DNA of 48,723 nt, taken from contig JASMFB010000004.1 of the NCBI GenBank assembly GCA_030751995.1, positions 1-48,723 on the forward strand. The letters run 5' to 3'. The stretch is from Candidatus Thalassarchaeaceae archaeon. Its GTDB lineage: Archaea; Thermoplasmatota; Poseidoniia; Poseidoniales; Thalassarchaeaceae. Shown here one piece after another: positions 1-48,723 of this stretch. Made by a program: the position numbers and the translations under genes. Position 1 is the first letter of the stretch. Each line of letters begins with the position of its first letter. Under the pieces are notes generated by a model. It ran no database searches and was not told the DNA's origin. It saw nothing but the letters and a program-made list of their open reading frames with translations.

Positions 1-460
1 TCCCGATGTTGCGCTAGAACGCATTCACGTAGCACGTGCTTACAACTCATCACATCAGATGCTGTTGGTTGATGAGATTCAGCGAGCTTCAAAAAGCATT
101 GAAGTCAAACTAATCATCGTAGATTCATTGATTGCACATTTCCGTGCTGAATTCCTTGGTCGTGGTATGTTGGAAGATCGCAAACAAAAATTGAACCTAC
201 TCGTGAAGGAACTCAAGAAATTGGCCGATGTTAACAATGCGTTGGTTCTCGTGACAAACCAGGTTATGTCGAAGCCCGATGCAATGTGGGGAGATCCGAC
301 CAAACCAGTGGGCGGACACGTGGTGGGCCACGCCTCCACCTTCCGCATTTATCTCAAGAAGTCCAAAGCAGGCTCGAGAATTGCCCGCCTAATTGACTCT
401 CCAAATCTGCCTGAAGGCGAAGCCAAGTTCTTCGTCACAGCAGAAGGTCTGCGCGATTGA
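1..460 (+). CDS. radA: DNA repair and recombination protein RadA, C-terminal part
   Basis: The open frame enters from the left edge (first full codon at base 2) and ends with TGA at 458-460, so only about 152 C-terminal residues are present. RadA is the archaeal RecA/Rad51 recombinase that forms filaments on single-stranded DNA and drives strand exchange. The visible part begins with the RadA-like stretch [17 protein letters not shown]. It contains the Walker B strand ([15 protein letters not shown]), the L2 region with [20 protein letters not shown], and the end of the ATPase core ([19 protein letters not shown]) where the [11 protein letters not shown] loop is typical of archaeal RadA. An internal ATG at 59 is not the real start because homologous sequence continues upstream of it. 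It is convergent with the oligopeptidase gene that follows; a strong hairpin lies in the gap. Confidence 0.95.
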
Positions 461-477
461 GTGCAGGCCTGTGGCTT

Positions 478-514
478 CGACGGCACCGGTTCTTCCCATC
501 CGCCGGTGCCGTCG
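478..514. terminator. 12-bp hairpin between convergent genes
   Basis: A perfect inverted repeat: CGACGGCACCGG at 478-489 pairs with CCGGTGCCGTCG at 503-514, with a 13-base loop. It fills the 63-base gap between the stop codons of radA (plus) and the M3 peptidase (minus), so it could act on both transcripts as a terminator or 3'-end stabiliser. There is no long T tract, which archaeal terminators normally use, so the terminator role is inferred from position. It differs from the leader hairpins elsewhere by its longer stem and loop. Confidence 0.6.
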
Positions 515-523
515 GCGCTACAA

Positions 524-2206
524 TCAAGCTGGAAGTGTGGACAGTTCGTCTCTCACAGCATCGATGAGCCCTTGGACGGTTGATTGACCTAGATCGAATT
601 TCATCCCACCAGCTTCAAACAGGTTTGGCAATGGGCGGGAACCCCCTAACCGCATGGCGGTTGCATAGTTAGCCAACGCCTCCTCTGGATTGGCCCTATA
701 CTGCAACCACATCTGCAATGCGCCGAGTTGAGCAATTCCATATTCGATGTAATAGAATGGATATGAGAACAGGTGCAGCTGCTTTTGCCACCCAACCTTT
801 CTCCAATCTTCAAATCCCGACCAATCCAAGTCTGAACCGAATCTTTCACCGAGTTCCAACCACTTTGCGTGTCTTTGTTCTCGAGAGTGTCCAGGGGTCG
901 TGTACACCCAGTGCTGAAATGCATCAATAGTTGCAATCCATGGGAGGATTGAGACGATACCTTCCAAATGCAATCTGATTGCTCGTTGCGCATCTTCCTG
1001 TGAATAGAACTCATCGAGGAATTCATGCGTCAATAATTCCATCGACATCGATGCGACTTCACAGAACTCCAATGGTGCACTGCGATAATCGACTAAGGGT
1101 AAATCGTCTGCGTAGATGGAATGGAAGGCGTGACCTGCTTCATGAACCATGGTTTCAAGGTCGCGCTGAAGACCGGTTGCATTCATGAAAATGAATGGCT
1201 TTCGACTATGATCACGTTGTAATTGATATCCACCCGGTGCCTTCCCTTTTCGACTATCGAGATCTAGGCTGGTCCCATCACGAAGGCTGTCAAAAAACCC
1301 TCCGAGTTCAGGTGACAACCTCTGGAACATTCGACTGGTCCCTTCCACCATCTCTTCGACTTCAGTAAATGGGCGTAGGGGCTCTCTCCCCTGCACATCA
1401 TGCCCTAGGTCCCACATTCGTAGGGATTCAAGCCCCAACGTCTCGCACCGTTCTTCATCCACATCTCTCATCAGAGGGACACAAATGCTGCCAACTGCGT
1501 CTTGGAATGCCTCACAATCAGCGGGCGTGTAGTCAAATCGATGCTTTGCATCGAAGACGTAATCTCGATAGTTCGAATATCCTGCATTTTGAGCAATCTC
1601 ATGGCGCAGTGCAATCATCGAATCGTAGAGTTCGTCAATCTCTTCCGCATCTTGGAACCGTCGCTTTCCCACGGTTGTGTATGCATTTTCTCTAACCTCT
1701 CGGTTATTGACCTGTAGATATTTCCCCATTTGTTGCATGGTTCGTTCCTCGCCATCAAATTCGACCATCATCGACCCGCAAATCTCGTTGTAGCGTTGAC
1801 CGAGTTTGGTAAGTTCAGTTCCCAATGGAATATTTTCTTCTCTGAACAGTGACAAATCCATTCTAGTATCACGCAGTAGCACGTTGTATTCATCTTGGTC
1901 GAGATCATTTGCATATGGGCTGTCGGCCAATTTTCGATTCAATAGATCGGACATCTTAGCCAATTCTGGCTCAACATTCTCGACGAATTCAAGGTAGGCC
2001 TGTTTGATCTCTTCATTCTCAGTATCACATGTCATGTTGACATAGAGCATCGAACCCGCTTCGCCAACATATGCATCGAATCGCCCCAACTCCATCAACC
2101 AAGTTTCGAGCGCATCTGCAGAATCAATCCCAGCATCGAGAAAATTCTGGTAATGCGGTTCTAATTCTGGCCAACTTGTTGCATCGAGCCCCTCGAAAGA
2201 AGCCAT
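524..2206 (-). CDS. M3-family oligoendopeptidase (PepF-like)
   Basis: This 560-residue protein is a cytoplasmic zinc metallopeptidase of family M3, which trims short peptides. The zinc motif HEAGH is at residues 355-359 (MVHEAGHAFHSIYADDLP), and the third ligand is probably E384 in LEFCEVASMSMELL. Length and the helical N-terminal half match PepF/oligoendopeptidase F-type enzymes (about 560-600 residues). No signal peptide is visible. The ATG at 2204-2206 is preceded by the strong ribosome site GAGGTGA at 2211-2217, which overlaps the end of the upstream zinc-protein gene, so translation is probably coupled. It is the last gene of a minus-strand run hel308 - cgi121-like - small zinc protein - pepF. 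A role in recycling peptides from extracellular proteolysis fits the window but is inference. Confidence 0.9.
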   Translation of the reverse strand: MASFEGLDATSWPELEPHYQNFLDAGIDSADALETWLMELGRFDAYVGEAGSMLYVNMTCDTENEEIKQAYLEFVENVEPELAKMSDLLNRKLADSPYANDLDQDEYNVLLRDTRMDLSLFREENIPLGTELTKLGQRYNEICGSMMVEFDGEERTMQQMGKYLQVNNREVRENAYTTVGKRRFQDAEEIDELYDSMIALRHEIAQNAGYSNYRDYVFDAKHRFDYTPADCEAFQDAVGSICVPLMRDVDEERCETLGLESLRMWDLGHDVQGREPLRPFTEVEEMVEGTSRMFQRLSPELGGFFDSLRDGTSLDLDSRKGKAPGGYQLQRDHSRKPFIFMNATGLQRDLETMVHEAGHAFHSIYADDLPLVDYRSAPLEFCEVASMSMELLTHEFLDEFYSQEDAQRAIRLHLEGIVSILPWIATIDAFQHWVYTTPGHSREQRHAKWLELGERFGSDLDWSGFEDWRKVGWQKQLHLFSYPFYYIEYGIAQLGALQMWLQYRANPEEALANYATAMRLGGSRPLPNLFEAGGMKFDLGQSTVQGLIDAVRDELSTLPA

Positions 2207-2210
2207 TTAT

Positions 2211-2217
2211 TCACCTC
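2211..2217 (-). promoter_or_regulatory. Shine-Dalgarno site of the M3 peptidase
   Basis: GAGGTGA on the minus strand, four bases before the ATG at 2206, matches the archaeal anti-SD consensus GGAGGTGA. It fixes the start codon and overlaps the upstream stop codon (TGA, 2216-2218). Confidence 0.75.
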
Positions 2218-2530
2218 AGGGATTGTTCACACGGTTTCCTTGCGAACGAACCGATTTCGGTCCGTCCGACAACCCGTTCTCGTCCCAAGCCTGCTTCTGA
2301 CATCGCCATACTTCAACCTCGGCCTCGACTTTCTCGATGATAGCGTCCATCTCAGGGTGTTCTGGATTGACACGTGCGGTCCAGCATGCCAAACAGAATC
2401 GCTCCCTATCCACATCGACGAAATTCATCGGTGTGCATTGAATTCCACAGTCTGCGCACTTGCGCCAAGCATGATGCTTCGCCATAATTCGTGACGGAAC
2501 ATCGAAGCCATAAGGCGTTTCGCCAAGCAT
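2216..2530 (-). CDS. small zinc-binding protein, function unknown
   Basis: About 104 residues if translation starts at the ATG at 2528-2530; a TTG at 2539 and an ATG at 2485 are alternatives. Two CxxC pairs (KCADCG and FCLACW), about 25 residues apart, suggest a treble-clef or zinc-ribbon fold that binds one zinc ion. After them comes a charged, probably helical segment (DAIIEKVEAEVEVWRCQKQAW) and a basic tail. I do not recognise the family. It lies 12 bases after the Cgi121-like gene, and its stop overlaps the ribosome site of the M3 peptidase, so it belongs to the hel308 operon. A nucleic-acid or protein-binding adaptor is possible but not shown. Confidence 0.6.
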   Translation of the reverse strand: MLGETPYGFDVPSRIMAKHHAWRKCADCGIQCTPMNFVDVDRERFCLACWTARVNPEHPEMDAIIEKVEAEVEVWRCQKQAWDENGLSDGPKSVRSQGNRVNNP

Positions 2531-2542
2531 TTTCTTCAATAA

Positions 2543-3103
2543 TCAATGGAAATCCGCCAACGCAATATGAGCCAGTGCCGAACGTTCAATCGAATCATGG
2601 TCTGCTGATTGACCATTCTCTATCTGAAGTTCTAGACGCTGAACACTCTCTTCAAGTGGAATTGGAGCATGTGGTAGCAGTTTCGCATCGAGTACTCGCA
2701 TCAATCGATCCGCTTCTTTGTCCAGTGCAAATCGATCCAGAGTGGGCCAATTCATTTCTGAGATGGTGCTGTTGACAAACTCTGGGAGATAGACTAGCCA
2801 TGCCGTCCGATCGCCCTTTGCCAACCCAGCTCTCTCAAATCCGATTCGAATCTGGTGTGTTCCTGCAATAAGTCGAATGAATTCAACATCGAGGCCATTT
2901 GCACGCATATTGGAATTCGCATGTCGCGAACCAAGTCCGAGCCAAGCTGTCCACAACTGTTTGTCACTTACAGCAGCGGGGCCACCCAGGAGCAGCCACC
3001 GCTCATCATTTCGCCATTCAAGAAAAGTTGCCACTAATTTTTCAGAATCCGAAACTGGGTCTGTCAGTGCCATGCCCCAGCAAGGATAAGGGGTACGGGA
3101 CAT
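2543..3103 (-). CDS. KEOPS subunit Cgi121-like protein (probable)
   Basis: About 186 residues from the ATG at 3101-3103; an in-frame ATG at 3128-3130, one base overlapping the hel308 stop (TGATG), would give 195. The central segment IAGTHQIRIGFERAGLAKGD resembles the Cgi121 core (GtrQI..A....G...g), followed by a hydrophobic strand (TAWLVYLPEF). Cgi121 is the small subunit of KEOPS, which makes the tRNA modification t6A, and recruits tRNA by its 3' end. The C-terminal half has helices and an EESVQRLELQIENGQ stretch. A gene of this family next to Hel308 helicase is, from memory, also seen in haloarchaea, which supports the call. Sequence similarity is modest, so the assignment is tentative. 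Confidence 0.55.
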   Translation of the reverse strand: MSRTPYPCWGMALTDPVSDSEKLVATFLEWRNDERWLLLGGPAAVSDKQLWTAWLGLGSRHANSNMRANGLDVEFIRLIAGTHQIRIGFERAGLAKGDRTAWLVYLPEFVNSTISEMNWPTLDRFALDKEADRLMRVLDAKLLPHAPIPLEESVQRLELQIENGQSADHDSIERSALAHIALADFH

Positions 3104-3110
3104 GAATTGA

Positions 3111-3124
3111 GGGGAGCGCTCCCC
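3111..3124. promoter_or_regulatory. 14-bp perfect palindrome at hel308/cgi121 junction
   Basis: GGGGAGCGCTCCCC is a perfect palindrome, and the flanks ATTGA / TCATCAAT add imperfect pairing around 3107-3130. It sits between the hel308 stop and the internal ATG at 3103, so it would be the leader of the Cgi121-like gene if that ATG is used. Confidence 0.5.
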
Positions 3125-3129
3125 CCTCA

Positions 3130-5682
3130 TCAATCGGTCGGCCGACGACCGCGGGTCTGTATGGCTCTATCAGCCGCTTGCATGATGTTCTGAACCAATA
3201 GGGGACTCCAACCTCGTTCATCGGCGAGTTTCTGAGCCGATTTCTTTGTGATTCTACAAATTTCCAGTGGTGTTCTGTATCCATGATTCGCCAATGTTCG
3301 AGCGCGGACACGACCCACACCACGAATCGATATGAGTGCCAACAGATCCTCCTTACAACCGTTGGATACACGATGTCGCATGACATCGAGCATCTCGAGT
3401 AGATCGATATCCGAATCGGTGAGCGCAGAATCGATTTCGTCATCGTTGGCACAGATTTGTCGTGTAGCATTCATCAACCAATCTGCATGATCAACGCGAA
3501 CTCTGAGGTCCCCTGGTGCGACCCCCATTTCCTTTTCAATTTCCCTCAGAGAATTTTCTTCAATCCATTGACTGAGTGTCCATGCACTCTTAGCAAGACT
3601 TTCCGCCTCTGGCATGAATCCGAGTGTGTTTAGTTCGTGACCATCCAACAAAATCTGGTCCGACATCGCATTCACTTTCATCGTCATCATCTGCATCTGC
3701 TTTCCAGTTGGCCAAAGTGGCGGGAAATCTGGAGTACAAGCGATTAGATGGAGCAGGGTCCAAGGAGAGATTGAACGATCCTCGATAATGCGACATAGAA
3801 TCTTTCGTGCTTTACGGAGGCCTTCCCGAAGAATCAGTCCGGACAATGGGTCAAGATACAGTCGACTGACTCGTTCACCGAATGGAGTGGCCGCATATGT
3901 CATGGCCAGAGAATCTGGAATGACATCCTTTGGCTCGGACTCACTCAATTCGCCAGCTTTCTGAAAACCTATGACAGCGGGACGTTTCGGTCGTGGTGCA
4001 GGTTCCACATAATCTACGAATTCCACTCCATCGATTGATTGTGCACTCTGTGCCCATTGCGGCATTTCATCGTCCCATTCTTCTTCTGCTTCTGTTGGAG
4101 TCATCTCTGCGAGGCGTTCAAGCACGGCGGGATCTTCCCCTGTTCTCGTGATAAATCGATGTGTAGTTAGCCAAGAGATGATTTCATCGATTCGTCCTTG
4201 CAACCAATCGTTTTCCACACCATAGCCTAGGAAGGTTTGTTGAAAGAATCGCCCGAGTGAATCTCGGTCACGCTGACCACCCGTGGCGATTGCAGCGAGT
4301 ACATGTGTGCGCATGGCAGGTTCTGCTGCCAGTTTCGATTCAACCGGCTCTGGATCCTGTTCAAAATACAATTCCGATATTTCATCGGCGTGATCTAAGT
4401 GTCTTGCAATTAGCCATGCATCTCCTACCGTATCATATCGAGGCCGACCCGCACGTCCGAGCATCTGGTGAACTTCCATTCGTGGCAATGGACGACTCAA
4501 ACCATCCTCCCATCGCGACAGATCACGTACGATAACGCGTCGTGCGGGTAGATTGACACCGGCAGCGAGCGTTGGTGTTGCACAAATTGCAAACAATATC
4601 CGTTCTCGAAACGCTGTTTCGATGATACGGCGCTGACTCGCTGTCAAACCTGCATGATGGAAGGCAACCCCTCCTCGCAATGCTTCAGCGAGCCGTTCAC
4701 CCATCATTGTGGATTCTTCGCTACCTTCGATATTTCGGGCCACCTCAGCTAGAGCAGTCAGACGAGATTCAACATCCAATCCTTCCGGCGCATCTTCTGG
4801 GGTTTTGAGCCAAGATTGCATACGCTTGAACATCCAATCGCCGAGTTTTGACGCACTTCCTTCCGCATAGCGTCTCGTTCCACGAAAAATGAGTACTTGT
4901 CCAGAATCATGGATGGTTGAAATCAAAACATTTCGAAGGTCATCACTCTCGTCTGGTAGTTCAAATGGTGGAGGGAGTTCCATATCTTCTCCACCTGGGC
5001 CAACTTGCAATCGAGGCTCCACTAGGCCATTGCATACTGTCCCATATCGAAGAATCACTGGTCGCCATTTCGATTCGATGCTTTCAGCGTTAAGCCATTC
5101 TGCAATTTCCTTGGCGTTACCAACTGTCGCAGACAATGCAAGAATCTGTGCTTCTGGCCTTTCATGTTTCACGCGAGCGAGATTGACTTCCATAGTTGGC
5201 CCCCGACTCCGATCGTGAATGAGATGTACTTCGTCAGCAACGACAATGCTTACCTGACTCAGAAAGTCGTTTTTATTGCGCATTAGGGAATCAAATTTTT
5301 CACTGGTTGCAACGATAATGTCTGCTTCATCTAAAGACACCGTTTCACCCGATCTGTCGCCAATCGCCATGCCGACGGATAGCCCAAGAAGGTCACCGGC
5401 TTGACGCAATTCATCGACCTTTTCCGCTGCGAGAGCCTTGAGTGGAACCAGATAGAATGCACGACTTCCTGGTGAATCTACGAGTAGCCGCTGTAGAATT
5501 GCCAGATATGCAACCAAACTTTTTCCGCTAGCGGTTGGAATAGCCAATAACAGATTTTGTCCAGAGAGTGCAATTGGCATAGCTTCGGCCTGTGGAGGGT
5601 GGAGCCGTTCGATTCCCCACACTTCGACGAGAAGTTTGACCACATCAGGTGGTAGGTCGAGTTCCCGCACGTCTTCGACCAT
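3130..5682 (-). CDS. hel308: ATP-dependent DNA helicase Hel308
   Basis: Hel308 is an archaeal superfamily 2, Ski2-like 3'-5' helicase that acts at stalled replication forks. From the ATG at 5680-5682 the protein has 850 residues. Seen in order: a Q-motif-like HPPQAEAM, Walker A AIPTASGKS (about residues 47-55), motif Ia VPLKALAAEKV, DEVH box (150-153), motif III LSATVG, motif V ATPTLAAGVNLPARRVI, motif VI QMLGRAGRPRYD, then the winged-helix, ratchet and a C-terminal HhH region (ISIRGVGRVRARTLANHGY). The frame stays open to a TTG at 5769, but that would overlap the divergent gene's ATG at 5769, so the internal ATG is preferred; it leaves an 86-base divergent promoter gap. It heads a four-gene minus-strand operon. 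Confidence 0.93.
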   Translation of the reverse strand: MVEDVRELDLPPDVVKLLVEVWGIERLHPPQAEAMPIALSGQNLLLAIPTASGKSLVAYLAILQRLLVDSPGSRAFYLVPLKALAAEKVDELRQAGDLLGLSVGMAIGDRSGETVSLDEADIIVATSEKFDSLMRNKNDFLSQVSIVVADEVHLIHDRSRGPTMEVNLARVKHERPEAQILALSATVGNAKEIAEWLNAESIESKWRPVILRYGTVCNGLVEPRLQVGPGGEDMELPPPFELPDESDDLRNVLISTIHDSGQVLIFRGTRRYAEGSASKLGDWMFKRMQSWLKTPEDAPEGLDVESRLTALAEVARNIEGSEESTMMGERLAEALRGGVAFHHAGLTASQRRIIETAFRERILFAICATPTLAAGVNLPARRVIVRDLSRWEDGLSRPLPRMEVHQMLGRAGRPRYDTVGDAWLIARHLDHADEISELYFEQDPEPVESKLAAEPAMRTHVLAAIATGGQRDRDSLGRFFQQTFLGYGVENDWLQGRIDEIISWLTTHRFITRTGEDPAVLERLAEMTPTEAEEEWDDEMPQWAQSAQSIDGVEFVDYVEPAPRPKRPAVIGFQKAGELSESEPKDVIPDSLAMTYAATPFGERVSRLYLDPLSGLILREGLRKARKILCRIIEDRSISPWTLLHLIACTPDFPPLWPTGKQMQMMTMKVNAMSDQILLDGHELNTLGFMPEAESLAKSAWTLSQWIEENSLREIEKEMGVAPGDLRVRVDHADWLMNATRQICANDDEIDSALTDSDIDLLEMLDVMRHRVSNGCKEDLLALISIRGVGRVRARTLANHGYRTPLEICRITKKSAQKLADERGWSPLLVQNIMQAADRAIQTRGRRPTD

Positions 5683-5768
5683 GGGCGACGACCAGCGTTC
5701 ACCGCCCAAAAGGATAGGGGTGTAAAGCCGCGGAAGTGTGAAGTGCTCCCACAGGTTAAGCAGGTGCA

Positions 5769-6506
5769 ATGGCGAGTGATGGTGGCGCAGAGAATGAGTT
5801 GGCTTCCCGGCTCGCTCTCTTCGACGATGAACCAGATATCAACGACTGGTTCGAGGTGGCACTAGGCGCTGCCATGATTACAATGGGATTGCATCAATTG
5901 TTCAACCCCGGGGGCCTGTTTGAAACGGGCGTCATGCAATGGCTCGGTGCAGCCGTCGTCGCAATGGGATTCATTCTGCTTGGTCATGGCATCAAGGATA
6001 TGTTGCTGAAAGAGGTTAGGACTTCGATTGTGCGCCTGGATATGGATGACGACGGCGACAGTATAGATTACGGCTTAATTCGCGATGTTTTATTGCATCC
6101 CGACAAGTATCAACAACTTCTCTATGACGCTTATGAGATGGCGTATGCTGATGGCATTCTCACCGATGAAGAAATGGAAGAACTCAGCGCCCTAGCCCGT
6201 GTATTGCAAGTCCCAGAGCGAAGTGCTGCTCGAATGGCAACTCGTGCGGCGATTGAATCTGCATTGGCGGATGACCACGTCTCGGAGGCCGAGCTTGACC
6301 TGATTGTAGGTGCCGCCCGCCCACTCGGACTCGGTGATGAACAATTGGCCCGCATTGTCGAAGCCCTTCGCGATCACAACCTCGACTCTGAAGAACGCAC
6401 TATGCTCGATGAGATGCTCGGTTCGATTCCAGAGGAGGATGACGACAAAGATGATGACGGAATCCCTGATGATTTAGAACACCATATCGACACTGAAGAA
6501 GAGTGA
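5769..6506 (+). CDS. membrane protein with TerB-like domain
   Basis: The 245-residue protein has two transmembrane helices (about residues 27-50 and 57-77: VALGAAMITMGLHQLF and WLGAAVVAMGFILLG), then an all-helical TerB-like domain (about 110-210) with the repeat pattern AYADGILTDEEMEELSALA and ALADDHVSEAELDLIVGAA. The tail is acidic (PEEDDDKDDDGIPDDLEHH) and resembles a single thrombospondin type 3 calcium repeat. TerB-like domains are metal-binding modules found in stress-linked membrane complexes; the substrate here is unknown. The weak ribosome site AGGTG lies just before the ATG. It is divergent from hel308 and its stop is one base from the stop of the convergent gene at 6508. Confidence 0.7.
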   Translation: MASDGGAENELASRLALFDDEPDINDWFEVALGAAMITMGLHQLFNPGGLFETGVMQWLGAAVVAMGFILLGHGIKDMLLKEVRTSIVRLDMDDDGDSIDYGLIRDVLLHPDKYQQLLYDAYEMAYADGILTDEEMEELSALARVLQVPERSAARMATRAAIESALADDHVSEAELDLIVGAARPLGLGDEQLARIVEALRDHNLDSEERTMLDEMLGSIPEEDDDKDDDGIPDDLEHHIDTEEE

Positions 6507-6507
6507 C

Positions 6508-8490
6508 TTAACGACTCAGAACTTCTTCTGCCAGTGCCATTCCTTGCGCGCGTCGCTCTTTCTCGACAAAGCCTGCACTAACCAATATCAACAGCCCGAG
6601 CCAAGCCACCCAGAAATCGTAGGGGATGAGCCCATTGGAGGAGTTGATGCCCCCGGGTGCGATGAGATCATTTGCATAGAGAATATTGGGTCTAATCGAG
6701 AGTTCCATAGCATCTATTCCACAATCACAGAATGATACTGAGAGCAATTCTGGCTTGACCGCTCCAGTGACTTGATTCCAATCATCGGCAGACATGGAAT
6801 CTGGCCTGCTGGTCCAAGCGGGCGCACTTAGAGACCCCAGCCCGGGATCTGCCACCATCTGCCAATCGATATGGAGAACATCTCCACGTGGCTCTTCATC
6901 GACAATGAGTAACGCTTCAAGTAACAATAAATCAAGTGCTAGAAGTCGGCCTGAGCGAAGAATGAACCTCACTTCGTTATCTGCGGATAGTCGACCATCG
7001 TTCAATTTGCCGAACACCCATCGATCCAAGTCAACCCCATCGAGTTCTGCAGCGACAATTTGCCACCTCCCATCCCCCAGAGGATGCACGGACTCAATGG
7101 TCAGCATAAGTTGCAATCTTTCACCGGGTGCAATCCCTAAGAATCCACCATACCATTGTGGTCCGAATTCACCTTCATCATCATTGATTACACCTTGATA
7201 CACACGTTCCAATCGTTGTTCAATAAGTTCATCAAAAGTCATTTCACCGGGATTCGGTGATTCGTTTGAAATCGATACAGCTGGGGAAATTATGCCTCCA
7301 AATAATAGCAGAATAATCGAGAGTGGTAGCAAGAATCGTGGCAACCATGGTGATGACAAAGGCATGAGATATCCAACAATTGCAACAAATATTCCGATGG
7401 CTGCAACCGCCATCGTGAACAAACCAGCACCATCGGTCTCACTGGATTTCTCCACTTGCCCAACATGGGAGGTTCCTGCATCCCATGTCGCTTCTCCAGT
7501 GAATTCTGAAGGCGTCGTACTGCCTACACCCAACATCGATTGCGAACCGATGAAACTGTAGGTTTGGAAGTGACCCTCCTCTCCAGTCCAACACAGCGTG
7601 TGCTCTCCATTATTCGGCTCAGCCCAACGGAATTCATTGACTACGATATCGCCTTCAAATCGCGTCCGAATCTCAGGTGTGTTTTCAGAATCCCCTTCTT
7701 CATCCCAGAATTCTGGGACGATATGTGCTTGTTCAACCTCTAGTGGAGTCGCATCCCAAGAGATTGTCACAGTCAGTGCACTCAGATGTTCATCGACATC
7801 AAATCGAAAGCAGTCGACATCAGAATCCATCAATCCCCCGAATGTGGTAGCACCGACAAGTGTTATCGAGCGAGGTTCAGTCAAGCTGGTGGGCTCATCC
7901 GTGTTAGCGGCTTGCGCATCAATGCTCCATTCAATTGGCAACTCAATGTTTGAATCTCCAGCAAGATGCAATTCCCATGTCACTGGTTGATTGATTTCGA
8001 AAGTAATGCGTAATAGCACCTGATCTAGGGGAGACAGGATTCGCCCATTTGCAATATTGAGATCACTATTTTCCAACACATATGGGTTCTGATTTCCCGG
8101 TGAAGCACTGGGGGCTGAGAGCGTCCACGAATTAGTCGAAGGTCCGAGAATCAATTCCACATCCAAATCCGGTCTTGTGGCCCCTGTACCATCCTCTTGA
8201 ATTCTGAAATCAATGGTCATGGATTCGATGAGACCGGGCAGAAGACTGACACTGGTTTGGTCCGGCCTCATCGGGAATTCTAGGGTCACAGTCACCGGTT
8301 GCAAGGGATTTGCATCGCGTTCTTCCTCGCTCAACACCGCATCTCCAACCGCATCCTGTGACAAGGAACAATCATCGTTTGAGCAAACGAGATTCAGCGT
8401 CTGATGTTCGGTCGACAAATCGGCTGCAACTTGTGGACTCATTGACAAGAAAATCAAGGTTAGGGCGATGAGCCAAACTCTGCACCCCAT
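6508..8490 (-). CDS. secreted/membrane protein of unknown function
   Basis: About 660 residues from the ATG at 8488-8490 (a TTG at 8508 would add six residues). The N-terminus is a signal peptide (CRVWLIALTLIFLSMSPQVA, then AADLS). About 330 residues of beta-rich extracellular sequence follow, with PPC- or jellyroll-like strands (ITLVGATTFGGLMDSDVDCF, DGEHTLCWTGEEGHF type). The middle has two or three transmembrane helices (FTMAVAAIGIFVAIVGYLMP and FLLPLSIILLLFGGIISP), then a second soluble domain and a last helix near the C-terminus (FWVAWLGLLILVSAGFV) ending in a basic stop-transfer (EKERR). I do not recognise a family. It is 24 bases downstream of the SprT-like gene on the same strand, so probably co-transcribed with it. 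Confidence 0.7.
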   Translation of the reverse strand: MGCRVWLIALTLIFLSMSPQVAADLSTEHQTLNLVCSNDDCSLSQDAVGDAVLSEEERDANPLQPVTVTLEFPMRPDQTSVSLLPGLIESMTIDFRIQEDGTGATRPDLDVELILGPSTNSWTLSAPSASPGNQNPYVLENSDLNIANGRILSPLDQVLLRITFEINQPVTWELHLAGDSNIELPIEWSIDAQAANTDEPTSLTEPRSITLVGATTFGGLMDSDVDCFRFDVDEHLSALTVTISWDATPLEVEQAHIVPEFWDEEGDSENTPEIRTRFEGDIVVNEFRWAEPNNGEHTLCWTGEEGHFQTYSFIGSQSMLGVGSTTPSEFTGEATWDAGTSHVGQVEKSSETDGAGLFTMAVAAIGIFVAIVGYLMPLSSPWLPRFLLPLSIILLLFGGIISPAVSISNESPNPGEMTFDELIEQRLERVYQGVINDDEGEFGPQWYGGFLGIAPGERLQLMLTIESVHPLGDGRWQIVAAELDGVDLDRWVFGKLNDGRLSADNEVRFILRSGRLLALDLLLLEALLIVDEEPRGDVLHIDWQMVADPGLGSLSAPAWTSRPDSMSADDWNQVTGAVKPELLSVSFCDCGIDAMELSIRPNILYANDLIAPGGINSSNGLIPYDFWVAWLGLLILVSAGFVEKERRAQGMALAEEVLSR

Positions 8491-8514
8491 GTCCTTAGGT
8501 TGGGGCAATGATGC

Positions 8515-9054
8515 TTAGGCCTTCGGCTTCACCGCTTCGGCCTTCACATCGACCAAAGCGATGCTACATTGTCGACAACGATACCGCCCTTTCCCACGTC
8601 GATTTCTTGCATATTCCTTTGCGCACTGAGGACAGGTCCACAACCATTTTGCCGCTCTGTTTCGGAGATGTTTACCGAATGATTTTCCCATCGATCTCGC
8701 CTCTTCATCGGGCCACAATGCCTCAAGATTTCGAAATGTTTTGTCGTGACCTGCAAATCCAAGAGCATGCAGATATTCGTGGTAGAGTAGGAATGCGGCA
8801 TAACGTTGCCAATCATCTGCGAGAGCCGCGGGATGCACGTCGACGCATCGAACATCCTCTGGCCCTGAAATCTCTGATTTTCTTATGCCCTTCTGGTATC
8901 GACAGACAGCGTGGAGTCGGGTGGCATCTCTGCGAAGTCTCCCGAGTGGAATATTTTCCAATTCTTCAACTGGTAATAGGCTAAGTTGGGGGATTTGGCG
9001 CATCGTTGTCACAACGGTCTTGGCAATTTCTGCCAGAACCACTTCATCCTCCAT
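8515..9054 (-). CDS. SprT-like zinc metalloprotease
   Basis: This 179-residue protein has the SprT/Spartan layout: a gluzincin motif HEYLH at residues 92-96, with H103 in GFAGHDKTF as the likely third ligand, then a C-terminal zinc ribbon formed by C141/C144 (TCPQCA) and C160/C163 (RCRQCS). In eukaryotes Spartan, which shares this domain, digests proteins cross-linked to DNA; in prokaryotes the role is less certain. The tail is short, basic and lacks a PCNA-binding motif that I can see. The gene is divergent from the CARDB protein, with a 100-base gap holding a GC-rich hairpin. The downstream gene on the same strand encodes an unrelated membrane protein. Confidence 0.85.
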   Translation of the reverse strand: MEDEVVLAEIAKTVVTTMRQIPQLSLLPVEELENIPLGRLRRDATRLHAVCRYQKGIRKSEISGPEDVRCVDVHPAALADDWQRYAAFLLYHEYLHALGFAGHDKTFRNLEALWPDEEARSMGKSFGKHLRNRAAKWLWTCPQCAKEYARNRRGKGRYRCRQCSIALVDVKAEAVKPKA

Positions 9055-9098
9055 GCCTCTTCCTCAACCTCGCCGTTCATCAACCTGACCGAAGATTT

Positions 9099-9113
9099 GG
9101 GCCTTATAGGCCC
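9099..9113. promoter_or_regulatory. leader hairpin, divergent gap (GGGCCT-TAT-AGGCCC)
   Basis: A 6-bp perfect stem with a three-base loop lies midway between the divergent SprT-like gene (start 9054) and CARDB gene (start 9155), 45 and 41 bases from each start. Because neither gene ends here, it cannot be a terminator. The centre CTTATAGG also resembles a TATA box, so a promoter role is an alternative. Confidence 0.5.
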
Positions 9114-9154
9114 ACCACAACATATTCGTTCAACACCCGTTACGCTAACTGCCC

Positions 9155-12100
9155 ATGGCGCCCAGTGGAACCCTGCTTCGAATCGCCGTTCTTGCGGCGT
9201 TGACCTCATTCCTCCTAGCCCTCGTGCCAGCCACAGATGGGAACACACTCCCCGATTCTGATGGGTCGATGGAGACAGGAGCCAGAAGCGGCCCCGATCT
9301 GATTGTCGATTACCTATCAGCCTCATGGACCACCGCTGATGCAGGGGATTCCAAGAGCATCAGTACGAGAATCAAAAACGATGGCGATTCATCATCAGGT
9401 TCGTTCCGATGGGCGCTTTACCTGTCCACAGACACAACAATCACAACCAACGATCTCCAGTTGGATTATTGGACGCAGTCAAGCATTACGGCAGGAAGCA
9501 CGCGCTCTTCGACAAAGACAGTAACCATCCCTTCATCGATTACGGGGGATTACTACTATGTCGGCATGATTGTCGATATCAACAGTCAAGTCAGTGAATC
9601 TGATGAGAACAACAACGACGATTACGATTCAGGCCGCGTTCATGTCTACGAATTGTCCGATTTGGTTCCTCGAACGAGTTCATCTTCTTGCTCGACACCA
9701 GCCACAGGTACCATCGGAGATTATCTCGATTCATCAATCTCTATTCAATATGAAAACGACGTTTCCAGCAGCCACGGTCAATCGACAGGGACCTTTTACT
9801 GGGCAATGTACCTCTCCTCCGATTCAACAATCACAACTAGCGATACCCAGGTTGGCAGCGACCAATACTCGTCCAGCTTGTCTTCAGGTAGTTACCGAAC
9901 AGATTCACTGTCCAGCAGCACCAGACTCCCCTCTAACATGAACGCAGGGACCTATTATTGGGGCTACATCCTTGATGTCGACTCCGATGTCGATGAAGCC
10001 AGCGAATCGAACAACGCTCGTACTTGTGACCAGATTACCCTTCAGGAAGATCTCCCTGATTTGGAGGCAACCTCAGTTAGCACCTCATCCTCTTCTGTTA
10101 CCATGGGCGACACCATCACTGTGCAGTATCGCATCGACAATATCGGAACCGATTATTCGGGGTCGTTCTACTGGAAGTTGTATCTGTCCACAGATTCCAC
10201 AATCACCACATCCGATACATTCGTCGATGAATTCAGCGAGAGCAGTATCAGTGGTGGATCTTACCGTTCCAGTTACGAATACAGTGTGCCCATCCCCACA
10301 GGGATGAATACAGGATATCACTATCTTGGGATGATTGCCGATAATCGGGACGGTGTGAATGAGTTGGATGAGACTAACAATATCGTTTCATCCAGTTCGA
10401 GAATTGACATCGAAGAGCCCGCAGATCTAGTTCCAGACTCTCCATCCGGTCCTAATTCCGCACAGGCTGGACAACAGGTCAGCATCTCTTGGAGAATCGA
10501 CAATGATGGCGACGATGCATCTGGCTGGTTCTATTGGGAGATGTACATCTCTACCGATTCAACCATCACGACCAGTGACACCAAACTCGGCTCGACCCAA
10601 CAGGCCAACAGCATTTCCGGAGGCTCTTATCGAAGTGGAACTTACACTCCCTCATTGCCCAGCAATCTAGCACAAGGGACGTACTACTTCGGAATCATTG
10701 CTGATAGCAGCAGCCGCGTTACTGAAGGCGATGAGACAAACAATATCGAAGTTGGCAATTCAATCTACATCACTGTTCCAGATTACGATCTCCAAGCGAC
10801 TTCAATCTCGGTAGATTCGGGTTATCGGCAGGTCTGTGAAGGCGCTGATATCTACATTTCATTGAGTGTCACGAATCTAGGTTCAGACAATGCTGGCTCA
10901 CACTATTACGAAGCGTTGGTTTCCACGGGGAACTCTGTATCTGCAATCTATACCGGCACATCTCTGGGTTATGCCAGTGGCACACCCAACGTACCCTCGT
11001 ACACGCACACGAGCATGATGGCCACACTACCGACCACCATCACACCGGGCACATACTACATCGGCCTCTACGTCGATTATGGCGACTATATTTCTGAAAC
11101 CGATGAGAACAACAACATCGTTGCATCATCCACTGCCCATTTGACAGTCATCGATTGTGGTCCCGATATTGAACCAACCTCGGTTTCAGGGCCCACTTCA
11201 GGCGTTAGGGGTGGAACCGCACAGGTCTCGGTACAGATTGCGAATATCGGTATGGAGGATGCCACCAATGTCGATTACAACATCTATCTCTCAAGTGACT
11301 CATCCATTTCAGGAAGCAATGACGTTTTCATCGGTTCTGATGTTGCTAATTCGGTTGCGGCGGGAGGATCATGGTCCGGGAACGTAAATCTCGGCATCCC
11401 CTCGAATCTGGGGGATGGCTGTTGGTATTGGGGCATCATAGTTGACCCCAATGATTCGATTACAGAGATGGACGAGACCAACAATGCCATGCCGTCAAGC
11501 GGTCAATTCTGTGTAGAGCAAGCCGACATCGTCATCGATTCAATCAGTGCATCTGAAAATGCGGTGAGTGGCCAATCTGCGACCGTGTACATGAACATCA
11601 GTAATTCAGGTGGTTCCGATGCTGGTTCCTTCAATGTCTACCTCCTCCTCTCTCTGGATGCACAAGGCGGAACCGATGATACCCAAGTGGACAGTTTTCA
11701 GGTTAATCCTTTGACCAGTGGCTCGACCATTCAGGTAACGCGCACGGTAACCATTCCAGGACAACACATCGGCCAATTCCATTGGGTCGTCATTGTCGAT
11801 ACAGCCTCGGAGGTCGCTGAAGACGACGAGACCAACAACGCCGCAGCAAGCATCGCATTCACCATCTCAGCTCCAGCGAAGGATTTGCTAGCATCATGGG
11901 TTGAATCCCCACTATCTGCTGAACCGGGGCAGACGGTAACAATCCAATGGGGTGCTGAGAATCTAGGGCAGGAAACCCTCGGATTCGATGTAGAAATCTG
12001 GCTCTCCGAGGATCGTTCTCTAGGCAGCGGCGACATCCGCCTTTCGCAATCACGCGTACCCTCTCTTCTCAGTGGTTCCACACTGGCTGATTCTCAAGTA

Positions 12101-13639
12101 GTCAATCTAGTGGGTGATATCGAAGGTGTCTGGTGGATTGTTCTGGTAATAGATGCGGGGGAAGAACACTATGAAGACGATGAAAGCAACAACATTCGCT
12201 TATCCAACAACACGCTCACAATTGATTCAAACAGCCCCCCACCTGCAGGTGAAACACTTCCAGGCTGCGATAACCCACAGACCGATGGAGAATTCCCTTC
12301 GGATGCCGCTGCGACCCGCTCATCAGCGCACCATTTGGGTGCCAATCCAAATCTCACATTGGATGGCTGCCTCATGGGTATGGACGAGATCGATTGGTAT
12401 GCTATTGTCATTGATTCGGGCAATCAGACTTCAATCGCCCTGAGTGCTGAGGGCGCGCATCTGGAGGTCGCCGTCCTGAATGGTTCAGCATCTTTGGGTC
12501 AAGGGATTGTGGATGACGAGGTTCGTTGGGTCACTATCTCAGCATTGAATGACGATTCAGAGGGCATGGCATTGCTTTACCACGTCCGCGTCATTTGGGA
12601 TCCATCCAACCCCGGTGGTCCGTATCAGTTGAGACTCGTGACAGCAGATGCCAGTACAGAGACCGACTTGGTCCCACCACCTGCCCCGGAGATTATCTCG
12701 ATGGATGAGTGGACGCATGCGGATGAGATTGTCATCCAATGGCCACCAGTCGTCGACAATCTATCTGGAACATCCCATTATGAGGTCCGTTGGGCCGGTG
12801 GATTGTGGGCTCCAGTCAATGAAAACGAGTCAATAGCCAATCTCACGATGCTGATGGATGGCCGCTACTCGTTTGAAGTTCGTGCCATCGATGCTGCAGG
12901 TAATGTTGGCCCCGCTGATGCGACATGGATTCGTGTTGACCGTCAGGCCCCAATCGTTTCCATTGAGCAAATCGAAGCCAAACGTTCTCCCGTATCCAAA
13001 CTGGTTGTTGAATTGAGCATCGACGATGGCGAAGGAAGCGGACCTTCGATGATTGAATGGTCAGTAAACAATTCAACTTGGTACGATTATCCGGTGGACG
13101 GCTTGATTTTGTGGGATGATTGGAACAACACGCACCTGTACGTCCGAGTGACAGACGGTGCAAATCTCGTGACCATCTCTGAACTTGAAATCGACATTCC
13201 ACCCAAGGAGAATGAATCGGTCGATGATTCTGGAAATGAGGAGGAGTCCACTTCGCAATCGAGCGGTGGCGGTGTCAGTTCGATGCTCGCAATTCTGGTT
13301 GTTTTGGCAATTATCGCCCTGTCTGTTTTCACTGTCATTCTAGCCCTCAGATTGAAGGCACGGCGTGAGCATGAAGATGAACTTGAAGATGAACTTGAAG
13401 ATGAACTTGAGGAAGACGAAGAGGATTCAGAATCCCCGGCGCAAATTGAAGAGACGTCAGAAACCCATCATGTCCCGGATCACACCCACCTCATGGGGGG
13501 AGGGGTGTATGACCAGTCGACAGGATTTACTGCATACATTGACCCAGAGGGCCGATGGTGGTGGGAGCAAGAAGATGGTTCATTCTATCATGATCCGGCA
13601 CTCAATGCCAACGATGCCACGCAGGATGACCTTCCTTGA
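9155..13639 (+). CDS. CARDB-repeat surface protein, membrane-anchored
   Basis: The 1494-residue protein has a signal peptide (LLRIAVLAALTSFLLALVPA) and about eight tandem CARDB domains of about 115-120 residues, starting near residues 48, 168, 300, 423, 545, 668, 788 and 907. Each starts with a PDL.. or ADL..-like strand and ends with an [E/D]xxETNN motif. A PPC-like domain (about 1040-1165) and two Ig/FN3-like domains (about 1170-1350) follow. One transmembrane helix (SSMLAILVVLAIIALSVFTV) leads to a very acidic cytoplasmic linker built from a 12-base tandem repeat. The end is a short aromatic module (GFTAYIDPEGRWWWEQEDGS). CARDB modules are adhesive or spacer domains on prokaryotic surfaces; the ligand is unknown. 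The last 38 bases overlap the convergent thioesterase gene. Confidence 0.85.
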   Translation: MAPSGTLLRIAVLAALTSFLLALVPATDGNTLPDSDGSMETGARSGPDLIVDYLSASWTTADAGDSKSISTRIKNDGDSSSGSFRWALYLSTDTTITTNDLQLDYWTQSSITAGSTRSSTKTVTIPSSITGDYYYVGMIVDINSQVSESDENNNDDYDSGRVHVYELSDLVPRTSSSSCSTPATGTIGDYLDSSISIQYENDVSSSHGQSTGTFYWAMYLSSDSTITTSDTQVGSDQYSSSLSSGSYRTDSLSSSTRLPSNMNAGTYYWGYILDVDSDVDEASESNNARTCDQITLQEDLPDLEATSVSTSSSSVTMGDTITVQYRIDNIGTDYSGSFYWKLYLSTDSTITTSDTFVDEFSESSISGGSYRSSYEYSVPIPTGMNTGYHYLGMIADNRDGVNELDETNNIVSSSSRIDIEEPADLVPDSPSGPNSAQAGQQVSISWRIDNDGDDASGWFYWEMYISTDSTITTSDTKLGSTQQANSISGGSYRSGTYTPSLPSNLAQGTYYFGIIADSSSRVTEGDETNNIEVGNSIYITVPDYDLQATSISVDSGYRQVCEGADIYISLSVTNLGSDNAGSHYYEALVSTGNSVSAIYTGTSLGYASGTPNVPSYTHTSMMATLPTTITPGTYYIGLYVDYGDYISETDENNNIVASSTAHLTVIDCGPDIEPTSVSGPTSGVRGGTAQVSVQIANIGMEDATNVDYNIYLSSDSSISGSNDVFIGSDVANSVAAGGSWSGNVNLGIPSNLGDGCWYWGIIVDPNDSITEMDETNNAMPSSGQFCVEQADIVIDSISASENAVSGQSATVYMNISNSGGSDAGSFNVYLLLSLDAQGGTDDTQVDSFQVNPLTSGSTIQVTRTVTIPGQHIGQFHWVVIVDTASEVAEDDETNNAAASIAFTISAPAKDLLASWVESPLSAEPGQTVTIQWGAENLGQETLGFDVEIWLSEDRSLGSGDIRLSQSRVPSLLSGSTLADSQVVNLVGDIEGVWWIVLVIDAGEEHYEDDESNNIRLSNNTLTIDSNSPPPAGETLPGCDNPQTDGEFPSDAAATRSSAHHLGANPNLTLDGCLMGMDEIDWYAIVIDSGNQTSIALSAEGAHLEVAVLNGSASLGQGIVDDEVRWVTISALNDDSEGMALLYHVRVIWDPSNPGGPYQLRLVTADASTETDLVPPPAPEIISMDEWTHADEIVIQWPPVVDNLSGTSHYEVRWAGGLWAPVNENESIANLTMLMDGRYSFEVRAIDAAGNVGPADATWIRVDRQAPIVSIEQIEAKRSPVSKLVVELSIDDGEGSGPSMIEWSVNNSTWYDYPVDGLILWDDWNNTHLYVRVTDGANLVTISELEIDIPPKENESVDDSGNEEESTSQSSGGGVSSMLAILVVLAIIALSVFTVILALRLKARREHEDELEDELEDELEEDEEDSESPAQIEETSETHHVPDHTHLMGGGVYDQSTGFTAYIDPEGRWWWEQEDGSFYHDPALNANDATQDDLP
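13373..13408 (+). repeat. three perfect 12-bp tandem repeats
   Basis: GAAGATGAACTT occurs three times without a mismatch and encodes the ED-E-L repeat of the acidic linker just inside the membrane in the CARDB protein. Slippage could change linker length between strains. Confidence 0.9.
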
Positions 13640-14069
13640 CGGCGACGAATAACCCGTCACCTTGGGCACACACTTCGCCATCAGCCATCAACGTCATGCT
13701 GATCTCCGCACGATTCCCTTCCACAGATTCAATCCTACTGGTGATTTGAAGGGGAACACCATGCGGTGTCGGCCGCCGTAATTTGATTGTATAACGGGCA
13801 GTGACAGTACAGGGTGCCACATCATCCCCCCGATCGGCCATGATGGCCAAGGCTGCGGTCCAATTGCCATGACAATCTAGCAATGTACCAATGATTCCAC
13901 CATTAATCATGCCTGGAAACGCCTGATGATGTTCCGAAGTCTGAAAAGTCATTTCCAAGCCATTCTCTATGGGGAAGGAGCGAATCCGTAATCCATCGGC
14001 ATTGGCTGGGCCACATCCAAAGCAGATGCTGTTCGGAGCATGCTTCTCTTGTACGCTTTCTCCGTCCAT
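13602..14069 (-). CDS. hotdog-fold thioesterase (PaaI/THEM4-like)
   Basis: With the ATG at 14067-14069 the protein has 155 residues, the usual length of a single hotdog domain; the frame runs open further upstream but that part is not conserved-looking and crosses the divergent promoter region. It begins with a CFGCGPANADGLRI motif typical of this group, then the hotdog helix segment FPGMINGGIIGTLLDCHGNWTAA, where D/N residues near the helix are the usual catalytic site, and ends with strands YTIKLRRPTP and AEISMTLMADGEVCAQGDGLF. These enzymes hydrolyse acyl-CoA thioesters; substrate unknown. The 3' end overlaps the CARDB gene by 38 bases in convergent orientation. Confidence 0.82.
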   Translation of the reverse strand: MDGESVQEKHAPNSICFGCGPANADGLRIRSFPIENGLEMTFQTSEHHQAFPGMINGGIIGTLLDCHGNWTAALAIMADRGDDVAPCTVTARYTIKLRRPTPHGVPLQITSRIESVEGNRAEISMTLMADGEVCAQGDGLFVAVKEGHPAWHRWH

Positions 14070-14116
14070 ACAATGAGCAGGAAATCGGCCCCTATTGAGG
14101 ATTGACCGCCGAAATT

Positions 14117-14131
14117 GACTCCTACGGAGTC
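14117..14131. promoter_or_regulatory. leader hairpin, divergent gap (GACTCC-TAC-GGAGTC)
   Basis: A 6-bp perfect stem with TAC loop between the divergent thioesterase (start 14069) and AstE/AspA-like gene (start 14205). It cannot be a terminator, since no gene ends here. Same geometry and same loop as the hairpins at 16619 and 19433. Confidence 0.55.
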
Positions 14132-14204
14132 GAACGGACGGTTCATTCAAAGAGGGGTAGCAGCACAGAGGTATCACAACCACAGCATTGAGGGGGATGG
14201 ACCC

Positions 14205-15557
14205 ATGCCTGAGAAGGGCGACGATACGAAGAAAACGGTACGACCAAAGCGCACGAAGACGCTGAAGGTCAGTAACCAGATTCCAAAAAAGCGACGCCGT
14301 GAGATTGAGCGCGCTTTGGACGCCCACGAACCGTCAAGACCAGAATGGGACCGCCTTACAGGGGCCAAGCAACACCGCTTCTTTGGGAAGCGAATCAAAC
14401 CAGGCTCTATTCGTCAAATCGAATTTCCACTCCTCGACGTCAAGTTGGGCGACTCTTGGTCCACTCCTGTGACAATCATCCATGGGCGCCGCCCAGGTCC
14501 AACCATCACAATCACAGGCGGAGTTCATGGCAATGAGATGGTGGGCCAGGTTGCGGCAAGCCTGCTCTCCCAGACAGTGTTCACTGGACCCGGTCGACCA
14601 TTGGATCCCGAGATGATGGCCGGCACTGTTCGGCTGGCCCCGGTTCTGAATCCTCCTGGATTCACTCGTCAGCTCCGATATTTCCCAGATGGTCGCGACC
14701 TCAATCGTGAATTCCCTGGTTCAGAGATGGGTTCAACCACGGGCCGAGTCGCCCATCGTGTTCTCAGCGAACTCATCACTGGCTCAGATTTCCTCCTCGA
14801 TTTGCACACCGCAGCCACGGGTCGTGACAATCTTCCACAGGTCCGGGCCGACCTTGCGGACCCCCCAAGCAATCGAATCGCACGCGCTTTCGGCATCGAA
14901 GTCATCCTTGATTCCAAAGGTCCGAAAGGTTCGATGCGTCGTGCTGCATCAAAACTCGGAATCGGATCACTCACCTACGAGGGTGGGGGTGCCAACCTAG
15001 CAGATCACGAAGCGGTCCAGATCGCTATACACGGTGTCTTGAATGTGCTTCGAAGCCTGCATGTGATTCCCGGCAATGCGGCTCGCCCGAAATTTCGTCT
15101 TCTCGCCAGTGGTTCGACTTGGGTTCGTGCTGATGAAGGCGGCTTGGTCGACCTCTTCGTGAGTCGCGGCTCGTTCGTTGAGACAGGTGAAATCATCGGT
15201 CGAATCGTCGACCCACAGCGCCCTTCTGAAAGCGCGGACATCATTTCCCCTTCACGAGGCATCTTCATCTGCACAGCGAACAATCCGATTGTGACACCAG
15301 GGACTCCTGTAGGCCATCTTCTGCCGGTTACCCGGGGTGTGAAACTCATTCGAAAAGGATTGGACAAGAAGACGAATCGACTCATTGTCTCTGGCTCAAA
15401 GGGAGAACCCATCTGGCGCGAGGACTACGAGGTTGAGGAGATTATGATCGAAGGCGAATGGTCGGGTGGAGCTGTTGATGCAGAATGGCAGCGAGATTGG
15501 CAGAGTTCTTCTGAATTGGAGCACGTTGAAGCCGCAGAAGAAGAAGACGCGGATTGA
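14205..15557 (+). CDS. AstE/AspA-family zinc deacylase
   Basis: The 450-residue protein (ATG 14205, preceded by a GGGGGAT ribosome-site-like stretch at about 14192) belongs to the succinylglutamate desuccinylase/aspartoacylase family of M14-like zinc enzymes. The first two zinc ligands are H108 and E111 in GGVHGNE; the third is H201 in DLHT. The conserved DLNREFPG motif is present. The C-terminal half (GSTWVRADEGGLVDLFVSRG, then a beta-rich region) matches the lipoyl/biotinyl-like domain that follows many members. A basic, lysine-rich N-terminal extension of about 60 residues is unusual. These enzymes remove acyl groups from amino acids or peptides; the substrate cannot be told from sequence. 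The frame is open to an upstream ATG at 14115, but that would run through the leader hairpin. Confidence 0.85.
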   Translation: MPEKGDDTKKTVRPKRTKTLKVSNQIPKKRRREIERALDAHEPSRPEWDRLTGAKQHRFFGKRIKPGSIRQIEFPLLDVKLGDSWSTPVTIIHGRRPGPTITITGGVHGNEMVGQVAASLLSQTVFTGPGRPLDPEMMAGTVRLAPVLNPPGFTRQLRYFPDGRDLNREFPGSEMGSTTGRVAHRVLSELITGSDFLLDLHTAATGRDNLPQVRADLADPPSNRIARAFGIEVILDSKGPKGSMRRAASKLGIGSLTYEGGGANLADHEAVQIAIHGVLNVLRSLHVIPGNAARPKFRLLASGSTWVRADEGGLVDLFVSRGSFVETGEIIGRIVDPQRPSESADIISPSRGIFICTANNPIVTPGTPVGHLLPVTRGVKLIRKGLDKKTNRLIVSGSKGEPIWREDYEVEEIMIEGEWSGGAVDAEWQRDWQSSSELEHVEAAEEEDAD

Positions 15558-15574
15558 TTTCATCTTAAGTAGGC

Positions 15575-16612
15575 GTGACTCTACGGTTGTTTGTGTCCGA
15601 AGGTTCGAGATGGTGCCGCCTACATCATCTGCCATTTGCACTATTCGTGCTGACCCTAATCGCCGTTGCATTGGGCGGTGCTGTTCGAATTAATGATGCG
15701 GGAGAATCCTGTCCCGATTGGCCACAGTGCTTCGGAACTTGGGGCTTTGATATCTCCGAGGAGGATCAGGGAATCTGGTACAACGATACCGGGGAATACG
15801 ACTCTGATGGATCAGCGAAACGATACACGACCGGAGATATTTTCCTTGAGTGGATTCACCGATTCGTAACAGGAATTCTACTTGGACCTCTATGCATACT
15901 GCAATGGTATTTAGCTTTCAAACGAAAAGAGAAAATGCCGAGTGTTCACAAAGCCTCCATTGCAGCACTGGTACTTGTTATTGTCCAAGGTGCGATGGGC
16001 ATGCTGACGGTTCGATACGACAACATCGCTTGGTCTGTGGCCGCACACCTCATCCTTGCCCAAGCGCTGGCGTTGGCACTACTATGGGCATGGATTCGTT
16101 GGATGGATGCAGAGGGAATTCTTCCGAATTGGATGAAACTACAACGAAAGAGTGCGATTCAGATGCGACCCCGCCTGTACGATCTGACGCTATCCACTCT
16201 TGTCGTACTGGTTCTGGGGGCATTCGTGTCGTCTATGGAAGGTCAGAACGGGGCCTGCAGTGTCGGTTCATTGGATGCTTGGCCTCTGTGCAATGGTGAC
16301 CTCTTCGCCTTCGCTCACAATATGCATTTCGTACATCGATTTGCCGTCGTCATTGTCGGTGGCTGGCTTCTGTGGAATCTTCGAGGCCTAGAACGTGGAA
16401 CGGTCCGAAGGATGTTGCACGCTTGCATCGGATTGTACATCCTCAATCTACTGCTTGGTGGCGTGTATGTCCTCACAGCGACATCCGGTTTCATCGAAAT
16501 TCTATCTCTGTTCCATTTGCTGATTGCCTCCGCCTCATTCCTCTGCATCGGTTTTGCAGCATTGCTTGCGCGAAACGCTGCCCTTGCGCCGACTTTGACC
16601 GAGGAGGAATGA
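15575..16612 (+). CDS. ctaA: heme A synthase (COX15/CtaA family)
   Basis: CtaA oxidises a methyl group of heme O to a formyl group to give heme A, the cofactor of aa3-type terminal oxidases. The 345-residue membrane protein starts with GTG at 15575 and has about eight transmembrane helices. Seen motifs: the cysteine pair C46/C52 in SCPDWPQCFG after the first helix, H95 in WIHRFVTG, SVHKASIAALVLVIVQGAMG, and the second-half HNMHFVHRF with paired histidines, which together are the heme-ligand histidines of the family. It is followed by rpoK and ctaB on the same strand, so heme O and heme A synthesis are clustered. Presence implies aerobic respiration with an A-type oxidase, not itself in the window. 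Confidence 0.93.
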   Translation: MTLRLFVSEGSRWCRLHHLPFALFVLTLIAVALGGAVRINDAGESCPDWPQCFGTWGFDISEEDQGIWYNDTGEYDSDGSAKRYTTGDIFLEWIHRFVTGILLGPLCILQWYLAFKRKEKMPSVHKASIAALVLVIVQGAMGMLTVRYDNIAWSVAAHLILAQALALALLWAWIRWMDAEGILPNWMKLQRKSAIQMRPRLYDLTLSTLVVLVLGAFVSSMEGQNGACSVGSLDAWPLCNGDLFAFAHNMHFVHRFAVVIVGGWLLWNLRGLERGTVRRMLHACIGLYILNLLLGGVYVLTATSGFIEILSLFHLLIASASFLCIGFAALLARNAALAPTLTEEE

Positions 16613-16618
16613 GTAAAC

Positions 16619-16633
16619 AGCCCCTACGGGGCT
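16619..16633 (+). promoter_or_regulatory. leader hairpin 1 of rpoK (AGCCCC-TAC-GGGGCT)
   Basis: A 6-bp perfect stem with TAC loop, six bases after the ctaA stop and 64 bases before the rpoK ATG. Either a ctaA 3'-end structure or an rpoK leader element; no T tract follows. Confidence 0.55.
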
Positions 16634-16672
16634 CCCGATGGCCTTATGACACCCGGGTAGGTCGCCGAGTCG

Positions 16673-16685
16673 CAGCGAACCGCTG
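16673..16685 (+). promoter_or_regulatory. leader hairpin 2 of rpoK (CAGCG-AAC-CGCTG)
   Basis: A 5-bp perfect stem with AAC loop ending 12 bases before the rpoK ATG. Two three-base-loop hairpins thus stand in one 85-base leader. Confidence 0.45.
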
Positions 16686-16697
16686 TTAGTGATTCTC

Positions 16698-16952
16698 ATG
16701 GTTAAACCAGCACGACCCCACACCCGCTTTGAGAAGGCCCGAATCATCGGAGCCCGAGCCCTGCAAATTAGCCATGGAGCCCCGCTTTATGTTAGCGAGA
16801 AGATTCTCCGTGTAGAATTCCGTGAAGAATTGGTTGCTCTCTACGGTGTGGAAGAAGCAAATGTACGATTTGTTCTGGATCCTCTCAAGATTGCGCTTCT
16901 GGAATATGAGCAACATCTGATTCCAATCGACGTGGATCCTCACGAGGATTGA
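16698..16952 (+). CDS. rpoK: DNA-directed RNA polymerase subunit K (Rpb6 homologue)
   Basis: RpoK is the archaeal counterpart of eukaryotic Rpb6 and bacterial omega; it clamps and stabilises the largest polymerase subunit. From the ATG at 16698 the protein has 84 residues (a GTG at 16689 would add three). The signature RFEKARIIGARALQISHGAP is present, followed by an insert-like middle and the C-terminal DPLKIALLEYEQHLIPIDV, which is the conserved P[LI]xIAxxE....ILPI end of the family. It sits between the two heme genes ctaA and ctaB rather than with other transcription or ribosomal genes, which is unusual, and has hairpins on both sides. Confidence 0.92.
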   Translation: MVKPARPHTRFEKARIIGARALQISHGAPLYVSEKILRVEFREELVALYGVEEANVRFVLDPLKIALLEYEQHLIPIDVDPHED

Positions 16953-16964
16953 TTCCGCTTTAGG

Positions 16965-16983
16965 GACGCCCTATTAGGGCGTC
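16965..16983 (+). promoter_or_regulatory. leader hairpin 1 of ctaB (GACGCCCT-ATT-AGGGCGTC)
   Basis: An 8-bp perfect stem with ATT loop, 12 bases after the rpoK stop and 31 bases before the ctaB ATG at 17015. Confidence 0.6.
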
Positions 16984-16998
16984 ATTGATAGATTGCTT

Positions 16999-17013
16999 AC
17001 GACCCCGAGTCGT
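16999..17013 (+). promoter_or_regulatory. leader hairpin 2 of ctaB, next to start codon
   Basis: ACGAC at 16999-17003 pairs with GTCGT at 17009-17013 around a five-base loop; one base separates it from the ATG at 17015. Confidence 0.4.
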
Positions 17014-17014
17014 C

Positions 17015-18079
17015 ATGGATGCGATGGAGAGTACGGCCAAGGCCACACTTTCCGATTGGTTTCACATGATGAAACCTGGCGTTTTGTCCTTGTTGCAAGT
17101 CACTGCGATGTGCACCATACTGATTCACGATCTGATTGTATGGAACGCGGCGGGCCGCACAGGTTTCGATTTTCTTGCCACCCTTGAGACGATGGGAATT
17201 GTATTCGTCGGCGGATATCTGACCGCAGGTGGTGCACATTCATTCAACAACGTCCTCGACCGAGATATCGACCCTATGATGAAACGCACCGAAAACAGAG
17301 CCATGGCTCGCGGCATCATCTCGCCACAGGCTGGCATTGCATGGGCATTGTTCTTGTCAATGGCTGGAACCCTCTGGCTGATTGAATTCGCTAATGCTGT
17401 CGCCGCCTTTTGGGCCGCCTTCAGCATCGTCTTCTATGTGTTCATCTACACCCTTTGGCTCAAGCGTACCAGTGTCCAGAACATCGTCATCGGAGGGATT
17501 GCAGGGGCAACCCCACCACTGGTGGGTTGGGCTGCTGCTGCTGGTGATGCAGTCTCCATCTCAAACCCATTCGACCTCGGTGGATTTCTACCGTGGCTGA
17601 TGTTCTCTCTCATTTTCTTGTGGACTCCTCCACACTTCTGGGCTCTGGCCTTGTATCGTAGTGAACAGTACAAGGAAGCCGGGATCCCGATGATGCCATG
17701 GGTCCACGGCCCTCAACGAACCTTGATTGAGATGCGTGTTTACGCACTCCTCTTGATTGGAATCGCTGCCATGCCTTGGTTGAATCCAGCTGAAGTGGGT
17801 GAACTCGCCGCATATGTCTACACACTCATCGTACTAGTCCTTGGGATTTGGTACAATCAATCTGTAATCACAATCAACATCTATGAGCCCCGTGATGCAG
17901 ATGGACGTATCCCTTCAGCTGCACGTTCATTCTACATCTCCCTACAATATTTGTCGCTCATGTTTGTCTCTCTAGTCTGCGTTCTCTACAGTCCCGAGTT
18001 GACTATTTTCCTGCTCGCGTTGGTCATGATGAGGATTCTATCTTCCCGATTTTCGAAAAGAACCACTTCTGTGCGCTGA
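17015..18079 (+). CDS. ctaB: heme O synthase (protoheme IX farnesyltransferase)
   Basis: CtaB/COX10 transfers a farnesyl group to protoheme IX, giving heme O, the substrate of CtaA. From the ATG at 17015 the protein has 354 residues (a TTG at 16985 would run through the leader hairpin). It is a UbiA-superfamily membrane prenyltransferase with about nine helices. The first aspartate-rich motif is in NNVLDRDIDPMMKRTENR, the second region is YTLWLKRTSVQNIVIGG and GATPPLVGWAAAAG, and the loop RSEQYKEAGIPMMP is also conserved in the family. The N-terminus starts with LSDWFHMMKPGVLSLLQVT, where MKPGV is the usual beginning. With ctaA it forms a heme A pathway cluster interrupted by rpoK. Confidence 0.95.
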   Translation: MDAMESTAKATLSDWFHMMKPGVLSLLQVTAMCTILIHDLIVWNAAGRTGFDFLATLETMGIVFVGGYLTAGGAHSFNNVLDRDIDPMMKRTENRAMARGIISPQAGIAWALFLSMAGTLWLIEFANAVAAFWAAFSIVFYVFIYTLWLKRTSVQNIVIGGIAGATPPLVGWAAAAGDAVSISNPFDLGGFLPWLMFSLIFLWTPPHFWALALYRSEQYKEAGIPMMPWVHGPQRTLIEMRVYALLLIGIAAMPWLNPAEVGELAAYVYTLIVLVLGIWYNQSVITINIYEPRDADGRIPSAARSFYISLQYLSLMFVSLVCVLYSPELTIFLLALVMMRILSSRFSKRTTSVR

Positions 18080-18101
18080 ACGGCGTTGTATTGATACACT
18101 A

Positions 18102-18121
18102 CACCACCCCTTGGGGTGGTG
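18102..18121 (+). promoter_or_regulatory. leader hairpin (CACCACCC-CTTG-GGGTGGTG)
   Basis: An 8-bp perfect stem with a four-base loop, 24 bases before the ATG at 18146. A smaller palindrome TGTATTGATACA precedes it at 18087-18098. Confidence 0.6.
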
Positions 18122-18145
18122 CGCGTCGTGCGAGTGGTGGAGCCA

Positions 18146-19402
18146 ATGCAAGAGGGTGACTTGATTTACGATTGGAACATCGTCGATTATGAATTCAAGC
18201 GAGATGCCTCAAATCATCCGCATGGAATTTGGTTCGATGATGAGACATTACGAGATGGCCTTCAGAGTCCAAGTGCCCGTAATCCAACGATTGAAGAGAA
18301 GATTGAGTTGTTGTCCTATATGGAACGACTTGGTGTTCAGAAAGTGGATCTCGGCCTCCCAGGTGCAGGCCCATTTCATGTCAACCACATCGATGCCATG
18401 CTGTCTCATATCGTGGATAACGACTACAGCATTCGTCCCGGTTGCGCTGTTCGAACGGTTGTTTCAGACATCGAACCATTGGTTGATTTGCAGGCCAAAC
18501 ACGAGATGAAGATTCAGGCAAGCGCCTTCCTCGGCACCAGCCCCATACGACAATTCGCAGAGAATTGGACGATGGAAAGAATTCTCAGTACTGCTGAGAA
18601 AGCCGTTACTTTCGCGGTGGACAATGGAATTCCTGTGATGTTCGTCACAGAAGACACGACTCGCTCCAAACCCGAAGAAATCAAGGAAGTATACACTCGG
18701 GCAATAGAGCTGGGCGCGGACCGGATTTGTGTCTGTGATACCTGCGGTCACGTTACGCCCAACGGCGTCAAACAATTGCTCACATATATCCAAGATGAGG
18801 TCATTCCCGACGCGGGCGTCAAACGTCGAGATATCGAAGTCAATTGGCACGGTCACCAAGACCGTGGTCTAGGGGTTGCAAACAATCTGGCTGCCGCAGA
18901 GGCCGGTGCGGATGTCATTCATGGCACTGCACTGGGTGTGGGTGAGCGAGCCGGTAACGCACCACTGGACCAGACACTGGTTAACCTGAGTCTAATGGGC
19001 GTCATCGAGAATGATCTGACCTTACTCAACGAATACATGCAGAAGGCACATGATTACGTCGAGGTTGCCTTGCCACGCAATTATCCCGTGTTCGGGGAAG
19101 ATGCCTTCGAAACGGGCACTGGTGTTCACGCAAGTGCCGTAATCAAGGCCATGAAAAAGGGCGATCATTGGCTTGCCGACCGCGTATATTCGGGCGTTCC
19201 GGCTCAAGATTATGGTCTTCAACAAGTCATTCGAATCGGACACATGAGTGGTCGTTCAAACATCGTCTGGTGGCTTGAGCAACATGGCCATGAAGTGACC
19301 GACGAAATCGTGGCTCATTTGTTCGAGATCGCCAAGGGACAACGTCGTTTGATGCCTGATTCCGAGGTTGAAGCGGCTGTGCAAGAATTCCTTTCTGATT
19401 GA
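18146..19402 (+). CDS. isopropylmalate/homocitrate synthase-family enzyme
   Basis: From the ATG at 18146 the protein has 418 residues; a GTG at 18116 would start inside the hairpin arm and is disfavoured. It is a DRE-TIM (HMGL-like) acyltransferase: DDETLRDGLQSPSARNPTIE carries the catalytic R and metal-binding D, EVNWHGHQDRGLG provides the HxH metal ligands, and GTALGVGERAGNAPLDQTL is the conserved substrate loop. Such enzymes condense acetyl-CoA with a 2-oxoacid, giving 2-isopropylmalate, homocitrate or citramalate. The C-terminal part (NYPVFGEDAFETGTGVHASA onward) matches the linker region, but the allosteric LeuA dimer domain is missing, so feedback inhibition of the usual kind is not expected. 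The substrate cannot be decided from sequence alone; no leu genes flank it. Confidence 0.8.
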   Translation: MQEGDLIYDWNIVDYEFKRDASNHPHGIWFDDETLRDGLQSPSARNPTIEEKIELLSYMERLGVQKVDLGLPGAGPFHVNHIDAMLSHIVDNDYSIRPGCAVRTVVSDIEPLVDLQAKHEMKIQASAFLGTSPIRQFAENWTMERILSTAEKAVTFAVDNGIPVMFVTEDTTRSKPEEIKEVYTRAIELGADRICVCDTCGHVTPNGVKQLLTYIQDEVIPDAGVKRRDIEVNWHGHQDRGLGVANNLAAAEAGADVIHGTALGVGERAGNAPLDQTLVNLSLMGVIENDLTLLNEYMQKAHDYVEVALPRNYPVFGEDAFETGTGVHASAVIKAMKKGDHWLADRVYSGVPAQDYGLQQVIRIGHMSGRSNIVWWLEQHGHEVTDEIVAHLFEIAKGQRRLMPDSEVEAAVQEFLSD

Positions 19403-19432
19403 GCGTCTCATCCATGGTTTCAATAACGAACT

Positions 19433-19451
19433 CATGGCCCTACGGGCCATG
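19433..19451 (+). promoter_or_regulatory. hairpin containing the subtilase start codon
   Basis: CATGGCCC (19433-19440) pairs perfectly with GGGCCATG (19444-19451) around TAC. The final ATG of the right arm (19449-19451) is the start codon that directly precedes the signal peptide of the subtilase, so folding would bury the start. Confidence 0.6.
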
Positions 19452-22400
19452 AAGTGGATTGGAATCACCTTGTTGTTGGTTTTCTCAAGCCTTTCTCCAA
19501 TCGCTTCAGCAGCCGATATTTTTGAGGAAACGGACCATCTTTCAGAGTATTCCAAATCTGTTCAATTAGCGTTTGCCCGGTGCGCAGAATTACCTGCTCA
19601 CGATGGTACTTGGTTGGTGGTCAGTACATTTCCTCTGGGCGAAGAAGCCCCGTATATCCCCCATGCATGGTTGGTCGATGCATCGCCGGCTGAAATCAGT
19701 CTGTGGATGGATTCCAATCGTATCGAGATTGCCTGTCCCGATGTAGAACGCCAACAGGAACTCCGTTGGACACCAAACGACCCAAAATTCAGCGATCAAT
19801 GGCACCTCCAAAACACCGGGCAGACGAGTGGTGGCCTTTCTGGTGAAGATGCGAATCTAACGGGTGCATGGCAATCCTATCAGGGAACAGGTGTGATGAT
19901 TGGGATTGTCGACGATGGGTTGGACCACGAGCATCCTGACCTGATGACCAATTATGACACCACAAATGATTACGATTTCTGTGGAAACGATGGAAACCCC
20001 TCTCCCTCAAATTGGGATGCGCATGGCACGGCTGCGGCGGGCGTTGCTGCAGCGACCGGCGACAACAACGTCGGCGTGTCCGGAGCCGCCCCTGATGCCA
20101 ATCTCATTGGATTGGAACTAATCTCTTGTAACTCAGGCGACTCAAAACAGGCCGATGCACTTGGCCATGAAAATCAGATTATCGACATTTACAGCAATTC
20201 ATGGGGGCCATCAGACGATGGAAGTACACTGGAGGCACCCGGTCCTTTGACCATTGCCGCATTCGAAGATGATGTGGCAAACGGCCGAGGGGGTCTAGGC
20301 AACATCATCACATGGGCTGCTGGTAATGGATTGGATGACGATGATGATTCCAACAAGGATGGCTACGCCAATGCACGCCAAACCATCGCAGTGACCGCCA
20401 TCACGCATCAGGGCGACCAGTCATGGTATGCAGAACCAGGTGCCAACATCTTGGTTGCAGCACACAGTGATGGCAGTGGCGAAGGCATCACTACGACCGA
20501 TATCGAGGGTTCATCTGGATATACTAACAATGACTACACCGACAATTTCGGCGGCACCTCATCAGCCACCCCTCTGGCAAGTGGTGTCATCGCTTTGATT
20601 CTCGAGGCCAATGCCAATCTGACTTGGCGTGACGTGCAACATGTTCTGGTTCATAGTTCTCGACAGAACGATGCCAGTGACAGTTCATGGAACGTCAATG
20701 GTGCCGGCCATGACGTCTCGCACAAGTATGGATTCGGAGCCGTAGATGCCGGCCGAGCGGTCGCCGTCGCAGAGAATTGGACAAATGTTGACCCGGCAAT
20801 AAATATCACCAGCAATACACGCACAATCAATACTGCAATTCCGGACAATACCCCTCAAGGATTGAACGATACAGTGGCCATCAACGATGGACTACGAGTG
20901 GAACACGTCGAAGTCATCGTCGACATTGATCATGTCTATCGGGGCGACCTGATTATCACTCTCACTTCCCCGTCGGGGACCGAGAGCACACTTGCGCAGA
21001 AACAGAGTGATGCCAATAACAACTACCACAATTGGATGTTCTCTACCGTCCACAATTGGGATGAGCCTTCTGAAGGTAACTGGACCTTGTCCGTGGAAGA
21101 TGATGGCAATGGGGATACTGGAACCTGGAATGATTGGGAACTCATCATCCATGGCGTCCCCATGGTTCTCGATTCAGATGGAGATGGGTTGACCAACGAT
21201 AATGAGACAGACGTTCATGGCACAGATCCCTATGACGCTGACACAGATGATGATGATTTGACTGATTACGAAGAGATCATGGTAACCAACACCGACCCTC
21301 TAGAGGAGGATAGCGACAATGATACGTTGCTGGATGGTGCCGAAGTCAATTTGTATGGAACTAATCCACTGTCTAACGACACAGATGGAGATGGTCTGAC
21401 CGATGCGCAAGAAATCCTTTTCTTCGGCAGTGACCCCTTGACATTCGACGCCGACACCGATGCAGATGCTTGGTATTGGTTCCAAGATTGCAATGATACA
21501 AATCCACTGATTCACCCGGGGATGTCTGAACTGCTCAATGGAATCGACGACAATTGCAATGACAATTGGGATGAAGGATTCAATGTCTCGGATTCAGACA
21601 ACGATGACCTAGCTGATTATCCAGAATACCATGTATTTGGGACCAATTGGACTAATCCTGATACTGACGGTGATAATCTGACCGACGGAGATGAGATTCT
21701 CATTCACGGCACCAACCCGCTGGTTCCAGACCCCGATGCGGATGCTGACGGCTGGTATTGGTTCCAAGATTGTAACGAGTCAAATCCTTTGATTAATCCA
21801 GCTATGCCCGAGGTACTGGATGGGATTGACAACGATTGCGACGATGAGATTGACGAGGATTATGCCGGCATAGATTCTGATTTGGATGGATTACTCGATT
21901 TGAACGAATACAATATCTATCTTACCGATCCGTTTGACAATGATACTGATGATGATGGTCTCGATGATGGCATTGAACTCAATGTGACATTCACCAATCC
22001 GTTGGTGCCAGACCCCGATTCTGATGGCGATGGCTTCAGATGGTTTGTCGATTGTGATGACAATGATTCAGCCATTCATCCAAACGCGACTGAGATGTGG
22101 GATGGACTGGATCAGAATTGCAATGACCTCATCGATGAGATGGTTAATCGAGCAGGCCAAATCTCCGTCCTTCCAGCAGAATCGGAGTTGGAGTTGAACG
22201 CGACCTCCGACCCATTGTTCCTACAGAGTTTTGTGAATATTTCAACAGATTCCATCCTCGACATAGAAACGAGTTGGTTCATTGAGGACAGTCAACAAGG
22301 CACGCGCTGGGTAATTACGAACGAATCATGGATGTCGTTGGGGCCATTCAATTGCAAGGGTGCCGTCTCTGACTTCGTTGCAGAGATATGTGTACAGAAC

Positions 22401-22754
22401 GGCACAACAGAGACCTATTCTGTCACCGTTTCCATATCAGACGGTTACGAGATTATCACCAACACGTGGTCGGTCACTTACACCGTATGGCATGAACCTG
22501 AACTTGAACCAGAACCTGAACCAGAGCCTGAGGTGATTCCAGACACACCCTCTGAATCAACAGACGATGGGAATTCGACGACAAGCGGCGGATTTGCCAT
22601 CGATGTCAATACGCGCGTAATTCTAGGTCTGATTGCAATCGTTGTTCTTCTCGGCATCATTGTGTTATTCACTGGACGAAGGAAAATTCCTCCGCCCCCG
22701 GTTCGCACGCCACCATCAAATCTTCCTCAGATGGTAGGTCAGAGATTCCGATGA
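19449..22754 (+). CDS. membrane-anchored subtilisin-like protease with calcium modules
   Basis: About 1101 residues from the ATG at 19449; the frame stays open to 19368 but only this start puts the signal peptide (MKWIGITLLLVFSSLSPIAS) at the N-terminus. The S8 peptidase triad is D155 (IGIVDDGLDHEHPD), H192 (DAHGTAAAG) and S371 (GGTSSATPLASG). A proprotein-convertase P domain (about 480-580) follows, then DxDxDG-rich calcium repeats alternating with three 30-residue MopE-like metal-binding motifs, a further beta domain, a PEPEPE linker, one transmembrane helix (VILGLIAIVVLLGIIVLF) and a short basic tail. It is a cell-surface protease that probably feeds on environmental protein. The stop codon directly abuts that of the convergent thiolase. 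Confidence 0.92.
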   Translation: MKWIGITLLLVFSSLSPIASAADIFEETDHLSEYSKSVQLAFARCAELPAHDGTWLVVSTFPLGEEAPYIPHAWLVDASPAEISLWMDSNRIEIACPDVERQQELRWTPNDPKFSDQWHLQNTGQTSGGLSGEDANLTGAWQSYQGTGVMIGIVDDGLDHEHPDLMTNYDTTNDYDFCGNDGNPSPSNWDAHGTAAAGVAAATGDNNVGVSGAAPDANLIGLELISCNSGDSKQADALGHENQIIDIYSNSWGPSDDGSTLEAPGPLTIAAFEDDVANGRGGLGNIITWAAGNGLDDDDDSNKDGYANARQTIAVTAITHQGDQSWYAEPGANILVAAHSDGSGEGITTTDIEGSSGYTNNDYTDNFGGTSSATPLASGVIALILEANANLTWRDVQHVLVHSSRQNDASDSSWNVNGAGHDVSHKYGFGAVDAGRAVAVAENWTNVDPAINITSNTRTINTAIPDNTPQGLNDTVAINDGLRVEHVEVIVDIDHVYRGDLIITLTSPSGTESTLAQKQSDANNNYHNWMFSTVHNWDEPSEGNWTLSVEDDGNGDTGTWNDWELIIHGVPMVLDSDGDGLTNDNETDVHGTDPYDADTDDDDLTDYEEIMVTNTDPLEEDSDNDTLLDGAEVNLYGTNPLSNDTDGDGLTDAQEILFFGSDPLTFDADTDADAWYWFQDCNDTNPLIHPGMSELLNGIDDNCNDNWDEGFNVSDSDNDDLADYPEYHVFGTNWTNPDTDGDNLTDGDEILIHGTNPLVPDPDADADGWYWFQDCNESNPLINPAMPEVLDGIDNDCDDEIDEDYAGIDSDLDGLLDLNEYNIYLTDPFDNDTDDDGLDDGIELNVTFTNPLVPDPDSDGDGFRWFVDCDDNDSAIHPNATEMWDGLDQNCNDLIDEMVNRAGQISVLPAESELELNATSDPLFLQSFVNISTDSILDIETSWFIEDSQQGTRWVITNESWMSLGPFNCKGAVSDFVAEICVQNGTTETYSVTVSISDGYEIITNTWSVTYTVWHEPELEPEPEPEPEVIPDTPSESTDDGNSTTSGGFAIDVNTRVILGLIAIVVLLGIIVLFTGRRKIPPPPVRTPPSNLPQMVGQRFR
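21486..22139 (+). repeat. three MopE-type metal-binding motifs in the subtilase
   Basis: Three 30-residue copies at 21486-21575, 21768-21857 and 22050-22139 share the pattern DC[ND]..[NP]..I[HN]P...E...GID.[ND]C[ND]D..DE (third copy GLDQNCNDLIDE). Between them lie EF-hand-like DxDxDGLxD calcium repeats. The spacing of 282 bases between copy starts is constant, showing a repeated unit of about 94 residues. Confidence 0.85.
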
Positions 22755-23894
22755 TTAAACATCAACAAGCATGGCGACCGCATTACCTCCACCCAGACAG
22801 AGTGTGACAATTCCCTTGCCACCCCCCGAGCGACGAAGTGCATTGATGAGTGCCATTAGACAGCGAGCCCCCGTTGCACCCAGTGGGTGACCGATAGCAA
22901 CAGCCCCCCCATGGGGGTTGAGTTTCTCAGCAGGGATGTCACACTCCTTTGCAATGGCACATGAAGCGGCTGCAAAAGCCTCGTTGTGTTCGACATAAGC
23001 CAAATCATCCATTGTCAATCCATTTCGCTCAAGCAATAATCCAATCGCAGGAATCGGCGCCGCCATTACTCTGGCTGGCTCGACTCCCGAGGTACAGTAA
23101 TCGAGAACTGTTGCCAGTACCGGCCAACCATTTGCATCGGCAGCATCCCGACTGGCGACTAAAACAGCAGCAGCTCCATCAGAGAGTTGCGATGAATTAC
23201 CTGCTGTGATTTGTCCACCCTCGGTGAAAGCGGCCTGCAATTCGCTGAGATCTTCCCCTGGACGAATGCCTTCATCGCGTTCGATTCCAGATGTCTCAAC
23301 AACTTCGAAATCCATCCAGCCTTGGTTCCATGCAGCATCCGCCAACTCATGAGAGCGGGCGGCAAAGACATCTGCACTTTCTCTAGAAATGCCACATTCT
23401 TCGGCAATCGCTTCACCCGTATTGCCCATGTGCTCATCGTTGTAGACGTCCCAAAGGCCGTCGTGAACCATAGTAGGCCTCATCTCTCCGAATTCTGTTC
23501 TAGAGATTTTCCGGCCGAAATAAGGTGCATTACTCATTGATTCCATTCCACCGGCTACAATCACGCTGTATTCACCAGCGCGAATGCTGTTAGCAGCCAT
23601 CATGACCGCTTTCAATGCAGATCCGCAGACCTTGTTGACTGTGGTCGCAGGAGTACTGACTGGCATACCTGCGCCCAGTGCGACCTGTCTCGCAGGCGCT
23701 TGACCCGCACCGGTTTGCAACACTTGCCCGAACAGTACTTCATCGATGATTCCACTGGCTGGGTCAATCTCGGCACGCGCAAGCAAACCTTTGACCACAT
23801 GAATTCCCAATTCAACCGCTGAGCGGTCGGCTAAGGAACCACGATAGCGCCCGACAGGAGTACGTGCAACAGCACAGATGACAACCCCTGGCAT
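22755..23894 (-). CDS. acetyl-CoA acetyltransferase (thiolase)
   Basis: The 379-residue enzyme is a full-length thiolase. The nucleophile C90 is in VNKVCGSALKAV, the second-site H336 in AIGHPLGATGAR, and C366 in TLCLGGGNA. It has the NPHGGAVAIGHPLG and NEAFAA motifs of bacterial-type biosynthetic/degradative thiolases (PhaA/FadA-like), unlike the archaeal mevalonate-pathway thiolase that usually sits beside a DUF35 gene. It condenses two acetyl-CoA or cleaves acetoacetyl-CoA/3-oxoacyl-CoA; direction is not shown. It starts 15 bases after the tryptophan dioxygenase stop on the same strand, so the two are probably co-transcribed, suggesting amino-acid or fatty-acid catabolism. Confidence 0.92.
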   Translation of the reverse strand: MPGVVICAVARTPVGRYRGSLADRSAVELGIHVVKGLLARAEIDPASGIIDEVLFGQVLQTGAGQAPARQVALGAGMPVSTPATTVNKVCGSALKAVMMAANSIRAGEYSVIVAGGMESMSNAPYFGRKISRTEFGEMRPTMVHDGLWDVYNDEHMGNTGEAIAEECGISRESADVFAARSHELADAAWNQGWMDFEVVETSGIERDEGIRPGEDLSELQAAFTEGGQITAGNSSQLSDGAAAVLVASRDAADANGWPVLATVLDYCTSGVEPARVMAAPIPAIGLLLERNGLTMDDLAYVEHNEAFAAASCAIAKECDIPAEKLNPHGGAVAIGHPLGATGARCLMALINALRRSGGGKGIVTLCLGGGNAVAMLVDV

Positions 23895-23909
23895 GCTTCT
23901 GACCCCTAT

Positions 23910-25022
23910 TCAATTCGTCCCTTCACCGGCGAATCCATACATTTCGCCATTTTGCAACGCCGGACGTAATTCTGGCTTGAGTAGAATCGTTCGTACCCCC
24001 CAGAGGTCGCCAAAGATTCGGTACTTGGTGGTCGCATCGAGGTAATCGACTCCAGAAGAGCCCCCTGTACCCACACGCCGACCGATGATTCGCTCGACCA
24101 TACGCGCATGATACGTGCGGAATAGGACCATGCTTTCTTCCAGTTCGACCACGGCATCAATCAAAACGCGAGGCCAAGCGAGTAAGGGTAACTCTCGATA
24201 CGATTCTATGAACAACAATCCCGCGCGTGCGCGATTGACTTCTCCATCGGGTTTGAGGAAATCCCGTGCCCCTTGGCTGGCGGCCTCAAAACGTGCTTTC
24301 ACCGCCTCGATATTGTCTACACCTTGCGCCTCCATGCGTGCACTGGCTGCTTCGCCAATGCTACTGTAAGCCAACAGATGTGCATCCACATAATCTTGCA
24401 CCGCCTCAGAATCACCTTCTGAGCCGTAGAATGATCCCATGATTGGTGTTCTTGACAACCAAGTCGTCAGGGCGGAAACCAATGTAGTATCTTCAAGTGC
24501 GCTTTCCAATCTTGACAATGCTGCTGCATCAGCCTCACTTCGTGAAGCAAGTTTTCGGAAGTGTGCGAGAGGATCCATCTCTGAAACCCGGCCCACGTGT
24601 TCTAGGCCAAGCAAAATTTCCATTTCCCTCATCTGATACGATTCAAATCCACTCGCCGTACCAAGTTCATCCCTGAATGCTAGGAAGCCCTGTGGAGTTA
24701 GCGTCTCCATGACTTTCCATTGATTGGCGAGCAATCGGAAGATCTCCGTCACCCGCCCAAGATGTTCTACCGCTTTGGGCACCAATGCTTCGGGAACGTG
24801 CTCCGTCGCTAGGATATCGCGAATCTCTTTCAGTTCGCGAATCACTTGCTTGAACCAGAGCTCAAAGGTTTGGTGAGTCACGATGAAGTGCATTTCATCG
24901 TTGCTGACACCCTCGTCATCACGTTGTAGAGACAATAGTTCATGCAGGCCTAGATAGCCTCCATATGTTCGGTTTGAGCCCCTTGCGCCGCCCGAATCTC
25001 CTTCGCCCATGTTGTTCCGCAT
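23910..25022 (-). CDS. kynA: tryptophan 2,3-dioxygenase
   Basis: A heme enzyme that opens the indole ring of tryptophan with O2 to N-formylkynurenine, the first step of the kynurenine pathway. From the ATG at 25020-25022 it has 370 residues (a GTG at 25055 and an ATG at 25010 are alternatives). The N-terminal YGGYLGLHELLSLQ and the HFIVTHQTFELWFKQVIRE segment, with the active-site histidine and substrate residues, are diagnostic. So are GFESYQMREMEILLG and the C-terminal TGGSSGVDYLDATTKYRIFG. No kynureninase or formamidase is in the window. It lies between an RluA-type gene and a thiolase on the same strand, and one copy of a 42-bp direct repeat forms its leader. Oxygen use agrees with the heme A genes. 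Confidence 0.95.
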   Translation of the reverse strand: MRNNMGEGDSGGARGSNRTYGGYLGLHELLSLQRDDEGVSNDEMHFIVTHQTFELWFKQVIRELKEIRDILATEHVPEALVPKAVEHLGRVTEIFRLLANQWKVMETLTPQGFLAFRDELGTASGFESYQMREMEILLGLEHVGRVSEMDPLAHFRKLASRSEADAAALSRLESALEDTTLVSALTTWLSRTPIMGSFYGSEGDSEAVQDYVDAHLLAYSSIGEAASARMEAQGVDNIEAVKARFEAASQGARDFLKPDGEVNRARAGLLFIESYRELPLLAWPRVLIDAVVELEESMVLFRTYHARMVERIIGRRVGTGGSSGVDYLDATTKYRIFGDLWGVRTILLKPELRPALQNGEMYGFAGEGTN

Positions 25023-25026
25023 CGCC

Positions 25027-25068
25027 TTGATGCTTGAATGCCTTGCCCCACTCACCGTTCAGGTTTCA
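25027..25068. repeat. direct repeat, copy A (tryptophan dioxygenase leader)
   Basis: Shares about 34 of 42 aligned bases with copy B at 25999-26039; common blocks are CTTGAATG, CTTGCCCC, ACCGTT and AGGTTTCA. It includes the stop codon of the RluA gene and the leader of the dioxygenase gene. Confidence 0.8.
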
Positions 25069-25955
25069 AAATCGATTTTGACTCGATTTGCGAAGGGAAC
25101 ATTCGATTCATATAACACAAATTCATCTGTTTCAGGGTGCAAAAAACCAAGCGCAGTTGCATGCAAACAGATTCGTTTGAGAGGGTTTGTTGTAGCCCCG
25201 TGTACAATGTCACCGACAATCGGACAACCCTGGAGTTGCATCGCCATTCGAATTTGATGCCGACGACCGGTATCGATTTTGATCTCTATCAAAGATACAA
25301 ATTCATCCTGATCTTCGGTTTTCCAATGTGTGATAGATTGTTTCGACCCTTTGAACGTTGATTTGACACGTTTAACATGCAGATGTTTGTCTTCCACGAG
25401 CCAAGATGAATCTGTTCCTTCGGAATCTTTTGGACCCCCTTCCACAAGGGCATGGTACAGTCTTTCTACATCCCGTTGAGCGAATTGTGCTTGCAAGAAT
25501 TCTTTGATTTCTCGATTTTTTGCAAATACCATGACACCAGATGTATCGCGGTCTAATCGGTGCACAATATGACTCCATGCGCGTTCCGATTGGCGCTTCA
25601 CGTGATCCACACAACGACTGTGCAACGTATCTTTCTCGAGTTTGTCTGTGGCGACAGAAAGCAGGCCGGCCGGTTTTTCAACAACTAAAATATAATCATC
25701 CTCAAATAGAATTTTCAATTTTGAAAATTGTTTTTTCGGTTCAGGTGGAGGGGATTTCTTCATCGCATCCGAGCGATTGATAATCACAATAGTGTCACCC
25801 TTAACGAGCAATTCTTTGGCCTTGTAAACAGGTATTCCATTGATCAATACTCTACCTTCAGTCAGCATTTTTCGCAATTTGGACTTTGTCGATTCGGAAA
25901 ACATCAATGCCAATGTAGGGAGTAGAATACTCTCTTCTTCAACATTGAATTCCAT
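25059..25955 (-). CDS. RluA-family RNA pseudouridine synthase
   Basis: The 298-residue protein isomerises uridine to pseudouridine in RNA. The N-terminus has an S4-like RNA-binding segment (SKLRKMLTEGRVLINGIPVY), and the catalytic domain has the RluA motif HRLDRDTSGVMVFAKN, in which the second D is the nucleophile. GRRHQIRMAMQLQGCPIVGD is the second conserved block. The ATG at 25953-25955 follows the ribosome site AGGGGTG (25961-25967). RluA enzymes are mainly bacterial and eukaryotic; the gene also looks richer in A+T than its neighbours and is flanked by about 42-bp direct repeats, so lateral acquisition is plausible. The target RNA (rRNA or tRNA) is unknown. Confidence 0.88.
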   Translation of the reverse strand: MEFNVEEESILLPTLALMFSESTKSKLRKMLTEGRVLINGIPVYKAKELLVKGDTIVIINRSDAMKKSPPPEPKKQFSKLKILFEDDYILVVEKPAGLLSVATDKLEKDTLHSRCVDHVKRQSERAWSHIVHRLDRDTSGVMVFAKNREIKEFLQAQFAQRDVERLYHALVEGGPKDSEGTDSSWLVEDKHLHVKRVKSTFKGSKQSITHWKTEDQDEFVSLIEIKIDTGRRHQIRMAMQLQGCPIVGDIVHGATTNPLKRICLHATALGFLHPETDEFVLYESNVPFANRVKIDFET

Positions 25956-25960
25956 ATCGG

Positions 25961-25967
25961 CACCCCT
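25961..25967 (-). promoter_or_regulatory. Shine-Dalgarno site of the RluA-type gene
   Basis: AGGGGTG on the minus strand, five bases before the ATG at 25955, decides the start against the longer GTG-initiated frame that would run through the repeat. Confidence 0.65.
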
Positions 25968-25998
25968 AAGCAAATCTTTGCTCAATCGACGCACTGGA

Positions 25999-26039
25999 TT
26001 GACACTTGAATGTCTTGCCCCCTCCACCGTTAGGTTTCA
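25999..26039. repeat. direct repeat, copy B (RluA gene leader)
   Basis: Second copy of the element at 25027-25068, 972 bases away in the same orientation, standing 44 bases upstream of the RluA start codon. A local hairpin CCCCCT (26018-26023) / AGGGGG (26041-26046) overlaps this copy only. Confidence 0.8.
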
Positions 26040-26057
26040 CAGGGGGTTTTGACAATC

Positions 26058-26351
26058 TCAAACGTGCTCATTCCAGAAGTCCCAGTCGTATTGGTCCACA
26101 CCACAGTTCATTTCGTTGTTCTCGTTTTCCCACTCTCGAATTTCTTTTCTCAGAAGGTCTTCCGCATTGTCAAATTCCAATCTTGTAATCCAAAGCCCCA
26201 TCAGTTTCATTGCTCGACTTCTGAGCGCACTCTTCTGTCCGTGCAGTTCATCCTCAAGTGTTGGTATCCAAAGTTGTATTAGTTGCATGACCATTTTCTG
26301 AATTTCTCTTGCTTGCTTCGTGTTTTCATTGTTCTCTTTTTTGATATCCAT
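26058..26351 (-). CDS. small hypothetical protein, helical
   Basis: A 97-residue frame with a clear ATG at 26349-26351. The protein is highly charged, predicted helical (KQAREIQKMVMQLIQLWIPT, then SRAMKLMGLWITRLEFDNAE) with a tryptophan-rich, acidic C-terminus ending DQYDWDFWNEHV. No family is recognised. The DNA is richer in A+T than the surrounding genes, like the RluA-type gene next to it. A small hairpin AGCG-TAAG-CGCT (26354-26365) stands two bases before the ATG. It could be a real accessory gene or a non-coding remnant; composition of the protein favours a gene slightly. Confidence 0.5.
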   Translation of the reverse strand: MDIKKENNENTKQAREIQKMVMQLIQLWIPTLEDELHGQKSALRSRAMKLMGLWITRLEFDNAEDLLRKEIREWENENNEMNCGVDQYDWDFWNEHV

Positions 26352-26531
26352 CTAGCGCTTACGCTCCTGTGACCAATTTGGTGCAGATCAGGTTCGCTAA
26401 GACAACAGAATCACGAGGTATTGGGTTGTATCTCCCCATATATTAACAATGTGATTTTCTGCACACATTCTCCTTAACAAATTTCTGTAATTTCCGCAAC
26501 CGATAATTACCCGACACCGGAGCCGTCCCTA
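26352..26531. promoter_or_regulatory. A+T-rich divergent intergenic region
   Basis: A 180-base gap between the small minus-strand ORF and purP. TATA-like stretches are CATATATTAAC at 26437-26447 and GATAATTAC at 26502-26510; the second is 22-30 bases upstream of the purP ATG, which would suit a leaderless or short-leader transcript. ACCAATTTGGT at 26371-26381 is a small palindrome. No gene is seen. Confidence 0.35.
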
Positions 26532-27644
26532 ATGGCGACCCCTCACTCGCACCTGCCAGATTGGCTTGCGAAGTACAATCCTGCCGAGATTACGATTGGC
26601 GTCATAGCCTCGCACTCATCTCTTCAGATACTTCATGGGGCCCGCCAAGAGGGCTTTCGAACCCTTGGAATATGCGTGGGGGAAGGCCGCAAGAAGTTGT
26701 ACAAGGCATTCCCGGGGGCAGAACCGGATGAATGGATGATGTTGGACAACTATCTCGAACTTCTAGACAAAGCCGAAGAGTTGCGCAGTCGCAATGTCAT
26801 CATCATCCCACACGGTTCGTTGGTCGAGTATCTAAGTCCCGATAATTTCATCAAACTCGAAGTACCCACTTTTGGCAACCGTCGAATCCTGAAATGGGAG
26901 GGCAGCCGAGAGTTGCAACGCCAATGGTTGGAGTCCGGCGGTTGCACCATGCCAAGAGTGATTGAAGACCCTCACGAAATTGATGGGCCAGTGATCGTGA
27001 AATATGCAGGTGCCAAAGGAGGTCGTGGTTATTTCATTGCACGAAACTTCCGTGACTTCCGACGCAATGTCGATTTGGAAGAGGATTTCACAATTCAAGA
27101 ATACGTTCTCGGCACTCGTTATTACTTCCAATTCTTCTTCGATCCAACAGCAGATGACGGCTATCAGGTCGAAGGCATGGGCAGCCGAGAGGGACAGAAC
27201 TGTGGGCGCCTTGAACTGATGAGCATCGACCGTCGTGACGAGTCTAACGTGGACGAGTTCTACAAATTGGGAAGCCTGCGTGACCTTCGTGATATGGGTC
27301 TAGAACCCTCATTCGTAGTCACTGGAAACACCCCTGCCGTGCTTCGCGAGTCCTTGCTTCCAGAGGCCTTCCGATTAGGAGAGGGTGCGGTCGCAGCTTC
27401 ACTTGAATTGGAAGAAGATGCCCGTGGAATGATTGGCCCCTTCTGCCTAGAGACAATTGTCACCGACAAATTGGAGTTCCGTGTCTTCGAGGTCAGTGCC
27501 CGGATTGTAGCTGGATCCAATGTGGCGATTGGTGGCTCACCTTATTCGGACATCAACGAACCTGGCCTATCTACTGGTCAGAGGGTCGCACGCTGCATTC
27601 GCAAGGCTATTGACAGAAATCTCCTCAATGATATTCTCTCCTGA
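26532..27644 (+). CDS. purP: formate-dependent AICAR formyl ligase PurP
   Basis: PurP is the archaeal ATP-grasp ligase that makes FAICAR from AICAR, formate and ATP in de novo purine synthesis. The 370-residue length matches the family. Seen motifs: the N-terminal ITIGVIASHSSLQILHGARQEGF, the region IIPHGSLVEYL, the ATP-grasp loop VIVKYAGAKGGRGYFIA, EYVLGTRYYFQFFFDP and the C-terminal metal/substrate block FRVFEVSARIVAGSNV followed by GGSPYSDINEPG. The ATG at 26532 follows GGAG-containing sequence. It stands alone on the plus strand, and it is one of the clear archaeal markers of the window. Confidence 0.95.
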   Translation: MATPHSHLPDWLAKYNPAEITIGVIASHSSLQILHGARQEGFRTLGICVGEGRKKLYKAFPGAEPDEWMMLDNYLELLDKAEELRSRNVIIIPHGSLVEYLSPDNFIKLEVPTFGNRRILKWEGSRELQRQWLESGGCTMPRVIEDPHEIDGPVIVKYAGAKGGRGYFIARNFRDFRRNVDLEEDFTIQEYVLGTRYYFQFFFDPTADDGYQVEGMGSREGQNCGRLELMSIDRRDESNVDEFYKLGSLRDLRDMGLEPSFVVTGNTPAVLRESLLPEAFRLGEGAVAASLELEEDARGMIGPFCLETIVTDKLEFRVFEVSARIVAGSNVAIGGSPYSDINEPGLSTGQRVARCIRKAIDRNLLNDILS

Positions 27645-27676
27645 ATCAGAGGGTACCCATTGAGTCAACATCGGTT

Positions 27677-27693
27677 ATAGTGAATCGCACTAT
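27677..27693 (+). promoter_or_regulatory. leader hairpin (ATAGTG-AATCG-CACTAT)
   Basis: A 6-bp perfect stem with five-base loop ending nine bases before the ATG at 27703. The left arm lies in TTATAG, so it may overlap a TATA element. Confidence 0.45.
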
Positions 27694-27702
27694 CCCGTAC
27701 AC

Positions 27703-30417
27703 ATGCGCGCACGTACGCTCACACTTCTACTGACTCTCATGTTAGTGGCAGTTCCATGGACGGGCCTACAAGATTCGCCCGCCTTTCCCCATGACCGAAC
27801 CATTAGGGAATCGGTTGCAAATGATGTCCCTGAATCATCCAACTACACCACTGTGTACCAGTTGAACATCCCGGCTGATGGTAAGTTCAACAATGACGAA
27901 ATCCCCTATTCAATAGATGATAGTTCGACCATAGACTTCTCTTTCGATCGAATTGCCTATCATCTGGAACTACAGAAACCGGATGAAGATCGAATCTGGG
28001 TATTCGTTTCTTTCCCAAGCATCACCATGCATGCAGATGAACTGGGAATCCCAACCTTTGCCTCAGGGGTCGAATTCAAGGAATTGCTCACCGATGTATA
28101 TGTAGAATCTAATCATCCCAATCTCACAGGTTTGGGGAATTTTGATACAGGTGTGATTGAATTCTGGGGTACGAATTATGCTGCGGGCAATGGCAACGCT
28201 GTACCCAATGCCGATGGATCATTGTATGATTTTGGCGATGCTCAAAGTGCTGTTGATACTGCAGGTTATGGGAGTATGCAAATTCATGATTATGAGTCTG
28301 GTGAGACCCTGTTTTCATACAGTGCTTGGGGCTACGCTAGTGGAGGTTCAGGTGATGACCTAGGGATTGGCAACAATCCCGATTCAGAGGGCAATCCCGA
28401 CTGGACATTTTCTCAAAATTGCGGGGATTATGAAATCAAAACACTGACTGTGATGGTTCATCCGGGACCCACTCCAATAGGCCTCATGGTCGACTTAGAA
28501 TCTCCAGATTCCCATCAAATCGTCCAGAGGAACGAATACAGTATGGGCACTTTCCCAGTACGTGGTTCTACGGAATATTCCGTTGATTTAATCGAAGGCA
28601 GATACACTTCTTTGGATAATGGAACTCCATCAGATTGGAACGACGTCGCAGTCCCCATCAGCTCAAACTTCTACGGTACCCTAGACGTTCCAACAGGATG
28701 GCATCGCCTTGAATTCCGTTTCATGAATGATGGGCAACAGATTGACATTCTCACCGTTGAGCCCGTCGGTGTTGGGGAGGTCTTCATCGTTTCAGGCCAA
28801 TCAAATTCAGCAAATCATGGCGATTATCCCTTGACTCCTGTCGACCCACGTGTCAGCACTTGGGGGCCGAGTGGTTGGCGCTTTGGACAAGATCCGCAAC
28901 CCGCTGCAACCGGCACTGGGGGCTCCCCTTGGCCGGCACTAGGAGATTTACTCGCCAACCGATATGATGCCCCTATTGGATTCCTTTCAGTAGGATACGG
29001 TGGAACCAAAGTTGACCGTTGGGTACCTGCCGGAAACGATCTCTTTCCACGCATTGCCGATGCTCTCGATGCTGTAGAGCCGAGTGGCGCACGTGCCATC
29101 CTTTGGCATCAGGGCGAGAGCAATGCTGGGGGGACGACTACAGAGGATTATGCTGAGATGCTGGGCGAAGTAGTCCTTGGAAGCCGCGCTCATGCTGGTT
29201 ACGACATCGCTTGGGTTGTAGCCCGGGTTGGGTTTGTCCCCAATGGTGACCCAGTCAAGATGAGTTGGGTTGTCGGTGGACAGAATGCTGTAATCGATGC
29301 GGACCCAATGACGTTTGCCGGCCCACATACCGATGACCTCAACGGCACAGATTGGCGGTACGATACAATTCACTTCAACGAGGCCGGTTTGCGTGAGCAT
29401 GCGGCAAGATGGGACACTCGGATTGCAACGGCCATGAATGAGTTACTGCACCTGATTTTTGATACGGATGGCGATGGCGTTTACGATGATGATGACCTTT
29501 GTCAAGGAACACCCCTGGATGTTGATATTTTCACTGACGGATGTAGTGAGGAACAGAGAGAGTCGGGTAGTACGACAGATTCTGACAATGATGGTATCAT
29601 GGACAATTCCGATTACTGTCCCGATACGCCAGCAGGAGAATCCGTATACACCGATGGTTGCAGCGACAGTCAGCGCGATGCGGATGGGGACGGAGTCTCT
29701 GATGCCGACGATCTCTGCCCAGGATTCGATGACACCATAGATGCAGATGCAGATGGGATTCCAGATGGTTGTGACGACCTCATCGATACTGACGGCGATG
29801 GTGCCTCTGACAGTGAGGACCGGTGCCCTGGTCATGATGACACCATAGATGCAGATGCAGATGGCTATCCTGATGCTTGCGATATCCTCATTGACAGTGA
29901 TTACGACGACGTCGCTGACTCTGATGACAAATGCCCTGGTTCTGATGACGCCATCGACGTGGATGCCGATGGAATTGTCGACGGTTGCGATTCACTGATT
30001 GATTCAGATGGAGATGGACGAGCCGACTTCGCCGATGCCTGTCATGGCCACGATGACTCCATCGATGAAGACATGGACAACATCCCAGATGGGTGTGATT
30101 CATTCATCGGCCAAGAAACTGAATCCCAGACTGATTCAGTCCTCATGCAAGGAGGGCTAGCACTTGCTGCAGTCATGTTGGTTGCACTCTTGACAATTCT
30201 TTTGATTACCATAACTGGCAAGGAGAAGTCTCCTCAGATGAATTCCCCTGCAATTCCTGATGAGGCCGTGTTTGATTTTGTCACAGGTCCAGATTCAAAC
30301 CTAGATGGTGTATGGAATGAGGGCGAGGAATGGTTGGAACAACCCGAAGGAAGTGGAACTTGGTACAAGCGAAATCAGGAAACCCGATTGTGGATTCTGC
30401 ACGAGTCCGACGAGTAA
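27703..30417 (+). CDS. secreted SGNH (sialate O-acetylesterase-like) esterase with calcium repeats
   Basis: The 904-residue protein has a signal peptide (TLTLLLTLMLVAVPW). An N-terminal beta-rich region of about 350 residues precedes an SGNH/SASA esterase domain: S367 in VSGQSNS, the glycine block LSVGYGGTKVD, the WHQGESNA block, and D554/H557 in DTIHFNEAGLREHA. Five or more thrombospondin type 3 calcium repeats follow (DxDxDGxxDxxDxCPG, about 585-800), with two nearly identical DNA stretches at about 29729-29757 and 29837-29865. One transmembrane helix (LALAAVMLVALLTILLIT) and an aromatic-rich cytoplasmic tail (NLDGVWNEGEEWLEQPEGSG) end it. Likely role: removing acetyl esters from extracellular polysaccharides or glycans; substrate unknown. 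Confidence 0.85.
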   Translation: MRARTLTLLLTLMLVAVPWTGLQDSPAFPHDRTIRESVANDVPESSNYTTVYQLNIPADGKFNNDEIPYSIDDSSTIDFSFDRIAYHLELQKPDEDRIWVFVSFPSITMHADELGIPTFASGVEFKELLTDVYVESNHPNLTGLGNFDTGVIEFWGTNYAAGNGNAVPNADGSLYDFGDAQSAVDTAGYGSMQIHDYESGETLFSYSAWGYASGGSGDDLGIGNNPDSEGNPDWTFSQNCGDYEIKTLTVMVHPGPTPIGLMVDLESPDSHQIVQRNEYSMGTFPVRGSTEYSVDLIEGRYTSLDNGTPSDWNDVAVPISSNFYGTLDVPTGWHRLEFRFMNDGQQIDILTVEPVGVGEVFIVSGQSNSANHGDYPLTPVDPRVSTWGPSGWRFGQDPQPAATGTGGSPWPALGDLLANRYDAPIGFLSVGYGGTKVDRWVPAGNDLFPRIADALDAVEPSGARAILWHQGESNAGGTTTEDYAEMLGEVVLGSRAHAGYDIAWVVARVGFVPNGDPVKMSWVVGGQNAVIDADPMTFAGPHTDDLNGTDWRYDTIHFNEAGLREHAARWDTRIATAMNELLHLIFDTDGDGVYDDDDLCQGTPLDVDIFTDGCSEEQRESGSTTDSDNDGIMDNSDYCPDTPAGESVYTDGCSDSQRDADGDGVSDADDLCPGFDDTIDADADGIPDGCDDLIDTDGDGASDSEDRCPGHDDTIDADADGYPDACDILIDSDYDDVADSDDKCPGSDDAIDVDADGIVDGCDSLIDSDGDGRADFADACHGHDDSIDEDMDNIPDGCDSFIGQETESQTDSVLMQGGLALAAVMLVALLTILLITITGKEKSPQMNSPAIPDEAVFDFVTGPDSNLDGVWNEGEEWLEQPEGSGTWYKRNQETRLWILHESDE

Positions 30418-30434
30418 TCGGGTTACAGCGGAAG

Positions 30435-30507
30435 TAGGCCCCCCCGGATTCGAACCAGGGTCGTGGGATCCAGAACCCCACATGATGGACCGCTACACTA
30501 GGGGCCT
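30435..30507 (-). tRNA. tRNA-Gln (anticodon CUG)
   Basis: Read on the minus strand, a 73-base cloverleaf: acceptor AGGCCCC pairs fully with GGGGCCT; T8-A9; D arm with AGCGG loop; anticodon stem TGGGG/TCCCA around TTCTGGA, giving anticodon CTG; four-base variable loop; T arm CCTGG-TTCGAAT-CCGGG. The A-U first pair is usual for tRNA-Gln in archaea. No intron, and CCA is not encoded. It lies between the convergent ends of the esterase and the phosphatase. Confidence 0.93.
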
Positions 30508-30536
30508 ATGTTAGCCTGCGATTGAGCCCCCGTATT

Positions 30537-31853
30537 TCAACGCAACCGCCGCACAGCAGCGCCAAACATGGCTAGAATAGGCAGTATCGTTCCAAAGCCC
30601 GGAATCCCCATTATTCCTCCATCAGAGTTACTTGCGAGGGGCGCCACTTGGAGAATGAACTCATCCCCGATTGTCCCATCGATTCTGTGATGCGTGAAGG
30701 CGAGTTCCTTGGTATCTCCGTGATACTTCAGTTTGGTCCAGCCGTAGGAACTGTTCTCCCGAAATGCACTCCATTCAGGCTGAGGCTCATCCAATTCTTC
30801 GTAGGAAGACCGTCCCGCAATCCCGATGACAAGATGGATGGGTGCGTATCCGCGGGCGAAGCGTCCATCCTTGCCGGTGTCCACCACAGTATCGCCAGCG
30901 ACCGGAAATGTTCTCTCGTAGAAATGGTCGTGACCAGCAATCACTAAATCGACACCATTCGTCACATACATTGTTTCGAGAGCTACTCGCAATTCCACTT
31001 CTGAACCGTGGTAACTGTTGCTAGAATACATCGGCTTGTGGCCGTACACAATCACGAAGGGCGTCACATCGCGATTGACTGAAGCAAGATCCTGAGCCAG
31101 CCACGAATACTGGGTACTTCCCTCTGAATAATCGTGCTCTGTGGACATGAACACCATGTGCACACCGGGGAAATCGCGACTGTACCAGAAGATTTCTGAT
31201 TCTGATTGACCATCCGAGTCGAAGCGATGCTCGTAAGGTGAGAATTCGTAACCGGGCTCATTCTCGTGATTACCAACCGCTGCCACCCATGGGATACTAG
31301 TCATACTGTCTTGCTGGAAATTGAACCAATTATCCCACGTCGACTGTTCACCGTCAGCGTATGCGATATCCCCTGAGATAGTTACCATCTGTGCCGCCGT
31401 GTCGGCAATAATCGACTCGCTGACATCCATTGCCTCGCTGGAATCGCCATGATCTGCAATGGCAATCCATTGGAAATGGTCATCCATCGAATCAATCGGT
31501 GTGAAGTTGAATTCCCCCGACCAATCCCCGCCTGAACTAACACGATAGGTCACCTCTTCACCTGGAACCAGACCCGTCATTGACGCCATGTGGAATGCCA
31601 TGTCATGATTGTAACAGAAATCTGTACTGGCTGCAGTCTGACCATTCCATTCGACTTCACCAGTGGAACGACCTTCGGAGGCCCAAACCACATTCATGAC
31701 CGATGCATCATCTGTCATCTGAAGGTGAATTTGCTGAGGTTGCGTACTTCCCGTCAATGTACCTGGACATTCTTGCAGTGTTTCACCAAGGCTCTGCGCG
31801 TGCGCGAGAGGGGCGAGCAGCATCAAGACGAGTAACGGAGCAAGTACGCGCAC
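30537..31853 (-). CDS. secreted purple-acid-phosphatase-like protein with PGF-CTERM-like tail
   Basis: The 438-residue protein starts with GTG (31851-31853) and a signal peptide (VLAPLLVLMLLAPLAHAQS). An N-terminal Fn3-like domain (QIHLQMTDDASVMNVVWASE), as in purple acid phosphatases, precedes a metallophosphoesterase domain: motif I IADHGD, SGDIAYADGEQ, the GNHE block (VAAVGNHENEPGYEF), VIVYGHKPMYSS, and GHDHFYERTFPV. The C-terminus is IPGFGTILPILAMFGAAVRR: a PGF motif, hydrophobic stretch and arginines, like the PGF-CTERM signals processed by archaeosortase A in haloarchaea. The likely role is phosphate release from organic esters at the cell surface. It starts 24 bases after the korB stop on the same strand. 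Confidence 0.85.
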   Translation of the reverse strand: MRVLAPLLVLMLLAPLAHAQSLGETLQECPGTLTGSTQPQQIHLQMTDDASVMNVVWASEGRSTGEVEWNGQTAASTDFCYNHDMAFHMASMTGLVPGEEVTYRVSSGGDWSGEFNFTPIDSMDDHFQWIAIADHGDSSEAMDVSESIIADTAAQMVTISGDIAYADGEQSTWDNWFNFQQDSMTSIPWVAAVGNHENEPGYEFSPYEHRFDSDGQSESEIFWYSRDFPGVHMVFMSTEHDYSEGSTQYSWLAQDLASVNRDVTPFVIVYGHKPMYSSNSYHGSEVELRVALETMYVTNGVDLVIAGHDHFYERTFPVAGDTVVDTGKDGRFARGYAPIHLVIGIAGRSSYEELDEPQPEWSAFRENSSYGWTKLKYHGDTKELAFTHHRIDGTIGDEFILQVAPLASNSDGGIMGIPGFGTILPILAMFGAAVRRLR

Positions 31854-31877
31854 GAATCGACGTAGGGGCGACGATTC
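31854..31877 (-). promoter_or_regulatory. inverted repeat before the phosphatase start
   Basis: GAATCG at 31854-31859 pairs with CGATTC at 31872-31877 around a 12-base loop that contains CCCCTACG on the minus strand. It fills the whole gap between the korB stop and the phosphatase GTG. Confidence 0.4.
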
Positions 31878-32912
31878 TCAATCATTGCCTCTGAACCGTG
31901 TGTTCAGAACCTCAAGACTGGCCGCATTAGGTCGCATGATATCGTCAGGCACGTCGGCTAGAGGTGTGTCGACTAGACACTGGTCCTCGATTGCGGTAGA
32001 CTTGGTGGGGTCGAAGTAGAGCAAACCAGTCACGTGCTTATTTTCTAGTTCGGCCTTGTGAAGTGCGGCCAAAGCAGCGACAGCATCCGTCGGGTCATGA
32101 TCTGAACCAATGGTTTCCAGTCGTAGTGTGCTGCCGTCGAACAATGTGATGTCATGGAATTCACCTTCTGGAACCTCAACACCTTCTATGGGTGAGTACG
32201 TTGGAATGTAATCATAGGCGTGCAACTCAACATCGTTGTCCTTGACGTAGGTGTAGGAGCGCAGACTCTCATCGTTATTGTTGAATGTCACACAGGGCGA
32301 AATAACATCGACGAGTGCGAATCCTTTGTGACTCATGGCTGCCTTCATTAGAGAGGTTAGTTGCTTCTTTGAGCCACTGAATGAACGGGCAACGAATGTA
32401 CATCCTAAATTCACTGCCAGTTTGCATAGATCAATGGGTTGATGCTGGTTGATTGCCCCTTTCTTCTTCTTGCTGCCCTTGACCGCAGTTGCACTGTATT
32501 GGCCCTTGGTTAGGCCATAGACACCGTTGTTCTCCAGTACGTAGACCATGTCGAGGTTGCGGCGCACGGCGTGGATGAATTGCCCAATACCAATGCTTGC
32601 CGAATCTCCATCACCTGACACGGCGATGAAGGTCAAATCGCGATTCCCCATCGCTGCGCCTGTCGTGACGGCAGGCATCCGTCCGTGGACGGTGTTGAAT
32701 CCGTGTGATTTGCCAAGGAAGTATGCTGGTGTCTTGGAAGAGCAACCAATACCACTCATCTTGGCAACCTTTTCCGGCTTGAGCCCGTTTTCCCAAGCAG
32801 AGTTGATGATGACGGTGCTGATTTGGTCGTGCCCACAACCAGGACAAAGCGTTGATTTTCCAGCTGTATAATCATCCTTTGGTAAATCGATAACGTTCAG
32901 TTTGATGGTCAT
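31878..32912 (-). CDS. korB: 2-oxoacid:ferredoxin oxidoreductase, beta subunit
   Basis: The 344-residue subunit binds thiamine diphosphate and an iron-sulfur cluster. Seen: STLCPGCGHDQI (first cysteines of the cluster), KMSGIGCSSKTPAYFLG, and the diphosphate-Mg motif VSGDGDSASIGIGQFIHAVR followed by ENNGVYGLTKGQ. Together with the alpha/gamma subunit it oxidises a 2-oxoacid (2-oxoglutarate most likely, by the family of the partner) with CoA and ferredoxin to the acyl-CoA. Its ATG overlaps the alpha-subunit stop in ATGA (32909-32912), with a perfect ribosome site before it, so the two are translated together. Neighbouring aconitase fits a TCA-cycle role. Confidence 0.92.
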   Translation of the reverse strand: MTIKLNVIDLPKDDYTAGKSTLCPGCGHDQISTVIINSAWENGLKPEKVAKMSGIGCSSKTPAYFLGKSHGFNTVHGRMPAVTTGAAMGNRDLTFIAVSGDGDSASIGIGQFIHAVRRNLDMVYVLENNGVYGLTKGQYSATAVKGSKKKKGAINQHQPIDLCKLAVNLGCTFVARSFSGSKKQLTSLMKAAMSHKGFALVDVISPCVTFNNNDESLRSYTYVKDNDVELHAYDYIPTYSPIEGVEVPEGEFHDITLFDGSTLRLETIGSDHDPTDAVAALAALHKAELENKHVTGLLYFDPTKSTAIEDQCLVDTPLADVPDDIMRPNAASLEVLNTRFRGND

Positions 32913-34702
32913 TGACCCACCTCCTTCAGTACTCCCTTGATTAATTCTGAATAGTGGCGTGCTCGAGGGGGCATTCCATCCGAATACGCGGCACTGTGTA
33001 CCTTTGGAATGAGTTCATTGGCCAATTCGCGACGAAGGATTCCGTAGAGTTGACCATCTCGATTGATTTCAAGCACAATAACCGTTTCATGGTCGCGGAT
33101 GAATTGTTCGACAACAGGTGATAATGGGAGAGAACGAACGCGGCACTGGCTGACCTTTCGCCCAATCTCATCCTCTAGAATATCATCAATTTCTTGAATT
33201 GAATTCTCCATCGAACCGTAGTAGATGATACCGACTTCTTTCTCAACTTCTTCCCGTAGAACAGGCTGAGGAAGCCATGTTCGAGCATTGTCCATCTTTT
33301 GCTTGAGCCGCATCATCAAAGCCTGATACACTTCAGGCTTTTCAGAATAAATTCCATCTTCATCATGGCCAGTACCCCGATAGAGAATGGGGTCTAGACC
33401 CGAACCAGGCAATGTGCGATATGGAATGCCATCACCATCCACGTCTCGATACCGACCGTAGTTTTCGATGGCATCCAGTTCAGCTTGAGTTCGCAAGATT
33501 TTGCCACGATCCATCGGCGTTTCCGGATATTCGAATCCCTTGCAAGACCAGCGATTCATGCCTAAATCGAGGTCACTGAATCCAAAGACAACCGATTGCA
33601 ATCGTTCAGCGATATCGAAGGCCTTCCAGCCGAATTCAAAACACTCCTCCATGCTACCGGGAATGAGGACTGGATGCGTAGTATCGCCATGACTGGCCTC
33701 ATACAACATCGAGAGATCGCCTTGCTGTGTTCGTGTCGGCAATCCAGTTGAAGGTCCTGTGCGATTGACGTCCCAGATTACACCGGGAATCTCTGCAAAA
33801 TATGCTAGACCGATGAATTCCGACATCAAGGAAATCCCTGGTCCACTGGTGGCCGTCATCGCTCGAATCCCCGACCATCCTCCACCGATGACCATGCCCA
33901 CTGCAGCCAATTCATCTTCAGCCTGAATAACCGCACAGAGATGATTTCCATCCTCATCGCATCGAATCTCAGGGATGTATGCAATCAGCGATTCTGCAAC
34001 ACCGCTGCTTGGCGTAATGGGGTACCAACCTAGCAGGCCAACACCACCGTAGTGACTTCCAAGTGCGACGGCCTCATTTCCGTCAATCAGGAATACATCA
34101 TCGTCAACTTCCCGGGCCTCAATCCTGTATGGAATCATGGCTGTGTCGACATTTTCATTGATGAAAGCCCGTCCAAGGTTGACTGCCTCAAGATTTAGTT
34201 CGATTGCCCTCTCCTTTCCCTTGAACTGATTTGCAACTGCATCGTTGAGTTTGCCCTGGTCCAATTCAAGAATTTCAGCGAGTAGACCCACATAGATCAT
34301 GTTCGAAATCATTCGGCCCAATTTTGGATTTAGTCCTCGTGCCATTTTAGTCATAGGAACACCGATTACAGTGCAATCCTCGCGATCTATTGGCATCTTG
34401 GCATCCTCGTTGAAGAGGATGAGCGTCCCAGGTAGACAACTCTCAACATCGTTCTCCCAAGTCGCCTTGTTCATGATTATCTGGATGTGGGTACGATCAC
34501 CGGGGGCTTGGTACCCCCTATCACTCACCCTGAGGATGTACCATGTTGGCAATCCAGAGATGTTACTTGGAAACAGATTCTTTCCACTCACAGGTACACC
34601 CATGCTGAACATGGTATGGAGTAGGACGAGGTTCGCGGATTGCGAACCTGTGCCATTTGCGGTGGCTATATTCAATTGGAAATCGTTGACAATCCGTTCC
34701 AT
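32909..34702 (-). CDS. korA: 2-oxoacid:ferredoxin oxidoreductase, fused gamma-alpha subunit
   Basis: The 597-residue protein joins the gamma domain (about 1-190; ATANGTGSQSANLVLLHTMF) to the alpha domain (from about 205; GNEAVALGSHYGGVGLLGWY, then PITPSSGVAESL). The block ATSGPGISLMSEFIGLAYFAE and the later LDLGMNRW are typical of the KorA/2-oxoglutarate group. The C-terminal part (about 470-590) carries the transketolase-like end domain, with IVLEINRDGQLYGILRRELA. It catalyses ferredoxin-linked oxidative decarboxylation with KorB. The ATG at 34700-34702 follows AGGAGA. A GC-rich hairpin with TAC loop lies about 25 bases upstream on the coding strand. Confidence 0.92.
   Translation of the reverse strand: MERIVNDFQLNIATANGTGSQSANLVLLHTMFSMGVPVSGKNLFPSNISGLPTWYILRVSDRGYQAPGDRTHIQIIMNKATWENDVESCLPGTLILFNEDAKMPIDREDCTVIGVPMTKMARGLNPKLGRMISNMIYVGLLAEILELDQGKLNDAVANQFKGKERAIELNLEAVNLGRAFINENVDTAMIPYRIEAREVDDDVFLIDGNEAVALGSHYGGVGLLGWYPITPSSGVAESLIAYIPEIRCDEDGNHLCAVIQAEDELAAVGMVIGGGWSGIRAMTATSGPGISLMSEFIGLAYFAEIPGVIWDVNRTGPSTGLPTRTQQGDLSMLYEASHGDTTHPVLIPGSMEECFEFGWKAFDIAERLQSVVFGFSDLDLGMNRWSCKGFEYPETPMDRGKILRTQAELDAIENYGRYRDVDGDGIPYRTLPGSGLDPILYRGTGHDEDGIYSEKPEVYQALMMRLKQKMDNARTWLPQPVLREEVEKEVGIIYYGSMENSIQEIDDILEDEIGRKVSQCRVRSLPLSPVVEQFIRDHETVIVLEINRDGQLYGILRRELANELIPKVHSAAYSDGMPPRARHYSELIKGVLKEVGQ
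32918..32925 (-). promoter_or_regulatory. Shine-Dalgarno site of korB
   Basis: AGGAGGTG on the minus strand, five bases before the ATG at 32912 and inside the end of korA. A near-perfect match to the anti-SD sequence, fixing the start and supporting tight coupling. Confidence 0.85.
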
Positions 34703-34727
34703 CGGCGACGATGTCTCCTAGGTCCCG

Positions 34728-34744
34728 GGGGGGCGTAGCCCCCC
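34728..34744 (-). promoter_or_regulatory. leader hairpin of korA (GGGGGGC-TAC-GCCCCCC)
   Basis: A 7-bp perfect stem; read on the korA strand the loop is TAC. It is 25 bases upstream of the korA ATG in a divergent gap, so it cannot be a terminator. Confidence 0.6.
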
Positions 34745-34840
34745 TTCGCGTAATTTGGTCCCGAGTCGTGCCGATAATAGGCATTGCTGCTACTCGGCTT
34801 CTTCCCGTATGCATTGTTTCATGTCGCAGTACAACGAATG

Positions 34841-34868
34841 AAGCCAATAAATCCCCTTTGATTGGCTT
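34841..34868 (+). promoter_or_regulatory. leader hairpin of the cyclophilin gene
   Basis: AAGCCAAT (34841-34848) pairs perfectly with ATTGGCTT (34861-34868) around 12 bases, ending 11 bases before the ATG at 34880. It is A+T-richer than the other hairpins. Confidence 0.45.
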
Positions 34869-34879
34869 TGTTTGCACCC

Positions 34880-35917
34880 ATGCCGTCTTCCGTTGCGGTT
34901 TTGAATGAGGCCCGTCTCGGCGGGCTCATGCCGTCCAAGAAGATTGAGCAGGGTTGGTTGAAAGCCGAGATGCAACTTCAACAGGATAATCCCGAAGAAG
35001 CATTGAAGATTCTTCGTGAATCGGACGCCGATGCCACTCAATCCAAGACCTGGCGATTAGCTGGTGAGGCCAAGGCAATGCAGGCCCGTCAGGGAGGCAA
35101 TAACAAGAGATTGTTCAAGGATGCAGTGAGGCACTATGAGAGTGCACTGAAATCCAGCCCGAATGACAAGAAATCCCGTCGAAGTCTCAACAGCCTTCGA
35201 TCCGAAATGGATGGCCTCGGCATTCGCCCTGATGGCATGTCGAGGTTCATCGATGATGGTGCCCCCACTTTCCTCGGTATCGTTAGTATCGTTGTGGCAC
35301 TCGGGTTAATCCTAGTCGCCCTCAAATTAGTCCCAGATCAAATTTCAGGCGCATCTTCAGGAAATAATGATGGAAATGATATCGCAGTCCTTACCGTATC
35401 ATTCGAAGGTCAGTCAGTGGATATCACAATTGATTTGCACCGAGATGATGCTCCAATCCACGTGGATAATTTCGTCAAATTAGCCCAGCGTGGGGAGTAT
35501 GATAACGTGATTTTCCATAGAATCATTAACGATTTCATGATTCAAGGTGGAGATTTCCAGAACCAAGATGGTACAGGTGGTTACGCGGCCGAATTCTATG
35601 GCTACTGCAACGGCCAATCCTCTCCGTCTGCGTGTTCTGCGGAGACCCAATTCACTATTCCCGATGAAGCAGACAACGGCCTCCTCCACAATTCATGTGT
35701 CATTTCGATGGCGAAAACAAGTGCTGAAAACACTGGTGGTAGTCAATTCTTCCTCATTCCAGAGGACAGCAATCCAAGCCATCTCGACGGAGTCCACACA
35801 GTCTTCGGAACAATCACCTCAGGATGTGATTACGTTACTCAGATTAGTGAAGTTCAAACCGATAGTAACGACAAACCCATCTCGGATGTCATCCTTCAGT
35901 CAGTCGTAATCTCCTGA
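34880..35917 (+). CDS. membrane-anchored cyclophilin (peptidyl-prolyl isomerase)
   Basis: From the ATG at 34880 the protein has 345 residues; a TTG at 34862 is disfavoured because it lies in the hairpin. The N-terminal 120 residues are helical and TPR-like (WLKAEMQLQQDNPEEALKIL, then a second repeat ending HYESALKSSPNDKK). One transmembrane helix spans about 131-151 (FLGIVSIVVALGLILVALKL). The cyclophilin domain (168-345) has FHRIINDFMIQGGDF, SMAKTSAENTGGSQFFL and LDGVHTVFG, including the catalytic R of FHR and the Q of IQGG. Topology therefore puts TPRs inside and the isomerase outside, suggesting folding of exported proteins. Such a fit with the many large secreted proteins here is inference. 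Confidence 0.88.
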   Translation: MPSSVAVLNEARLGGLMPSKKIEQGWLKAEMQLQQDNPEEALKILRESDADATQSKTWRLAGEAKAMQARQGGNNKRLFKDAVRHYESALKSSPNDKKSRRSLNSLRSEMDGLGIRPDGMSRFIDDGAPTFLGIVSIVVALGLILVALKLVPDQISGASSGNNDGNDIAVLTVSFEGQSVDITIDLHRDDAPIHVDNFVKLAQRGEYDNVIFHRIINDFMIQGGDFQNQDGTGGYAAEFYGYCNGQSSPSACSAETQFTIPDEADNGLLHNSCVISMAKTSAENTGGSQFFLIPEDSNPSHLDGVHTVFGTITSGCDYVTQISEVQTDSNDKPISDVILQSVVIS

Positions 35918-35918
35918 C

Positions 35919-35964
35919 CTCAATTGAGAGTGACGTTCAAGGATGACCGTCTGGTGGTCGCATC
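35919..35964 (+). promoter_or_regulatory. aconitase leader with palindrome and start-adjacent hairpin
   Basis: CTCAATTGAG (35919-35928) is a perfect palindrome just after the cyclophilin stop. A hairpin of GATGACC (35942-35948) with GGT-CG-CATC (35956-35964), carrying a two-base CG bulge, ends directly at the aconitase ATG (35965). Confidence 0.4.
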
Positions 35965-38661
35965 ATGGCGAGTGAAGACCCCTTCGCTGCATCGGCGACA
36001 TTTGAGATGTCGAATGGCGATGCTGGGCACTTCGTCGACCTTCATGCGTTGGAGTCTGCAGGACTTTGTGAATTGAATAAATTACCCTGCACCATCCGTG
36101 TTCTCCTCGAAGCAGCACTGCGAAAGTGCGATGGTTTTCTAGTAACCGAAGATGATGTCAAACGCATCGCTGCATGGTCGCCCACCCAATCACCAGCCGA
36201 AATTCCATTCATGCCTTCTCGGGTAATCCTACAGGATTTCACTGGTGTGCCTGCCGTCGTCGACATTGCCGCTCTTCGTGATGCCATGGTGGCTCTAGGT
36301 GGGGACCCCAAAAAGGTGAATCCACAGGTTCCCGTCGATCTGGTCATTGACCACTCAGTCCAGGTCGATGTCTCAGGACTTTTTCCAGATGCCAGAGAGC
36401 GAAATCTCGAGATTGAATATCAACGCAATATGGAGCGTTATCAATTTCTCAAATGGGGCCAACAAAGCCTCGACAATTTCCGCGCCGTCCCCCCTGGTCG
36501 TGGCATCGTCCATCAGGTGAATCTAGAGTGGATTGCCACCGTTGCAAGACAGGAGAATGGTGTGTGGATGCCAGACTCTCTGGTTGGCACAGACAGCCAT
36601 ACGACAATGATCAACGGACTGGGTGTTTTGGGCTGGGGTGTAGGTGGAATTGAAGCGGAAGCTGTGATGCTCGGCCAACCGATTTACATGCTTCTACCCG
36701 AGGTCGTCGGATTTGAGTTAACTGGGGCACTGCGACCCGGTGTAACCGCTACCGACATGACCCTAAAAATCGTACAAATGCTGCGCGCTCAAGGGGTTGT
36801 TGGCAAGTTCGTTGAGTTCCACGGTCACGGCCTGTCTTCACTAACGCTACCCGACAGGGCCACCATTGCAAACATGGCGCCAGAATATGGTGCCACCTGC
36901 GGATTTTTCCCTGTCGATGATACGACATTGGAATACATGCGATTGTCGGGTCGCAGCGAAGAACACGTGGAGAATGTCAAGCGCTATCTCAGCGCCCAAG
37001 GGATGTTCTACACAACCGATTCCACTACTCCAGAATTCACTTCCAATTTGACTCTGGACTTGGGCGATGTTGAACCGGCGATGGCTGGACCTAAGCGCCC
37101 CCAAGACCGAATCGACCTTTCAGCGATGAAGGCGCACTGGCGAGAGAGCCTCACTGCTCCAATTGGCCATTCTGGACATGGCGCAAATCCATCTGAATCT
37201 GAACGCCAAATTGAGGTCACAGGATCAGATGGTAATACCTACAATCTCAAACACGGCGACATTGTCATTTCTGCCATTACTTCGTGTACCAATACATCGA
37301 ATCCATCGGTCATGTTGGGGGCTGGAATTCTGGCAAGAAACGCGGTAGAAAAGGGGCTTAAAGTGGCACCTTGGAACAAGCCAAGCCTTGCCCCCGGTAG
37401 TCGTGTTGTTACTGAGTATTATGACGAAGCTGGCTTGACTCCTTTCCTCAACGAATTGGGTTTCCACAATGTCGGTTATGGATGCACGACTTGCATCGGA
37501 AATTCTGGACCATTAGAGCCTGAAATCGATGCTGCAATCGACGAAGGAGACCTCATCGTCGGCTCGGTTATTTCTGGCAATCGAAACTTTGAGGGGCGTG
37601 TTCATCAGAAGGTGAAAGCGAATTACTTGGCCAGCCCACCATTGGTGGTGGCGTACGCCATTGCAGGAACGTTGGATATCGATTTCGAAGTAGACCCCAT
37701 TGGGGTTGATTCTGAAGGCCAACCAGTGATGCTCGCAGACATCTGGCCCACCGATGCAGAAATCCGTCAAGTGATGTCACTGGCGATAACTCCAGAGATG
37801 TTCAATGATCGCTATTCCACCGTGATGAGCGAGCCACGGTGGGATGCCATTCCAAGCACCCCCAGCGACCTCTATCCTTGGGCGTCTGAGAGCACCTACG
37901 TTCGATTGCCGTCATTCTTTGAGGGCATACAACCTGAACCCGCTCCAATCTCAGCGATTGAAGGGGCACATGTTCTGTTGAAACTCGGAGACAGCGTCAC
38001 AACGGACCACATCAGTCCAGCCGGCGCCTTCCCACATTCGGGTCCTGCTGGACAATATTTGGTGGACCACGGTGTCTTGCCCCGTGATTTCAATTCATTT
38101 GGCAGTCGCCGTGGAAATCACGAAGTGATGATGCGTGGCACATTCGCCAACGTTCGCATTCGAAATCAGGTTGCACCCGGAACTGAGGGTGGCTATACCA
38201 CACATTTCCCATCGGGAACCGTCGAATCGGTTTACGATGCTTCGATGAGATATCAGCAAGCCAGCATTCCACTGGTGGTTTTGGCGGGTGAGCAATACGG
38301 TGCAGGCAGTAGCAGGGATTGGGCTGCAAAGGGCACGCTATTGCTCGGCGTCAAGGCGGTGATTGCCACAACCTTTGAGAGAATCCATCGCTCAAATCTA
38401 GTCGGCATGGGCGTCCTTCCGCTGACGTTCCCTGAGGGGGAAAATGCCGATTCTCTCGGACTTGATGGAACCGAAACATTCGACATTCCTGCGCGGGCAG
38501 ATCTTGTACCATTGAGTCCAATATCCGTCATTGCAACAAGACCAGATGGCACCAAAATTACCTTCGAGGCCACAGTTCGATTGGATACGCCTGTCGAGGT
38601 CGAATATTATCGAAATGGCGGCATTCTACCCACGGTCCTGCGCTCATTGGCCCATTCCTGA
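35965..38661 (+). CDS. acnA: aconitate hydratase
   Basis: Aconitase interconverts citrate and isocitrate in the TCA cycle. The 898-residue length matches the AcnA/IRP1-type enzyme. The [4Fe-4S] cluster ligands are C441 (SAITSCTNTSNPS) and C507/C510 (YGCTTCIGNSGPL). Other signatures are the N-terminal RVILQDFTGVPAVVDIAALRD, GTDSHTTMINGLGVLGWGVG and the C-terminal swivel domain with GEQYGAGSSRDWAAKGTLL. The ATG at 35965 follows a hairpin directly. With korAB on the other side of the cyclophilin gene this gives two TCA-cycle steps in one neighbourhood. AcnA type is common in aerobes. Confidence 0.96.
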   Translation: MASEDPFAASATFEMSNGDAGHFVDLHALESAGLCELNKLPCTIRVLLEAALRKCDGFLVTEDDVKRIAAWSPTQSPAEIPFMPSRVILQDFTGVPAVVDIAALRDAMVALGGDPKKVNPQVPVDLVIDHSVQVDVSGLFPDARERNLEIEYQRNMERYQFLKWGQQSLDNFRAVPPGRGIVHQVNLEWIATVARQENGVWMPDSLVGTDSHTTMINGLGVLGWGVGGIEAEAVMLGQPIYMLLPEVVGFELTGALRPGVTATDMTLKIVQMLRAQGVVGKFVEFHGHGLSSLTLPDRATIANMAPEYGATCGFFPVDDTTLEYMRLSGRSEEHVENVKRYLSAQGMFYTTDSTTPEFTSNLTLDLGDVEPAMAGPKRPQDRIDLSAMKAHWRESLTAPIGHSGHGANPSESERQIEVTGSDGNTYNLKHGDIVISAITSCTNTSNPSVMLGAGILARNAVEKGLKVAPWNKPSLAPGSRVVTEYYDEAGLTPFLNELGFHNVGYGCTTCIGNSGPLEPEIDAAIDEGDLIVGSVISGNRNFEGRVHQKVKANYLASPPLVVAYAIAGTLDIDFEVDPIGVDSEGQPVMLADIWPTDAEIRQVMSLAITPEMFNDRYSTVMSEPRWDAIPSTPSDLYPWASESTYVRLPSFFEGIQPEPAPISAIEGAHVLLKLGDSVTTDHISPAGAFPHSGPAGQYLVDHGVLPRDFNSFGSRRGNHEVMMRGTFANVRIRNQVAPGTEGGYTTHFPSGTVESVYDASMRYQQASIPLVVLAGEQYGAGSSRDWAAKGTLLLGVKAVIATTFERIHRSNLVGMGVLPLTFPEGENADSLGLDGTETFDIPARADLVPLSPISVIATRPDGTKITFEATVRLDTPVEVEYYRNGGILPTVLRSLAHS

Positions 38662-38673
38662 ATTGAATTCCTT

Positions 38674-38690
38674 ACGGCCCCATGGGCCGT
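38674..38690 (+). promoter_or_regulatory. hairpin between aconitase and next gene (ACGGCCC-CAT-GGGCCGT)
   Basis: A 7-bp perfect stem with CAT loop, 12 bases after the aconitase stop and 35 bases before the next ATG (38726). Confidence 0.55.
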
Positions 38691-38725
38691 GTGGTTCAAA
38701 GACCGCTCCGAGCCAAGTGTCGCTG

Positions 38726-39397
38726 ATGTCCCAACTCAAGGGCCCCGTTCGCTTTCGCTTTCGCGCTCCTCAAGACGATGTCGACGTTATGATTCAAGGT
38801 GATGTTGAGTGGGTCAGTGCGCTGCGTGAAGATTTGGGTCTGGCGGATGTCGGATGGATGCAGCCAATGGCCACAACTGGTCGAACCGTTCAAGAACAGA
38901 ACGAGAGTGATGAAGGATCAGAAGAACCCGATGACGATTCCCCCGTATTGTTAGAATCCGATGTCGCCGTTTTATTGCCAGGTCCCCCGCCTGATCCCAG
39001 TCGCGTCCCTACTGTTCGTCGTGTGATTGGGGAGATGGACTTGGATGATGAAATGGAGAAATTAGGCATTGAACACCCTCGCTCTCCAACGGCAGAGGAA
39101 TTGTCCGAAATCATCAGCGAAATGGGTGAACCTGAACCGATTACCTCTCAGGTCTCAACCGATCCAATCGCCGAAGCATGGTTGCAGCGATTGATGCGAA
39201 TCGCCGTGCGAAAATTCGGCGTTACTGCACTACCGATTTCTGTCATCGACAGTGCTGCCTGTGAACAACTTGACCGCTCGGGAGCCGAACTTGAGTTGTG
39301 GCTTGAAGGAATGTGGCGTCTCGGAAAACTCGTCAAGGTACATGGCGGTGAACGTTATGGCTACGGCCCAAATCCACGATGGCTTGAGGCAGATTGA
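38726..39397 (+). CDS. acidic hypothetical protein
   Basis: A 223-residue protein if it starts at the ATG at 38726; the frame is open back into the aconitase gene, but that part is out of the aconitase frame and looks non-coding. The first 55 residues (VRFRFRAPQDDVDVMIQGDV) may form a small beta domain. An acidic, proline-rich linker (EEPDDDSPVLLESDVAVLLP) and a charged helix region follow. The C-terminal 80 residues (EAWLQRLMRIAVRKFGVTAL, then LWLEGMWRLGKLVKVHGG) look like a winged-helix fold. No family is recognised; DNA binding or a complex subunit are possibilities. It is downstream of aconitase on the same strand. Confidence 0.65.
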   Translation: MSQLKGPVRFRFRAPQDDVDVMIQGDVEWVSALREDLGLADVGWMQPMATTGRTVQEQNESDEGSEEPDDDSPVLLESDVAVLLPGPPPDPSRVPTVRRVIGEMDLDDEMEKLGIEHPRSPTAEELSEIISEMGEPEPITSQVSTDPIAEAWLQRLMRIAVRKFGVTALPISVIDSAACEQLDRSGAELELWLEGMWRLGKLVKVHGGERYGYGPNPRWLEAD

Positions 39398-39552
39398 CAT
39401 ATATTTCCGCTCAAAAAAGAGCCGAAATGGCTAACATTGTGTTGAACCCTTTGATGCACCAATAATCGTGGTACTGCGAGCCACCCCTCGTGCGCAAGTA
39501 GCGCGCACGCGAGAGGAACTCTTGAATAGAGTCGTCATGACGGGGAGGCAGA
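39398..39552 (+). promoter_or_regulatory. leader region of the giant surface protein
   Basis: 155 bases without a gene. TATA-like CATATATTT lies at 39398-39406, followed by AAAAAAGAG. A hairpin pairs CTCG-TGCGC (39487-39495) with GCGCA-CG-CGAG (39503-39513), with a two-base CG bulge and a seven-base loop. GGGGAGG at about 39543-39548 is a ribosome site four bases before the GTG at 39553. Confidence 0.45.
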
Positions 39553-42500
39553 GTGGTCAACATGTTTACTCATGAGAATAATATGAACAAAGCACGCGTG
39601 CGCAGTCTGGCACTTGTAACCTTGATGTTGGGATCAATCTTCGTAGCGATGATTCCAGCCGTGAGTGCAAGTCACGTAGAAACGTACCCTGCACAACGAA
39701 ACCCGGTTGCAATCGCTTCAGGCGATTTGGATTGTGATGGCGATGCCGATATCGTCTCCGCGAGTGAGATGGGGATGTTAATCTCCGTTCTCTACAACGA
39801 TGATGGAGATTTTTCGGACAGAGAAGATCTATGGGTCTCTTCCAACACATCTCGACGCGCACACTGGTTTGATATGGCAAACGCCAATGACGTTGGAATC
39901 GGCGATATCGACGATGATGGTGCCAATGATCTTGTCTTCTTCCGCCAGAACGTTTGGGTTGCAGGTAGTGCGACACCTCCACTCGGAAATATGACTGTGA
40001 TTTGGGGCGATTGTAATGAGCGTGTTGCAGATTGGACTCGCTCGGCACCAATTTCAGTATCTCCTTATCTTTACGGATTGGAAATTGTGGATGTTAACGA
40101 CGATGACAAGGACGACATTGTCGGCCTATTCCTCGATGAAACAATCACAAACATGGAAGTCATGATTATGCGTGGCCCAAACCCCACTCAACAGACCAGC
40201 CAATCAATCACCAACATCCCTCTAACACATGCATTCTACTATGATATGGCCATTGGAAATTGGGGTGAAACTGTAACAGGTGGTGGCATCCCTGGTGGCC
40301 AAGGTGACTGTGAAGACCAAGATATTTGGATGATGACCGCACCTCCATACAATGGTCCACAAACCGGCTTCAGTGCAGGAAACTGGGACAACGTTACTGT
40401 GCTTGAGTACAACTGCGTTTCCAACCAGTACGAGAACCCAGTTACTTCCGCATCTGGCACCCACGTATTCGCAATGAATGAAGTGGAAGCCAATGGAATG
40501 GATATTGCAGACACAGACAATGACGCTATAATCGACATGGTTGCAATCGGACAAGGCTGGGATCAGAACGTATCCTATGCTACTCGCAGCAGTGTTGGTG
40601 GCACATGGTCGACAAACAATCTAGCTGGTATCGGTGATTATGTTGCATCCGATGTGTCCATTGCCGACATCAATGGTGACGGTAACATGGATTTCCTTGT
40701 GCCTACAATGCTCACAGTATCTACAGTGAACAGTGCAGGTGCCGGACAGCAACAGCAACTCACAACCGAGAATCTTGTCGATATCAACACCGTGAACATC
40801 ATTCTCAATGATGGGAACGGGAACTACCTATCGCCACAGACATTCGATGTCGGACGCCGCCCCACAATGGTCATCGCTGACCAATTCAGTGGTGGCGCTA
40901 ACAGCGCCCTCGACCTAGCCGTCGGCCAGCGCGATTACGCGTTCAGTTACAGCAACGGTGCCATGTGGATTGATTCGAAGGGATGGGCCGGTTCCATGGA
41001 TACCATCTCAATCGTTGAACTTGATTCGGAAGATGTGGGCATCGGTGGTGTCACCGTATCTCCAGCATCATGGGATCCAGAGGATCGAGAATCCAAGATT
41101 GGCGAAGGAACGCGTGATGTGAATGTCACCGTCCGAAACACTGGTCTTCAGGCAATTTCTGGTTCAGTCGATGTTGACGTCTCCGTGAAGGAGGTTGTCG
41201 GTGGTACTGACACCGTGGTTTATGCAAACGATTTCGATACCGCACCTACGGGCAGTTGTTCTAACTGTAACATGGTCGGCGTTTCTTATTCAGGCGAAGT
41301 CAGTGGTTCATACTGGCACGTTGAAGATGGAAGCAACAATTCAGGCAATGGCGATGAATACGAAGCTGATACTAACCCATCTGATTACATGTGGGCCGGC
41401 GCTATTGTAGCCAATACATCTGGCGATGGCGATATGGAAACTGGTTACATGTCATGGTGGGACGAAGGCCTCATCATCGAAGGTGTTGACCTCACTGGAG
41501 CAGATTCTGCTTCGATGGATCTCGACATGATGTGTATGGTTCAATTCAGTATGATTTACTACTCTTCGACTGGAATCGCTAACCGAATCATCTACGATGA
41601 TTCGTGCAACATCGATGTATACAGTGAAGACAGTGGTTGGACAACTGTGGATTACACCGGTGGCTACGATTATGATCGATACGTCCACTTGGCCAATGGA
41701 TACTATCCTGAATTCACAGTCTCGAATTCCGCATACTGTTGCTTTGTTAATCCATGGGACCGATACGCTGGAGATTCCGGCGTCGACCTGACCCCGTGGG
41801 CTGGCGAGGAGATTGACATCCGCTTCCGCTTCCGTTCAGGGCACATGGGCAGCGTTGGAAATGACAACGCAACTCACAACAATGAGTGGGACGGCTTTGC
41901 AATCGACAACCTTTCGATTAACAAGACAATTACTCAATTTGGTAGCAACGTGCAGAATGTCAATCAACAACTCAATCTGAATGCTCTGGCACCCGGTGAT
42001 GAACAAGTTGTGACTCTGCAGGCGAATTTCGTCAACGGTACGACTTACATCATTGAGAGTGAATTGTCCAGTACATCTGGATTCACGAACGGTGATGACA
42101 CCAACGACGACAGCCGTTGGCGAACCACCGTGAAGAATTTGTTCGATCCTTCTGTGGAAGAGATTACTTCCTTTGAGAAAAATGCACTATACGCTTCGGG
42201 CAATATGCCAATTGATGTTCTAGTCAAGAACGCCGGCAACACAGTCGTTGACTTCGACACCGTTGCCACAGTGTATTCAGCCAACCCAACAACTCTCCTA
42301 GTGGAGGACTTCGAAGGTGGCGCATCTGGCTATGCATTTGGCGATGATGGTGACAATTTCGGTATTGTCATAGATGATACTGATTCCACAATCAACAACG
42401 CCATCGTACCTGGCAATCGCCCTGTATTTGGTTCAAGCGCATATTGGTTCGGTCACCCAGACGATGGTTACGGCGATGATTGGGATGAAACCATGACATT

Positions 42501-45500
42501 GCAAACCATCGATCTACGTCAGAACACAGCCGACTTCGTTTACCTGAACTTCGATTACTTTGCAGAGACTGATTACCTAACCGATTCGGAAGGGGACATT
42601 CTCGCAGTGCAGGAGTATGGGATTCTTGAGGTCGACTGGCGCAATGGTGGCAACGTGTACAATGGTACAATCATTGGTAACTGGAACGACTACAACGAGA
42701 ACGGCGTTCAATACAACGACACGTGCGAGGACATCGATGATGACGGCAACTATGACGAGACCGAATACATCGGTGACCTTGGCTGGAACGTCTTCTTCGA
42801 CTCTGAAGGCATTTCAAAGGGTGTAACCCTCGATTTGACCCACATCTTCCTGCGCAACACCACCTCTCTGGATAGTCGCGACTGGGACTACAACTGCACC
42901 GACCTATCGGGCACTGAAGTCACTGTATCCTATCGCTTCCAATCCAATGGGGATGGAGTGAACGGTAACAGCGGTTTAGCTGGATTTGCCATTGACAACA
43001 TCACCGTCAAGGAGTATGTATTCACGTACGTAACAAACTACACCATGCCGGTGTCCGGTCTTGATTCCCAAGAGGAACAAGAGGTCAACGTGGGTAGTCA
43101 CTCTTTCACACAGGGAATCTACCGCATTGACGCAATGACTCATTATGACAACCAGACGCAAGGTACCGCTTGGTACAACCACAAGGAAGTCAACTTGGCA
43201 AACAACGTCACCCGCCTGATTTTCCAAGTTGCAAGCGTTGATGTTCAATTGCTGCGACCCGATGTTCTCGATTGTGTCGAAGACAACACCTACTCGTGTG
43301 TATATCCCATCGACCAAGTTGAAGAGCACGCATTCTCGATGGAACTTGTGAACGGTGTTCTTGAGGGCGATTACAACATCAAACTGAAGGTTACGGATAT
43401 TGACACAGGCTCAATCATCTACGATGAATCCAGTGCTGAGAGTCCGATGACTCTGTCTCCACATCAGCGATCACAAGCATCGTGGGCTGCTGTAGCTCCA
43501 GCCAGTGGTTGGACAGATGGTGGCAATTACAACTTCAGCTTCTACGCTGAACTTGCTTCAGATGGTACGAGTTCAGGCAACGCCTGGGATTTCTCAATCT
43601 CGATGTCCGATAGCGTCGATGTCGCGATTCTGTCGAATCCCACCGATCAGAACCGCCTATCTCGAGTCAAGGAAGATCTAGATGCATTGGGCATGACTTA
43701 CACACAGTTCTATGTCGATGATTGGGACCGATATGTCACAAGCACTTGGATGAATCATTACAACAAGATTCTGCTGCCTTGGCAGACCACAATCAATGTG
43801 GAGGCTGGTAACTACTACACCGAGCTTAACGCAGAGGGTGGTAGCGATGGTTTGAGCCCAATGGCGGTCATCAAGAACCGCATGCAGGCGGGTGCAACCC
43901 TCGAAATGCACTTGGGTCCATACAGCAACATCTTCCAGGATCCATTGAGCAACTTGCCTTACGACATCAATGTCGCAAATCGCAATGTGGAAGGCAACTA
44001 CGTCACCCATTCCGATACATCAGTGATGGATTGGCATCACCCACTGCTCGCCGATGTGAACCCCGTGGCCTTCATTTCATTCAATGGTGGACACCACGTG
44101 GCCGAATCGACACTGATTACCACTCAGACGGGCACACTCAACATTCCACAGGTATGTGGCGGTTCTATCGCTGCACCGATTGGAACATTCCACAGTCTAA
44201 TCAATGATGCATCCGATTCGACTGCATCTCTACTGGCAACCTGTTCAATTGGACAGGGTGGAATGATTCTCACAACGATGGACGTTGAGAACCCAAGTGT
44301 ATCAGATGCACACGGCACGGTTGGAAAGCCTCTGCTCTCCAATCTATTGGCACACCAAGTGACACCTTACCCGTTGGACTTCGGCCCAGCAAGTGATGGA
44401 TTTGACTTGGTCATCAATGGCGAAGTTATGGCGTGGAATAGCCTACAGGGCAAATACGACACACTGTACATGAAGAGTGATGCAGAACTTGAGTTCTCAT
44501 TCACTTCTGATTTGGCAGGACTCGACGCAGATTGGGAACTCCGCCCTGCAGCGGGAACAACCGCAACCAATTGGGATGGAAACCCACTCCAAGATGGAGA
44601 GAGTGATCACCGTGAGGATGACACGCACACAGCACAGTTCTGTGTGCTAGATGCTCAGAGTTCTACACTCTGCAAGCAGGAAGCAGAGTGGCAAGTCACA
44701 CTCTACCTGCACGATGCAGAAGGACACACGCGCATTGCCAACATCATGTTGGAAACCAACGACGCTCTGGCTGATGAGTTTAGCCCAATGCCATCGTTCT
44801 CAATCATAGATCGCCTTGAATATCGCGGCCAAATTGAGGTACACGAAGATTCACCAAAGGTTTCCTCGGATGGATCCGAGTGGGACATCAACCTGATTCG
44901 TCTAGGTCCAACAGGTGACTTGACTGTGCACTTTGATGCATCCAATTCGTCAGATGGCGATGCAACAGATGGCACCAATGGCATCAAGACCTACATTTGG
45001 AAGGTCTTCTTGGACAACCCATACGATCAGCCCGGTACCGCCCCTCAGGGTGGTAAGACCACTGAAGTCTCAAGCATGGTCAGCCACGCCTTCACTCACC
45101 GATTCCAGAACGTCACGGTGGATCCAACTACTGGATTTGAAGGTTCACTGATTCGCGTTGAGTTGACTGTGATTGATCAAGCAGACAAGCCAAGCCTACA
45201 GAGTGACAAGTACAAGATGTACTTCGTCGTTGTCGGTGAAGGCTATGGTGACGATGAACCAATGGTTGATTTCACTAGTCCAGCGCCTGGAAGTTCACAG
45301 ACCGATGATACACTGTACGTCAACGGCAGCATCACCTCTGGTTCAGAGAATGGCGATGTCATGATTGAAGTTGCACTGGAAGAGGACACACTCGATCTGT
45401 TGCCTTCACAGAAGTTCCCGAAGAAGACCGCTGGTGAATACGACAGCACGGTCCAACTAGCCGATGGCGCAGAATTCAGCCTCACGCTGGATATCGCTGA

Positions 45501-45957
45501 CCTGTACAATGAGAACGGCTCGACCCAGACCATCTGGATTAAGATTACAGAAGGCGATGGATCTCGCTGGACGATTTACAAGACTATTGATGTCAACCTA
45601 GTTCCCAGAGAATCAGGTACCGATGAGGTGGATTGTGAAGCAAACCCAGAAGCAGAGGGTTGTGATTCTACCACTTCAGGCGAAGGTGGTTCAAGTGCAA
45701 TGAATACATTACTCCTCGGTGGAGTCGCAGTATTCGTTCTATTGCTTGTTATCATAGTGACACTGTTGATGGTTCGCGGTCGTGGAGGCGGCAGTGGCAC
45801 TGAAGGCGATACATCCTTCGGTGGCGACGTCGCTGAGATGGATCCCGTCGAAGCCTATGTTCAGCAACTGGTTGCACAGGGTTACCCTGAGGACACAGCT
45901 CGTGCTTATGCGCAGCAATACTATGCTCAAGCGGCTCAACAGCAACAGCAGCAATGA
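39553..45957 (+). CDS. giant membrane-anchored surface protein (FG-GAP-like, 2134 residues)
   Basis: The start is GTG 39553 (ribosome site GGAGG just before) or ATG 39562/39583; the signal peptide is LALVTLMLGSIFVAMIPAVS. In order: FG-GAP/VCBS-type repeats (about 50-480; GDLDCDGDADIVSA, GDIDDDGANDLVFF, DINGDGNMDFLVP), CARDB-like domain, two jellyroll modules each ending in GFAIDNxxxxK (about 555-790 and 920-1160), further beta domains, an alpha/beta domain at about 1355-1605 (SVDVAILSNPTDQNRLSRVK... ILTTMDVENP), a PKD-like domain near 1790-1880, a transmembrane helix (LLLGGVAVFVLLLVIIVTLL) near 2055 and a glutamine-rich cytoplasmic tail. The function is not known; adhesion or substrate capture on the cell surface is likely. 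The codons look biased as in a well-expressed gene. Confidence 0.85.
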   Translation: MVNMFTHENNMNKARVRSLALVTLMLGSIFVAMIPAVSASHVETYPAQRNPVAIASGDLDCDGDADIVSASEMGMLISVLYNDDGDFSDREDLWVSSNTSRRAHWFDMANANDVGIGDIDDDGANDLVFFRQNVWVAGSATPPLGNMTVIWGDCNERVADWTRSAPISVSPYLYGLEIVDVNDDDKDDIVGLFLDETITNMEVMIMRGPNPTQQTSQSITNIPLTHAFYYDMAIGNWGETVTGGGIPGGQGDCEDQDIWMMTAPPYNGPQTGFSAGNWDNVTVLEYNCVSNQYENPVTSASGTHVFAMNEVEANGMDIADTDNDAIIDMVAIGQGWDQNVSYATRSSVGGTWSTNNLAGIGDYVASDVSIADINGDGNMDFLVPTMLTVSTVNSAGAGQQQQLTTENLVDINTVNIILNDGNGNYLSPQTFDVGRRPTMVIADQFSGGANSALDLAVGQRDYAFSYSNGAMWIDSKGWAGSMDTISIVELDSEDVGIGGVTVSPASWDPEDRESKIGEGTRDVNVTVRNTGLQAISGSVDVDVSVKEVVGGTDTVVYANDFDTAPTGSCSNCNMVGVSYSGEVSGSYWHVEDGSNNSGNGDEYEADTNPSDYMWAGAIVANTSGDGDMETGYMSWWDEGLIIEGVDLTGADSASMDLDMMCMVQFSMIYYSSTGIANRIIYDDSCNIDVYSEDSGWTTVDYTGGYDYDRYVHLANGYYPEFTVSNSAYCCFVNPWDRYAGDSGVDLTPWAGEEIDIRFRFRSGHMGSVGNDNATHNNEWDGFAIDNLSINKTITQFGSNVQNVNQQLNLNALAPGDEQVVTLQANFVNGTTYIIESELSSTSGFTNGDDTNDDSRWRTTVKNLFDPSVEEITSFEKNALYASGNMPIDVLVKNAGNTVVDFDTVATVYSANPTTLLVEDFEGGASGYAFGDDGDNFGIVIDDTDSTINNAIVPGNRPVFGSSAYWFGHPDDGYGDDWDETMTLQTIDLRQNTADFVYLNFDYFAETDYLTDSEGDILAVQEYGILEVDWRNGGNVYNGTIIGNWNDYNENGVQYNDTCEDIDDDGNYDETEYIGDLGWNVFFDSEGISKGVTLDLTHIFLRNTTSLDSRDWDYNCTDLSGTEVTVSYRFQSNGDGVNGNSGLAGFAIDNITVKEYVFTYVTNYTMPVSGLDSQEEQEVNVGSHSFTQGIYRIDAMTHYDNQTQGTAWYNHKEVNLANNVTRLIFQVASVDVQLLRPDVLDCVEDNTYSCVYPIDQVEEHAFSMELVNGVLEGDYNIKLKVTDIDTGSIIYDESSAESPMTLSPHQRSQASWAAVAPASGWTDGGNYNFSFYAELASDGTSSGNAWDFSISMSDSVDVAILSNPTDQNRLSRVKEDLDALGMTYTQFYVDDWDRYVTSTWMNHYNKILLPWQTTINVEAGNYYTELNAEGGSDGLSPMAVIKNRMQAGATLEMHLGPYSNIFQDPLSNLPYDINVANRNVEGNYVTHSDTSVMDWHHPLLADVNPVAFISFNGGHHVAESTLITTQTGTLNIPQVCGGSIAAPIGTFHSLINDASDSTASLLATCSIGQGGMILTTMDVENPSVSDAHGTVGKPLLSNLLAHQVTPYPLDFGPASDGFDLVINGEVMAWNSLQGKYDTLYMKSDAELEFSFTSDLAGLDADWELRPAAGTTATNWDGNPLQDGESDHREDDTHTAQFCVLDAQSSTLCKQEAEWQVTLYLHDAEGHTRIANIMLETNDALADEFSPMPSFSIIDRLEYRGQIEVHEDSPKVSSDGSEWDINLIRLGPTGDLTVHFDASNSSDGDATDGTNGIKTYIWKVFLDNPYDQPGTAPQGGKTTEVSSMVSHAFTHRFQNVTVDPTTGFEGSLIRVELTVIDQADKPSLQSDKYKMYFVVVGEGYGDDEPMVDFTSPAPGSSQTDDTLYVNGSITSGSENGDVMIEVALEEDTLDLLPSQKFPKKTAGEYDSTVQLADGAEFSLTLDIADLYNENGSTQTIWIKITEGDGSRWTIYKTIDVNLVPRESGTDEVDCEANPEAEGCDSTTSGEGGSSAMNTLLLGGVAVFVLLLVIIVTLLMVRGRGGGSGTEGDTSFGGDVAEMDPVEAYVQQLVAQGYPEDTARAYAQQYYAQAAQQQQQQ

Positions 45958-45987
45958 CGCAGAGAGTCTGACGAAAATGGAGACGTC

Positions 45988-46004
45988 GGGGGGCCACGCC
46001 TCCC
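45988..46004 (+). promoter_or_regulatory. leader hairpin of ahcY (GGGGGGC-CAC-GCCTCCC)
   Basis: A 7-bp stem with one G-T pair and CAC loop; outer GTCG/CGAC pairs extend it with a small bulge. It stands 59 bases before the ahcY ATG and 30 bases after the surface-protein stop. Confidence 0.45.
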
Positions 46005-46063
46005 GGCGACCCTCCAGAGTGTATTAGCGCGGCATTGATGAACTCTAACCGTCGCGTCGAATC

Positions 46064-47329
46064 ATGGACTCTGGTGAGGGTTGGAAGGTCGCAGACATCA
46101 CTCTTGCAGAAGAGGGTGCACGCCGTGTGGATTGGGCACGGGCTCGAATGCCCGTCCTTGCTCGCCTCCAAGAAGAGGGCCAACAATCCAAACCCCTAGC
46201 AGGGATGATTGTTGCCGGCTGTCTACATGTTACAAAAGAAACAGCTGTACTCATTGAAACACTTGAAGCAGCAGGTGCCAAAGTTGCTTGGTCTGGGTGC
46301 AATCCATTGTCTACTCAAGATGATGTCGCCGCGTGGTTGGCCAGTCAAGGATACTCAATCTATGCATGGCATGGACAAAGTGTCGAAGATTTCTATTGGT
46401 GTATCGATCGTACGATTGAAGCAAATCCAACGTTGACATTGGATGACGGCGCTGATTTAATCGTTCGAGTTCACGGCCCCATGTCGGACTACGCTTCTGG
46501 TGTAATCGGAGGGACAGAGGAGACAACAACTGGTGTGCATCGACTTCGCGCCATGGGTGATGCCGGAGAATTACGTTATCCGGTCATTGCTGTCAATGAT
46601 GCGATTACAAAGTGGGATTTTGACAATGTATACGGTACGGGGCAATCAACACTAGATGGCATCATCCGGGCTACCTCTGTACTCATTGCAGGCAAGACAT
46701 TCGTTATCGCTGGATATGGCCATTGTGGGCGCGGTTTGGCCATGCGAGCCCGTGGAATGGGTGCCAATGTTGTCATTACTGAGATTGACCCCCTACCTGC
46801 TCTTCGTGCAGTAATGGATGGATTCCGGGTGATGCGCATGGATGAAGCTGCGAGCATCGGAGATATTTTCTGCACCGCGACTGGAATGAAAGATGTCATC
46901 GTCGACCGTCATTTCTCAGTCATGAAAGAAGGCGCAATCATTTGCAACACTGGACATTACGATTGTGAAATCAACATCGAACACCTTGAATCACAATCCA
47001 AGAGCGTCCGTACAATTCGCTCAGATAATGAAGAATTCACAATGACAGACGGTCGCCATCTCTTCTTACTTGCAAGAGGTCGTTTGGTCAATCTGGCTGC
47101 TGCTGAAGGCCATCCATCTGAAGTCATGGACATGAGTTTCGCCAACCAATACCTCGCACTGTGTCGCCTGGCTGCTGAAGGGGGCGATATGGCCCCGATT
47201 GTTCACGACATCACCCTAGAACAGGATCAAGGCCTTGCCATAACCAAATTGACCACTCTCGGGTTTGAAATTGACACGCTGACTCAAGAGCAAATTGCAT
47301 ACCATTCCGACTACACAGCAGGAACATGA
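46064..47329 (+). CDS. ahcY: adenosylhomocysteinase
   Basis: AhcY splits S-adenosylhomocysteine into adenosine and homocysteine with bound NAD, removing the product inhibitor of methyltransferases. The 421-residue length fits the archaeal/shorter form. Seen: IVAGCLHVTKETAVLIETL, WSGCNPLSTQDDVAAWL, the EETTTGVHRL substrate block, NDAITKWDFDNVYGTGQS, and the NAD Rossmann loop VIAGYGHCGRGLAMRARGMG followed by VVITEIDP. ICNTGHYDCEINIEHL and the C-terminal EGHPSEVMDMSFANQY also match. The ATG at 46064 is the only well-placed start. Its stop lies seven bases from that of the convergent TPR gene. Confidence 0.96.
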   Translation: MDSGEGWKVADITLAEEGARRVDWARARMPVLARLQEEGQQSKPLAGMIVAGCLHVTKETAVLIETLEAAGAKVAWSGCNPLSTQDDVAAWLASQGYSIYAWHGQSVEDFYWCIDRTIEANPTLTLDDGADLIVRVHGPMSDYASGVIGGTEETTTGVHRLRAMGDAGELRYPVIAVNDAITKWDFDNVYGTGQSTLDGIIRATSVLIAGKTFVIAGYGHCGRGLAMRARGMGANVVITEIDPLPALRAVMDGFRVMRMDEAASIGDIFCTATGMKDVIVDRHFSVMKEGAIICNTGHYDCEINIEHLESQSKSVRTIRSDNEEFTMTDGRHLFLLARGRLVNLAAAEGHPSEVMDMSFANQYLALCRLAAEGGDMAPIVHDITLEQDQGLAITKLTTLGFEIDTLTQEQIAYHSDYTAGT

Positions 47330-47336
47330 GCGACAC

Positions 47337-48389
47337 TCATTCCTCTTCGTCGAATTCAAATTCTACCCATTCCGGTATTTTCATCTCCCAACGGTTAGAG
47401 ATTTTCTCATCGTTTTCGACAATTTTCTCAATTCGCTGCCGGAATGCAACGGGGTAATCCTTGGTCATCACTGTGCGATACAGCCTAGCATCTCGAATCT
47501 TTTCGGGGATGCAAACCTTTCCGGAAATGGCCTCAACCTCGATGGCACGCCAGAGATCTAGAACCGGACGATTGCGCTTATCGGTCAGAGATATTGACCA
47601 TTTCTTGACAAATAGGACCGATGCGTAGACCAGCATGAATGCAATCCCCATGCCGAAGCACCCGTTGGGCATGAACCATTGTAGGGCGATGGCTTCCCAA
47701 AGTACCAGAGGTCCTGCTAACATGAAGAAAGTGAATTTTTCACTTGCAGGTTTCAGATTCCGCATTCCATCGATATCTTCCCAAGAGGAATGATTTGGAT
47801 TCTGTGGCTTAAATATATCCAGTTTTTCCATTTCATAATAGCGCTGAATAGTCCGATTCATCCGTTCAACTCGGAACAATTGATCTCTAGACATCTCTTC
47901 CATACCACGCTCAAGAAGAGCCTCCATTCGTTGACTCGCTTCGGCGTAGTGCCCCATTCGGATGAGCAGAGCCGCCTGTTCAATTATTGGCGTTGATTGG
48001 CTTGGATGATGTTCTCGATAATCTTCCCACCATTGTAGGGCATCCTCGGCCAACCCAAGATGTTGTGTGGAAAGAATAGCCCCTCGAATCCAAGCTCCTT
48101 GATGTGTGGGGTCAAGGGCCACAATTCGCTTGGCCAAGGCCCAGCCTTTCGCTGCCTCAGGCAAGGTTGGGTCCACTCGGTAGCTTCCATCTCGTCGGAG
48201 GTCAGGCAATCCACAATTGAGCAGGGCCCACAGACCTTCAACACAATTCGGGTCTGCTTCAACTACTTCCGTGGCTTTCAGTAGAGCCCCCGCACGATTC
48301 CCACCCTTGAGGTATTCTTCGAGGTCATCGAGCATTGCAGGAATACCTTCCTCGGCGAAGGCCGCAACAACTTCGATTGGCGGGCTCAT
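47337..48389 (-). CDS. TPR-repeat membrane protein, function unknown
   Basis: The 350-residue protein has an N-terminal helical TPR-like region (about 15-190; LEEYLKGGNRAGALLKATEV, then AKRIVALDPTHQGAWIRGAI and QAALLIRMGHYAEASQRMEA). Two transmembrane helices (FTFFMLAGPLVLWEAIALQWF and GMGIAFMLVYASVLFV, about 215-260) follow, and a basic then acidic C-terminal domain ends in FEFDEEE. No enzyme motif is seen. TPR proteins hold complexes together. It starts 46 bases after the stop of the RGG-rich gene on the same strand, with GAGGT upstream of the ATG at 48387-48389, and it may be co-transcribed with it. Confidence 0.72.
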   Translation of the reverse strand: MSPPIEVVAAFAEEGIPAMLDDLEEYLKGGNRAGALLKATEVVEADPNCVEGLWALLNCGLPDLRRDGSYRVDPTLPEAAKGWALAKRIVALDPTHQGAWIRGAILSTQHLGLAEDALQWWEDYREHHPSQSTPIIEQAALLIRMGHYAEASQRMEALLERGMEEMSRDQLFRVERMNRTIQRYYEMEKLDIFKPQNPNHSSWEDIDGMRNLKPASEKFTFFMLAGPLVLWEAIALQWFMPNGCFGMGIAFMLVYASVLFVKKWSISLTDKRNRPVLDLWRAIEVEAISGKVCIPEKIRDARLYRTVMTKDYPVAFRQRIEKIVENDEKISNRWEMKIPEWVEFEFDEEE

Positions 48390-48435
48390 AGGCGAACCTC
48401 GGCCGATGAGTCAAATGAATGCTTTGCGCGAGATT

Positions 48436-48723
48436 TCAGCGTCTGCGAGGCCCGCCCTTGCTTTTGGGCCCCCATCCACCAGGTTTTCTGGAATCGCGTC
48501 GTGGGGATCTGCGATCATTGCTCCCTCGATATTCTCGTCGCGGCGGGCGGTTGTCGTTTCCTCCTCGATCACTTCCTCGATTGTCGCCACCTCTGCGATC
48601 CCCGCCTCGGTTATCTCCGCCACGATTGTCACGACGCTGGAATCCTCCGCCTCGGTTATCTCCACCACGACGGTCTCCACCGCCACCACGACGATCCCCG
48701 CCTCGGTTATCTCCACCACGACG
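48436..48723 (-). CDS. RGG-rich C-terminus of a probable RNA-binding protein (partial)
   Basis: The minus-strand frame that begins at the window's last base is open for 95 codons to TGA at 48436-48438. It encodes a tail of arginine, glycine, aspartate and asparagine: RRGGDNRGGDRRGG near its start, then repeated DNRGGD and DRRGG units, ending in GPKSKGGPRRR. This is a classic RGG/RG box, a low-complexity RNA-binding segment seen at the end of DEAD-box helicases and other RNA-binding proteins. A different frame over the same bases reads as an acidic valine-rich protein, but that is the shadow of the RGG repeats. The catalytic part, if any, lies beyond the window, so the parent family is not known. 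Confidence 0.8.
   Translation of the reverse strand, partial: RRGGDNRGGDRRGGGGDRRGGDNRGGGFQRRDNRGGDNRGGDRRGGDNRGSDRGGNDNRPPRREYRGSNDRRSPRRDSRKPGGWGPKSKGGPRRR
48595..48723. repeat. imperfect tandem repeats coding the RGG box
   Basis: The block CCTCGGTTATCTCC, followed by a [GA]CCACGA-type half, recurs at about 48605, 48651 and 48701 with near-identical sequence. It encodes the RGGDNRGG units on the minus strand and continues to the window edge. Confidence 0.75.

Follow-up and report, generated by a model that had tools for sequence, protein, structure and literature searches.

Phage 'morons' and comparable insertions consist of one accessory gene with its own start signal, placed between two conserved genes, and they are sporadic among relatives and deviate in base composition. 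Gene cassettes of integrons are repeat-bounded gene units with variable order and precise loss; integrons of archaea are the subject of PMC9668308. Target-site duplication, by transposons or by elements that integrate at tRNA genes, leaves locus-specific direct repeats around the inserted DNA. The locus described here resembles each of these systems, and in one of the two genera concerned the insert lies beside a tRNA gene. It is located in a window of 48,723 nucleotides, the whole stretch of DNA analyzed, which is contig C119 of an archaeal metagenome-assembled genome (MAG; coded G000, 1,647,337 bases, 71% complete) of a Marine Group II archaeon, Ca. Thalassarchaeaceae, of the genus coded g1. 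We consider it probable that in this genus the gene rluA was inserted between duplicated promoters, was deleted again in a relative through the resulting repeats, and later moved to a second genus, g9. It is a basic question of horizontal transfer how an arriving gene comes by a working promoter while its neighbour stays intact, and one that is hard to address in uncultured archaea. At this site natural relatives display the states before, after and reversed, and the gene is traceable to the second genus, where a different promoter region is duplicated.

Table 1. Features of the variable site and its borders, in window coordinates
Feature	Coordinates	Strand	Basis and reading
Thiolase	22755..23894	-	Pfam; right-hand TDO neighbour, conserved border
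TDO, tryptophan 2,3-dioxygenase	23910..25010	-	Pfam PF03301; owner of the putative duplicated promoter
R2, right repeat	25018..25082	-	Alignments and likeness to g3 TDO promoters; read as native TDO promoter
rluA, predicted RluA-family pseudouridine synthase, 298 aa from ATG	25059..25955	-	Pfam, TIGR00005, protein alignment
R1, left repeat	25990..26053	-	Alignments; read as secondary TDO-promoter copy, now before rluA
ORF97, 97 aa, accessory, no family	26058..26351	-	In 8/17 g1 genomes, always at the PurP-TDO locus
PurP-like gene (DUF1246/DUF1297)	26532..27644	+	Pfam domains; divergently oriented, borders the variable site on the left

The predicted product of rluA exhibited S4-like and PseudoU_synth_2 domains in Pfam, with 109.6 bits against PF00849 (cut-off 26.8), an S4 match of 22.3 bits that was marginally below its cut-off of 22.8, and 205 bits against TIGR00005 of NCBIfam (cut-off 192.7). 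HRLDRDTSG or HRLDRETSG was present in all 11 aligned RluA proteins, in agreement with the HRLD..TSG signature of the family with its catalytic Asp. The DUF1246/DUF1297 gene on the other side of the site is presumably the one named PurP. An initial sequence-only reading of the window had described rluA as richer in A+T than its neighbours, which agrees with a G+C content of 42.2% compared to 51.9% for TDO, 53.4% for thiolase and 51.8% for PurP; ORF97, upstream of rluA, is likewise low in G+C (41.8%). The same reading had assigned the gene to a mostly bacterial family. A recent bacterial source was not supported: none of the best 80 relatives in GTDB r220 genomes was bacterial and all were titled Marine Group II, Poseidoniales, Euryarchaeota or Thermoplasmatota archaea, in a search that reaches close relatives first. 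A viral source was rejected, as the viral contigs contained no rluA relative. The nearest relatives beyond g1 and g9 were Poseidoniaceae pseudouridine synthases of the same RluA family (~47-66% identity), which at the tested loci had no convincing flanking repeat, unlike rluA of g1 and g9. A second rluA in the G000 assembly (82%) was located on a 4.1-kb contig (G000:C14; L072, 1-4112) that is 99.6% identical across 2.7 kb to the g9 genome G098 (L076) and, judging by this match, has probably strayed into the bin. With rluA single-copy at the locus itself, the earlier suggestion of amplification was not borne out.

Among 148 genomes of the family, TDO was detected in 131, ORF97 in 10 and MEH, a 127-aa small membrane protein with a weak match to DUF4345 (E 0.018, below cut-off), in 32. 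MEH was spread over nine of the 11 genera at varied loci (L100-L119), often with a similar leader (ATCATGAAGGGCC.., ~30 nt before the ATG), as if it carried its own promoter along. The site is flanked by two large proteins that look secreted and contain numerous D-rich repeats of calcium-binding-like type (window 19368-22754 and 27703-30417), and a similar D-rich-repeat protein borders the g9 insertion site.

The direct repeats around rluA had been noticed as 42-bp copies sharing about 34 of 42 positions. They are real and extend further: gapped local alignment on the minus strand paired R1 with R2 at 25990-26053 / 25018-25082 over ~65 bp with a score of 33, compared to a maximum of 14 in shuffles (n=20) and at most 15 among 750 control pairs from the same window at a spacing of 970 bases. 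Over the segments first noticed (25027-25068 vs 25999-26039), 37 of 43 gapped columns were identical. An ungapped comparison (25018-25059 / 25990-26031, 76% identical) placed the copies at an offset of 972 bases, the length of the one-gene unit proposed earlier; the insert is rluA alone, and its stop codon (25059-25061) falls within R2. A 27-base motif of the repeat occurred only twice in the 1,647,337-base assembly with up to three mismatches permitted, and on this genome-wide count a general promoter motif or a dispersed repeat family was rejected. The 17-base core, with two mismatches, exhibited single matches in 54 of 118 family genomes, and pairs of it spaced ~970 or 1385 bp were confined to genus g1 in this set. 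At the 28 core-match loci outside g1, tblastn detected rluA, TDO, MEH, ORF97 or PurP in none and a distant thiolase in two. Neither a known RNA family (an Rfam scan of 24500-26700 returned three matches, all below gathering scores) nor a coding peptide 'GARHSS' (frame interrupted in relatives) was accepted as an account of the repeat, and the GTG-started frames 'MEGARHSS..' (rluA) and 'MSGARHSS..' (TDO) within it are probably non-coding. A stop was present in frame upstream of the rluA ATG in four of the eight g1 relatives with the same rluA type (G013, G024, G119 and G082), and the likely starts are the ATG at 25955 for rluA and the ATG at 25010 for TDO.

Their position and conservation indicate that R1 and R2 are probably two copies of one putative promoter. 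TATA boxes of leaderless archaeal genes lie ~25-32 nt upstream of the start in the BRE/TATA layout, and the distance from the end of the box CATTCAAG to the ATG is 22 nt for TDO (box at -30) and 24 nt for MEH (-32). In front of rluA the box stands 49 nt ahead of the ATG at 25955, a distance that allows a short leader, with AGGGGTG before the start. At 83 other gene starts, drawn from the window and from 15 other contigs of this genome, the box-like pattern SRTTBA was observed 13 times at -34..-27, whereas 500 shuffled sets averaged 1.8 and never exceeded 7, an enrichment that is somewhat optimistic because the patterns were picked after the start listing had been viewed. The TDO upstream region of a further genus, g3, in which rluA is absent there, contains GAACTGTGGCTAGGGTAACGATTCAAGCGT at almost the same distance from the ATG. 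When R2 of three g1 genomes was aligned with three g3 TDO promoters, the score was reached by 0-1 of 1000 shuffles; for R1 it was reached by 3-12 of 1000 in G000 and by 103-531 of 1000 in G082, the most divergent genome, whose R1 has only ~35 bp in common with R2. Alignments of R2 with the TDO promoters of g11, g9 and g6 were weak or non-significant, so the ancestry of R2 can be traced against g3 only. In g2 and g4, PurP adjoins TDO without an insert in all ten genomes examined (three g2, seven g4), with 83-151 nt from the PurP start to the TDO match. Based on the likeness to g3, the near-universal presence of TDO and the insert-free g2 and g4 loci, we read R2 as the native TDO promoter and R1 as its copy.

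The site is variable within g1. Searches of 17 g1 genomes, all of them incomplete MAGs, identified 12 with TDO and nine with rluA of the window's type, and the repeat stands before TDO in all 12. Read from the PurP side towards TDO, the order is ORF97-R-rluA-R-TDO in G000, G002 and G024, R-rluA-R-TDO in G013 and G082, ORF97-R-MEH-rluA-R-TDO in G033, G053 and G073, and ORF97-R-rluA-R-MEH-R-TDO in G119. One repeat and no rluA were observed in G043 (ORF97-R-TDO) and G118 (R-TDO), and G092 has MEH-R-TDO at a contig edge; the contigs of G053 and G092 end before PurP. The gap between PurP and TDO thus contains neither gene, rluA, MEH, or both in either order. The whole assemblies of G043, G118 and G092, with completeness of 81%, 63% and 73%, gave no match to rluA. 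MEH in G033, G053 and G073 is present without a third repeat. The g1 copies of MEH exhibit the TDO promoter upstream of CATTCAAG and sequence resembling MEH leaders elsewhere (e.g. TGCCG) downstream of it, which indicates that the duplication here would have covered no more of the TDO promoter than its upstream half and fits a join at the box itself. A TDO match was absent in five of the 17 genomes (G063, G101, G114, G120 and G121), possibly through loss in a sub-lineage or incompleteness. The rluA listing of G063 is a 37% fragment and was excluded from the nine carriers. This genome also has an extra tyrosine-recombinase-like gene (G063:C71:11063-11989), the best match to the integron-integrase profile (69.6 bits, cut-off 265), within some hundred bases of a fragment with weak likeness to rluA.

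A trace of recombination between the repeats was observed in G043, which a tree of TDO, thiolase and PurP places as sister to the rluA carriers G000, G002 and G024 in a 100/100 clade. At 28 diagnostic columns these three carriers agree within R1 and within R2 and differ between the two. The sole repeat of G043 is R1-like at eight of the ten columns left of a switch point in GGGCAAG, both exceptions being indel columns, and R2-like at all 18 columns to its right. Such a chimera is as a crossover between R1 and R2 would leave it, and we regard it as the signature of an rluA deletion through recombination of the two copies. In G119, R1 and R2 both contain GGCTGAG, which is absent from every other listed copy and suggests gene conversion between them. 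The sequence-only reading had offered insertion of the gene at a repeat and a shared promoter element as alternatives, and had proposed searching relatives for an allele with one repeat and no RluA gene. Such alleles exist in G043 and G118, the repeat of G043 being chimeric, and each repeat copy is followed by a gene on its own strand, with the box at promoter position and, for R2, a likeness to the g3 TDO promoter; both proposals therefore appear to apply, and together.

Three g9 genomes (G009, G070 and G098) have an rluA that is 81-83% identical to the g1 type, compared to ~30-47% identity, or no rluA, in the remaining genera of the family. In a tree of 47 proteins, comprising 11 from g1 and g9, 18 distant family members and 18 Poseidoniaceae-like ones (18 of 19 chosen loci, one having been dropped by the length/stop filter), the g9 rluA is nested within that of g1 in a 95/94 clade with G033, G013, G000 and G002. 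The repeat around it is a different one. In G009 and G070, rluA is bracketed by CTAGTGAATRCTAAAGCC-type repeats of ~40-45 bp, with scores of 27 and 25 compared to at most 13-14 in 20 shuffles; the repeat occurs in exactly two copies in each genome, 962-963 bp apart, and its exact form in none of the other 11 g9 genomes. The right copy in G009 stops ~8 nt before a tRNA-Ala(CGC) gene, and G098 has rluA at this locus, where repeat and tRNA are missing. No g9 genome with tRNA-Ala(CGC), a single repeat and no rluA was found, and inspection by eye of L126-L129 identified no g9 repeat before the tRNA-Ala(CGC) of other genera. The 3' end of the g9 rluA matches the start of R2 of g1 (score 16, reached by 0 of 300 shuffles in each of G009 and G070), and the TDO promoters of other genera match it weakly or not at all. 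This specificity points to kinship of the g1 and g9 units, and by itself does not give the direction of transfer. The tRNA-Ala(CGC) genes (L074:2498-2574 and L075:1360-1436) are sporadic, with their nearest matches (88-94%) in g2, g3 and g6; other g9 tRNA-Ala matches are at ~77-84%, and the three that were read have the anticodon GGC. The tRNA may itself be an accessory, transferred gene.

The alleles of g1, together with the same gene between copies of a different promoter in g9, suggest that incoming genes are integrated together with a second copy of the start signal found at the site. In the sequence of events that we consider probable, R2 would be the old TDO promoter and rluA would have entered the PurP-TDO gap with a copy of this promoter in front of it, TDO retaining its own so that both genes stay expressed. 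The pair R1/R2 would then be a substrate for homologous recombination, leading to precise deletion of the gene as in G043 and to homogenization of the copies as in G119, and further insertions at the TDO promoter (MEH) and recombination would rearrange the site. Later the rluA unit would have moved to g9, its 3' end probably still carrying several bases of the g1 repeat, and settled before tRNA-Ala(CGC), between two copies of the promoter region of that tRNA. The duplication at insertion would most likely arise when the incoming DNA pairs with the promoter on one side and is joined illegitimately on the other, without an integrase.

An order in which a chance tandem duplication of the promoter came first, and rluA was inserted between the copies later by general recombination, seems unlikely to us. 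Short tandem duplications are generally common, and selection would retain an insertion that leaves a promoter to both genes; this order, however, requires the same coincidence at unrelated promoters of two genera, and in part once more for MEH in G119, and two adjacent promoter copies without an insert were found in neither of the two empty g1 alleles and in none of the ten g2/g4 loci. Somewhat less likely is convergence, in which rluA and TDO are under a common regulator and the gene was gained and lost by general recombination. The core with the highest conservation, GGGGCAAGRCATTCAAG, might act as an operator, and the 27-mer in G000 stands only before rluA and TDO, but a similarity of 65 bp exceeds a usual operator and includes the end of the rluA coding frame, the g9 element is different and precedes a tRNA, and the chimera in G043 speaks for recombination of R1 with R2. 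A cassette system, integron-like or borne by an integrase, with the repeats as its attachment sites would fit gene units between repeats, the orders rluA-MEH and MEH-rluA and the precise loss, but is highly improbable, since none of the 17 g1 genomes, all incomplete, had an integron integrase (TIGR02249) above cut-off, sub-threshold tyrosine-recombinase-like matches were also present in 14 of 14 control genomes, the full element in G000 is confined to the PurP-TDO locus, the g9 copy of this rluA type has a different repeat, and the repeats fall at promoter positions.

The insertion of rluA with a promoter duplicate, which we prefer, could be one product of a wider process in Marine Group II, a promoter-directed uptake of single genes in which a promoter of 40-65 bp is duplicated at joining, the newcomer is expressed immediately and the resident is not silenced. 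rluA at TDO in g1, MEH at TDO in G119 and rluA at tRNA-Ala(CGC) in g9 would then be three products of it; we regard this generalization as doubtful. If it is general, flanking promoter duplicates could reveal recent arrivals of single genes, dated by the divergence of the copies. Flanking repeats at p <= 0.01 were observed at none of 18 distant rluA loci of the family and, away from the g1 site, at none of the 19 MEH loci suited to the test (a further one, L110, is at a contig edge). These repeat-free loci reject a rule by which every accessory gene has flanking repeats, and the route is thus not that by which every accessory gene arrived. In a wider test of the flanks of 80 rluA loci, 11 of them from g1 or g9, six of the 69 others reached p <= 0.01, and all six were rejected as repeats: the scores at L181, L197 and L225 were not above the highest shuffle, L214 and L228 had low scores (9 and 7) on a collapsed background, and at L233 a contig start was aligned to itself. 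The same test was negative at L160, L161 and L163 of g1, where MEH lies between repeat and rluA, and at L159 of g9. Among 880 intergenic pairs from 259 loci, only the g1 repeat and one apparently coding match scored at least 20, which is weak evidence because the ORF caller had swallowed the repeats of several loci. A limited search of part of the literature, to which we attach little weight, identified no paper that describes duplicated promoters flanking archaeal genes acquired by transfer.

Compared with the systems outlined at the beginning, the putative start signal of rluA copies the promoter of the downstream gene and forms a direct repeat with it, and the site is on an archaeal chromosome, in contrast to a phage moron. 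Unlike for integron cassettes, no integrase above cut-off was identified in the 17 genomes, the site is not genome-wide, and the repeat is located at a promoter and varies by locus. The insert consists of rluA alone, with no transposase, integrase or other recombinase gene within it and no long inverted repeat bounding it. In contrast to target-site duplication by transposons or at tRNA genes, the repeat measures 40-65 bp and is located upstream of the tRNA rather than in its 3' half; as in such duplication, it differs with the site of insertion, being the putative TDO promoter in g1 and the region upstream of tRNA-Ala in g9.
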